Source: Clostridia bacterium
GTDB taxonomy: Bacteria > Bacillota > Clostridia > Oscillospirales > Acutalibacteraceae
DNA: 44,486 nt
Direction: 5' to 3'
Assembly: GCA_017474125.1 (NCBI GenBank)
Contig: JAFVIF010000043.1
Coordinates: 1 to 44,486, forward strand
Positions 1 through 44,486 of this stretch are shown here, in pieces. The first letter of the stretch is position 1. Every line of letters starts with the position of its first letter. The position numbers and the translations under genes were made by a program. Below the pieces are notes generated by a model. It was not told the DNA's origin, made no database searches, and saw only the letters and a program-made list of their open reading frames with translations.

Positions 1-884
1 CCCGTCAGGTGCCACGCTTTGCAAAGCCCGGTGCCGCAGGCGACGAGCTTGACGTTGTGCTTGAATTAAAGCTTCTTGCCGACGTTGGCCTTATAGGCTT
101 TCCTAACGTTGGTAAGTCCACCCTTGTTTCGGTTGTAAGTGAGGCTAAGCCGAAAATAGCCAATTACCACTTTACTACCCTTACCCCCGTTTTGGGCGTT
201 GTAAGAATGGGTGAAGGCAGCTCCTTTGTTATGGCTGATATACCCGGTCTTATTGAAGGCGCAGGCGAAGGCGTCGGTCTTGGTCACGAGTTTTTACGAC
301 ACGTTGAAAGGTGCCGCCTTTTGGTGCACGTTATTGACGTTGCGGGAAGCGAAGGCAGAGACCCTATTGATGATTTTGAAAAAATCAATAAGGAGCTTAA
401 GGTTTTCAGCGAGGAATTAAGTGAGCGCCCTCAAATCGTAGTTGGAAACAAGTGCGACCTTACGGATGATGAAACGGTTGAAAGAATAGCCGACCACTTT
501 AAAAAGCTTGGTTATGATTTCTTCCCCATTATGGCTCCCATTAAGGAGGGAACGGGTGAGCTTATAAACCATATTGCCGCCGTTCTTGCACAGCTTCCTC
601 CTATGAAGCGTTACGAAAGCGAAATAGAGCCCTTTGAAACCATTACGGTAAAAAAAGAGCTTCGCACCTTTACCTTGCGAAAGGAAAACGGCGAGTTCTT
701 TGTTGAAAACTGTGATTGGATAGAGCAGATTATGAACACCGTTGACCCCGATGACTACGAGTCGTTGCAGTACTTTGAAAGGGTGCTTCGTTCAAGCGGT
801 ATTATTAAGGCGCTTGAAAGAGCAGGTGTACAGGAAGGCGACGTCGTTCACGTAAACGACTTTGAGTTTGAATATGTATTATAA
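1..884 (+). CDS. obg: GTPase Obg, 3' part (5' end outside window)
   Basis: Obg is a ribosome-associated GTPase acting in late 50S assembly and stress control. The frame is open from base 3 and reads RQVPRFAKPG, the end of the glycine-rich Obg fold, so the real start lies before the window and the GTG at 9 is internal. Visible G motifs are GFPNVGKST (G1), DIPGLIEGA (G3) and NKCDL (G4); a C-terminal OCT-like domain ends in DFEFEYVL. About 293 codons are present. The stop overlaps the start of the Mini-III gene by 11 bases, implying translational coupling. Confidence 0.95.
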   Translation, partial: RQVPRFAKPGAAGDELDVVLELKLLADVGLIGFPNVGKSTLVSVVSEAKPKIANYHFTTLTPVLGVVRMGEGSSFVMADIPGLIEGAGEGVGLGHEFLRHVERCRLLVHVIDVAGSEGRDPIDDFEKINKELKVFSEELSERPQIVVGNKCDLTDDETVERIADHFKKLGYDFFPIMAPIKEGTGELINHIAAVLAQLPPMKRYESEIEPFETITVKKELRTFTLRKENGEFFVENCDWIEQIMNTVDPDDYESLQYFERVLRSSGIIKALERAGVQEGDVVHVNDFEFEYVL

Positions 885-1269
885 TAAAAACGAAGTAAAG
901 CTTATGAGTCCTTCGGTGCTATCCTTTGTAGGAGATGCTGTTTTCGGTCTGCTTGTGCGTGAACGCCTTGCGGGTATTAACCGCCCGTCGGGAGAGCTGC
1001 ACAGTGCTTCGGTGCCTTTCGTAAGTGCAGGCGGTCAGGTGAAGGCTTATGAGCTTATACAAGAAAAGCTTACCGATGAGGAAATGGCTGTTTTTAAGCG
1101 CGGCAGAAACTTTCATACGGGCAGAAGCCCCAAAAGTGCAAGCCACGGTGATTATCACGTTGCAACGGGCTTGGAGACGCTGTTCGGATATTTACATCTG
1201 TGCGGTGAAAACGAGCGTGTAAACGAGCTTTTCGGCATAATATGGGAAGGATTTTCGGCAACACTATAA
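874..1269 (+). CDS. mrnC: Mini-ribonuclease 3 (Mini-III)
   Basis: Mini-III is a dimeric RNase III-like enzyme without a dsRNA-binding domain; in Bacillus it matures 23S rRNA ends. The 131-residue product fits the family length. It has the start-of-domain motif SVLSFVGDAVFGLLVRERL, whose aspartate belongs to the metal-binding centre, and FKRGRNFHTGRSPKSASHGDY followed by an ATGLETLFGYLHL helix, typical of the RNase III fold. I chose the ATG at 874, inside the last codons of obg; a TTG at 862 is also in frame. Coupling with obg links two 50S-assembly factors. Confidence 0.9.
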   Translation: MYYNKNEVKLMSPSVLSFVGDAVFGLLVRERLAGINRPSGELHSASVPFVSAGGQVKAYELIQEKLTDEEMAVFKRGRNFHTGRSPKSASHGDYHVATGLETLFGYLHLCGENERVNELFGIIWEGFSATL

Positions 1270-1281
1270 TTGGTGTTGAAA

Positions 1282-2130
1282 ATGAAAATTACTCTAAAAA
1301 GCTTTATAATCGACCTGTTATTCTATTTAATAGGTTCAATAATTTATTCTTTGGCGATTCCTGCGTTTGTTTCCCCCGCCCATATAAGTCCGGGGGGTTT
1401 TACGGGAGTCGCCTTAATTTTTAATTATTTAATAAAAGCGCCTATTGGTTTAACCCTTTTGCTTCTTAATATACCGCTTATGCTTGCCGCCTATAAACGC
1501 CTTGGTATTTATTTTATTTTGCGTTCCTGCGCCATAACGGTTTTGGTGTCGGTTTTTCTCGATGTTAGTGAAAAGCTTACACCTCCCTTTAAGGGGGATG
1601 CTATTTTAAATGCAATTTTCGGCGGTATTTTAATCGGGCTCGGACTTGGTCTTATTATGCTCAGGGGCGGAACAACCGGCGGAGTAGATATAATAGCAAA
1701 GCTTATTAATTTGAAATTTCCGCATATTTCGGTGGGCAGGGTTATTCTGTTGTTCGACGGAATTGTAGTGCTGATATCGGCGCTTTGCTATAAAAACCTT
1801 TCGGGAATGCTTTATTCCGCCATAACCATATACGTAACCTCTGTTTCACTTGATTTCGTACTGTACGGCGGTGATAAGGGCAAGCTCGTTTACGTTATAA
1901 GTGAAAACGGGAAAGCCATTTCAAAGGAAATTTTAAGGGGAATAAGCCGTGGTGTAACCGAAATTGATGCAACGGGTGCCTATACGGGCAAAAACAGAAA
2001 AATGCTAATGTGCGCCGTAAGGCGGCAAGAGGTTTCCTTTATTTGTAAAATTGTTAAAGAGCATGATGCAAACGCTTTTATAATAGTGTGTGATGCCGGA
2101 GAAATTATGGGGCTTGGCTTTAAAGAATAA
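1282..2130 (+). CDS. YitT family integral membrane protein
   Basis: This is a polytopic membrane protein of the YitT/DUF161 family with a C-terminal DUF2179-like soluble domain; family function is unknown. There are about five hydrophobic segments in the first 190 residues, including FYLIGSIIYSLAIPAFVSP and ILIGLGLGLIMLRGGTTGG, the latter with the GGTTGG motif of the family. The final ~85 residues (KLVYVISENGKAISKEIL onward) form the soluble tail. The ATG at 1282 is the best start; TTG 1270 and GTG 1273 are in frame, and no strong ribosome binding site decides. It follows mrnC with almost no gap and ends at a strong terminator. Confidence 0.85.
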   Translation: MKITLKSFIIDLLFYLIGSIIYSLAIPAFVSPAHISPGGFTGVALIFNYLIKAPIGLTLLLLNIPLMLAAYKRLGIYFILRSCAITVLVSVFLDVSEKLTPPFKGDAILNAIFGGILIGLGLGLIMLRGGTTGGVDIIAKLINLKFPHISVGRVILLFDGIVVLISALCYKNLSGMLYSAITIYVTSVSLDFVLYGGDKGKLVYVISENGKAISKEILRGISRGVTEIDATGAYTGKNRKMLMCAVRRQEVSFICKIVKEHDANAFIIVCDAGEIMGLGFKE

Positions 2131-2154
2131 AAGGGTCGGAAATCCGACCCTTTT
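2129..2154. terminator. bidirectional intrinsic terminator
   Basis: An 11-bp stem AAAAGGGTCGG / CCGACCCTTTT closes on the loop AAAT, directly after the YitT-type stop codon. T-runs lie on both sides, so it can end both the plus operon and the convergent minus operon whose last gene stops at 2165. Confidence 0.9.
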
Positions 2155-2164
2155 ATATTTAAGC

Positions 2165-2269
2165 TTAGTTTTTCTGATTGTTTTCCTTTTTGTTCTGCTC
2201 TTTTTTATTCTGACTGTTTTGATTATTCTGGTTATTCTTGTTCTGATTGTTCTGTTTATTTTCGTTCAC
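2165..2269 (-). CDS. 34-residue Asn/Gln/Lys-rich peptide
   Basis: A short gene starting with GTG at 2269-2267 and stopping with TAA at 2167-2165. The product contains 15 Asn, 7 Gln, 7 Lys, 3 Glu, 1 Ser and the initiator Met, with no hydrophobic or aromatic residue, so it must be disordered. A strong ribosome binding site GGGGTGAT precedes the start by five T residues; this site is itself the 3' arm of the terminator hairpin behind the upstream gene. The hydrophobic frame on the opposite strand has no such signal. I do not recognise the family; Asn/Gln-rich small proteins occur in clostridia, sometimes spore-related, but that is only an analogy. Confidence 0.55.
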   Translation of the reverse strand: MNENKQNNQNKNNQNNQNSQNKKEQNKKENNQKN

Positions 2270-2314
2270 AAAAATCACCCCGCTTTCGTAAATATTGTTT
2301 GCAAAAACGGGGCG
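2270..2314 (-). terminator. terminator hairpin whose 3' arm is the next gene's Shine-Dalgarno
   Basis: On the minus strand CGCCCCG (2314-2308) pairs with CGGGGTG (2282-2276), and the stem continues inward through T/A pairs and a GC pair to the loop CAATA, about 17 pairs with one mismatch. It is followed by ATTTTT and then GTG. The 3' arm contains GGGGTGAT, the ribosome binding site of the 34-residue peptide. The upstream stop codon ends 14 bases before the hairpin. Confidence 0.65.
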
Positions 2315-2328
2315 TATATACTTATGTA

Positions 2329-3165
2329 TTAATAATATCCTGTGGTGGTGGCGTAAAGTGTGCCGTCCTCTTTAATAATCACTTCGCCGTAAAGCACGGT
2401 TGTAAAGCCGTGCTCATCCGACTTACCGCTAAAGGAAAAATAACTTATTCCCATACCGAAAACGGTGGTGTTCTTTTCAAATCGGGAAATATTAAAGTCA
2501 AGGGTGTCAACGTCAGCCGAAAAGATTTTCTTATAATCGACGTCGTCCCTGATAACCTCCTCTATCATTCCCTGATAGGAGTCAATATGAGCGCCGAAAT
2601 TTCCCCATTTACCCTTGAAGCCTTCAAAGTTTTCGGCAAGGGCAACGGCGGCCTCCTTGGTTTTTTTCGCTTCAACCTTTTGGTCTACAATATCCTTGCT
2701 TTCAAGTAAAAAGCTGTAGTTGGGAACCAAAGCCTTTTGCTTGTCGGTTAGTGCTTCGTATTTATTAAGCAGGGTCTTAACCGTAGTATCCTCGGCGGTT
2801 AAAGCGGCCTTGTCGATTTTATTAATTTCGGCGACAAGCTCGTCCGCAACCTTTTCATCCTTAAGCTCCTGCAAAATCACAAGCGCTTTTTCAAGGACGG
2901 AAGCATTTGTCACAAGGCTTTTTTGCTTGTTGTTAAGGCCGTCGTAATCGGCTTTCGCTTCTAAAATTGCGGCTTCGTCGTCAAGGGTGATACTACCGTC
3001 GTTAAAGCTGTCAATTTGTGCAATTACGCTCTCTGCCACCTTTGCGTTGCCGCGGTTGATAAGCGCGTTCCTAAAGAAAAATGACGCAACAAGCGATATA
3101 ACCATCAGCACCAAAATAAGCGCTATTATAAACATAGTGGTTAAGGCTTTTGATTTTTTAGCCAT
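2329..3165 (-). CDS. membrane-anchored hypothetical protein with helical repeats
   Basis: 278 residues. An N-terminal signal anchor (residues ~10-31, TMFIIALILVLMVISLVASF) follows a short basic start, so the rest is probably outside the membrane. Residues ~40-165 hold two helical repeats with the pattern AxYDxLxxKQKxLVxNxxxLExA (YDGLNNKQKSLVTNASVLE and YEALTDKQKALVPNYSFLLE), a motif common in clostridial surface proteins. The last ~100 residues resemble a small beta-rich domain. Ribosome binding site AAAGGAG lies 9 bases before ATG. It is downstream of tatD in the rlmB operon. Function is not recognisable. Confidence 0.75.
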   Translation of the reverse strand: MAKKSKALTTMFIIALILVLMVISLVASFFFRNALINRGNAKVAESVIAQIDSFNDGSITLDDEAAILEAKADYDGLNNKQKSLVTNASVLEKALVILQELKDEKVADELVAEINKIDKAALTAEDTTVKTLLNKYEALTDKQKALVPNYSFLLESKDIVDQKVEAKKTKEAAVALAENFEGFKGKWGNFGAHIDSYQGMIEEVIRDDVDYKKIFSADVDTLDFNISRFEKNTTVFGMGISYFSFSGKSDEHGFTTVLYGEVIIKEDGTLYATTTGYY

Positions 3166-3178
3166 AGCATACGCTCCT

Positions 3179-3934
3179 TTAATTTTTTTCTAAAAATAAA
3201 CGGTAGGCGTTTTCTCTTGCCGTTTTAAGCACCTTTTCCGCGCTTATCCCCTTAATATCGCCAATCCTTTCGGCAATGTACGGGATAAGTGAAGAATCAT
3301 TCCTTTTACCCCTAAATGGAACAGGAGCAAGGTAGGGTGCATCGGTTTCCAAAAGTAATCTTTCAAGGGGTAAAAGGCTTATTACCTCGGGCAGGCATTT
3401 TGCATTTTTAAAGGTGGCAACACCGCCAACGCCGATATACATACCGAGCTTTAAAACCTCCTGCGCCATTTCGCAGCTTCCCGAAAAGCAATGGAGCACA
3501 CCGCTCGGCTTATGCTGTTTTAAAATTTCAAGGGTGTCGCCGTGGGCCTCGCGGTCGTGGATAATAACGGGAAGGTTTATTTCCTTAGCAAGGTTAAGCT
3601 GAGCGATAAAGCCTTGCTTTTGCTTTTCCTTGTTTTCCTTATTCCAATAATAATCAAGCCCGATTTCACCGATGGCAACGACCTTTTCGTGCAGTAAGCC
3701 TTTAAGAGCATTTATATCAACGTCAACTCTTGTAAGCTCCTCGGGGTGGTAGCCTATAGCCGCATAAATAAACGGGTATTTTTCTGCAAGTGTTATACAC
3801 GCCTTGCTGGACTCAATATCGGTGCCGCAGGTAATAATTTCGGTTACGCCGTTTTTATTAATGCTCGTAAGCAGCTCGTCTAAATCGCTGTCGAACTGCT
3901 CGTCGGTATAATGGGAATGTGTGTCAAAAATCAT
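3179..3934 (-). CDS. tatD: TatD family metal-dependent hydrolase/DNase
   Basis: TatD proteins are TIM-barrel amidohydrolase-fold nucleases (3'-5' exonuclease or D-aminoacyl-type activities are reported for family members). The 251 residues match family length. The metal site is visible: DTHSH at residues 4-8, GEIGLDYY near 92, PVIIHDREA near 125, HCFSG near 149, and LLLETDAPYLAP near 195. It starts one base after the metG stop. The metG-tatD pair is a classic Bacillota arrangement (metS-yabD). Confidence 0.93.
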   Translation of the reverse strand: MIFDTHSHYTDEQFDSDLDELLTSINKNGVTEIITCGTDIESSKACITLAEKYPFIYAAIGYHPEELTRVDVDINALKGLLHEKVVAIGEIGLDYYWNKENKEKQKQGFIAQLNLAKEINLPVIIHDREAHGDTLEILKQHKPSGVLHCFSGSCEMAQEVLKLGMYIGVGGVATFKNAKCLPEVISLLPLERLLLETDAPYLAPVPFRGKRNDSSLIPYIAERIGDIKGISAEKVLKTARENAYRLFLEKN

Positions 3935-3935
3935 A

Positions 3936-5867
3936 TTATCTTATTTTGGAGCCTGCAGGAATACCGTCGGTAAAAATAACCTGAACGGTTTCGTCGTCAA
4001 CCTCTGCGGCAAGAATCATACCCTGAGATTCAACACCGCAAAGCACGGCGGGCTTAAGGTTGGAAACAACAATAACAGTGTGACCTATAAGGTCTTCGGG
4101 CTTATACCATTTTGCAATGCCGCTGGCAACGGTGCGATTTTTACCGCTACCGTCGTCAAGGGTAAGCTTTAACAGCTTTTTGGCCTTTTTAATGGGCTCA
4201 CATTCCACTATTTTTGCGGTTTTAAGCTCAACCTTCATAAAGTCCTCAATACCGATTTGTGCGAGAGTAACGGTATTAACGGCATCGTTTTCAGCCTTAG
4301 CGGCCTTCATTTTTTCTTCCATTTCCTTTGCCAGCTCCTCAAGCACCTTTTCGGTATCAAGACGGGAGAAAAGGGGAGAAGGAGTGCCAACACTAAAGCT
4401 GCTGACTGCAAGAGCTTTCATTTCGGTGTTGTCACAGCAAAGCTGTTTTCTTATTTCTTTTGCACATTTAGGCATAATGGGAGTAAGAAGCACCGAAATA
4501 AGACGGATGTTTTCGAGAAGATTATACATAACCGCTTCAAGACGAGCTTTCTTTTCTTCATCCTTTGCAAGAGCCCAGGGCATAGTTTCGTCAATGTATT
4601 TGTTACATCTTCTGGCTAAATTCATAACCGTTTCGCAAGCATCGGCTGTATGATAAGAATCCATCTGCTCCGTGAATTTAGCGATAGTTTCCTCGGCTAC
4701 AGCGTAAAGGTCATTGTCAAGCTCATCCTTTTCGCCGCCGCCGGTTACCTTGCCGCCAAAATACTTATTGGTCATTGCAATACTTCTGTTAACAAGGTTG
4801 CCTAAGGTATTGGCAAGGTCGGTATTAAATTTATTTATAAATGATTCATAGGTAATGTTACCGTCCTGAGCGAAGGGAACCTCGCTTAAAAGGTAGTATC
4901 TTACGGCATCGCTTCCGAAACGGGCAGCCAATTCGTCGGCATAAATTACGTTGCCCTTAGATTTACTCATTTTATCTTCACCGAAAAGCACCCAAGGGTG
5001 GCCTAATACCTGCTTTGGTAAAGGCTCGCCCAAAGCCATAAGAATAATAGGCCAGTAAATGGTGTGGAAGCGTACAATATCCTTGCCTATTACGTGTAAA
5101 TCGGCAGGCCAGAGCTTTTTATACTTGTCACTTTTGTTTTCGGTATCGTAGCCTATACCGGTAATATAGTTACTAAGAGCGTCAATCCACACGTAAATAA
5201 CGTGCTTATCGTCAAAATCTACAGGCACGCCCCATTTAAAGGAGGAACGTGAAACACAAAGGTCGGTAAGACCGGGCTTTATAAAGTTATTAACCATTTC
5301 TGCCTTTCTGGAAGCAGGCTGGAAGAAATCGGGGTTATCGTCATAATATTTTACAAGGCGGTCGGCATATTTGCTGAGCTTTAAGAAGTAAGCTTCTTCT
5401 TTAGAATCGGTTACCTCTCTGCCGCAGTCGGGACATTTGCCGTCTATAAGCTGAGAAGCGGTGAAAAAAGATTCGCAGGGTACACAGTATTTTCCTTCGT
5501 AGGAGCCCTTGTAAATATCGCCTTGGTCATAAAGCTTTTTAAATATTTTCTTAACGGCTGCTTCGTGGTCGGCATCGGTGGTACGAATAAACTTATCATA
5601 TTCGGTATCAAGGCTGTCCCAAACCATTTTTATTTGAGATGAAATATCGTCAACGTAAGCCTTTGGCTCAATGCCCTTAGCCTTGGCGTATTCCTCAATT
5701 TTCTGTCCGTGCTCATCACTGCCGGTCATAAGGAAAACCTCATAGCCCTCCATTTTTTTGTGTCTTGCAATAGCGTCTGCCAAAACAATGTCGTAAGCGT
5801 TGCCTATGTGAGGCTTACGGGAAGTATAGGCAATAGCCGTAGTAATATAAAACTTCTTGTTATCCAT
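3936..5867 (-). CDS. metG: methionyl-tRNA synthetase
   Basis: Charges tRNA-Met with methionine in the cytosol. The 643 residues have the class I signature PHIGNAYDIVLAD near the N-terminus (HIGH-equivalent), a four-cysteine zinc knuckle (CVPC...CPDC near residues 127-147), the KMSKS loop EDKMSKSKGN near 300, the anticodon-binding helical domain, and a C-terminal EMAP/Trbp111-type tRNA-binding domain from about residue 540. Ribosome binding site TTAGGAG precedes ATG. No T-box leader lies in front; the gene is inside an operon 24 bases after the upstream stop. Confidence 0.97.
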   Translation of the reverse strand: MDNKKFYITTAIAYTSRKPHIGNAYDIVLADAIARHKKMEGYEVFLMTGSDEHGQKIEEYAKAKGIEPKAYVDDISSQIKMVWDSLDTEYDKFIRTTDADHEAAVKKIFKKLYDQGDIYKGSYEGKYCVPCESFFTASQLIDGKCPDCGREVTDSKEEAYFLKLSKYADRLVKYYDDNPDFFQPASRKAEMVNNFIKPGLTDLCVSRSSFKWGVPVDFDDKHVIYVWIDALSNYITGIGYDTENKSDKYKKLWPADLHVIGKDIVRFHTIYWPIILMALGEPLPKQVLGHPWVLFGEDKMSKSKGNVIYADELAARFGSDAVRYYLLSEVPFAQDGNITYESFINKFNTDLANTLGNLVNRSIAMTNKYFGGKVTGGGEKDELDNDLYAVAEETIAKFTEQMDSYHTADACETVMNLARRCNKYIDETMPWALAKDEEKKARLEAVMYNLLENIRLISVLLTPIMPKCAKEIRKQLCCDNTEMKALAVSSFSVGTPSPLFSRLDTEKVLEELAKEMEEKMKAAKAENDAVNTVTLAQIGIEDFMKVELKTAKIVECEPIKKAKKLLKLTLDDGSGKNRTVASGIAKWYKPEDLIGHTVIVVSNLKPAVLCGVESQGMILAAEVDDETVQVIFTDGIPAGSKIR

Positions 5868-5891
5868 ATTATCAAACTCCTAACGGAAAAT

Positions 5892-8567
5892 TTACGGTTT
5901 AGTAAAAAGATATGCAACACCGCTTAAAATAAAGCAGGCGAGCTGATAAAGGGCTACATAAACGCAGTTTACGTAAGCGTTGCCGAAAACAATGTAGGAA
6001 AATAGAATTACGCCCAAAACAATGGAAACAATATGAGCCACCTGCAAAAGTGAATTTGCCTTTTTAACCCTGTTTGCACAGTAAACGGTGGCGGCCATTG
6101 CGGCGGCACTGCGCTTAATTACAGCGCCTGCATTCATACTTTCCTCAAAGGTTGTTGCGGTGCGGTACATATGAACACCGCTTCCGCTCATAACTTTAAC
6201 CGAATCGCTGTATAGGTCAAAATAGTCGCACACCATTTCCTCGCTTATATTCTGGTCGCAGTTGTTAACCAAAATCGTAAGTCCCATAGCGCTTATTCTG
6301 TCAAGCTCTTTGGCAATGTCGGGGTCGGGCACGTACTTTAAAACAATCAGAGCGCAAGCCTTGCCGCCTGTTGCAACGTAAACGGGAAAGTAGCCCTCGC
6401 GCATAAGCTTTTTGTCCTTTTCGGCATCGGGCACCGGAATTTCGTGGGCGAGCATAAGCGCACGGTTGCCTATAAAAATACGTTTATTTCCTACCCAACC
6501 TGTTAAGCCGAGTCTCTCCTCGTACTTAATGGAGTCCGCCTCGGGAACGGCTATATCCTTGTTGCTTTCCATAATCTTTTTGAAAATGGGGGCAAGGGGG
6601 CTCTTTGCGTTTGTAGTAATGGCGCAGGCACAGGCAATAGTGCTTTCAAGATTATTCGGGGACAGCACCTTCATATTGGCAAGCTTTATGGAGCCCTTGG
6701 GGAACAGGGTGTCACAGTCAATAACGCAGGCGTTTGCCGCCTCAATTTGGTTGGCGGCGGTAAGACCTGTCAGCACCGAGCCGTAACGGTTAAGGTGCGC
6801 CGCGGCACTGCTTATGGGAAGCACCGAGCAGGCAATAGAGGTAAGGGGAGCAAAAAGTGCCGTAAAGGCGCATACTGTTACCATACCCGTCATAAAGTTA
6901 CTGCGGTAAAGTCCAAAGGCTACGCCTGCAAGAAGGGAAAAGGCCGCGCCGATTATGAAGAACAGCCTTGCTCTGCCGTCAAGGTCAACGTCAAAGGTGC
7001 TGTTTTTTATAAAGTTGGTAACGTTCTTGGTACGGCGGTGAGCGGCAATAAGCACCTCTCCGTCAATAGCTTTACGTGCCATTGCAAAGGTGGTGGGCGC
7101 ATCGTCGATAAGAGTAATTCCGTACTTGTCCTTATCATTAGATATGTGCAGGAAGTTAGTGTATATATACTGAGAACGTCTGAAACGGAAATATGCTCTG
7201 AATACCAGGGAAACGGCGTTCATAAGGGCAATTCCGTAGTAGATTTCACCTGCAAGGGTATTAATAAAGGACAGCATTATGGTAACGGTAGAGAGTATTG
7301 CGGTAAGCGCAATGCCCGATTCTGCCGAGGCCCTTTTTGTAAATACCGTGGTCAGGGAGAATATAACGTCGTAGTTACAGCCTACGCATAAAAGGTGACC
7401 TATTGCGGTAAATACCGCTACGGTGGTGTTAAAGGTCAGCATTATATCGGAGAAGGCGGGAAGGGCAAAAATACCGAGTATTATAAGCCCTGTAACTGAG
7501 CCGATAAGCCTTAAAAAGCGTGAGCGCCTTTCGGAAAGCAAACGTCTTTTAATCTTTTTGCGATCCCCTTTGCCTTTAAACTCGAATTCGGGGGTATAGG
7601 CTTCGTATTCCTCTAAAACCTGCTCCTCGCTGATGCCAAGGTTAGATAACGCCTTGGCCTGCTTAATTTCATCGGGTACGGTAACGTCACGGGTGGCGCT
7701 TATCATTTCATCGGGAATAATAACCGGCATTGTAGCAGTAGAGGAAATGACCGCCTTTTCAATCACCTTGGTGTTGTTATCTATATCGGAAATGTCGGGA
7801 AGGCGGTCGGTGTCGTCTATCTTTTTAAACACCATTGTTTTTTCGGTTGCTTCGGTTATTTCCTCTTCAGCTTTTTCCTCTTCCGAGATTTTCTCTTTCG
7901 TTTCCTTGCTTTCCTCTTCCTTCTCTTCAATGCCTAAAATAGAAGCAACGCTGTCAAGTGTGTAGGCGGGCTTATTGTCGGTGGGCGAATACTCACCGTT
8001 GTTGCCGTCCATTATAAAGGGAAGGCAGGTTTGAAGCAGGCTTTCTTCGGCTTTTTCCTGCACCTGCGTTTCGTGCTCTGCTTCTTCAGCTTGCGTTTCG
8101 GTTATTACCTCCTCGGGAATAACCTCTTTTATTTCCTCAATTTTTTCTTCTTCCTCGGTTTCTTTTGACCTTTCTCCGGCTAATTCGGTTGCGTCTTTCT
8201 CTGCCTTTGCTTCGGCATCGTTTACCATGGGAATATCGCCTGCAGGTTCATTTGAGGCTTCCTGATCAAGAAAGGAGGAATCAATGAAAAACGAGGCTGT
8301 GTTTTCATCATCGGAAGCATTTTCAACATCGTCCTCTTTATCCTTAGTGCGGTCCTTAACCCTTTTGCGCAAGGATTCAAGGGGATTTTCATCGGTTATA
8401 AAAAATACGTTGCTGTCATCGTTTTCAATTTCGTCAGCGGTAAGCGAATGGGCCTTAAGCACCTTTTCGCCTGCTTTTTTTGCGCCGATATAAAAATCGT
8501 CTTCGGTAAGGATGGAAGGGTCGATATCGTCGTATTTATCTTTTTTCTTCCGTTTAAACCAAGCCAT
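5892..8567 (-). CDS. degenerate P-type ATPase-like membrane protein with acidic N-terminal tail
   Basis: 891 residues. Residues 1-~345 are hydrophilic and very acidic (long Glu/Lys runs), probably disordered. From ~350 on the layout follows a P1B-type ATPase: four membrane segments (~353-456), an actuator-like region, two more segments (~533-585), then a cytoplasmic part and a final pair (~843-888). The alignment is recognisable at ACSVLP (usual CPC site), CVIDCDTLFPKG at 614-625 (usual DKTGTLT), NAKSPLAP at 653-660 (usual HP motif), FIGNRALM at 698-705 (conserved) and VNNCDQN at 767-773 (usual TGDN). The GDGxND hinge is missing. So the fold is clear but catalysis is unlikely. Its ATG overlaps the rlmB stop (TAATG), giving translational coupling; GGGGGTG serves as binding site. 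Confidence 0.75.
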   Translation of the reverse strand: MAWFKRKKKDKYDDIDPSILTEDDFYIGAKKAGEKVLKAHSLTADEIENDDSNVFFITDENPLESLRKRVKDRTKDKEDDVENASDDENTASFFIDSSFLDQEASNEPAGDIPMVNDAEAKAEKDATELAGERSKETEEEEKIEEIKEVIPEEVITETQAEEAEHETQVQEKAEESLLQTCLPFIMDGNNGEYSPTDNKPAYTLDSVASILGIEEKEEESKETKEKISEEEKAEEEITEATEKTMVFKKIDDTDRLPDISDIDNNTKVIEKAVISSTATMPVIIPDEMISATRDVTVPDEIKQAKALSNLGISEEQVLEEYEAYTPEFEFKGKGDRKKIKRRLLSERRSRFLRLIGSVTGLIILGIFALPAFSDIMLTFNTTVAVFTAIGHLLCVGCNYDVIFSLTTVFTKRASAESGIALTAILSTVTIMLSFINTLAGEIYYGIALMNAVSLVFRAYFRFRRSQYIYTNFLHISNDKDKYGITLIDDAPTTFAMARKAIDGEVLIAAHRRTKNVTNFIKNSTFDVDLDGRARLFFIIGAAFSLLAGVAFGLYRSNFMTGMVTVCAFTALFAPLTSIACSVLPISSAAAHLNRYGSVLTGLTAANQIEAANACVIDCDTLFPKGSIKLANMKVLSPNNLESTIACACAITTNAKSPLAPIFKKIMESNKDIAVPEADSIKYEERLGLTGWVGNKRIFIGNRALMLAHEIPVPDAEKDKKLMREGYFPVYVATGGKACALIVLKYVPDPDIAKELDRISAMGLTILVNNCDQNISEEMVCDYFDLYSDSVKVMSGSGVHMYRTATTFEESMNAGAVIKRSAAAMAATVYCANRVKKANSLLQVAHIVSIVLGVILFSYIVFGNAYVNCVYVALYQLACFILSGVAYLFTKP

Positions 8568-9364
8568 TACTTGGCACCCCCAAAATTCATACTTCTTTTC
8601 CTTACAACCTCGTACATAAGCACACCGGCGGCAACCGAGGCATTAAGAGAATTGATTTGACCGAACATGGGAAGGCTTATCATCTCATCACACTTTTTGG
8701 CAACCAACGGACCGATACCCTTGCCTTCGTTACCTATAACTATGGCGCAGGGCATATTGTAGTCAAAATCGGTATAGGGCTTGCCGTTCATATCGGCACC
8801 GAAAACCCATATACCCTTGTCTTTAAGCTTTTCAATAACCACGGCAATGTTGGTAACCCTTGCAACCGGCATATATTCAAGTGCTCCGCTGGCAGATTTT
8901 GCAACGGTAGCGTTAAGGGAAGCGCTTCTGCGCTTGGGAATTATAATACCGTGAGCGCCACAGCATTCCGCCGTACGGATAATGGCTCCAAGATTGTGAG
9001 GGTCCTCAACCTCATCGCAAATAATAATAAAGGGAGGCCTACCGCTTTCTTCGGCTTTTCTTAAAATATCCTCAACCTCGGCATAGCGCTGTGAGGCAAA
9101 CTGTACCGCAACGCCCTGATGGTTTGCGCCGCCGCATAAAAAGTCAAGCTTTTGAGGAGAAACCTCTTTAATAAGTATTCCCGCTTGCTTAGCCTTAGCA
9201 ATAATTGCGGAAACACTGCCGCCCGATACGGAATGAGCCACCAAAAGGCGGTCGATTTCTCTGCCCGAGCGCACAGCCTCAAAAACGGCATTTCTGCCGC
9301 AGATTATTTGTATGTCATCGGATTTTTCTTCCGAGCTATTCTTTTCAAAAATTTCATTTTCCAC
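8567..9364 (-). CDS. rlmB: 23S rRNA 2'-O-methyltransferase RlmB/TrmH family
   Basis: A SPOUT-fold RNA ribose methyltransferase (RlmB methylates G2251 in E. coli 23S rRNA; the substrate here is inferred). 265 residues. After a variable acidic start, an L30e-like substrate-binding domain begins at ICGRNAVFEAVRSG. The knotted SAM domain shows NLGAIIRTAE, AIVIGNEGKGIGPLV and SLNASVAAGVLMYEV, the three SPOUT motifs. The start is GTG at 9364; GGAG lies 14 bases upstream, an unusually long spacing, and no better in-frame start exists. First gene of a minus operon running to 2165. Confidence 0.92.
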   Translation of the reverse strand: MENEIFEKNSSEEKSDDIQIICGRNAVFEAVRSGREIDRLLVAHSVSGGSVSAIIAKAKQAGILIKEVSPQKLDFLCGGANHQGVAVQFASQRYAEVEDILRKAEESGRPPFIIICDEVEDPHNLGAIIRTAECCGAHGIIIPKRRSASLNATVAKSASGALEYMPVARVTNIAVVIEKLKDKGIWVFGADMNGKPYTDFDYNMPCAIVIGNEGKGIGPLVAKKCDEMISLPMFGQINSLNASVAAGVLMYEVVRKRSMNFGGAK

Positions 9365-9497
9365 TATGTGAAATTCATCTCCAATATATAATTATAATTA
9401 GTATAACATATTATAAGGCGAAAAAAAAGTACTTTTTTGCAGTTTTGTATAGTTTTTATGCTATAAGGGAAAACTTTAAAACGAAGGAGTGATAATT
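9365..9497. promoter_or_regulatory. divergent promoter region between rlmB and enolase
   Basis: A 133-base very AT-rich gap between divergent genes. Toward rlmB, candidate -10 boxes TATAAT and TATACT can be read on the minus strand near 9402-9413, without a good -35. Toward the enolase, TATAAG at 9462-9467 is a candidate -10. The enolase binding site AAGGAG is at 9484-9489. Exact starts cannot be fixed by eye. Confidence 0.4.
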
Positions 9498-10730
9498 ATG
9501 GATAAAATTAAGGAAATAAGAGGTTACGAGCTTATTGATTCAAGGGGTAACCCGACCGTCGGTTGCTTTGTTTCTACCGTAAGGGGAGCAAAGGGCTTTG
9601 CAATAGTACCCTCGGGTGCTTCGACAGGTATTCACGAAGCGGCGGAGCTTCGCGATAACGACAAAAAACGCTTTATGGGCAAGGGAGTTAAAAAGGCGGT
9701 AAATAATATAAATACCGTTATTGCTCCTGCCGTTATTGAAGGCGGAATATTTTCGCAAAGGGAGCTTGACAGCTTTCTTATAAGCCTTGACGGCAGTGAA
9801 AATAAGGAAAAGCTCGGGGCAAATGCCATACTCGGCGTTTCAATTGCATTTGCAAAGGCGGCCGCGGCTTCCTTTAATTTGCCGCTGTATAGGTATTTGG
9901 GCGGCATAAATGCATATACCCTGCCTGTGCCGATGATGAACATTTTAAACGGCGGCGCCCACGCGAAAAATAACCTTGACGTGCAGGAATTTATGATTGT
10001 ACCAAAGGGTATTAACGGCTTTTCGGAGCAGCTTAGAGCAGGGTGCGAAATATATCACAGTCTCGGCAAGCTTTTAAAGGAAAAAGGACTGCAAGGCGGT
10101 GTCGGTGACGAGGGCGGCTTTGCTCCCGACCTTTACGGTGACGAGGAAGCCTTGGAGCTTATAAGCGAGGCAATTTTAAGGGCGGGCTACAGCCATAATC
10201 AGGTGGGTATCGCTCTTGACGTTGCCGCAAGCGAATGGGTAAAGGACAGCGCTTACCTTTTGCCTAAAAAGGGTAGCGTAATGACAAGCGACGCATTGGT
10301 TGATTATTATATGGAGCTTACCGAAAAATATCCCGTTTTGTCCATTGAGGACGGCGTAGGGGAGGACGATTTTGACGGTTGGAAAAAGCTTACCGCCTGC
10401 CTTTCTAAAAAAATAAACCTTGTGGGAGACGACCTTTTCGCAACTAACGTAAAAAGGCTTGAAATGGGGGTTGAAAAGTGTATAGCCAATTCTGTTCTCG
10501 TTAAGCTTAATCAAATCGGCACCCTCAGCGAAACCTTAGAGGTAATCGAAATGGGTAAAAAATACGGCTATAAAAGTATTATTTCCCACCGCTCGGGGGA
10601 AAGTGAGGACAGCTTTATTGCCGACCTTTCGGTTGCGGTTAACGCCCCCTTTATAAAGTCGGGCGCTCCTGCGCGAAGCGACAGAACGGCAAAGTATAAC
10701 CGTCTTTTAATAATAGAAAAGGAAATATAA
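9498..10730 (+). CDS. eno: enolase (short, divergent)
   Basis: Converts 2-phosphoglycerate to phosphoenolpyruvate. The product is 410 residues against the usual ~430. Active-site blocks are kept: PSGASTG loop, [28 protein letters not shown] with the catalytic Glu, [12 protein letters not shown] with the catalytic Lys, and [15 protein letters not shown]. Oddities are [10 protein letters not shown] where most enolases have GGAHADNNVD, and many conservative changes ([14 protein letters not shown]). ATG at 9498 is chosen because AAGGAG lies 8 bases before it; the upstream GTG is inside the binding site region. It is monocistronic, flanked by a terminator. It may be the only enolase or a diverged second copy; the window cannot tell. 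Confidence 0.9.
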
Positions 10731-10731
10731 A

Positions 10732-10767
10732 AAAAGCCAACCTTCAAAATTTTGAAGGTTGGCTTTT
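10732..10767. terminator. bidirectional intrinsic terminator
   Basis: An 18-bp perfect inverted repeat (left arm 10732-10749, AAAAGCCAACCTTCAAAA) with A- and T-runs at its ends. It separates the enolase from the convergent alr and can serve both. Confidence 0.92.
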
Positions 10768-10793
10768 GCCGTTAAAGCTGTGTTACCCGCTTT

Positions 10794-11921
10794 TTAGTTT
10801 ACCTTGATTCTCGGTACGCGTTTAGATACGCCGCATACTATTTCGTAATTTATGGTGCCGCAGAGCTCGGCAATTTCATCAACAGGCAAATCCTTGCCGA
10901 AAAGAGTAACCTCGTCACCGATTTCCACCTTTTCAATATGGGTTACGTCAACTATCATTTGGTCCATACAAACTCTGCCCACAATATTTGCACGCTGTCC
11001 GTTTATAATTACCTGACCCTTATTGGAAAGCAGTCGCGGATAACCGTCGGCGTAGCCTACCGAAACGGTGGCAAGCTTCATTTTGTTTAATGCTTTAAAG
11101 GTTCTCCCATAGCTTATACCGGTATCCTTTTCCACCCATTTAACCATAGAAACCACACTTTTAAGGGTCATAACGGGAATAAGCTCTTGACTGTATTTCA
11201 TATTTTTATCGGGAGAAAGGCCGTAAAGAATAACACCCGGTCGGCAAAGAGAAGAATGCTTATCGGCTTCAAGAAGCAGACCCGCAGAATTACAGCAATG
11301 AACGGTTTTTACAGAGGGGCATTTTTCCTGTATTTTTTCTGCCGCTTTAATAAAACGGCTGTATTGCTCCTTAGTATAGTCACCGTTTATATCACCGCTT
11401 CGGTCAGCGGCGGCAAAGTGGGTGAAAACACCTTCAAAGCTTAAATTTTCAAGGCTTAAAACACTTAAAGCGTCATCCATTCCGCAAAGGCTGTCGTTTC
11501 GGCAATCAAAGCCTATACGACCCATACCCGTATCCAGCTTAATGTGTGCCTTTACGGTTACGTTTGCTTTTTTTGCGTAAAGGGAAAGCTTTTCACCAAA
11601 TTCCTTGTCGTAAACCGTTTGGGTAATGTCGTTTTCAGAAAGCCTTTTGGCCGCTTCGGGAGGAGTGTAACCGAGAATGAGAATAGGGGACGAAACACCC
11701 ATATTTCTAAGCTCCATAGCCTCGTCAATATTGGAAACGGCAAAGGAATCGGCCCCTGCGCTCATAAGGGCGGGCAGAACTATTTCGGTATCGTGTCCGT
11801 AGGCGTCGGCCTTAACCACCGCCATAAGACGGCAGTTTTGAGCGCTGTTTTTAATTGTTTTGAAATTATGTACCAAAGCCGAAACACTGATTTCAGCCCA
11901 GGTACGGTGTAAGAAAGCCAT
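10794..11921 (-). CDS. alr: alanine racemase
   Basis: A PLP enzyme making D-alanine for peptidoglycan. The product is 375 residues from the ATG at 11921, chosen because AGCGAGG lies 7 bases upstream; an in-frame ATG at 11939 lacks a binding site. The PLP lysine is in MAVVKADAYGHD (residue ~36) and the opposing catalytic tyrosine in GISYGRTF. The substrate blocks IKLDTGMGRIGF, VGRVCMDQMIVDV and CGVSKRVPR are present. A strong promoter lies directly upstream, so the gene has its own start besides readthrough. Confidence 0.96.
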   Translation of the reverse strand: MAFLHRTWAEISVSALVHNFKTIKNSAQNCRLMAVVKADAYGHDTEIVLPALMSAGADSFAVSNIDEAMELRNMGVSSPILILGYTPPEAAKRLSENDITQTVYDKEFGEKLSLYAKKANVTVKAHIKLDTGMGRIGFDCRNDSLCGMDDALSVLSLENLSFEGVFTHFAAADRSGDINGDYTKEQYSRFIKAAEKIQEKCPSVKTVHCCNSAGLLLEADKHSSLCRPGVILYGLSPDKNMKYSQELIPVMTLKSVVSMVKWVEKDTGISYGRTFKALNKMKLATVSVGYADGYPRLLSNKGQVIINGQRANIVGRVCMDQMIVDVTHIEKVEIGDEVTLFGKDLPVDEIAELCGTINYEIVCGVSKRVPRIKVN

Positions 11922-11955
11922 AAAAAGACCTCGCTGCATAAGTTATTACCTATCT

Positions 11956-11984
11956 ATTATACCAATCTTTATTATTTTTGTAAA
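11956..11984 (-). promoter_or_regulatory. promoter of alr
   Basis: On the minus strand TTTACA (11984-11979), a 17-base spacer and TATAAT (11961-11956), with TGG directly before the -10 (extended -10). The -35 box and most of the spacer lie inside the last codons of the upstream gene. Confidence 0.75.
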
Positions 11985-12358
11985 GCGGAAATAAGTTTCC
12001 TTGAAAGGGGCAGAACAAGGGCGGTTAAAAAGCCCCATAAAACCGAGTATAAAAGGCATATTTGTCCTAAAAAGTTGAATTTAATTGTACTGTAGTCCCA
12101 TACGCTTTGCTTCAGCATAATATTAAATACCGCTCCGAAAATTAATTCGACCGCTGTAACCGAAAGGCTTCCCAAAATGCATTTGTAAAGGTAGGGAATA
12201 CCGTGAAAACGCTTTTCAATTTCGGAAATAAGAATAAAGCAAATTCCACCTGCCGCCGCCATAGACGGGTGGGTAAAGCCGCGCCATATAATTTCAATGG
12301 CTGAATAGCCTGCGGCACCCACGGTAAAAATGATAGAGTACTCCTTAAGCTTATCCAA
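11972..12358 (-). CDS. small CmpB-type (putative ABC transporter permease family) membrane protein
   Basis: 128 residues from the TTG at 12358-12356. It has about four hydrophobic segments (IIFTVGAAGYSAIEIIWRG, AAAGGICFILIS, ILGSLSVTAVELIFGAVFN, LLYSVLWGFLTALVLPL). The pattern GYSAIEIIWRG...HPSMAAAGG and VTAVELIFG with WDYS resembles the CmpB/DUF1113 'putative ABC-transporter type IV' family, whose function is not established. The TTG start is preferred because the in-frame GTG at 12367 is inside the GGGGTGAT binding site. That site lies in the 3' arm of the preceding gene's terminator. Confidence 0.7.
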   Translation of the reverse strand: MDKLKEYSIIFTVGAAGYSAIEIIWRGFTHPSMAAAGGICFILISEIEKRFHGIPYLYKCILGSLSVTAVELIFGAVFNIMLKQSVWDYSTIKFNFLGQICLLYSVLWGFLTALVLPLSRKLISALQK

Positions 12359-12399
12359 AAAAATCACCCCTGCTTATTGTTTGAGGGCAGAGGTGATTT
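12359..12399 (-). terminator. terminator hairpin overlapping the downstream Shine-Dalgarno and UUG start
   Basis: Minus strand: AAATCACCTCTGC (12399-12387) pairs with GCAGGGGTGATTT (12373-12361), 13 pairs with one G-T, around a 13-base loop; four more T follow, then TTGG. It is a good intrinsic terminator for the metallopeptidase gene, 14 bases past its stop. The same bases supply GGGGTGAT and the TTG (12358) used by the next gene. Confidence 0.8.
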
Positions 12400-12413
12400 A
12401 TACTTTTAAATTT

Positions 12414-13136
12414 CTATTTCCTTCGGCGGTTGACCATTGCCATAAGCCTTAAAAGCTGTGCAAGAGAGGCAAGAAGTGCACCGAGATACGTCATGGCGGC
12501 GGCACTTAACACACTTTTTGCGCCCTTTTTCTGAGCATCATCGTAAAGGATATTAAAGTCCTCTATACTCCTTAAGGCACGGCGTGAGGCGTTAAACTCC
12601 ACCGGCAGGGTAATAAGCTGAAAAAGGGTGGAAAGCGCGTAAAAGGCAACACCGATTTCGGCTAAAACAGGCGCGAATAAAAAGCCTAAAAATATAAGCG
12701 GCATAGCAAGAGACGAGCCTATGCGTGTGACGGGAATTATGGCGTTACGAAGCTTTATGGGTGCATAACCTTTTGCGTACTGCAAAGCGTGTCCCGCTTC
12801 GTGACAGGCGACTCCTACAGCGGCAACGGTAGCACAGTCATATACTGCTTCGCTAAGCCGTATGGTGTTTGTTTTCGGGTCAAAATGATCACTTAGGTGT
12901 CCGCTTGTTCGGGTGATTGTAACGTTGTATACACCGTTGGCTGCAAGCAGCCTTTCGGCCGCGGCGGCACCGGTTAAATTGGCAGGCATTTGACTGTATT
13001 TTGCAAAAGAGGATTTAACCTTTGCCTGAGCAACGGCGGTAATTATCAGCGCTGCGATAATAAGTACCATCGAAAGGACAAAAAGGGGGTCATCAAAGTA
13101 AAAACCGTAATAGTAACTGCTGTAATAAAGTAACAA
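12414..13136 (-). CDS. YugP-type zinc metallopeptidase
   Basis: 240 residues of the Zn_peptidase_2 (YugP) family of membrane metallopeptidases. A first hydrophobic segment (~residues 17-37) is followed by a conserved region and the zincin motif HEAGH at 112-116, then ALQYAKGYAPIKLRNAI. Two hydrophobic segments sit near 135-185 and a third near the end. The start is TTG at 13136, with AAAGG in the last codons of the upstream lipoprotein gene. The physiological substrate is unknown for the family. Confidence 0.85.
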   Translation of the reverse strand: MLLYYSSYYYGFYFDDPLFVLSMVLIIAALIITAVAQAKVKSSFAKYSQMPANLTGAAAAERLLAANGVYNVTITRTSGHLSDHFDPKTNTIRLSEAVYDCATVAAVGVACHEAGHALQYAKGYAPIKLRNAIIPVTRIGSSLAMPLIFLGFLFAPVLAEIGVAFYALSTLFQLITLPVEFNASRRALRSIEDFNILYDDAQKKGAKSVLSAAAMTYLGALLASLAQLLRLMAMVNRRRK

Positions 13137-13145
13137 CTTAAATCA

Positions 13146-13790
13146 TCAACCTTTCACGGTTATTTTTTGGAATTTTACCTTGTAATATTCATCGTTGGAA
13201 AATTCGTCGCCCTGAGGATACATAAGAAAGGTATCGCCGCTCTTATAATCAATTTTATAATCAATAAGTCGCTTGCTGCCCGAGGGACGCACGTCAAGCT
13301 GCTTAAAGGAAACGGGCTTGCCGTTTTCTTCGGTTTCAAAGGCGTATTCGGTTATGTAGCCGGTTACGTATCGGGTAGACACGATAAAGCCGCTTTCATC
13401 AAAAATAATGGTGGAATATTCCTTATTATCCTTGTCGTAAAGAATATACTTGTATTTGGTGATTTTTTCGGCTGTGTAAATCAACATACGCATATCGTTA
13501 TAAAGACGGGTAACGCTTTCCAAATTACCCTTCCGGTCGTAGGTAAAGGTATCCTCGTAGCTTTCGTAAGGCGCTAAAGGATAATCGGTTTTAATGGTGC
13601 TCGGCTTGTTGTCAGAGGTGTAGGTGTAGGTATAATTTATGGTGTTGCTTTCCCCATGATACCAGCTCATACTGTCTATTCTGTAAACCGACTTTTCACC
13701 GCAGGAGCAAAGACAGAGAGTTAATGCCGAAAGGCAAAGCAGAAGGCTGATAAAACGGGTTAATTTATTAAACGTTAAACAAGAATTCAA
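13146..13790 (-). CDS. lipoprotein of unknown function
   Basis: 214 residues. The N-terminus is a lipoprotein signal: basic start, hydrophobic core ISLLLCLSALTL, lipobox LCSC with the acylated Cys at residue 30. The mature part is rich in Tyr, Thr and Lys, with short beta-strand repeats such as TYDRKGNLESVTRLYND and FDESGFIVSTRYVTGY, like RHS/YD-repeat strands. The TTG start at 13790 overlaps the end of ychF by 23 bases with GGTGA five bases upstream. I do not recognise a named family. Confidence 0.75.
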   Translation of the reverse strand: MNSCLTFNKLTRFISLLLCLSALTLCLCSCGEKSVYRIDSMSWYHGESNTINYTYTYTSDNKPSTIKTDYPLAPYESYEDTFTYDRKGNLESVTRLYNDMRMLIYTAEKITKYKYILYDKDNKEYSTIIFDESGFIVSTRYVTGYITEYAFETEENGKPVSFKQLDVRPSGSKRLIDYKIDYKSGDTFLMYPQGDEFSNDEYYKVKFQKITVKG

Positions 13791-14877
13791 CTACGTCACC
13801 GTCCTGCATAATATATTCCTTACCCTCGGTTCTTACAAGACCCTTGGTACGGGCGGCGGCAAGGGAGCCGCATTCGTTTAAATCATCAAAGGCGATAATC
13901 TGTGCACGGATAAAGCCGCGTTCAAAGTCGGAGTGTATTTTACCTGCCGCCTGAGGAGCCTTGGTTTCGCGCTTTATTGTCCAAGCGCGTACCTCCTTTT
14001 CACCGGCGGTAAGGTAGGAAATAAGACCTAAAAGGCTGTAGCTTTTTTGAATAAGGCGGTCAAGACCCGATGAGGTAAGGCCTAAATCGGATAAGAACAT
14101 TTCCTTCTCCTCGTCGCTCATATCGGCAATATCAGCCTCCATTTGAGCGCAAATGGGAAGTACCTCGGCGCCCTCCTTGGCGGCAAGCTCCTTAACCTTT
14201 AAAAAGTGGGGATTGTCTTCGGGCTCCTTGCCTGCAAAATCCTCCTCGCTGAGATTAGCGGCATAAATGATAGGCTTGGTGGTAAGCAGGAATATGGTGT
14301 CTAAAATTTCCTGCTCATCCTTAGAAACGGTCATGCTTCTTGCACTTTTACCGCTTTCAAGGTGGTCGTAAAGGCGCTTTAAGAAGTCAAGCTCGACCTG
14401 CAGGGCTTTGTTGCCCTTTAAATCCTTAGAGGTTTTGGCAATTCTGCGTTCAACCATTTCCATATCGGAGAAAATAAGCTCAAGGTCGATGGTTTCAATA
14501 TCACGCAGAGGGTCGATACTGCCTTCAACGTGAATAATATTGTCGTTTTCAAAGCACCTTACAACGTGAACGATAGCGTCAACCTCTCTGATATTTGCAA
14601 GGAACTTGTTGCCGAGACCTTCACCCTTGGAAGCGCCCTTAACAAGGCCTGCAATATCAACGAATTCAATAATTGCGGGAACAACGGGAGGTACCTTTGT
14701 GCCCTCGGTGTACATATCCCTTAATACGTCTAAGCGCTTATCGGGAACGGCAACCACGCCGACGTTGGGCTCAATGGTGCAGAAGGGGAAGTTCGCCGAC
14801 TGTGCCCCTGCATTTGTTATAGCATTAAATAAAGTGGATTTTCCGACGTTCGGAAGTCCTACAATTCCAAGTTTCAT
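13768..14877 (-). CDS. ychF: ribosome-associated ATPase/GTPase YchF (Obg family)
   Basis: YchF (OLA1 family) is an ATP-preferring member of the Obg GTPases that binds ribosomes. The 369 residues match. G1 GLPNVGKST at 7-15, switch region [12 protein letters not shown]3 [14 protein letters not shown], an alpha-helical hairpin insert, and a C-terminal TGS domain ending [20 protein letters not shown] are visible. AAGGAG lies 11 bases before ATG. It is the first gene of a minus operon and has its own promoter and an unusual structured leader. Confidence 0.95.
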
Positions 14878-15018
14878 TTACTTCAAGGCTCCTTGTTCTT
14901 TAGGTTATTCTCTTTATTATGATTGCAGTTTTTAAAAACACGTAAAGCGTTTCGTCAGGCCGCTTTTAAGCGGGCCGAAGCAAAATTTGATTTTATGATT
15001 TAATTTTGCACAACAATC
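14878..15018 (-). other. structured leader of ychF
   Basis: Part of a 347-base non-coding gap. On either strand TTATGATTG (14917-14925) pairs with CAATCATAA (15014-15022), enclosing two further stems: GGC-CGCT/AGCG-GGCC (14958-14976) and GCAAAATT/AATTTTGC (14980-14987 with 15002-15009). The result is a multibranched structure of about 106 bases just upstream of ychF. It does not match a riboswitch class I know. Parts of it resemble a segment at 43340-43436. Confidence 0.4.
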
Positions 15019-15024
15019 ATAACC

Positions 15025-15053
15025 ATTATAGAACATCCGCCGTTTATTTTCAA
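15025..15053 (-). promoter_or_regulatory. promoter of ychF operon
   Basis: Minus strand TTGAAA (15053-15048), 17-base spacer, TATAAT (15030-15025). Transcription would start near 15018, inside or next to the outer stem of the structured leader. Confidence 0.65.
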
Positions 15054-15189
15054 TATAAAAGAGAAAAATAATATTTATTAGTTAATATTTATTTTAGTAT
15101 TGTAATTTTTAAGGTTTGACTGTAAAATAAAGTTGTCAGTTTTTATGGTTTTAGGTTAAATTAAACTTTAAAAACGGTGGGTTATGTAG

Positions 15190-15195
15190 TATAAT
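15190..15195 (+). promoter_or_regulatory. -10 box of the hprK operon
   Basis: TATAAT at 15190-15195. Seventeen bases upstream there is only a weak -35 (TTTAAA-like). The stretch 15054-15189 is AT-rich and I see no gene in it. The hprK binding site AAAGGAG follows 9 bases before ATG. Confidence 0.5.
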
Positions 15196-15224
15196 ATAGG
15201 GAAGAATGAAAGGAGCGCGCCCTT

Positions 15225-16187
15225 ATGCATACTAATTTTACGGTTTCCTTGGAAAAGATTATAAAGGAGCTTTCTCTTGAAACCCTTTATTTGCCCTGTA
15301 AGGCAGATGATATTTTAATAAAAAGTGCTGAAATTAACCGTCCCGGTATTCAGCTTGCAGGTTTTTACGGATATTTTGATAACAGTCGTATTCAAATTAT
15401 AGGAAAAACCGAGGAGGGCTACCTTGAGGAATTAAGCAGGGAGGAGCAGGAATCACGCTATGCCACCTTCCTTTCTCAAAAGCCGCCTGCAATTATTATT
15501 GCCAGAGGCCTTGAAGTTCCCGATTTTGTAATTGAGCTTGCCCGAAAATACGAGGTTCCCGTGCTGAGAAGCAAGGATTCTACCTCGGGTGTTTCGGCTG
15601 CTCTTATTGCTTTTCTTAACCTTCAGCTTGCTCCCCGTATTACACGTCACGGCGTTTTGGTTGAGGTTTACGGCGAGGGTATTTTACTGCTTGGCGAAAG
15701 CGGCGTAGGTAAAAGCGAAACCGCTATTGAGCTTGTAAAGCGCGGTCACCGTCTTATTGCCGACGATGCGGTTGAAATAAGAAAGGTTTCAAGTAAATCC
15801 TTGGTAGGAAGCGCTCCCGATAACATTCGCCACTTTATTGAGCTTCGCGGTATAGGCATTATTAACGCAAGCCGTATATTCGGTGTGGGCTCGGTTAAGC
15901 TTACCGAAAAAATTGATATGGTAATTAACCTTGAGCCTTGGGACGTAAACAAGGTATACGACCGAATGGGTCTTGAAGAGAAAACTATGGAAATTTTGGG
16001 TATAACCGTTCCGTCGGTTACAATACCCGTAAAGCCCGGTAGAAATCTGGCTGTAATTATTGAGGTTGCTTCAATGAACAACCGTCAGAAAAAGCTTGGA
16101 TACAATGCTGCTGAGGATCTTCTTAAAAAACTCGGTATGCTCGAAGGCGACAGCGGCGAGGAAACGCCGGTTGATCCGTATCAATAG
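15225..16187 (+). CDS. hprK: HPr kinase/phosphorylase
   Basis: Phosphorylates and dephosphorylates HPr at Ser46, controlling carbon catabolite repression with CcpA. The 320 residues have an N-terminal DRTGG-like domain, then the conserved RHGVLVEVYG (His142), Walker A GESGVGKS at 157-164, DDAVEIR at 180-186 and the HprK signature ELRGIGIINASRIFGVGSV. First gene of a plus operon with a ROK glucokinase next, a sensible pairing for sugar control. Confidence 0.97.
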   Translation: MHTNFTVSLEKIIKELSLETLYLPCKADDILIKSAEINRPGIQLAGFYGYFDNSRIQIIGKTEEGYLEELSREEQESRYATFLSQKPPAIIIARGLEVPDFVIELARKYEVPVLRSKDSTSGVSAALIAFLNLQLAPRITRHGVLVEVYGEGILLLGESGVGKSETAIELVKRGHRLIADDAVEIRKVSSKSLVGSAPDNIRHFIELRGIGIINASRIFGVGSVKLTEKIDMVINLEPWDVNKVYDRMGLEEKTMEILGITVPSVTIPVKPGRNLAVIIEVASMNNRQKKLGYNAAEDLLKKLGMLEGDSGEETPVDPYQ

Positions 16188-16220
16188 ATAATATTAAACA
16201 GTTTTGTGGAGGAAAACTAA

Positions 16221-17174
16221 ATGTATACTTTGGGAATTGATTTAGGCGGCACTAATATAGTTGCAGGCCTTGTTGATGAAAATTATAACGTAATTGCAAA
16301 GGGAAAAATTAAAACCAACAGTCCCCGTCCTGCAAATGAAATTGCAGACGATATGGCAAAGGCCTGCTTTATGGCCTGCGAAAACGCAGGTATTTCCATA
16401 AAGGACGTAAAGGCCTGTGGCGTTGGCAGTCCCGGTGCTATTAATCCTATTGACGGCGTAGTTGTTTACGCTAATAATCTTAAGTTTAATAACGTGCCTC
16501 TCGCCGCTATGCTTAAAGAACGTACGGGAGTTGATTTTTACATTGAAAACGACGCAAATGCCGCTGCTTACGGTGAATTCCTTGCCGGAAGCGGCCGAGG
16601 CGTTGATTCCTGCGTGGCCGTAACCCTCGGTACAGGTGTCGGCGGCGGTATTATTATCGACGGCAAGCTATTTTCAGGCTCTAACTATGCAGGCGGCGAA
16701 TTGGGTCACACCGTAATTTGCGTTGACGGCGAGCCCTGCTCTTGCGGCAGAAAGGGCTGTTGGGAGGCTTATGCTTCGGCAACCGCTCTTATCCGTCAAA
16801 CCAAGGCAGCTATGGAAAAGAACAAGGACAGTGTAATGTGGGAGCTTGCGGACGGCAGCCTTGATAACGTTAACGGCAGAATTGCCTTTGACGGTATGAG
16901 AAGGGGTGACAAGGCGGCATGTGAGGTTGTTGCACAGTACGAAAAGTACGTTGCTGTCGGCCTTGCAAACATTATTAACGTATTCCAGCCTCAAAAAATA
17001 TGTATAGGCGGCGGTATATCCAACGAAAAGGAAACCCTTGTTAATCCTATTAAGGAATTTGTAAATGAGGAAATTTATACAACTATGGGTAAGCCCTGCG
17101 AAATTTTACCTGCTGAGCTTGGCAACGATGCAGGTATTATTGGTGCGGCTTCTCTGTATAAACTTTATAAGTAA
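16221..17174 (+). CDS. glk: ROK family glucokinase
   Basis: ATP-dependent sugar kinase, probably glucokinase. 317 residues: phosphate loop GIDLGGTNIVAGLVD at the start, GVGSPGAI, the substrate block ENDANAAAYGE with catalytic Asp, VTLGTGVGGGII, and the ROK zinc site GHTVICVDGEPCSCGRKGCWE (CxCGxxGCxE). Binding site TGGAGG precedes ATG. Sugar specificity within ROK kinases cannot be proved from sequence. Confidence 0.92.
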   Translation: MYTLGIDLGGTNIVAGLVDENYNVIAKGKIKTNSPRPANEIADDMAKACFMACENAGISIKDVKACGVGSPGAINPIDGVVVYANNLKFNNVPLAAMLKERTGVDFYIENDANAAAYGEFLAGSGRGVDSCVAVTLGTGVGGGIIIDGKLFSGSNYAGGELGHTVICVDGEPCSCGRKGCWEAYASATALIRQTKAAMEKNKDSVMWELADGSLDNVNGRIAFDGMRRGDKAACEVVAQYEKYVAVGLANIINVFQPQKICIGGGISNEKETLVNPIKEFVNEEIYTTMGKPCEILPAELGNDAGIIGAASLYKLYK

Positions 17175-17192
17175 TCCGAAAGGGTGTAATTT

Positions 17193-18098
17193 ATGGCGTG
17201 GCAGACTGTTGAGCAGTTTTGCGTTAATGAAGAAATTCAATATAGCCTTAACGAGTCTATGAAGCTGCATACCAGCTTTCATATTGGCGGAAATGCCGAT
17301 TTATTTATTTCTCCCGAAAACGAAAATAAGCTTTGCGCTCTCCTTTCCTTTTTAAAGGCTGAAAGGGTACCCTTTATGATAATAGGCAGGGGAAGTAATC
17401 TCGTGGTTTCGGACGACGGTATTTGCGGCGCGGTAATAAGCCTTGCCGCTATGAATAAGGTAGAGCTTACGGGAAGCAACCGCGTAAGCGCAGGTGCAGG
17501 CGCAAGCCTTGCCGCTTTATGTACCTATGCCCGTGACTGTAGCCTTTCGGGGCTTGAGTTTGCTTACGGCATACCGGGTAGCGTGGGCGGCGCGCTTTAT
17601 ATGAATGCAGGTGCCTACGGCGGCGAAATGAAGGACGTCGTTTTATCGGCAAGGGTGCTGTCATTTGACGGCGAAATCTTTGAAATGCCGTTACAGGAAA
17701 TGGAGCTTTCCTATAGGCACAGTATTTTTAAGGAAAAAAATATGACCGTGCTTAGCGTCAGCTTTGAGCTAAAGCAGGACGAAAAGCAGGAAATAAACGC
17801 GCGAATGGACGATTTTATGAATCGCCGTAAAACTAAGCAACCCCTTGAATACCCAAGCGCGGGAAGTGTCTTTAAGCGTCCCGAGGGCTATTTTGCAGGC
17901 GCACTCATTGAGAAAAACGGCTTTAAGGGTGTAAGCGTGGGCGGTGCTCAGGTTAGTGAAAAGCATGCAGGCTTTATCATTAATACGGGCTCTGCAACGG
18001 CAAAGGACGTTAAAGAGCTTATTAAAATTATTCAGCAAAAGGTTTTGGAGCAGGATAAGGTTGAGCTTCATACCGAGCTTATATTTGTAGGCAGATAA
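17193..18098 (+). CDS. murB: UDP-N-acetylenolpyruvoylglucosamine reductase
   Basis: FAD enzyme making UDP-MurNAc for peptidoglycan. 301 residues of the short type II (Bacillota) form. Motifs: MIIGRGSNLVVSD (FAD), SGLEFAYGIPGSVGGALYMNAGAYGGEM, the catalytic Ser in PSAGSVFKRP, HAGFIINTGSATAKD, and the terminal ELIF segment with a catalytic Glu. Binding site GAAAGGG is 10 bases before ATG. Confidence 0.96.
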   Translation: MAWQTVEQFCVNEEIQYSLNESMKLHTSFHIGGNADLFISPENENKLCALLSFLKAERVPFMIIGRGSNLVVSDDGICGAVISLAAMNKVELTGSNRVSAGAGASLAALCTYARDCSLSGLEFAYGIPGSVGGALYMNAGAYGGEMKDVVLSARVLSFDGEIFEMPLQEMELSYRHSIFKEKNMTVLSVSFELKQDEKQEINARMDDFMNRRKTKQPLEYPSAGSVFKRPEGYFAGALIEKNGFKGVSVGGAQVSEKHAGFIINTGSATAKDVKELIKIIQQKVLEQDKVELHTELIFVGR

Positions 18099-18121
18099 AA
18101 TCTGTAAAGGGAGGGAACGGC

Positions 18122-19036
18122 GTGTCTTTTTGCAGTGAGCTTAAAAACGATTTATGCATTGAAAAGCGGTCGGGCTGCTGTCAGGTTGCCGAATGCTACG
18201 GCTTTATGCTTTTCGGACGCTCTTTTTCCTTTAAAAATATTTCGCTTATAACCGAAAACGAAAAAATTTCGGCAAGGTACATAAAGTATTTAAAAAAGAA
18301 TTTCGCCATTATTCCCGCAGTTAAAAAAACGGGTAAAAAGGTTACTATTTATAACATTTCGGTTACCGACCCAAATTCCTGCGCAAGCGTTATGTCTGCC
18401 TTCGGCTATAACGGTGCCGATCTTTTAAGCATTAATCACGACGTTTTCAAAAGGGACTGCTGTTTCGGAAGCTTTATTCGCGGAGCTTTTCTTGCTTGCG
18501 GACAAATGAGCGACCCTTACAAAAACTATCATACCGAATTTGTTATAAGGGATTTTACACTGGCTCTTGAATTTTACAGCCTTCTCATAAGCAGGGGGCT
18601 TTCTCCCAAAAGGAGTATGCGCGGTAACAGTACGGTAATTTATTTTAATCAAAGCGAAACCATTGAAGAGCTTTTAACGCTTATGGGTGCCAATAAAAAG
18701 GTGCTTGAGTTTATCGAGGTTCAGGTTACCAAAACCATAAGAAATAAGGAAAACCGAAAAAGTAACCTTGAAATGGGCAACATAGGTAAGCAGGTAGATG
18801 CCTCCTTTGCTCAGTGCAGGGCAATAGATGTTCTTATAAAGGCGGGAAAGCTTGAAGCACTCAGCGACGAGCTTTATTCCGTTGCAATGCTCAGAAAGGA
18901 AAACCCCGGTGCTTCCCTTAGCGAGCTTTGCAGACTCAGCGGCGAAGCAATTACCCGTTCGGGACTTAATCACCGACTGAAAAAGATAATGGAAATGGCA
19001 GAAAAATTAATTGAGGAACAGAAAAACGATGACTGA
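18122..19036 (+). CDS. whiA: WhiA family DNA-binding protein
   Basis: WhiA combines a LAGLIDADG homing-endonuclease-like fold with a C-terminal helix-turn-helix; it governs sporulation genes in Streptomyces and affects division in Bacillus. 304 residues, GTG start with GGGAGGG upstream. The N-terminal fold shows RSGCCQVAECYGFMLFGR and CCFGSFIRGAFLACGQMSDP; the C-terminal HTH shows ENPGASLSELCRLSGEAITRSG followed by LNHRLKKIMEMA. In many Bacillota rapZ and yvcK sit between murB and whiA; here nothing does. Confidence 0.95.
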   Translation: MSFCSELKNDLCIEKRSGCCQVAECYGFMLFGRSFSFKNISLITENEKISARYIKYLKKNFAIIPAVKKTGKKVTIYNISVTDPNSCASVMSAFGYNGADLLSINHDVFKRDCCFGSFIRGAFLACGQMSDPYKNYHTEFVIRDFTLALEFYSLLISRGLSPKRSMRGNSTVIYFNQSETIEELLTLMGANKKVLEFIEVQVTKTIRNKENRKSNLEMGNIGKQVDASFAQCRAIDVLIKAGKLEALSDELYSVAMLRKENPGASLSELCRLSGEAITRSGLNHRLKKIMEMAEKLIEEQKNDD

Positions 19037-22000
19037 TTTTGTCCACCTTCACCTTCACACCGAATATAGCCTGCTGGACGGCTGTTGCCGTATCGGCTCT
19101 CTTTTTGATGCGGTGAAGGCAAGAGGACAAAGAGCTGTTGCTGTAACCGATCACGGCGTAATGTACGGCGCCGTGAATTTTTTTAAGGAAGCAAAGGCGG
19201 CAGGGGTTAAGCCCATTATAGGCTGTGAGGTTTACGTTGCCCCAAGGTCACGCTTTGATAAGCAAAGGGGACCCGACAGCGATTATAACCATTTGGTACT
19301 TCTTTGCAAAAACGAAACGGGCTATAAAAACCTTATTAAAATGGTGTCCTTAGGCTTTACTGAAGGCTTTTATTCCCGCCCCCGTATTGATAAGGAACTT
19401 TTAAAGGAGCACAGCGAGGGGCTTATTGCCCTTTCCGCCTGCCTTGCAGGTGAAATTCCGCGACTGCTTAGCACAGGGGATTACGAGGGAGCCAAAAGGG
19501 TCGCCCTTTGGTACAGCGACCTTTTCGGTAAGGATAATTATTATATTGAGCTTCAGGACCATTCCATTATGGCGCAGAAGCGAATTTTACCCGATTTGCT
19601 TCGGTTGTCCCGTGAAACGGGTATACCTATGGTTGCCACCAACGACGTCCACTATATTGAAAAGGAGGACGCCAAAACTCAAAAGGTGCTTATTTGCCTG
19701 CAAACGGGCAAAAAGCTTAACGATGAGGATACTCTTGAATTTGAAACCGACGAATTTTATCTCAAATCGGGCGACGAAATGTCAAGGCTGTTTTCCCGTT
19801 TTGAGGGTGCAATAGAAAACACTGTTAAAATTGCCGATATGTGCAATTTTGAATTTGAATTCGGGCATATAAAGCTACCGCTTTTTGATATAGGAAATAA
19901 GGATCACGCGCTTTATTTAAAGGAAAAATGCTACAAGGGATTATACGAGCTTTACGGCGAAAACGAAATTCCCGCGGCAAAGGAAAGGCTTGATTTTGAG
20001 CTTCAGGTAATAGAAAAAATGGGCTATACCGACTATTACCTTATAGTGCAGGATTTTGTTATGTATGCCAAAAGCAAGGGTATTCCCGTAGGCCCCGGGC
20101 GTGGCTCGGGCGCAGGCAGTATTGCCGCTTACTGTACGGGAATAACGGGTATTGACCCCTTGAAATACGGCTTGCTTTTTGAACGCTTTTTAAATCCCGA
20201 GCGTGTTTCAATGCCCGACTTTGATATTGACTTCTGCTACGTAAGACGTCAGGAGGTTATTGACTACGTAGTTGAAAAATACGGCAGTGACAGAGTGGCG
20301 CAGATTGTTACTTTCGGTACTTTGGCGGCGCGAAACGCCGTAAGGGACGTAGGAAGAGTTATGGACCTTCCATATAATCTTTGCGATAAGGTTGCAAAGC
20401 TTATACCAAGGGATTACCATACCGATTTAAGCTCGGCAGTAAAACGGGTGCCTGAGCTTAAAGCACTTTACGAAACCGACCAATCGGTTAAGGAGCTTAT
20501 AGATACCGCTCTGAAGTTAGAGGGTATGCCGCGTCACGCCTCTACCCATGCCGCAGGTGTCGTTATTTGCGACAGGGCGGTAAGTGAATACGTGCCGCTT
20601 TCCTTAAACGACGAGGCGGTGGTCACTCAGTACACTATGACCGCCTTAGATGAGTTAGGGCTTCTTAAAATGGACTTTTTGGGGCTCAGAAACCTTACGG
20701 TTATAAGAGATGCCGAAAACAGCATAAAAAGGATAAATCCCGAATTTTCGGCGGATAAAATTCCCTTAAACGATAAGGCTACCCTTGAAATGATGGGAAA
20801 GGGACACACCTTAGGAGTTTTTCAGTATGAAAGCGAGGGTATGACCAACGTTGTCAGAACCTTTAAGCCTGAAAATATCGAGGACCTTATAGCAATACTT
20901 TCTCTTTACCGCCCCGGCCCTATGGATTCCATACCAACCTACGTGCACAACCGTTTCCATCCACAGGATATTAAGTATGCAACTCCGCTTTTAAAGCCGA
21001 TTTTGGATATCACATACGGCTGTATAGTTTATCAGGAGCAGGTTATGCAAATTTGCCGTAACCTTGCAGGCTATTCCCTTGGCAGGGCCGATATTGTGCG
21101 TCGCGCTATGTCGAAGAAAAAGCACAGTGTTATGGAGGCCGAAAGAGGAGTGTTTATTGAGGGTGCCGTTAAAAACGGAGTACTTAGAGAGGTTGCTGAA
21201 AAAATATTCGATGATATGGCCGCATTCAGCTCCTATGCCTTTAATAAATCTCATGCGGCGGCTTACGGCTACGTTGCTTATCAAACCGCTTATCTTAAGT
21301 GCCATTATCCTGCACAATATATGGCGGCGCTTATTACAAGCGTTATGGAAAACCCCGCCAAGGTGCTGGAATATATTGCCGAATGTCAGCGGCTGGGCAT
21401 TGCAATTCTGCCTCCCTGTGTTAACGAAAGCGAAGAATATATGACGGTGTCGGAAAATGGCATACGCTTTGGACTTTTGGTTATCAAAAACTTGGGCAGA
21501 GTTGCCGCTAAAAAAATAATCGACCAAAGAAAAACAGGCGGAAAATATACTTCAATGTACGATTTCTGCTTTAGAAATTATTCCCGTGAATTTAACCGAA
21601 GAGCACTTGAAAATCTTATAAAAAGCGGTGCTATGGATGCTTTGGAGGAAAACCGTCGACAAATGCTTTACTCTATAGAAGCGGTGCTCAGCGCCGCCGA
21701 AAGCAAAAGCCGTTTTGAAATGGGCGGACAAATGGATTTATTCAGTCAAGCAGAGGCCGAAGGTCCTTCCTATAAGCTTCCGTTTTTAGAGGAAATGGAA
21801 AAAACTCAGCTTTATGCCCTTGAAAAGGAAGCAACGGGAATGTACCTTACGGGTCATCCAATGCAGGAATATGAAGCCTATGCGCGCTCCTCGGGTGCTA
21901 CGAAGATAAGGGATATTATACTTGGCGAGGGCAACGACAATAAGCGTATTTTAATTGTTGCTATGATATCGGATATTAACGTAAAACAGCTTAAAAGCGG

Positions 22001-22457
22001 ACAAATGCTGTGTACCCTTAACGTAGAGGATTTAAGCGGCAATATAGACGTAATTTGTTTTTCCAAGGCTTACGCGCAGTTTCAGGCTATGCTTTCGGTG
22101 TCAAAGGTGCTTCGCATAACGGGTAAAATAAGCGAAAGGGAAGACCGCCCCACCGAAATAATTCTTGAACGGGTTGATGCTTTACCTGCCTTTGCAAAGG
22201 GCTTTGTAGCAACCAAGGAAAAGGAAAAGCCGAAAATTTATATAAGGGTAGACTATATGGACGGCGTTAAAATGCAAAGGGTTACTCCTATACTTAGCGA
22301 AGCGCAGGGGAACTGCCCCGTATATATTTACTGCGATTCCGACAAAAAAAGCTATTGCGCTCCCGAGCGTATGTGGATAAACCCAACCGACGATATTATA
22401 AACACCCTTAAAAGCATTTTAGGGGAAGAAAACGTAAAAATTGTTAATAAAGGATAA
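19029..22457 (+). CDS. dnaE: DNA polymerase III subunit alpha
   Basis: Replicative C-family polymerase, 1142 residues. N-terminal PHP domain with HLHTEYSLLDG at 8-18 and VTDHGVMYG at 39-47; palm domain with GPGRGSGAGS at 356-364 and the catalytic PDFDIDF at 396-402; third carboxylate in LLKMDFLGLRNL near 550; finger and beta-binding regions; then an OB-fold near 960-1040. ATG at 19029 overlaps the whiA stop by 8 bases, so translation is coupled. The TTG at 19011 is inside whiA and not needed. Confidence 0.97.
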   Translation: MTDFVHLHLHTEYSLLDGCCRIGSLFDAVKARGQRAVAVTDHGVMYGAVNFFKEAKAAGVKPIIGCEVYVAPRSRFDKQRGPDSDYNHLVLLCKNETGYKNLIKMVSLGFTEGFYSRPRIDKELLKEHSEGLIALSACLAGEIPRLLSTGDYEGAKRVALWYSDLFGKDNYYIELQDHSIMAQKRILPDLLRLSRETGIPMVATNDVHYIEKEDAKTQKVLICLQTGKKLNDEDTLEFETDEFYLKSGDEMSRLFSRFEGAIENTVKIADMCNFEFEFGHIKLPLFDIGNKDHALYLKEKCYKGLYELYGENEIPAAKERLDFELQVIEKMGYTDYYLIVQDFVMYAKSKGIPVGPGRGSGAGSIAAYCTGITGIDPLKYGLLFERFLNPERVSMPDFDIDFCYVRRQEVIDYVVEKYGSDRVAQIVTFGTLAARNAVRDVGRVMDLPYNLCDKVAKLIPRDYHTDLSSAVKRVPELKALYETDQSVKELIDTALKLEGMPRHASTHAAGVVICDRAVSEYVPLSLNDEAVVTQYTMTALDELGLLKMDFLGLRNLTVIRDAENSIKRINPEFSADKIPLNDKATLEMMGKGHTLGVFQYESEGMTNVVRTFKPENIEDLIAILSLYRPGPMDSIPTYVHNRFHPQDIKYATPLLKPILDITYGCIVYQEQVMQICRNLAGYSLGRADIVRRAMSKKKHSVMEAERGVFIEGAVKNGVLREVAEKIFDDMAAFSSYAFNKSHAAAYGYVAYQTAYLKCHYPAQYMAALITSVMENPAKVLEYIAECQRLGIAILPPCVNESEEYMTVSENGIRFGLLVIKNLGRVAAKKIIDQRKTGGKYTSMYDFCFRNYSREFNRRALENLIKSGAMDALEENRRQMLYSIEAVLSAAESKSRFEMGGQMDLFSQAEAEGPSYKLPFLEEMEKTQLYALEKEATGMYLTGHPMQEYEAYARSSGATKIRDIILGEGNDNKRILIVAMISDINVKQLKSGQMLCTLNVEDLSGNIDVICFSKAYAQFQAMLSVSKVLRITGKISEREDRPTEIILERVDALPAFAKGFVATKEKEKPKIYIRVDYMDGVKMQRVTPILSEAQGNCPVYIYCDSDKKSYCAPERMWINPTDDIINTLKSILGEENVKIVNKG

Positions 22458-22468
22458 GGAGTGTAAAA

Positions 22469-23596
22469 GTGAATACCTATAAAATTGCCGATATTGTAGT
22501 TGCTATTGACGTAAAATACGGTCTGCTTGAAGGTCGCGCACAGCCCTATCTTTATAATGGCAAGGAAAAGCCCGTTGCCCAAATAAGCGTTCCCGATGAG
22601 GTAATGGAAAAAGCAAGAATTAAATTTGAGGGACTTGGTGACGCCGAGCTTGAGTATCTTCTTTGCGGCGCAATGTTTTACGATGTTCTTCACGATTACG
22701 ACGGACTTATGCTTCATTCCTCTGCCGTTGCCCTTGACGGCAGAGCCTACCTTTTTTCTGCAAATTCGGGGGTTGGCAAATCCACCCATACCGCGCTGTG
22801 GCTTAAGGCCTTTCCAAATGCCGTAATACTTAACGACGATAAGCCTGCAATAAGGGCTGTGGGGGGTAACCTTATAGTCTACGGTACTCCCTTTAGCGGC
22901 AAGCACGACATAAGCGTTAACCGTGGCTATTTGCTTGGAGGTATTTGCTTTTTAAGCAGAGGAAACGAAAACCGAATCGAGGAAATTTCGGTAAAGGAAG
23001 CGCTTCCGTTGTTTCTTGCTCAGTCTGACGGTATGAAGAAGGAGGAAAGGGTAATAAAGCGCCTGAACGTTACCGATAAGGTGCTTAGTAAGGCTCGCCT
23101 TTATAAAATGAAGTGTAATATGGATATAAGCGCCGCCTACACCTCTTATGAAAAAATGAAAACCGCCATGCCCGTAACGCTTAGTCAGCTTTTGCCTGCA
23201 ATAGAGGAAATGCTTTTAAACGATATGGAGGTCACCTTTAATACCAACGGCTCAAGCATGCTTCCTCTGCTTCGTTCGGGGGATAGCGTAACGGTAAAAA
23301 AAGCGCAAGCCTACAAAAAGGGCGACGTGGTGCTGTTTAAACGTGACGATGAGGGCTTTGTGCTTCACAGAATTGTTAAAATAAAGGGTGATACGGTTTA
23401 TACCGAGGGCGATTCCTTGCTGACAAGGGACGAGCCTTTTGAAAAGGAACGGATAATAGGCAAAGCGGTGGCTTTTTTCAGAAAAGGCAAAAAAATTAAA
23501 ATCAGCGATTTTAAGTATAAAGTGTATATGCTTTGCTACGTATCGGTATTCGGTAAAGCCCTTCGCAAAATAAAACGCAAAATAAAACGGCAGTAA
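22469..23596 (+). CDS. HprK-like kinase / signal peptidase (S26) fusion
   Basis: 375 residues with two recognisable halves. Residues ~80-230 are HprK/PEPCK-like: Walker A GVGKST at 101-106, LNDDKPAIR at 121-129, TPFSGKHD at 140-147. Such kinase domains occur beside PqqD-type and lasso-peptide genes. Residues ~235-345 are S26/S24-like: TNGSSMLPLLRSGDSV with the candidate nucleophile Ser263, KKGDVVLFKR, and VLHRIVKIKG with His300 where archaeal/ER-type signal peptidases carry a catalytic His. No transmembrane anchor precedes the peptidase; the basic C-terminal tail (KIKRKIKRQ) could touch membrane. GTG start with AAGGAG. It closes the hprK operon. Substrate and role are unknown. Confidence 0.8.
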   Translation: MNTYKIADIVVAIDVKYGLLEGRAQPYLYNGKEKPVAQISVPDEVMEKARIKFEGLGDAELEYLLCGAMFYDVLHDYDGLMLHSSAVALDGRAYLFSANSGVGKSTHTALWLKAFPNAVILNDDKPAIRAVGGNLIVYGTPFSGKHDISVNRGYLLGGICFLSRGNENRIEEISVKEALPLFLAQSDGMKKEERVIKRLNVTDKVLSKARLYKMKCNMDISAAYTSYEKMKTAMPVTLSQLLPAIEEMLLNDMEVTFNTNGSSMLPLLRSGDSVTVKKAQAYKKGDVVLFKRDDEGFVLHRIVKIKGDTVYTEGDSLLTRDEPFEKERIIGKAVAFFRKGKKIKISDFKYKVYMLCYVSVFGKALRKIKRKIKRQ

Positions 23597-23610
23597 TTAC
23601 TGCCGTTTTT
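23584..23610. terminator. bidirectional intrinsic terminator
   Basis: AAAACGGCAGTAA / TTACTGCCGTTTT, a 13-base-arm perfect inverted repeat with flanking T-runs, placed between the fusion gene and the convergent SGNH hydrolase. It overlaps the last codons of the fusion gene. Confidence 0.92.
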
Positions 23611-23614
23611 GTTT

Positions 23615-24859
23615 TTACTTATTTTCTATTGTCGCAACTATAATCTGCGCCGTTATTTTTGCCCAGAAGTCGTTGGCGTGGTTAATGTTATTGGAAAGAT
23701 AATCCTCACATTCCTTTGATTTAAGAATAGAAAGCCAAATGTCGGTGGCTTTTACGGCGACACAGTTATCGTATTTATTTTCCAATTCGCAAAGTGCTTG
23801 TTGAAGCTTTAAAGAGTTATCGCGGGAATCTCTGAAAATATAACTTTTTTCGTTATTTACCTTTCCGGAAATAAGAACGATAGGGGCTTCGGGGTAAAGC
23901 TTTTGGAGGTTTTCAATCATACCCTCAAAGGATGAACGATAAGAATCGGGAGCGGTTCTTAAGTTGTTGGCAAAATATTTAATAAAAATAATATCGGGAG
24001 TAACGGTCTTGCCGTAATATCTATTCATAGCCTCTATTCTTGGCAGAAGGTTTTCATCTCCCCATTTTGCGACGGTGCCGCCGCAGCTTATGTTATAGTA
24101 ATTAACCTTATTTCCTTTACCGAAACGTTTAATAAGCTCGTTTGTTGCTTGCTCAAAGAAGGTGGGAGCGCTTATGCCGTAGCCCTTTTCTTTTCTTAAG
24201 GTTACGCTGTATTCTCCGTTTTCGTTGGGCGTTTTGCCGAAAAGCTCATAGTTTACGTTGGCTCCCGTAGAAGTACAACCCGTAGCGGTAGAATCGCCGT
24301 GAACCAATACGGCTACGTCTTCTCCCGAGGCTAACTTTTCGTAAAAATGCTTAACCTTTTCACTTTTGTTTTCGGGCGCAACGGGGGAGTAGCCCTCTTC
24401 TCCCAAATCGGCCCAGGTTTTTGAATGAGTATAGCTTACGTAAAGGGTAACCTTTTCGTGATAAGCGTCGTAAATAAGGTTAAGTCCTTTATCGCCGTTT
24501 TCCTCTAATCTGTACCAAGAAGCAACGTTAGGAGAAGTGCCGGTGGTGAGCTGTGGGTCGAAATAATCGTCTTTAGCGTCAATGGGCACGGTTAAATAAC
24601 CCTTCCAAAGAGGACAGTTGCCGCCCTCGATAAAAACGAGCTTGCCATCTTCAACCTTAAAGTCTACTCCGTTAACGTATTCCTTATCAAGGTCGTTGTT
24701 TCTTACCGAAATAATTTCATCAATAGGATAAAGAAGCTTTTTAACCTTTGAAACGTAGCCGTCTGCTGAATCGTAAAACATTACCGCTTCGTGATAAACT
24801 GTGTTACCTTCCCAAATTGGGGTCATAAAGGTATCACTGTCGTATTTGTTAAGTACCAT
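23615..24859 (-). CDS. SGNH/GDSL-type hydrolase
   Basis: 414 residues without signal peptide, so probably cytosolic. Residues 1-~180 are a beta-rich N-terminal domain. The SGNH core follows: VLVHGDSTATG (nucleophile Ser, near 190), NISCGGTVAKWG (Gly of the oxyanion hole), IKYFANNLR (Asn block) and NNINHANDFWAKI (DxxH-equivalent block, His near the end). Such enzymes deacylate carbohydrates or lipids; the substrate here is unknown. It is transcribed alone from its own promoter. Confidence 0.85.
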   Translation of the reverse strand: MVLNKYDSDTFMTPIWEGNTVYHEAVMFYDSADGYVSKVKKLLYPIDEIISVRNNDLDKEYVNGVDFKVEDGKLVFIEGGNCPLWKGYLTVPIDAKDDYFDPQLTTGTSPNVASWYRLEENGDKGLNLIYDAYHEKVTLYVSYTHSKTWADLGEEGYSPVAPENKSEKVKHFYEKLASGEDVAVLVHGDSTATGCTSTGANVNYELFGKTPNENGEYSVTLRKEKGYGISAPTFFEQATNELIKRFGKGNKVNYYNISCGGTVAKWGDENLLPRIEAMNRYYGKTVTPDIIFIKYFANNLRTAPDSYRSSFEGMIENLQKLYPEAPIVLISGKVNNEKSYIFRDSRDNSLKLQQALCELENKYDNCVAVKATDIWLSILKSKECEDYLSNNINHANDFWAKITAQIIVATIENK

Positions 24860-24885
24860 AAGTAATCCTCCGGATGTTTTTTATT

Positions 24886-24914
24886 ATTATATATTTCTTC
24901 CTTTAAAAAAACAA
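24886..24914 (-). promoter_or_regulatory. promoter of the SGNH hydrolase
   Basis: Minus strand TTGTTT (24914-24909), 17-base spacer, TATAAT (24891-24886). The gene starts 27 bases downstream after GGAGG. Confidence 0.6.
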
Positions 24915-25006
24915 TAGATTTTTTTGAACATATTTTTTCCTTTACTTAATTGACAAAATATTATTTGATATAATCAGTATATCAAAGTACGGTAGTTATT
25001 GTATAG

Positions 25007-25087
25007 GATGATAACTACATAATCGGTGTGGATTTTAACTGTACGGGTGTGCTTGCCGCTGTTTGTGATTTAAGGGGAAGGATTTAA
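25007..25087 (+). pseudogene. fragment of a ROK family protein
   Basis: A 26-codon open stretch after a TAG and before a TAA reads YIIGVDFNCTGVLAAVCDL then RGRI. This matches the first strand-loop-strand of ROK kinases/repressors (GIDxGGTxxxAxLxDxxG). No start codon and no continuation in any frame were found, so it looks like a decayed remnant. A chance match in a short stretch is possible. Confidence 0.35.
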
Positions 25088-25188
25088 CCGCCTTGATTTA
25101 AAAACTATGGGCGAAAGAAAAATAAATAAAGCTAAGGTTAAGTGTCTTAACGAAAATTATATGCTTTTAATATACGGAATATTTTTAT

Positions 25189-25216
25189 AAAATGGCGGAT
25201 TATCCGCCATTTTTTT
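25189..25216 (+). terminator. intrinsic terminator
   Basis: AAAATGGCGGA / TCCGCCATTTT with loop TTA, followed by more T. It insulates the acyltransferase operon from the preceding non-coding stretch. Confidence 0.85.
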
Positions 25217-25217
25217 A

Positions 25218-25246
25218 TTTACTTAACTATTTAATGATGATATAAT
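25218..25246 (+). promoter_or_regulatory. promoter of the acyltransferase/glycerate kinase operon
   Basis: TTTACT (25218-25223), 17-base spacer, TATAAT (25241-25246). The predicted start near 25253 lies right at the AAGGAG binding site (25254-25259), so the leader would be extremely short. Confidence 0.5.
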
Positions 25247-25267
25247 TGTGAAAAAGGAGTGAGTGAT

Positions 25268-26143
25268 ATGAGAAAATACCTTGAAGGCTTTTTGAAGAAG
25301 CACGGTTATACCGAAGAGGATAGCTTATATCTCCTCGGCTGTTATGATAAAATTTGTTCTGATACCGAAGCAAAAGGCTGTTTTGAAAAGGCTGTTGCTT
25401 TATATGATGAAAATATAAACTGCGAATACGGCGATATTGTGAGCCTTGCGGACAAAGCCGCAAAGAAGCTTTATATTTACGAATATACGGCAGAGCTTAT
25501 AATGTTTCTTTTGTTTACTAAAAAACTTAAGGAAAGATATGACCAAAAAGGGATAAGCGAAGAAATATTTAACGCTACCGTTAATGATTTTCGCTATCAA
25601 ATGCAAATTTGTAAGCAGGTAAGAGGAATTATAGGTACTGAGTGTGCAGACTGGTGTATGGGCTTTATTCGTATGACCAGATTCGGGGTTGGCAGATTTC
25701 AGTATGAAATTATAAACTTTGGTTATGATTATGAAAAAGACGGCAAGGTGCTTACTCCTGAAAGCAAGGTACTTAACGTACATATTCCTGCTTCCGGCGA
25801 GCCGTTAAGCGAAGAGCTTGCACTGGAGTCCTTTAAAATGGCAAAAGAGTTTTATAAAAACGAAATTGGTGAACCCTTCGCCTTTAAATGCAGTTCTTGG
25901 CTTATGTACCCTGAGCACGAAACAATGCTCAGTCACGAAAGTAATATTTATCGTTTTGCTAAAATGTTCGATTATCTTGATTACGGAATAAAAAAGGACA
26001 ATTGGGATTTATACAGAATTTTCGGCACCTACGAAAAGCGTCCCGAATACTTGCCCGAAAAGACGTCTTTGCAAAAAGCGTATAAAAAGCACCTTTTAGC
26101 AGGCGGTAAAACCGGCTACGGCGTCGGTGTGTTCTTTTACTGA
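25268..26143 (+). CDS. acyltransferase-like protein (NAT_N/GNAT_C type), copy 1
   Basis: 291 residues. The architecture fits the bacterial 'acyltransferase domain-containing' family with an N-terminal helical N-acyltransferase-like domain and a GNAT-like C-terminal domain: VGRFQYEIINFGYDYEK, VHIPASGEPLSEELALESF, CSSWLMYPEHETML, SNIYRFAKMFD, and LPEKTSLQKAYKKHLLAGG with a Gly-rich end. The reaction is not established for the family. ATG at 25268 is chosen for its AAGGAG 8 bases upstream; the GTG at 25259 lies in that site. A second copy of the same length follows. Confidence 0.75.
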   Translation: MRKYLEGFLKKHGYTEEDSLYLLGCYDKICSDTEAKGCFEKAVALYDENINCEYGDIVSLADKAAKKLYIYEYTAELIMFLLFTKKLKERYDQKGISEEIFNATVNDFRYQMQICKQVRGIIGTECADWCMGFIRMTRFGVGRFQYEIINFGYDYEKDGKVLTPESKVLNVHIPASGEPLSEELALESFKMAKEFYKNEIGEPFAFKCSSWLMYPEHETMLSHESNIYRFAKMFDYLDYGIKKDNWDLYRIFGTYEKRPEYLPEKTSLQKAYKKHLLAGGKTGYGVGVFFY

Positions 26144-26171
26144 AAAACAGATAACGGGAAAGGAAATAAAT

Positions 26172-27047
26172 ATGAGAAATTATCTTGAAGCCTTTTTTAA
26201 TAAAAACGGGTATGAATGTGCTGACGCAAAAAAACTTCTTGCCGCTTACGATAAAATTCAGTCTACAGCTTCTGCCGCTGAAGCTTTTAACAAAGCGTTA
26301 GAGCTTTATGAAGAAAGAATCGACTGTGATTACGGCGAAGCCATAAAACTTGCCGATAAAGCGGCGAAAATCGCTTACGTTTACGAATATACCGCAGAGC
26401 TTCTTCTCTTTATATGCTTTAGCAGAAAGCTTAAGGAATATTATAAGGAAAAAGGAGTATCTCTTGATATTTACTATGATACCGTAAAGGATTTCCGCTA
26501 TCAGATGGAAGACTGTAAAGCAACCAGAGGAATACTGGGTGTGCTTTATGTTTCCTGGTTTGTAGGTTTTGTGAAAATGGAACGTTTTTGTATTGGACGT
26601 TTTCAGTACGAGGTTATTAAATTCGGTTGCGATTATTCTAAAGACGGTAAAACCCTTACTCCCGAAAGCAAGGTGCTTAACGTGCATATTCCTGGTTCGG
26701 GTGAGCCTTTAAGCGAAGAGCTTGCTTTGGAGTCTTTTGAAAGAGCAAAAGAATTTTATAAGGATATTATTGATAAACCTTATGCCGCCAAATGTTCTTC
26801 CTGGCTTTTATATCCCGAGCACGAAACAATGCTTAACCACCAAAGCAACATTTACCGCTTTATGAAATTATTCGACGTTTTCGACTACGGAATAAAAAAG
26901 GATAACGGAGACTTATACAGAATTTTCGGTACCGAAGAAAAAAGAGTTGAATACTTAACCGAAAACACTTCGCTTCAAAGGGCGTATAAAAAGCACCTTT
27001 TGAACGGAGGAAAAACAGGTTATGGTATAGGTGTGAGGTTTTTATAA
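26172..27047 (+). CDS. acyltransferase-like protein (NAT_N/GNAT_C type), copy 2
   Basis: 291 residues, same length as copy 1 and clearly paralogous. Long blocks are nearly identical (LTPESKVLNVHIP, SGEPLSEELALESF, YPEHETML, DYGIKKDN, YKKHLL-GGKTGYG), while the first ~60 residues and the middle differ. ATG at 26172 has AAAGGA upstream; the frame's earlier GTG is inside copy 1. Its stop overlaps the glycerate kinase start (TAATG), so these genes are translated together. Function unknown. Confidence 0.75.
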   Translation: MRNYLEAFFNKNGYECADAKKLLAAYDKIQSTASAAEAFNKALELYEERIDCDYGEAIKLADKAAKIAYVYEYTAELLLFICFSRKLKEYYKEKGVSLDIYYDTVKDFRYQMEDCKATRGILGVLYVSWFVGFVKMERFCIGRFQYEVIKFGCDYSKDGKTLTPESKVLNVHIPGSGEPLSEELALESFERAKEFYKDIIDKPYAAKCSSWLLYPEHETMLNHQSNIYRFMKLFDVFDYGIKKDNGDLYRIFGTEEKRVEYLTENTSLQRAYKKHLLNGGKTGYGIGVRFL

Positions 27048-28174
27048 TGAAGGTAGTAATAGCTATTGATTCCTTTAAAGGAAGTCTTTCTTCCATAGAG
27101 GCCGGCAACGCCGTAAAGGAAGCTGTTTTAAGAATAGATAAAAACAATACGGCCGTTGTACGTCCTTTGGCCGACGGAGGTGAGGGCACCGTTGAGGCGC
27201 TTTTCAAAGGCCTTGGCGGTGAAATGGCTTCGGTTTCGGTTACCGGACCCTTGGGTGAAAAGGTTACGGCAAATTATTGCATTTTAAATGACAAAACCGC
27301 CATTATGGAAATGTCGGCGGCGGCAGGAATAACCCTTGTAAAAAGGGAAGAGCTTAACCCCTTTAACGCCACCACCTTTGGCGTGGGCGAAATGATAAAG
27401 GACGCAATAAATAAGGGCTGTCGAAGCTTTATTATGGGTATTGGGGGCAGTGCCACCAATGACGGCGGTGTTGGTATGCTTACCGCCTTGGGCTTTGAGT
27501 TTTTAAATGAAAAGGGCGAAAAAATACCGCTTGGCGCAAAGGGTCTTAAGACTTTAAAAAGTATAAAATGCGAAAACGCTTTAAAGGAGCTTCGTCAATG
27601 CTCCTTTAAAATTGCCTGCGACGTAGATAACCCTCTCTGCGGCGAAAAGGGCTGCAGCCGAGTATTTGCTCCTCAAAAGGGAGCCGATGAAGAAATGATA
27701 GCCCATATGGATTTATGGCTTAAAAGCTATGCGGGTATATGCAAAAGCACCTTAGGTACTGATAACGAGAGCTTTCCCGGAGCAGGCGCGGCAGGCGGCT
27801 TGGGTTTTGCCTTTAAAACCTTCTTGAATGCCGAGCTTCTAAAGGGCGTTGAAATAATACTTAACGAAACTCGTCTTGAGGAATATATAAAAGAAGCCGA
27901 CCTTGTTATAACGGGCGAGGGCAGACTCGACAGCCAAACCGTAATGGGAAAAGCCCCCATAGGGGTAGCAAGGCTTGCTAAAAAATACGGCAAAAGGGTT
28001 ATCGCCTTTGCAGGCTGTGTAACAATGGATGCCGAAATAATAAACGACCACGGAATAGATGCTTTTTTCCCTATTCTTCGCGGTGTGGTTACCCTTGACG
28101 AAGCCTTAAATAAGGAAAACGCATATAATAATCTTTCGGCTACCGCTTATCAGGTGCTAAGGCTTATTAAATAA
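27047..28174 (+). CDS. glxK: glycerate kinase (GarK/GlxK type)
   Basis: Phosphorylates D-glycerate (class II enzymes give 2-phosphoglycerate). 375 residues: DSFKGSLSSIEAG near the start, RPLADGGEGTVEAL, MGIGGSATNDGGVGMLTALG, FPGAGAAGGLGFAF, VITGEGRLDSQTVMGKAP and KRVIAFAGC. Length and motifs match the family. Stop-start overlap with copy 2 of the acyltransferase-like gene. Confidence 0.93.
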   Translation: MKVVIAIDSFKGSLSSIEAGNAVKEAVLRIDKNNTAVVRPLADGGEGTVEALFKGLGGEMASVSVTGPLGEKVTANYCILNDKTAIMEMSAAAGITLVKREELNPFNATTFGVGEMIKDAINKGCRSFIMGIGGSATNDGGVGMLTALGFEFLNEKGEKIPLGAKGLKTLKSIKCENALKELRQCSFKIACDVDNPLCGEKGCSRVFAPQKGADEEMIAHMDLWLKSYAGICKSTLGTDNESFPGAGAAGGLGFAFKTFLNAELLKGVEIILNETRLEEYIKEADLVITGEGRLDSQTVMGKAPIGVARLAKKYGKRVIAFAGCVTMDAEIINDHGIDAFFPILRGVVTLDEALNKENAYNNLSATAYQVLRLIK

Positions 28175-28176
28175 CG

Positions 28177-28202
28177 AAACCCCGTCCATTGGGACGGGGT
28201 TT
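28177..28202. terminator. bidirectional intrinsic terminator
   Basis: AAACCCCGTCC / GGACGGGGTTT with loop ATTG, between convergent glycerate kinase and the PRPP synthetase-like gene. Confidence 0.9.
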
Positions 28203-28218
28203 AATACTTTGTTACTGA

Positions 28219-29355
28219 TTAGATTTTGCCGTTTTCGTTATATTTTTTAACTATGTTCTTGATACGGTCAATGGGGTTTAACAGCTCGCTTATGGAATTG
28301 TCGCAGTTAAGGGTGTCAACGAGAAGTGCAATGTATTTTGCCATATTAACGTTGCAATACCATTCCTTGGTAAGAAGCTCGGGCTCGTTATAAATAAGGT
28401 TGGTGGTAAAGATTTTATCTATTAAACCGTTCTTATAGTATTCGTCGAACTTATCATAGCCGTCAACGAAAAGACCGAAGGTAGAGAAGATAAACACTCT
28501 CTTGGCGCCTTCCTTTTTAAGACGGGCGGAAACGTCAAGCATAGATTCGCCCGAGGAAATCATATCGTCAACAATAATAAGGTCCTTGCCCTTAACGTCG
28601 TTACCTAAGAACTCGTGAGCCTCAATGGGGTTTTTGCCGTTAACGATTACCGAATAATTTCTTCTCTTATAGAACATACCTAAAGGAAGACCGAGTACGG
28701 AAGAATAGTAAATACATCTGCCCATACCGCCCTCGTCGGGGGAAACTATCATGGTGTGGTCCTTGTCAAGCTTAACGTCGGGAACGTTCTTTAAAAGAGC
28801 CTTAATCATTTGATAGGTTGCCTGAACGTTGTCGAAGCCGTCCAAGGGAATAGCGTTGTTTACTCTGGGGTCGTGAGCATCAAAGGTAATAATGTTCTTA
28901 ACGCCCATATGAACGAGCTCCTGAAGTGCAAGAGCACAGTCCATAGATTCTCTGGTGCTTCTTCTGTGCTGTCTGCCCTCGTAAAGCATAGGCATAATAA
29001 CGGTAATTCTTCTTGCCTTACCGCCGAATGCGGCGATAATTCTCTTTAAATCCTGAAAATGGTCGTCAGGACTCATAGGAACCTCTTTACCGTACATTTT
29101 GTAGGTAACACCGTGATTAAAGCAGTCGCAGATAATGTAGGCGTCAAGTCCGCGAGCAGTGTGGTTAAGAACACCCTTAGCCTCACCTGTGCCGAAACGG
29201 GGACAGTTTGCCTTAATAACGTAGCTGTGCTCCGAAGGCATTCCGCGCCACTGCATAAGGTAATAGTCTACCTTAGATGCAATATCTTCGCAACCGCGCA
29301 TACTAACTATAGCGAGGTCGCCGTACGGTGTGTGTGTTAAATCAATACTTGCCAT
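28219..29355 (-). CDS. prs: ribose-phosphate pyrophosphokinase (long form)
   Basis: Makes PRPP from ribose 5-phosphate and ATP. 378 residues from the ATG at 29355, chosen because GGGAGG lies 7 bases before it; 25 codons further upstream are open but unsupported. The PRPP loop is LIIVDDMISSGESMLDVS, and RRSTRESMDCALALQELV with TFDAHDPRVNNAIPLDGF corresponds to the catalytic flexible loop and DLH region of Prs. The usual enzyme is about 315 residues, so this belongs to a longer, diverged subgroup, perhaps without the usual allosteric behaviour. Transcribed alone. Confidence 0.88.
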   Translation of the reverse strand: MASIDLTHTPYGDLAIVSMRGCEDIASKVDYYLMQWRGMPSEHSYVIKANCPRFGTGEAKGVLNHTARGLDAYIICDCFNHGVTYKMYGKEVPMSPDDHFQDLKRIIAAFGGKARRITVIMPMLYEGRQHRRSTRESMDCALALQELVHMGVKNIITFDAHDPRVNNAIPLDGFDNVQATYQMIKALLKNVPDVKLDKDHTMIVSPDEGGMGRCIYYSSVLGLPLGMFYKRRNYSVIVNGKNPIEAHEFLGNDVKGKDLIIVDDMISSGESMLDVSARLKKEGAKRVFIFSTFGLFVDGYDKFDEYYKNGLIDKIFTTNLIYNEPELLTKEWYCNVNMAKYIALLVDTLNCDNSISELLNPIDRIKNIVKKYNENGKI

Positions 29356-29448
29356 AAATAATCCTCCCATTTTTCCTGTTAATAATATATTAACACAAAA
29401 CTCGAAAATAATAAAGCCTTTTTTCGACATATATTAATAAAAATTTCG

Positions 29449-29477
29449 TTGAATATATTGAAGGTTTTTGGTATAAT
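29449..29477 (+). promoter_or_regulatory. promoter of the thyX operon
   Basis: TTGAAT (29449-29454), 17-base spacer, TATAAT (29472-29477) with TGG just before it (extended -10). ThyX starts 43 bases downstream after GGGAGG. Confidence 0.75.
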
Positions 29478-29519
29478 GTTAAAAGATATAATTATAATGC
29501 ATAATCGGGAGGAATAAAA

Positions 29520-30296
29520 ATGCCTAAAGTAACGCTTTTAACCTACACTCCGAATCCTGAAATAACCATTGCCAGCGCGGCAAAGCTGTGCTACAGCCCT
29601 GCAAGTATTGACACCGTAAGGGAAGGTCTTGACGAGCAAAAGGCGGCTGATTTTGTTGATATGCTCGCTTCTCTCGGACACGAAAGCCCTACCGAGCACG
29701 CTTATTTTACCTTTGGTATTGAAGGTGTGTCCAGAGCCTTGCTTGCTCAAATAACAAGGCATCGTATAGCCTCCTTTTCGGTACAAAGTCAGCGCTACGT
29801 AACCGAAAAGCAATTCGGCTACGTGCTTCCGCCTGAAATCGAAGCCTGTCCCGAGGCTTTGGAAATCTTTAAGGAGTCTATGAAGCGCGACCAAGAGGAT
29901 TACGATCGCATTACCGCCGTATTAAAGGAAAAGCATCTTAAGGAAATGCTTAACGACGGTATGGATGAAAAGGCGGCAAACCGAGCCGCCGAGAAAAAGG
30001 CAATTGAGGATGCCAGATTCGTGCTTCCAAACGCCTGCGAAACCAAAATGATTGTTACTATGAATACAAGGTCGCTTATGAACTTTTTCCATCACCGCTG
30101 CTGTAACCGTGCCCAGTGGGAAATAAGGGAGGTTGCCAACCAAATGCTCGCCCTTGTGTACAACGTTGCTCCTCAGCTGTTTAAAAAGGCAGGCGCACCC
30201 TGTGTGGGCGGCGCGTGTCCCGAGGGTAAAATGAGCTGCGGTAAGGCGAAGGAAATAAAAGAGCTTACCGAAAAAATTAAGAACGGTGGAAAATAA
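29520..30296 (+). CDS. thyX: flavin-dependent thymidylate synthase
   Basis: Makes dTMP from dUMP with FAD and NADPH. 258 residues. The ThyX signature RHRxxSxxxxSxR is complete at 80-92 ([13 protein letters not shown]). The second conserved block [26 protein letters not shown] is present but split by residues as expected. A Cys-rich C-terminal tail ([14 protein letters not shown]) is an additional feature seen in some clostridial ThyX and could bind metal. The stop overlaps the tmk start. Confidence 0.96.
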
Positions 30297-30958
30297 TGGG
30301 CAAACTTATTGTAATAGAGGGACTTGACGGAAGCGGAAAGTCAACTCAGCTTGAATTATTGTATAAGCATTTAACCGAGAAGGGTATTGATTGCCGTATG
30401 GTATCCTTTCCCGATTATGAGCACCCTTCCAGCACCCTTGTGAAAATGTACCTCGCCGGGGAATTCGGCAATAAACCGGGTGACGTTAACGCCTATGCCG
30501 CTTCAACCTTTTACGCCGTTGACCGCTATGCCTCCTTTAAAAAATATTGGGGCGAATATTATAACGCAGGCGGTGTGGTTATAGCAGGCAGATACGTTAC
30601 CTCCAATGCCGTTCATCAAAACTCAAAGCTCCCAAAAGAGCAGTGGGAGAGCTTTCTCGATTGGCTTTATGATTTTGAGTATAAAAAAATGGGTATTCCG
30701 GCTCCCGATAAGGTTATTTTTCTTGATATGCCTATTGAGGTTTCTCAAAAGCTTATGACAGGCCGTTACAAGGGAGACGAGGATAAAAAGGATATTCACG
30801 AAAGGGATACCGAATACCTTGAGCATTGCCGTCAGTCGGCTGTTTTTACCGCCGACTATTCGGGTTGGAATATTATAAGCTGTGCCGAAAACGGTGAAGC
30901 AAGAACAATTGACGACATTGCTCACGACGTTTTAAATGAAGTATTAAAGGTGCTTTAA
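30296..30958 (+). CDS. tmk: thymidylate kinase
   Basis: Phosphorylates dTMP to dTDP, the step after ThyX. 220 residues: P-loop GLDGSGKSTQ at 9-18, substrate motif DRYASF near 80, RYVTSNAVHQ near 100, and a lid-like region around MTGRYKGDEDKKD. The TAATG overlap with thyX couples the two enzymes. Confidence 0.95.
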   Translation: MGKLIVIEGLDGSGKSTQLELLYKHLTEKGIDCRMVSFPDYEHPSSTLVKMYLAGEFGNKPGDVNAYAASTFYAVDRYASFKKYWGEYYNAGGVVIAGRYVTSNAVHQNSKLPKEQWESFLDWLYDFEYKKMGIPAPDKVIFLDMPIEVSQKLMTGRYKGDEDKKDIHERDTEYLEHCRQSAVFTADYSGWNIISCAENGEARTIDDIAHDVLNEVLKVL

Positions 30959-30967
30959 GGAGAAATT

Positions 30968-31525
30968 ATGGTTTACGTATTTTTAGCCGACGGCTTTGAG
31001 GAAATGGAGGCTATTGCCCCCGTTGATATACTCAGGCGTTTGAATATTCCCGTTACTACCGTTGGTGTTACGGGCAAGGAGGTAAAGGGCAGTCACGCCG
31101 TTACGGTAACCGCCGACGTTACCGTTTATGAGGCTGATTTTTCAAATTTATCGGCATTGGTGCTTCCGGGCGGTATGCCGGGTACCACTAATCTCGGTAA
31201 TAATCAAGCTCTTTGCGATTTAATAGTAAAAAGCCATAACGAGGGCAAGCTTCTTGCCGCCCTTTGCGCCGCGCCCAGCGTTTTCGGAAGGCTCGGTGTG
31301 CTTGATAACCGTGATTTTACCTGTTATCCGGGCTTTGAAAAGGGGATAAAGGGTAATTATAAAAGGCTTCCTCTTGTTATAAGCAACCAAAAAAGCACCG
31401 TAATCACCGCATGGGGGCCCGGTGCAGCATACCGTTTTGGCTTTGCCTTGGCGGAATATATTATAAAGGACAGTACTAAGGTTGAAGCACTGAAGGCTTC
31501 AATGATGATGTGCGACGATGAATAG
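30968..31525 (+). CDS. DJ-1/PfpI family protein
   Basis: 185 residues of the DJ-1/ThiJ class I amidotransferase-like fold. Conserved Glu in GFEEMEAIAP (residues 9-18), VLPGGMPGTTNL near 65, and the reactive Cys100 in ALCAAPSVFG at the nucleophile elbow. Possible roles in the family are chaperone, deglycase or stress functions; none can be assigned here. AAGGAG is 7 bases before ATG. Confidence 0.92.
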   Translation: MVYVFLADGFEEMEAIAPVDILRRLNIPVTTVGVTGKEVKGSHAVTVTADVTVYEADFSNLSALVLPGGMPGTTNLGNNQALCDLIVKSHNEGKLLAALCAAPSVFGRLGVLDNRDFTCYPGFEKGIKGNYKRLPLVISNQKSTVITAWGPGAAYRFGFALAEYIIKDSTKVEALKASMMMCDDE

Positions 31526-32720
31526 TATGAACGAAGAAAATAAGGATGTTTTAGGCTCTGCCGAAACCGAAAAAAACGACGAGCTTTACGAAAACCTTGC
31601 CGATAGAGCAAAGGAAAGGCGTGCCGCTCGTAAGGAAAAGAAACGTAAAAAAACCATAAAAACGGCAATTATTTCAGTGCTTTGCATTTTTCTTGCAGCT
31701 TGTATTGCATTAGGCACCTTTGCTTTTCTTGAAATCGGCGGAAAATTAAATAAAACTGCCGCCGTTAATATTGATAAGGGCTCCTCTGCCTATGTTATAG
31801 CCGAAGAGCTTGAAAGTGCAGGGGTTATAAACAGCGCCCTTATGTTTAAGGCTTACTGCAAGGCTCGCGGCTTGGGCTCTGATTTTAAATTCGGCAGGTA
31901 CGAGTTTAATAAGGGAGCAAGCTATGCCGAAATTGCCGAGGCACTTACACAGCAGGGAAACGCTTCTATCGTTAGGGTAACCATACCCGAGGGCACCGGT
32001 ATTTACGATTACGTTAAAAACGTTAACGGAAATAAGGTAACCGTGCTCGGTATGGGAAGCATTTTGGAAAAAGCGGGCGTATGCACAAAGGCCGACTTTT
32101 ATGAAGCGGTAGAAAAGGTGCAAATGAACGGCTATTTGTTAAGCGAAGCCGATAGTGAAAGAGCTTACGTTGCTCTTGAAGGCTATCTTTTCCCCGATAC
32201 TTATCAGTTTTACGCCTATGATTCCAAGGAATGTGCCGTTTTAGCGGTTGAAAAAATGATAGAGAATATGCGTAAAAAGTTTACTTCTCAAATGGTAGAG
32301 CGCGCAAATGAGATTAATATGAGCGTTAACGAGGTGCTTACCTTAGCATCCATACTTCAAATGGAGGCAGGAAATGCAGGTGAATATATGCCTAAGGTTG
32401 CCGCCGTATTTTATAACAGAATGAACCGAGGCGAAAAGCTTGGCTCGTCGCCCACCTGCTACTATGGAAATGCCTTTGATTCCGACGACGGCAGGTACGA
32501 CACCTATAAAATTAAGGGCTTACCTCCGGGACCTCTTTGCTCACCGGGTATGGTTGCAATTAATGCCGTTCTTTACCCTGAAAAGGATTTTTCGGGATAC
32601 TTTTACTTTATAACCGACAGCAGCGGTAAGTTTTATTTCCATAAAACCTACAATGCTCAGGTGAATACTATAAACCGTTTGAAACGGGAGAATAAATGGA
32701 TATATGAGTACTTGGACTAA
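31518..32720 (+). CDS. mltG: endolytic murein transglycosylase MltG
   Basis: Membrane-anchored enzyme that cuts nascent glycan strands. 400 residues: basic cytosolic N-terminus, one membrane segment at ~48-71, a LysM-like region, then the YceG domain with LEGYLFPDTYQF at 220-231, the catalytic Glu283 in ASILQMEAG, and TYKIKGLPPGPLCSPG. The start overlaps the DJ-1 stop by 8 bases; ATG at 31527 is an alternative and no strong binding site decides. Confidence 0.94.
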   Translation: MNSMNEENKDVLGSAETEKNDELYENLADRAKERRAARKEKKRKKTIKTAIISVLCIFLAACIALGTFAFLEIGGKLNKTAAVNIDKGSSAYVIAEELESAGVINSALMFKAYCKARGLGSDFKFGRYEFNKGASYAEIAEALTQQGNASIVRVTIPEGTGIYDYVKNVNGNKVTVLGMGSILEKAGVCTKADFYEAVEKVQMNGYLLSEADSERAYVALEGYLFPDTYQFYAYDSKECAVLAVEKMIENMRKKFTSQMVERANEINMSVNEVLTLASILQMEAGNAGEYMPKVAAVFYNRMNRGEKLGSSPTCYYGNAFDSDDGRYDTYKIKGLPPGPLCSPGMVAINAVLYPEKDFSGYFYFITDSSGKFYFHKTYNAQVNTINRLKRENKWIYEYLD

Positions 32721-33933
32721 TAAAAAAATACCCGAGCTTTTATGCCCCGCAGGTGATTTAACCCGCCTTATTGCGGCGGTGGATTACGGCGCCGACGCCG
32801 TATATCTTGCAGGTGAGGAATTCGGTATGCGCACCGCCGCCTCCAACTTTGGGGAGGAAGACCTTATTAAGGGCGTTGAATATGCTCACAGCCATAACGT
32901 AAAGGTTCACGTTGCCTGCAATATTGTTCCTCATAATGACGAAATGTCGCGCTTGCCCGATTTTTTAAAATTTCTCGAAAGGGTGGGGGTCGACGCCATT
33001 ATTGCCAGCGATATAGGTACTGCGGGAATGGTGAAAAAATATGCGCCCTCTGTCGAGCTCCATATTTCGGTGCAGTCAGGCATATGTAATTACGTAACCG
33101 CCAACGCCTTTTATGAAATGGGCGCAAAGCGTGTTGTGCTTGCAAGGGAATTATCTCTTGAGGAAATAAGGGAAATAAGGGAAAAAACTCCCAAGGAGCT
33201 TGAAATTGAATGCTTTGCTCACGGTGCAATGTGTGTTTCCTTTTCGGCAAGGTGTCTGCTTTCAAGCTATATGACGGGAAGGGATGCAAACAGGGGCGAC
33301 TGCGCTCAGCCCTGCCGTTGGCATTATTCTCTTATGGAGGAAAAGCGCCCGGGTCAGTATTTCGACATTACCGAAACCGACAAGGGAAGCTATATACTTA
33401 ACGCAAACGATATGTGTATGGCGCCGTACCTTGATAAAATGCTTGAGGCAGGTATCGACAGCATTAAAATTGAGGGCAGGGCAAAATCGCATTATTACGT
33501 TGCCGTTACCACCAATGCCTACAGAGCCGCCCTTGACAGCCTTAAAGAAAATAAAGAACATTGGAGCCTTGCGCCTTGGATTGCCGAGGAGCTTGAAAAA
33601 ATAAGTCACCGTCCATACAGTACGGGCTTTTATTTCGGACCGCCGCAGCAAACCTACGAAAGCGCAGGCTACGTAAGGGATTACTCGGTTGCCGCTGTGG
33701 TTACGGGCTATGAGAACGGTATGGTTACGGCCATAATGAAAAACAAATTTTTTGTCGGTCAGGAATTCGACTGTCTTGCCGTAAAGCAGTCACCCTTTAC
33801 CTTTAGGGTAAACGAGCTTTACGACGGGGAGGATAATCCCATTGATAATGCGCCTCATCCAATGATGACGGTGAAAATCCCCTTTGAACGACCAATACCC
33901 GAAGGCTCTCTGCTTCGAATGAAAAACGAATAA
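32704..33933 (+). CDS. U32 family peptidase / tRNA hydroxylation protein
   Basis: 409 residues. U32 proteins carry an iron-sulfur site; TrhP/RlhA members hydroxylate RNA. The PROSITE-type U32 signature reads ECFAHGAMCVSFSARC (169-184), followed by GDCAQPCRW; Cys177, 184, 200 and 204 are the cluster candidates. Next to mltG, as the yrrN/yrrO (trhP) genes are in Bacillus subtilis, so 5-hydroxyuridine formation at tRNA position 34 is the best guess. The start overlaps mltG by 17 bases. Confidence 0.9.
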   Translation: MSTWTNKKIPELLCPAGDLTRLIAAVDYGADAVYLAGEEFGMRTAASNFGEEDLIKGVEYAHSHNVKVHVACNIVPHNDEMSRLPDFLKFLERVGVDAIIASDIGTAGMVKKYAPSVELHISVQSGICNYVTANAFYEMGAKRVVLARELSLEEIREIREKTPKELEIECFAHGAMCVSFSARCLLSSYMTGRDANRGDCAQPCRWHYSLMEEKRPGQYFDITETDKGSYILNANDMCMAPYLDKMLEAGIDSIKIEGRAKSHYYVAVTTNAYRAALDSLKENKEHWSLAPWIAEELEKISHRPYSTGFYFGPPQQTYESAGYVRDYSVAAVVTGYENGMVTAIMKNKFFVGQEFDCLAVKQSPFTFRVNELYDGEDNPIDNAPHPMMTVKIPFERPIPEGSLLRMKNE

Positions 33934-33936
33934 AAC

Positions 33937-33972
33937 AAGGTCACCCCGATAACACTAATCGGGGTGATTTTT
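33937..33972 (+). terminator. terminator hairpin overlapping the PBP Shine-Dalgarno and UUG start
   Basis: TCACCCCGAT (33941-33950) pairs perfectly with ATCGGGGTGA (33958-33967) around loop AACACTA; outer AAGG/TTTT pairs extend it. T-run follows, ending in the TTG at 33973. The 3' arm supplies GGGGTGAT. The upstream stop codon is only 3-7 bases before the hairpin. Confidence 0.8.
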
Positions 33973-35553
33973 TTGAAAAATAACGTATTAAGAACGGCGC
34001 TGTGCTTTGCTTTTGTGGTGGCGCTTTTTTTAACCTGTATAGCCCGTATTGCGGCTATTGTGACAAGCGAAAAAATATCCGCCTCCATAAACGGTAATAC
34101 AACCCTTATTACGGTGGGGAGACTTAGGGGAAACATTTTTGATTGCAACGGTATACCTCTTACGGGAACGCGTTATAAAAACTATGCCGTTATTACTCCT
34201 ACACCCCTTACCGTTACCTATTGCAGTACGGTGCTGTACGGTGAGCAAAAAATAAACGTGCTGGCAAAGCTTAAAAACCGTAAGCCGATTTTAATAGAAA
34301 CCGAAAGGGAGCTTGTTTGTGCGGGGATAATTAACCTTAAAGCACCTGAGCATTCTCCCTCTAACGGCTATTGCGCTCATCTTTTAGGCTATACTGATTC
34401 CTCCTTTCACGGCGTCAGCGGTATTGAAAAGGCTTACGACAGCCTGCTGTTCAGCGATAAAAGTATAACCGTGCGCTATGCCGTAGGCGGTAATAATCAG
34501 GTGCTGAGCGGTGTTGAGCCTGTTGTTGATACCCATTCCTACGTTACCGCCTCGGGAGTTGCGCTGACTATAGATAACACTGTTCAGGCTGTCCTTGAAA
34601 AGGCGGCACAACGCTTAAATAAGGGAGCAATTATAGTAAGTGAAGCGGGTACGGGCTGTATAAGGGGAATGGTAAGCCGTCCTGTTTTTGATTTAAATAA
34701 TCTTGCGGCTTCTCTTAATGCCGAGGATTCCCCCTTTATTAACCGTTGCCTTACGGGGTACAACGTAGGCTCGGTTTTTAAGCCCTGTGTTGCCGCCGCG
34801 GCTATGGAAAAGGGATGGGCAGGCGTTTTTTACGATTGTACGGGCAGCAATACGGTTGACGGAATAAGCTTTGCTTGTCATAAGGCAGACGGTCACGGTA
34901 AACTGGGGCTTAATTCTGCCATAGCAAATTCCTGTAACAGCTACTTTTATAATCTTGCTTTTTTAACGGGCGAAAAAAGCATTTTAAATAAAGCCTCGGT
35001 GCTTGGCTTTGGCTATAAAAAAAGTCTTTGTGAGGGTATTTTTACCGTAAATGAAAATCTGCCCGATATAAATCGGGAGCTGTGTAATATTGAGCTTGCA
35101 AATATTTCCATAGGGCAGGGAGCCTTACTTGCTTCACCCGTAACAATGCTTTCTCTTTACGAAGCTATAGCTAATAAGGGGGTTTATTATCCGCCCTACG
35201 TTGTTTTGGGAGAGGTTAAAAACGGAGAAATAAAGGAGGAAAAACCGCCCTTGCCCATAAGAGCAATAAACGAAAGCACGGCAAATAAATTAAAGCAAAG
35301 TCTTAAAGAGGTAGTAGAAAGCGGAACGGGCAAAAAAGCTTTTTCATCTCTTGTTACCCTTGCGGGAAAAACGGCAACTGCCGAAACGGGATGGGAAAAC
35401 GGCAGGGCAAGTCAGCATTCCTGGTTTTGCGGTTTTTTTCCGTTTGAAAGCCCGAAATATGTGGCGGTAGTGCTTGTTGAGGACAGCGAAAAGGATGAAG
35501 GCCTTGCCGCAGAGATTTTTAAAGAAATTGCCGAGGGACTTTGCAGGTTTTAA
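33973..35553 (+). CDS. class B penicillin-binding protein (transpeptidase)
   Basis: 526 residues from TTG 33973; the GTG at 33964 lies inside the binding site GGGGTGAT. One membrane segment (~8-30), a dimerisation-like N-terminal domain beginning VGRLRGNIFDCNG, then a transpeptidase domain with S267VFK (GSVFKP), S320CN and K466TA where KTG is usual (LAGKTATAETG). It lacks PASTA domains. Likely in elongation, division or sporulation wall synthesis (PBP2/SpoVD-like). Last gene of the thyX operon. Confidence 0.9.
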   Translation: MKNNVLRTALCFAFVVALFLTCIARIAAIVTSEKISASINGNTTLITVGRLRGNIFDCNGIPLTGTRYKNYAVITPTPLTVTYCSTVLYGEQKINVLAKLKNRKPILIETERELVCAGIINLKAPEHSPSNGYCAHLLGYTDSSFHGVSGIEKAYDSLLFSDKSITVRYAVGGNNQVLSGVEPVVDTHSYVTASGVALTIDNTVQAVLEKAAQRLNKGAIIVSEAGTGCIRGMVSRPVFDLNNLAASLNAEDSPFINRCLTGYNVGSVFKPCVAAAAMEKGWAGVFYDCTGSNTVDGISFACHKADGHGKLGLNSAIANSCNSYFYNLAFLTGEKSILNKASVLGFGYKKSLCEGIFTVNENLPDINRELCNIELANISIGQGALLASPVTMLSLYEAIANKGVYYPPYVVLGEVKNGEIKEEKPPLPIRAINESTANKLKQSLKEVVESGTGKKAFSSLVTLAGKTATAETGWENGRASQHSWFCGFFPFESPKYVAVVLVEDSEKDEGLAAEIFKEIAEGLCRF

Positions 35554-35557
35554 TCGG

Positions 35558-35586
35558 TTGACAAACTCGCACTGTAGATATATAAT
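35558..35586 (+). promoter_or_regulatory. consensus promoter of the alaS operon
   Basis: TTGACA (35558-35563), exactly 17 bases, TATAAT (35581-35586): a perfect sigma-A type promoter. The leader is only about 45 bases, with no room for a T-box. Confidence 0.92.
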
Positions 35587-35636
35587 ATTTGTGTATGTTT
35601 ATTTATATATTAAATAGCAAAAGCGAGGAATAAAAA

Positions 35637-38261
35637 ATGAAGTGGACTTCCCTTAATGAACTAAGAGAAAAATATTTGTCCTTTTTCGAAAGCAAGGGAC
35701 ATTTAAGGCTCGGCAGCTTTTCGTTGGTGCCCAACAACGATAAGTCGCTGTTGCTTATTAACTCGGGTATGGCACCTATGAAAAAGTTCTTCACCGGTGA
35801 GGTTACTCCCCCCAGAAACCGCGTAACCACCTGCCAAAAGTGTATTCGTACCCCCGACCTTGAGCGAGTAGGCCATACTGCCCGCCACGGTACATATTTT
35901 GAAATGCTGGGTAACTTCTCCTTTGGCGATTACTTTAAGAACGAGGCTATTGAGTGGGCTTGGGAATTTTTGACCGAAACCTTGGAAATTCCTGCTGACC
36001 TTCTTTGGCCCTCGGTTTACGAGGAGGATGACGAGGCTTACGCAATTTGGAAGGATAAAATCGGCGTAAAGGAAGAGCATATAGTTCGCCTTGGTAAGGA
36101 AGATAACTTCTGGGAACATGGCTCAGGTCCCTGCGGTCCCTGTAGTGAAATTTACTTTGACCGCGGCATTAAGTACGGCTGCGGCAGTCCCGACTGTAAG
36201 CCGGGTTGCGAATGTGACCGTTATATGGAAATTTGGAACAACGTATTTTCCCAGTTTAATAATATGGGTGACGGCACCTATACCGAGCTTGAGCATAAAA
36301 ACATTGATACAGGTATGGGTCTTGAGCGTCTTGCCTGCGTAATGCAGGGTGTTGACAATATGTTCGAGGTTGACACAATAAGAAATATTATCAATAAGGT
36401 GTGCGAGCTTTCGGGTAAAACCTACGGCGCAAATGCCGATAACGATATTTCTATCCGCGCCATTACCGACCACAGCCGTGCCGCAACCTTTATGATAAGC
36501 GACGGTATTATGCCTTCTAACGAGGGTAGAGGTTATGTGCTTCGCCGCCTTATTCGACGCGCCGCAAGGCACGGAAAAATGCTCGGCATTAATAAGCCCT
36601 TCTTGGTAGAAATGTGCGATGCCGTTATTAAGGAAAATAAGGTCGCCTATACCGAGCTTAGTGAAAAGGAAACCCTTATTAAAAAGGTGCTTTCTACCGA
36701 GGAAGCCGCCTTCTCCAAAACCATTGATCAGGGTCTTGCAATTATTGCCGACCTTACCAAAAACGGCGGTGTTGTTTCGGGCGAGGATGCCTTCCGCCTT
36801 TATGATACCTACGGCTTCCCCCTTGATTTAACCAAGGATATTTTGGCCGAAAAGAATATGACGGTTGACGAGGACACCTTTAACGCTCTTATGCAGCAGC
36901 AAAGACAAAAGGCAAGAGAGGGCAGAAAGGCCGCCGATGCCGAGTCTTGGAAGAGTGACGGTATTTCCTTTGATAACGTTGTCGCAACCTCTTTCGTTGG
37001 CTACACCGACGAAGTAAGCGAGGGAGCTGTTGGCGCTATTGCCGTTGACGGCGAGCAGACAGGCGTTATAAGTGAAGGCCAAAAGGGTATTATTATTCTT
37101 GATACCACCTGCTTCTATGCCGAAAGCGGCGGACAGGTAGGTGATACGGGCATTATTGAAAATGCAAACGGCTGCTTTGTTGTTGAAAACACCACCAAAA
37201 ACGGCGGACTGTTTATGCACTTTGGTACTATGGACAAGGGCTCCTTCTCGGTTGGCGATAAGGTGAACGCTGTAATTGATACTGCAAGAAGAAATGCTAT
37301 TCGCCGTAACCATACTGCGGCTCACCTTTTGCAGGCCGCGCTTAGAAAGGTGCTCGGAACCCACGTAGAGCAGGCAGGTCAGCTTGTTAACGATAAGGCC
37401 GTAAGGTTTGACTTTACTCATTTTTCCGCTATGACAACCGATGAAATTAATGAGGTTGAAGCCTTTGTAAATGCCGCAATTCTTTCGGGTATTACGGTTG
37501 ATAACCGCGAAATGCCTATTGAGGATGCTAAGAAAATGGGCGCTATGGCGCTGTTCGGAGAAAAGTACGGCGACGTTGTAAGGGTTGTTGCAGTAGGCGA
37601 TACCTCGGTTGAGCTTTGCGGCGGTACCCACGTTGATAATTCTGCCAAGCTTGGTCTTTTCCATATTATTTCCGAATCGGGCATTGCCGCAGGCGTAAGA
37701 CGTATTGAGGCTGTTACGGGTATGGGTGTACTTGATACCCTGCTCCATTATAAGGATATAATTGATGCTGCCGCCGCTGCACAAAAATGCGGAAACTTTG
37801 AGGAGCTTGCAGTACGTACTGCCGCTTTGGTTAACGACGGCAAGGAAAAGGATAAAAAGATTGCCGCTCTCGAAGCAAAGCTTGCAGGCGGTAAGCTTGA
37901 TGAAATAATTAAAAATGCCGCTACAATCGGCTCGGTTACCCTTGTAAGCGCCGTTCTTGAGGGAACGGGCGGCGAGGAGCTTCGTTCCATGGCCGAAAAG
38001 GTTAAGGGCGATAACCGTAATGCTGTTGCAGTATTCGCAGGTATTAACGACGGTAAGCTTTCCTTTGTTGCCGCTTGCGGAAGTGACGCTGTAAAGGCAG
38101 GCGCAAATGCAGGTCAGCTTGTAAGAGCTGTAGCCGAAATTGCCGGTGGTAAGGGCGGCGGACGTCCCGATTTTGCAATGGCAGGCGGTAAGGACATTTC
38201 CCTTGCAAAAAAGGCAATAGAAGCCGTTGAAGGTCTTATTAAAGCACAGATAGGTGAATAA
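35637..38261 (+). CDS. alaS: alanyl-tRNA synthetase
   Basis: 874 residues, full length. Class II core with motif 1 near the start (FFESKGH) and GRGYVLRRLIRRAARHG; tRNA recognition helices; editing domain with HTAAHLLQAALR and CGGTHVDNS (zinc-binding His/Cys set); C-Ala domain with the glycine-rich AEIAGGKGGGRPDFAMAGG. GAGG lies 9 bases before ATG. A long antisense frame over it is a shadow. Confidence 0.98.
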   Translation: MKWTSLNELREKYLSFFESKGHLRLGSFSLVPNNDKSLLLINSGMAPMKKFFTGEVTPPRNRVTTCQKCIRTPDLERVGHTARHGTYFEMLGNFSFGDYFKNEAIEWAWEFLTETLEIPADLLWPSVYEEDDEAYAIWKDKIGVKEEHIVRLGKEDNFWEHGSGPCGPCSEIYFDRGIKYGCGSPDCKPGCECDRYMEIWNNVFSQFNNMGDGTYTELEHKNIDTGMGLERLACVMQGVDNMFEVDTIRNIINKVCELSGKTYGANADNDISIRAITDHSRAATFMISDGIMPSNEGRGYVLRRLIRRAARHGKMLGINKPFLVEMCDAVIKENKVAYTELSEKETLIKKVLSTEEAAFSKTIDQGLAIIADLTKNGGVVSGEDAFRLYDTYGFPLDLTKDILAEKNMTVDEDTFNALMQQQRQKAREGRKAADAESWKSDGISFDNVVATSFVGYTDEVSEGAVGAIAVDGEQTGVISEGQKGIIILDTTCFYAESGGQVGDTGIIENANGCFVVENTTKNGGLFMHFGTMDKGSFSVGDKVNAVIDTARRNAIRRNHTAAHLLQAALRKVLGTHVEQAGQLVNDKAVRFDFTHFSAMTTDEINEVEAFVNAAILSGITVDNREMPIEDAKKMGAMALFGEKYGDVVRVVAVGDTSVELCGGTHVDNSAKLGLFHIISESGIAAGVRRIEAVTGMGVLDTLLHYKDIIDAAAAAQKCGNFEELAVRTAALVNDGKEKDKKIAALEAKLAGGKLDEIIKNAATIGSVTLVSAVLEGTGGEELRSMAEKVKGDNRNAVAVFAGINDGKLSFVAACGSDAVKAGANAGQLVRAVAEIAGGKGGGRPDFAMAGGKDISLAKKAIEAVEGLIKAQIGE

Positions 38262-38262
38262 A

Positions 38263-38601
38263 ATGGATTGTTTATTCTGTAAAATAGCGGCAGGGGAAAT
38301 CCCCTCCACCAAGGTTTACGAGGATGAGTTTGTTTATGCCTTCCTCGATATTGACCCACAGGCTCCCTTCCACTGCATTATAATTCCTAAGCAGCACATA
38401 AGCGGCGCCGATAAAATTGATGAATCAAATAGCCTTCTTATTGCCAAGGTTTTTGAAGCGGTGGCAAAAATTGCAAAGGCTGAAAAGCTTGAAAAGGGCT
38501 TTAGAGTGGTTAATAACTGTGGAGAAGAGGGCGGACAGACAGTAGGTCATATTCACTTCCATCTTCTTGCTCGCAGAAATCTTGCTTGGCCTCCGGGCTG
38601 A
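38263..38601 (+). CDS. HIT family nucleotide hydrolase/transferase
   Basis: 112 residues of the HINT-like branch. Starts MDCLFCKIAAGEIP with a CxxC metal pair; the histidine triad is HIHFH at 96-100. Hydrolyses nucleoside phosphoramidates in known members. ATG one base after the alaS stop, with AGGTGA from the alaS end as binding site. Confidence 0.93.
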   Translation: MDCLFCKIAAGEIPSTKVYEDEFVYAFLDIDPQAPFHCIIIPKQHISGADKIDESNSLLIAKVFEAVAKIAKAEKLEKGFRVVNNCGEEGGQTVGHIHFHLLARRNLAWPPG

Positions 38602-38625
38602 TGCTTTTAGAAAAGGGATGATATT

Positions 38626-39165
38626 ATGGCTGAATATTATACTATGAAAATTGCGGGGCTTGAGCGTAGCCTTCAAAAATTCCCCGTAAGCGATACCCTT
38701 GATATTGCAGGCTTTATTATTTTCGGTGACGTTGAACTGACCGTTGCGGGCAGCAGGGAGCTTTTAGCCAAAGCGCCCGATTTCGACGTTATTCTCACTC
38801 CCGAAGCCAAAAGTATTCCCATTGCTTACGAAATGGCCCGTCAGTCCGGTAAGCCTTACGTGGTTGCCAGAAAGGGCATTAAGGTTTATATGGGCACTCC
38901 CATTAAGGTTAGCGTTCGTTCCATTACTACTCAAAAGGAGCAAACCCTTTATTTGGGAGAGGCTGAGGTTGAGGCTATTAAGGGCAAGCGCGTGCTTATT
39001 GTTGACGACGTAATAAGCACGGGTGAGTCTCTTTCGGCTGTGCGTGAGCTTGTTAAAACAGCAGGCGGTATTGAGGTAGCCTCCTGCGCTTTCCTTGCTG
39101 AGGGTGATGCGGCTGAGCGCGATGATATAATCTATCTTGAAAAGCTTCCTCTCTTCTTCAAATGA
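38626..39165 (+). CDS. apt: purine phosphoribosyltransferase (adenine PRTase-like)
   Basis: 179 residues. The PRPP loop VLIVDDVISTGESL is clear, with VILTPEAKSIPIAYEMAR and PYVVARKGIKVYMG, the order seen in Apt. Salvages a purine base to the nucleotide; adenine is the likeliest substrate but other purine PRTases are similar. AAAGGGATGAT precedes ATG. Confidence 0.8.
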   Translation: MAEYYTMKIAGLERSLQKFPVSDTLDIAGFIIFGDVELTVAGSRELLAKAPDFDVILTPEAKSIPIAYEMARQSGKPYVVARKGIKVYMGTPIKVSVRSITTQKEQTLYLGEAEVEAIKGKRVLIVDDVISTGESLSAVRELVKTAGGIEVASCAFLAEGDAAERDDIIYLEKLPLFFK

Positions 39166-40645
39166 TTTAGGCAAAATAACAGTTGGCAGGGCAATTTTTC
39201 CTCAGCTTATTTTCTCTGCCGTAATTTTGCTTTTTCTTTCCTTTAGTTTAAAGACGGCGGGTCAGCTTTTTGTTATAGTTTCCGCCGTCTTATTTGTTAT
39301 AGCCGCCGCTTGGCTTTACTCTTTTTATAAAATTAAGGGCATAATCCCTTTGTTCTTGGTTTTGTTTATTTTTTGCCTTAGAACGCTATGGGTTATGAAT
39401 GCCGCCGATACCCTTTCAAAGCATATTGACGGCACTTCGGATAAAATAACAGCAACGGTTGTAAGCGCACCCATAAGCAGTGACGAGGGCACCTACGCAC
39501 AGTGTACCGTCAGGGTGGATAAAAGCGAAAACCAAAGCCTTAAAGAGGGGAGCAGGCTCCTTTTAACGGGAGAAAACCTAATGGCCTTGGAAATAGGCGA
39601 CTGCATAGAACAAAAGGTATTCTATAGCTCTTTTGCCGACGATAATAAATTAGGCTATTACGGTGACGGCGTTTATTATTCGGCGTTTTGTAACGGTAAG
39701 GTTATTTATGCGGGTAAAAGCAACGGAGCCTACGGACTTGCAGGCAAGGTTAGGGGTTACGTTAAAACCGTTATAAAAAACAATTGTGATAATTATAATA
39801 TTTTGCTTTGTATTGTGACGGGTGAACGCTGTTACGTCTCAAACGAGCTTTACGGCAGGGTAATCACAGCAGGAGTAAGCCACGTTTTGGTGGTGTCGGG
39901 TATGCACCTTGCACTTATTTGTATAGGCCTTGAAAGGGTTTTAAGGCTATTTTTTAAAAGCGGCTTTCTTAGAGATTTATTTGTTTTGTGCGTAGCCTTC
40001 GGCATAAGCATAATATGCGGCTTTGGTATTTCGATACTGCGCGCCGCTCTGGTTTATTTTATAAGGGCGGTTTACCGCTTACTTTATCGCAGGGCTAATC
40101 CGCTTCATTGTCTCGCCCTTGCAACGGTAACGGTGCTTATTCTTCACCCCTATGCCTTTCACAGTATAGCCTTTCAGCTTTCATATTCCGCCACCTTTGG
40201 CATACTCGTTTTATCGGAGCATATTAGCGATGCTTTTGCTCGCTATAAAAACCGAAGCAAGGCGGTTAAATATGTAGTTGATGCAGTATCTATCAGTCTT
40301 TCAGCTTATATTGCGACCCTGCCCACCTGCATTAGTGCCTTTGGTGTGCTTTCGGTATTAAGCGTTCCCGTTAATTTGCTTATTGATATACCTGCCAATA
40401 TGATGCTTTCACTTAGCATAGCTGGACTTATAATGGGCTTTTTGCCCTTTTTACAATCGGCAGTTTTCAACGTTGCCGATATATTTGCCGATTACTTTTT
40501 AAAGGTGGTAAGGCTTGCATCAAGTGTGCCCTTTGCCTCCCTGAAGCTTAATCATACGGCGTTTTTAACCGTAGCAATTTTACTTTGCTATTTATTGATT
40601 TATTTTTTTAAGGCACGGCCGTACCGATATTTTTTAAAGAGGTGA
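39137..40645 (+). CDS. comEC: ComEC/Rec2 competence protein without hydrolase domain
   Basis: Inner-membrane DNA uptake channel family. 502 residues: N-terminal membrane segments, a DUF4131/OB-like part (~95-215), then the Competence domain with the signature VSHVLVVSGMHLAL near 250 and about seven further segments. Full-length ComEC continues into a metallo-beta-lactamase domain; this one stops after the last segment at FFKARPYRYFLKR. The TTG start at 39137 overlaps apt by 29 bases and has no clear binding site, so the start is uncertain. Confidence 0.88.
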   Translation: MKSFLSSSNDLGKITVGRAIFPQLIFSAVILLFLSFSLKTAGQLFVIVSAVLFVIAAAWLYSFYKIKGIIPLFLVLFIFCLRTLWVMNAADTLSKHIDGTSDKITATVVSAPISSDEGTYAQCTVRVDKSENQSLKEGSRLLLTGENLMALEIGDCIEQKVFYSSFADDNKLGYYGDGVYYSAFCNGKVIYAGKSNGAYGLAGKVRGYVKTVIKNNCDNYNILLCIVTGERCYVSNELYGRVITAGVSHVLVVSGMHLALICIGLERVLRLFFKSGFLRDLFVLCVAFGISIICGFGISILRAALVYFIRAVYRLLYRRANPLHCLALATVTVLILHPYAFHSIAFQLSYSATFGILVLSEHISDAFARYKNRSKAVKYVVDAVSISLSAYIATLPTCISAFGVLSVLSVPVNLLIDIPANMMLSLSIAGLIMGFLPFLQSAVFNVADIFADYFLKVVRLASSVPFASLKLNHTAFLTVAILLCYLLIYFFKARPYRYFLKR

Positions 40646-40650
40646 TACCT

Positions 40651-41709
40651 TTGCCTATTTGTAACGAATACCATATTAAAACCGATATTAAGGAGCACAC
40701 CCTTGCGCCCTGTTATATTATTTTCGGTAATGACAGCTTCCTTAAAAAGCAAAATGCCGAAAGCATTATTAAGGCAATAGTAGAGCCCGACGACGTATTT
40801 AACTATCAAAAATTTTCGGGAGAATGCGACCTTCAAGAGGTTTATGACGCTAAAGAACAGCTTCCCATGATGGCTGATAAAAAATGCGTGGTTTTAAAGG
40901 ATTATGAATTTGAGGATTGCTCAAAAACCGATTTTGACCGCCTTATCAGTCTTTGCAGTGAAAAGAGCGAGGATACCGTTTTTATACTTTGGTTCGATAG
41001 AATAGAGTTTGACGAAAAACGCTCCGAAAAAGGCAAAAAGCTTATTTCGGCGGTGGAAAAGTGCGGTGGCAGAGCGGTGCTTGTTAACCATCGCCAAACG
41101 GGTGAATTGGTGCGAATGATAACAACGGCAGTAAGTAAAAGGGGCTGTACAATAGGAAACGACGTGGCAAGGTATCTTTTGGATTACGCCTCTGAGGATA
41201 TTGAAACCATACGCAACGAAATAGAAAAGCTGTGTGCATACGTTAAAAGCGGCCCCATAACCAAGGAAACGGTTAATAAGGTGTGCATAAAAAGTGTTGA
41301 ACAGTCTATATTTGAGCTGTCGGGTGAAATACTCAGCGGCAACGTGGGCGGCGCGCTTAAAATTCTTGACAACCTTTTCTTTATGAGAGTAAAGCCCTTG
41401 GTAATATTAAGCACCGTTACGGGTGTTTACGTAGATTTGTTCAGAGTATACGCCGCCAAGAATTCCTCGGTGCCTCTGTCAAAGCTTGGGGAGGAGTTTG
41501 CATACGGTAAAAGAATCTTCCTCCTTGATAAGGCTGCCCTTAGACTTGCTGATTTTTCGGGCAGACAGCTTCGCCTTAGCCTTGAAGAGCTGTTACGTGC
41601 CGACAGCACCCTTAAGGGCTTTTCGGGAAGTGACAGAACGGTGCTTGAGGAGCTTATCGTAAGGCTTTCTTATATTGTTTTAAAGGGTGAGTCGGTTGAT
41701 AAAGCTTAA
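40651..41709 (+). CDS. holA: DNA polymerase III subunit delta
   Basis: Clamp-loader subunit. 352 residues: a first AAA+-like domain beginning PCYIIFGNDSFLKKQNAE (Walker A-like region degenerate, as in delta), SEDTVFILWFDRI, then the lid and C-terminal collar with SVEQSIFELSGEILSG and FFMRVKPLVILSTVTG. TTG at 40651 is preferred: AGAGGTGAT lies upstream and the in-frame GTG at 40642 is inside that site. The comEC stop TGA also lies in this site, so the genes are coupled. Confidence 0.93.
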   Translation: MPICNEYHIKTDIKEHTLAPCYIIFGNDSFLKKQNAESIIKAIVEPDDVFNYQKFSGECDLQEVYDAKEQLPMMADKKCVVLKDYEFEDCSKTDFDRLISLCSEKSEDTVFILWFDRIEFDEKRSEKGKKLISAVEKCGGRAVLVNHRQTGELVRMITTAVSKRGCTIGNDVARYLLDYASEDIETIRNEIEKLCAYVKSGPITKETVNKVCIKSVEQSIFELSGEILSGNVGGALKILDNLFFMRVKPLVILSTVTGVYVDLFRVYAAKNSSVPLSKLGEEFAYGKRIFLLDKAALRLADFSGRQLRLSLEELLRADSTLKGFSGSDRTVLEELIVRLSYIVLKGESVDKA

Positions 41710-42301
41710 AGAGGCTGTAATAGTCGAGGGTAAGTACGATAAAATTAATATTGAAAACTTTATTGATGCGTATATCGTTGTTGTTGACGGCTTTAGAATT
41801 TTTAAGGATAAAGAAAAAACCGCCCTTTTGCGGCGACTTGCTAAGGAGAGCGGGTTAATAGTTATGACCGACAGCGACAGCGCGGGAATGGTTATCCGTT
41901 CTCATTTGAAAAGCGTAATAGGCGAGGGTAATATTATTCAGGTTTACCTGCCGCAAATAAAGGGTAAGGAAAAGCGTAAGTCCCAAAAAAGTGCCGAGGG
42001 GCTTTTGGGTGTAGAGGGACTTAGTGAGGAAGTAATTGTTAACGCGCTGAAAAATGCGGGTGTCTTCGGTGAAAGGGTAGACAAACGCAGTAAAGGGGCG
42101 ATTAATAAGGCACTGTTTGCCGAGCTTGGGCTTTCGGGCGCTGCTGACAGTAAGGCGAAAAGGCAAAGGCTTTTAAAGGGCCTTAGATTACCCCTAAATA
42201 TGACGGCGAATGCGCTTATTGATTATCTTGGCAGAATATACAGTGAAGAAGAATTCCGAAGGGTGTGTACCGAATGGCTAAATCAAAGGGACAGCAACTA
42301 A
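41696..42301 (+). CDS. rnmV: ribonuclease M5
   Basis: Matures the 3' and 5' ends of 5S rRNA in Bacillota. 201 residues: TOPRIM domain with AVIVEGKYDK (catalytic Glu) and VMTDSDSAG (DxD), followed by a basic insert (GKEKRKSQKS) and a C-terminal region with LLKGLRLPLNMTANALIDYL. TTG at 41696 has AAAGGG 9 bases before; the GTG at 41687 is too close to it. Overlaps holA by 14 bases. Confidence 0.9.
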   Translation: MIKLKEAVIVEGKYDKINIENFIDAYIVVVDGFRIFKDKEKTALLRRLAKESGLIVMTDSDSAGMVIRSHLKSVIGEGNIIQVYLPQIKGKEKRKSQKSAEGLLGVEGLSEEVIVNALKNAGVFGERVDKRSKGAINKALFAELGLSGAADSKAKRQRLLKGLRLPLNMTANALIDYLGRIYSEEEFRRVCTEWLNQRDSN

Positions 42302-43275
42302 AAGAGGTTGCTATACTTGATATTCTTAAAACCTATTCTGATGAAGAAAAGCCGTTAAATGCTAACGAAATTGCCGAAAAGCTTGCCGAAAAGGAGATTT
42401 TTGTTGAGCGTAAGGCTATTTATAGGGGAATTGACGCTTTGATTGAGTATGGGTGCGACATTATATTTACCCGTACACCGAAGGCGGGCTATTATATTTT
42501 AGATAAAATTTTCGAGCTTCCCGAAATTTATCTGCTTACCGACGCGGTGCAGGCGGCAAGCTTTATTACGGTAAAGAAAACTCGCGACCTTGTTAAAAAG
42601 CTTGACGGTATGTTAAGCGAGGGAGAAAGAAAAAAGAGAGAAAAGGGCCTTTATATAGATAACGGTCATAAGTGCGAAAACGAAGAAATTTATTATAATA
42701 TCGACGCTTTGTCCAAGGCTATAGGCGAACGCAAAAAGGTGAGCCTTACCTATTCCGTAAGAACTATTGACGGTAACCGAAAAATAATATTTAAAAGTAA
42801 AGAATATAAGGTTTCGCCTTATGCACTTATTTGGCAAAACGAGCATTATTATCTTGTCGCCAATAACGATAAATACGATAACCTTATGCATATACGACTT
42901 GACAGAATCAGAAGGGTTAAAGCGACCAAGGAGCCCTGGCGTCACTTTAGCGAGGTTAGTATTTATAAGGACTTTTTTGACGTGGCAGACTATGCGTCCA
43001 AAAGCTTTCAAATGTATTCGGGTGAGCTTACCGAGGTTAAATTCCGCTGTCATATTTCCTTGCTTGAGCAGGTGGTTGACCGCTTTTCGGATAAAATCTT
43101 TATAACCAACGTAGAAGCTGACAGCTTCATATTCTCGGTTAAGGTGAATTTGAGCTCGGGTCTTGTAAACTGGATTTTACAGTTCGGAAGCTTTATTAAG
43201 GTGCTTTCTCCCGTTAGTCTTACCGAAATGATTAAAGAAAGAATATCCGCCGTAGAAGCCGTTTACGAGGAGTAA
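42274..43275 (+). CDS. WYL-domain transcriptional regulator
   Basis: 333 residues. N-terminal helix-turn-helix (AILDILKTYSDEEKPLNANE ... KAIYRGIDALIEYG), a middle linker, and a WYL domain at ~145-245 with KVSPYALIWQNEHYYLVANN and MHIRLDRIRRVK, then a WCX-like C-terminal part. WYL domains sense nucleic acid or nucleotide ligands in known cases. ATG at 42274 has AAGGGTG upstream and overlaps rnmV by 28 bases. Ends the alaS operon. Confidence 0.9.
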   Translation: MAKSKGQQLKEVAILDILKTYSDEEKPLNANEIAEKLAEKEIFVERKAIYRGIDALIEYGCDIIFTRTPKAGYYILDKIFELPEIYLLTDAVQAASFITVKKTRDLVKKLDGMLSEGERKKREKGLYIDNGHKCENEEIYYNIDALSKAIGERKKVSLTYSVRTIDGNRKIIFKSKEYKVSPYALIWQNEHYYLVANNDKYDNLMHIRLDRIRRVKATKEPWRHFSEVSIYKDFFDVADYASKSFQMYSGELTEVKFRCHISLLEQVVDRFSDKIFITNVEADSFIFSVKVNLSSGLVNWILQFGSFIKVLSPVSLTEMIKERISAVEAVYEE

Positions 43276-43420
43276 AAAAGAAAGTCATAACCTCCGGCTA
43301 AGCCGGAGGTTATGACTAAACTTTTTGCGAAGCAAAGCACCTTTTTGTCAGGCATTTGTATACTGCGAATTCTTTGAATTCGCAGTCGAAATAAGGCTTT
43401 GCCATGTTTCGACATCAACA
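43273..43420 (-). ncRNA. candidate minus-strand small RNA
   Basis: TATAAT on the minus strand at 43431-43426 would start an RNA near 43419. It contains an 11-bp hairpin ACTGCGAATTC/GAATTCGCAGT (43362-43386), TCGAAA/TTTCGA arms (43386-43412), and ends at a 16-bp hairpin (43317-43283) followed on this strand by TTTCTTTTTT, a proper terminator. The -35 is poor. Its start and the segment GCCTGACAAAA resemble the ychF leader. No known RNA class recognised. Confidence 0.3.
43283..43317. terminator. strong terminator hairpin
   Basis: AGTCATAACCTCCGGC / GCCGGAGGTTATGACT with loop TAA, 16 perfect pairs. It follows the WYL gene stop by 7 bases; the U-run is good on the minus strand and only fair (AAACTTTTT) on the plus strand. 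Confidence 0.8.
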
Positions 43421-43441
43421 TAGTCATTATAGCATATTTAA

Positions 43442-43612
43442 TGAAATATTGCTACGCAATATGAAATAATCCTTTGGATTATGAAATATTTTGCCTTAGC
43501 GGCAAAATGTGAAATAAAATAAATCCCTTATACGCCGCAGCGTATTTCATAGCGTCAGCTATTTCATAACGCGAAGCGTTATTTCACAAATCCCGCAAGG
43601 GATTTATTTCAT
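43442..43612. repeat. converging array of variable hairpins with TGAAAT spacers
   Basis: Four TGAAAT copies in plus orientation (43442, 43462, 43482, 43510) and four ATTTCA copies (43544, 43561, 43581, 43606) in the other. Between neighbours sit hairpins with unrelated arms: ATATTGC/GCAATAT, ATAATCC/GGATTAT, ATTTTGCC/GGCAAAAT, ATACGC/GCGTAT, ATAGC/GCTAT, ATAACGC/GCGTTAT, AAATCCC/GGGATTT. A 13-bp stem AAATAAATCCCTT/AAGGGATTTATTT (43517-43529 with 43597-43609) closes over the second half. Spacing is 17-28 bases. No reading frame fits. Confidence 0.85.
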
Positions 43613-43614
43613 TG

Positions 43615-43655
43615 AAAAGAACCCACACTTGTCGTAGACAAATGTGGGTTCTTTT
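43615..43655. terminator. long terminator-like hairpin
   Basis: Arms of 19 bases (43615-43633 and 43637-43655) pair with one mismatch around loop GTA; A-run before and T-run after allow use in both directions. It borders the hairpin array. The following 43656-43758 is AT-rich; a plus-strand TTGACA at 43728 has only a weak -10 and no plus gene after it. Confidence 0.75.
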
Positions 43656-43758
43656 CTGGAAAGGGTGTATAAATTCGAAGTCTTTTGATTTTTTGGCCTA
43701 TGTGTTCGAACCTCTACATATTTTAATTTGACAAAATTGTGTTGAAATCTGTATGTAA

Positions 43759-44187
43759 TCATAAAACATAACTTACAAAAGAACCCGCGATAGTATCATC
43801 GGGCATTTTTACAGGACTAATTGAAAATTTGTTTTTTAGCCATAGCCGATGTGACGGTATATTACGAATATCACAATAAGCACGCACTTGATACACATTT
43901 TCATTTTTTGCAATTTTTATAATTTCCTTTAGCATCGCCGTAGCTATCCCTTTACACCGCAAATTTGAATGTGTAACTTCAATCATATTTATGAAGATTT
44001 CATTTTGTTCAATCGGTGCAGGTATATCTCTTTTAAACGCCCACAAACAACCAACAATGGTATCATCATTTTTAGCAACAAGGAAATATCCATCTTTACG
44101 AATTACGTCTCGCATATAAGGATAATCTTTTAACATTTGTTCTTTTTCAAGCTCAGTTCCAATTCTTATAATAAAATTTTCATCCAT
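43759..44187 (-). CDS. GNAT family N-acetyltransferase
   Basis: 142 residues. The acetyl-CoA site is HSNLRCKGIATAMLKEII (R/Q-x-x-G-x-A/G pattern, residues ~93-110), preceded by the beta-strand INMIEV and followed by VYQVRAYCDIRNIPSHRLWLKNKF, typical of the fold. Substrate unknown. It overlaps the upstream four-helix-bundle gene by 8 bases (ATGGATGA). The codon choice is more AT-rich than in the genes left of 43275, suggesting accessory or acquired DNA. Confidence 0.88.
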   Translation of the reverse strand: MDENFIIRIGTELEKEQMLKDYPYMRDVIRKDGYFLVAKNDDTIVGCLWAFKRDIPAPIEQNEIFINMIEVTHSNLRCKGIATAMLKEIIKIAKNENVYQVRAYCDIRNIPSHRLWLKNKFSISPVKMPDDTIAGSFVSYVL

Positions 44188-44486
44188 TTAAGGTTTTATT
44201 CTCCTTTGCAGTTTTTATTGATGCAATCAGTAAAATTCTAATTGTAGAGCAAGTTTTGTTAATTCTTTTATATGTAGCTTCGTCAATATAGTCTGTTTTA
44301 TAAAGCATTTCAAGCCACTTACCCGTTTCGCTTGCTTCCTTTAAGGCAATTTCAAGTTTTGCAATAAAATCGGCACGACTGTGACCATATTTGCTTTCGG
44401 CAATGTTGGCACAAACGCTTGTAGCGCTTCTGCCAATCTGATTTGAAATGATAGTTTCTTTTCTATGACGCAGTTCTTTTACTAAA
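44180..44486 (-). CDS. four-helix-bundle protein (23S rRNA IVS type), 5' end outside window
   Basis: The last 101 residues are visible; the gene enters from beyond the window end. The family pattern is clear: ISNQIGRSATSVCANIAES, HSRADFIAKLEIALKEASET, WLEMLYK, and NKTCSTIRILLIASIKTAKE. These are small pentameric helical proteins first found in 23S rRNA intervening sequences and now known mostly as stand-alone genes; their role is unknown. Together with the GNAT gene it forms a small accessory pair. Confidence 0.85.
   Translation of the reverse strand, partial: LVKELRHRKETIISNQIGRSATSVCANIAESKYGHSRADFIAKLEIALKEASETGKWLEMLYKTDYIDEATYKRINKTCSTIRILLIASIKTAKENKTLNG

Follow-up and report, generated by a model that had tools for sequence, protein, structure and literature searches.

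The Gut-1 motif (RF01706), which corresponds to half of the array described below and is filed by Rfam as a small RNA gene, was reported in 2010 from environmental sequence of the human gut only; the cited part of that report marks it as certainly an RNA and groups it with likely non-coding RNAs (PMC2864571). Neither a converging second half nor a position at tRNA genes, other spacer words or S23 proteins are mentioned for Gut-1 in this part of the report. According to the cited section of a paper on Coxiella, S23/IVP proteins have no known function; the rRNA insert that bears S23 is called a selfish genetic element there, and S23 is a homopentameric ring (PMC4990558). For the DGR target, the relevant excerpt of a PLoS Genetics article from 2011 describes a DNA hairpin or cruciform in which the shape of the stem is needed, the sequence of the stem is free, and the loop of four nucleotides is constrained (GRNA in the sense direction; PMC3240598). 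Finally, the term "23S rRNA IVP" occurs in one figure legend of a Science paper from 2023 on rare CRISPR systems, after a heading on CRISPR adaptation modules in the excerpt used.

The window is the whole analysed stretch of 44,486 nucleotides from a Clostridia bacterium of the Acutalibacteraceae. It contains an array of eight hexamers, four TGAAAT followed by four converging ATTTCA, with a hairpin in each gap. This arrangement had been noticed from the sequence alone (the original prediction) and was confirmed at positions 43442-43611. Equally present is the long-range stem of 13 bp that had been described, which connects 43517-43529 with 43597-43609 (by eye) and shares an arm with the last hairpin. 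Because the 3' arm of this P hairpin (43588-43605) serves both pairings, the long-range stem and the P hairpin are mutually exclusive.

Homology to the most complete relative, a locus of another genus (L090), extends from about 43426 to about 43618, and the element is thus slightly larger than the stretch first reported. A copy on contig C48 of the same genome begins at the same base as this homology (about 43426) and ends at the end of its contig. The full element was assigned to the minus strand because the P-hairpin end, which faces the tRNA elsewhere, lies at the right. From this end, the terminator-like hairpin comes first and is followed by the P hairpin and two further hairpins; next are the central hairpin, arm C' and another three hairpins. 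The coordinates are listed in Table 1.

Table 1. Features of the array and its right-hand neighbourhood in the window.
Feature	Position	Strand	Basis or remark
TGAAAT spacers	43442, 43462, 43482, 43510	+	sequence pattern
ATTTCA spacers	43544, 43561, 43581, 43606		sequence pattern
Full array element, two converging halves	43426..43618	-	homology limits versus L090 (another genus)
Forward half: four TGAAAT and three hairpins	43442..43515	+	Gut-1 match 43419-43492 (+)
Central segment: long-range arm C (AAATAAATCCCTT, 43517-43529), then central hairpin	43516..43543	+	
Reverse half: four ATTTCA, two hairpins and terminal P hairpin	43544..43611	-	Gut-1 match 43539-43614 (-)
P hairpin AAATCCC-GCAA-GGGATTT	43588..43605	-	3' arm (+ strand) alternatively pairs with C
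Terminator-like hairpin at P end	43614..43656	.	by eye; BLAST pieces L001 93%, L012 96%
Module of about 65 bp with two TTCGAA motifs	43657..43726	-	BLAST L071 (G001; 89%, 66 bp), L104 (G064; 81%, 78 bp)
GNAT acetyltransferase gene	43759..44187	-	PF00583, 8.1e-13
S23 / 23S rRNA-intervening-sequence four-helix-bundle gene	44180..44485	-	PF05635 2.4e-22, TIGR02436, PDB 2rld

Elsewhere in the same genome, tRNA-Ser(cga) and tRNA-Arg(acg) are each followed by a hairpin similar to the terminator-like hairpin of the window. No tRNA was found in the window; its usual place is occupied by the 65-bp module, which also lies at array edges in relatives, including G002 (L295; by eye). The TTCGAA module bears a slight resemblance to tRNA 3' ends. 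The S23 gene is separated from the array by the GNAT gene and is interrupted by the contig end.

Dinucleotide shuffles of the window array contained at most three of the eight hexamers (2000 shuffles) and at most two hairpins, compared to seven observed (300 shuffles). The z-score of the fold is -6.0 for DNA (plus strand) and -6.4 for RNA (minus strand), and in both cases 0 of 200 shuffles were equally stable. Scanned against Rfam at gathering scores, the window gave two Gut-1 matches only, with 66.1 bits at 43539-43614 (-) and 50.8 bits at 43419-43492 (+); both exceed the Gut-1 gathering threshold of 50 bits. The original prediction had left the element without a name. Since each half scores as Gut-1, half of the array was in fact already known. 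In the parts of the literature searched, no description of the converging whole, of the spacer classes or of the S23 match was found, and the searches returned no title or abstract on a link between S23 and such arrays.

Two identifications were dropped. The scan contained no rRNA match at gathering scores, which disposes of a 23S rRNA IVS in the window. A CRISPR array was rejected because the repeat comprises 6 bp, the orientation switches in mid-array, and the gaps are hairpins.

The genome of the window, a draft of 2.0 Mb in 79 contigs that is 86% complete, with arrays at or near the ends of several contigs, contains 35 Gut-1 matches. A pattern of TGAAAT triplets matched 30 times in this genome, compared to 0 for the reversed control. 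At least one match was present in 59 of 120 genomes of the family, although some resemble chance matches in coding sequence. Hence, the alternation of hexamers and hairpins is found at other loci, and the first of the two refuting conditions set by the original prediction does not apply. The spacer TGAAAT, which had been called invariant, is so inside the window array, but sister arrays of the same genome use other words; by eye, AATGATG, AACGATG, ATATCATC and others were recognized besides TGAAAT.

In order to assess covariation, 13 homologous arrays with 47 hairpin pairs were compared with 500 shuffles, which are lenient given the relatedness of the rows. Pairing was observed in 95.3% of the cells, and both sides had changed in 17 of the 47 pairs. 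None of the 500 shuffles was as high on four of five measures, and two were on the fifth; for the number of pairs changed on both sides, the outcome was 0 of 500. The P:C' stem was paired in 97.2%, with changes on both sides in four of nine pairs (as many in 3 of 500 shuffles) and a covariation score reached by 0 of 500 shuffles. Therefore, structure is kept and sequence is not; aligned copies do show compensating changes, and the second refuting condition does not apply either. Furthermore, C' complements its own P region by at least seven bases in 73 of 90 oriented arrays, compared to a mean of 26.7 (maximum 37) after permutation; these are the orientable ones among 99 distinct TGAAAT arrays, nine of which were dropped. 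A perfect stem of at least 4 bp occupies 365 of the 506 gaps in the 99 arrays (shuffles 30, maximum 46), and 124 distinct arms occur among these perfect-stem gaps. The notion that each pair of arms differs from all others is correct within the window array; across copies, however, homologous hairpin positions share ancestry.

The loops of hairpins with a stem of at least 4 bp and a loop of 3-5 nucleotides are polar. In the TGAAAT reading, 136 of 187 triloops are TNC and none is GNA, 87 of 120 tetraloops are TNNC and none is GNNA, and a C-G pair closes 308 of 327 loops. Counted over the distinct hairpins of a larger set, the polarity is 153:1 for TGAAAT and 58:1, 9:0, 8:0 and 4:0 for four other spacer words. 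The directional unit thus consists of a spacer word and a hairpin, usually C-G closed, with a polar loop. On the opposite strand (ATTTCA) the loops read C(GNA)G and C(GNNA)G, which are unusually stable DNA mini-hairpins. The GNNA tetraloops accept any third base (GNRA 52 versus GNYA 34 in a manual count of 86 of the 87). Because polarity follows the spacer, it reverses between the halves of one array, which is easier to reconcile with a directional unit of DNA than with one single RNA. On the tRNA-sense strand, stem mismatches comprise nine G.T and three A.C in 12 of the 13 rows (L221 omitted).

The arrays have a characteristic genomic position. In the genome of the window, 27 tRNAs have enough sequence around them and 21 are the last of their cluster; within the next 330 bp, 14 of these 21 are followed by at least four hairpins (terminator included), compared to 0 of 20 upstream. 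A tRNA or tmRNA 3' end lies within 400 bp of 52 of the 82 arrays that are away from a locus edge (random positions of these loci: 12%). When all 99 arrays are counted, 57 have such an end nearby, 47 of them at 27-90 bp. In a set found by the pattern only (80 loci of at least 117 matching stretches), 18 of 39 arrays have such a neighbour among the matches listed. With five of the 57 not orientable, the tRNA or tmRNA is on the P side in all 52 others, and in loci read by eye a terminator-like hairpin stands between tRNA and array. In the congeners G001 and G002, tRNA-Ser(gga) directly follows the orthologous WYL gene; next comes a TGATAT array in G001, and G002 continues with another kind of repeat stretch, followed by the 65-bp module and one half of a TGAAAT array.

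Several further observations were made at such loci. Three tandem arrays about 290 bp apart with a conserved linker lie behind tRNA-Leu(taa) in L084 (G065:C43, about 10817-11474). Several AATCGTT repeats separate the array from the promoter of the next gene in L061, L093 and L296. Related genes (GSWSGMRKYLEQEM...) occur beyond different arrays and tRNAs (Ser, Ala) of different organisms in L001 (1731-2243) and L249, and a common sequence, AAAAGGGGGTGCATTTGTAT...AAAATTAGGGTTAGTCTTC, follows unrelated genes beyond the array in L001 and in L296/L071. In L081 (about 1614-1823) and L088 (about 1600-1816), a second tmRNA or tRNA-Leu 3' end precedes the full gene by about 180-200 bp; the inserts between the 3'-end copies have a similar plan (by eye) and resemble another small element at the 3' ends of RNA genes.

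These data bear on the possibility that the array is a putative structured RNA, produced by read-through from the tRNA or from the opposite side and serving as non-coding RNA or 3' trailer in termination, end protection or processing. The Gut-1 scores of both halves, the stable fold with its covariation and the fixed orientation to the tRNA (52 of 52) would all be accounted for; the slight G.T excess (9 versus 3) is a weak hint in the same direction, and the alternative pairing partners of P (P' or C') recall an attenuator. However, a terminator-like hairpin (by eye) lies between tRNA and array, the loop polarity would flip between the halves of one transcript, and the tetraloops follow GNNA, in which the third base is free, and not GNRA. 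Moreover, the spacer word tracks the S23 clade, as detailed below. We regard a structured RNA as unlikely.

Several copies of the window array with differing flanks suggest spread. The C48 copy is 98.8% identical over 169 bp and is cut by the contig end, a truncated copy on contig C71 is 94.6% identical over 130 bp, and the copy in another genus (L090) is 90.8% identical over 195 bp; the flanks differ in each case. In this draft genome, neither a target duplication nor a clean empty site was found. A search of 50,697 phage records with the array gave one match (MT835590.1, 73.6% identity over 78% of the query), and a plasmid search gave none. Nine viral contigs match the array pattern, on the basis of the pattern match alone. 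A gene for a retron-type reverse transcriptase (L006, 280-1338; G000:C71), whose best PADLOC match is RT_Ec107-like (4e-112), directly adjoins a truncated copy of the window array behind tRNA-Ala.

At least three of the genes selected immediately past tRNA-side arrays code for S23 proteins (PF05635, TIGR02436). Within the 120 genomes of the family, Gut-1 occurs in 53 and S23 in 54; both are present in 42, Gut-1 only in 11, S23 only in 12, and neither in 55 (Fisher test, about 1e-11). The 127 S23 matches in these 54 genomes were sampled by 90 loci, 30 chosen by a tool and 60 taken nearly in list order (G000:C18 and G075:C7:11626 out of order), and the window was added. By means of phmmer with two queries, the S23 ORF was located in 82 of the 91 loci; L304-L309 and L334-L336 were missed initially. 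Of 74 S23 genes, 37 have at least four hairpins in the preceding 450 bp; downstream, the count is 4 of 75, and upstream of other ORFs in the same loci it is 20 of 165. Of the nine initially missed loci, eight have 450 bp of upstream sequence and one has at least four hairpins there; with these loci added, the numbers are 38 of 82 upstream and 4 of 84 downstream. A clear public example is JAFXHA010000071.1 (L199), with tRNA-Thr(cgt), terminator-like hairpin, array and S23 in this order. In the pattern-found named loci, among the matches listed, S23 lies no more than 600 bp away from 9 of the 45 arrays. The matched S23 structures 2rld and 2gsc contain five chains each in the PDB.

A tree of S23 was calculated from 78 rows and 118-119 columns; it leaves out the nine late loci, its forks are only partly resolved, 6 of 84 ORFs, being shorter than 80 residues, were excluded at first, and the fragment of the window was added later. 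The S23-linked arrays carry eleven spacer motif labels from a list that we defined ourselves. Mapped on the tree with 43 labelled rows in 11 classes (the 35 of 78 rows labelled "none" or "other" were unused), the spacer class requires 14 changes, compared to a minimum of 24 and a mean of 28 when the labels were shuffled 200 times. For the presence of an array 11 changes are needed, compared to at least 19 in shuffles. At least two TGAAAT triplets were found in 15 of 15 genomes with an S23 of the TGAAAT clade, in 19 of 37 genomes with other S23, and in 5 of 68 without S23. These counts are supportive but not clean. The clade was defined by an identity of at least 64% to one query (next matches 57-60%) and includes partial matches (G032, 75%; G083, 90%), and G079 and G097, which have a PF05635 match, were counted as S23-free. 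The comparison pattern TGAAGY carries no information, since its reversal yields almost the same word and it also matches repeats in coding sequence.

The link has limits. Across the phylum (29 loci), 0 of the 27 ORFs found had at least four hairpins upstream. Within the family, no array was seen in 28 of the 78 tree rows; 23 of these belong to one weakly supported group of 28 rows, and outside this group an array is present in 45 of 50. The S23 of the window groups with S23 proteins of ACGATG-spacer arrays, outside the TGAAAT clade. Therefore, the TGAAAT array of the window is a solo copy that has no cognate neighbour; the upstream array of its S23, if any, would be located beyond the contig. 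This S23 is 97% identical over 98 columns to the S23 of another genus (L368, G119), which suggests a recent transfer between genera.

Our preferred reading, to which we assign a probability of roughly one half, is that the array is the cis part recognized by a cognate S23 protein, and that array and S23 gene together form a small selfish element. In its favour are the covariation and perfect stems of the arms, the loop polarity, the location of arrays behind tRNAs with the P side facing them, the copies with differing flanks, the co-occurrence with S23 and the agreement of spacer class and S23 clade. Against it speak the S23 genes that lack arrays in the phylum and in part of the family, G090 with many arrays and no S23 match, the TGAAAT triplets in 19 of 37 genomes with other S23 clades only, the equal frequency of S23 behind tRNAs with and without arrays, the lack of a cognate neighbour in the window, the weak G.T excess, and the negative outcome for target duplications and clean empty sites. 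Among the ideas of the original prediction, whose observation was confirmed and whose interpretation is partly supported, a protein-binding array is the best one, with S23 as a concrete candidate binder.

Alternatively, the array might be an ordinary intergenic repeat of the REP or MITE kind at a harmless hot spot behind terminators, where S23 gathers too but has no functional tie to it. S23 genes are indeed equally common behind tRNAs without arrays (12 of 24) and with arrays (24 of 43; p 0.8), so that their co-location is partly due to a shared hot spot. Beyond arrays there are also other accessory genes, GNAT and, by eye, immunity-like ones, and G090, a genome that is 99% complete, contains 18 TGAAAT triplets and no S23 match. 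The agreement of spacer and clade, for its part, may be plain co-inheritance. On the other hand, a mere hot spot accounts poorly for a spacer class that follows S23 phylogeny (14 changes versus at least 24), for the preference of arrays for the upstream side of S23 (38 of 82 versus 4 of 84), and for the co-occurrence of Gut-1 and S23 across genomes (p about 1e-11). This explanation is rather improbable.

Far less credible is a gene-cassette recombination site, in which arrays would fold and serve for recombination, comparable to integron attC, at the borders of accessory genes (S23, GNAT and immunity-like ones). It would fit the order array, gene, terminator-like hairpin, array on G001 C54, the order array, genes, array in L090, and the finding of related genes past distinct arrays and tRNAs (L001, L249), but the genes seem to carry promoters of their own (by eye). 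That the hairpins are REPs moved by the single Y1 transposase of the genome can practically be discarded, because the one Y1_Tnp match belongs to a gene that has GTAG-type palindromes (GTAGGGACGGGCGTCCCC...) around and within it, none of them related to TGAAAT, and because REPs conserve sequence and the array arms do not. A RAYT/REP origin was accordingly dropped, no conserved GTAG-tagged palindrome of the arrays being linked to the Y1 gene. The locus of this single Y1/RAYT-like match (L079, G000:C61:13368-16736) carries its palindromes (GTAGGGACGGGCGTCCCC..., GTAGGGGACGATGCCC...) on both sides of and inside the gene.

In the preferred reading, the stretch in the window is one copy of a dispersed family in gut Clostridia, built as a convergent array of directional units; a tRNA, tmRNA or other gene with its terminator-like hairpin often lies just before such an array. 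Spacer classes go with S23/IVP clades, the S23 gene in many cases lying directly beyond the array. We infer that S23 binds the array, that DNA is the folded form and that the unit moves: the array would fold, probably as a DNA cruciform, and an oligomer of the cognate S23 would recognize spacer and hairpins. Array and S23 gene would settle as a selfish element at the 3' flanks of stable-RNA genes, and arrays lacking an S23 gene would be non-autonomous and depend on S23 supplied in trans. The nearest well-studied parallel to such recognition is the DGR target. As the spacer word changes with the S23 clade, the role of S23 is directly testable.

More tentatively, these elements may represent a new selfish class that pairs S23 with spacer-matched DNA hairpins having C(GNA)G or C(GNNA)G loops, spreads to the 3' flanks of genes for tRNA, tmRNA and other stable RNAs, perhaps by DGR-like reverse transcription with the polymerase supplied in trans, and has the 23S inserts as distant cousins. 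In this context, the DGR protein Avd is presumably a four-helix-bundle relative of S23. If true, such a class would assign a function to the S23 family. Gut-1, an unexplained RNA motif, would become one half of a larger element, and the rows of hairpins behind many tRNA genes of these bacteria would be explained in part. The arrays would also offer a natural set of hairpins with kept structure and free sequence for studying how perfect hairpins are maintained.

Compared to other members of the proposed S23-linked element, the window array displays the convergent spacer-hairpin halves, the loop polarity and the double pairing of P and C, whereas an array directly upstream of an S23 of the cognate clade is absent from the window locus. 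With REP/BIME elements the array has in common short intergenic hairpins, multiple copies and alternating orientation; REPs, however, are characterized by a conserved arm sequence, GTAG/CGTC tags and RAYT transposases. The conserved G..A loop and the variable stem are reminiscent of the DGR target, which is a resemblance in one feature; in the cited excerpt, that target is a single hairpin and depends on a template repeat as well as on a dedicated reverse transcriptase, whereas the array contains many hairpins with GNA/GNNA loops and does not require GRNA (PMC3240598). The 23S rRNA IVS shares with the array the protein family (PF05635) and the nature of a hairpin-forming element at a stable-RNA gene; according to the cited section, the IVS resides inside 23S rRNA, whereas the array has multiple hairpins and lies outside, downstream of tRNA, tmRNA or other genes (PMC4990558). 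Gut-1 (RF01706), as far as the cited part of its description goes, has the same UGAAAU spacers and hairpins, and its model covers one half of the array only (PMC2864571).
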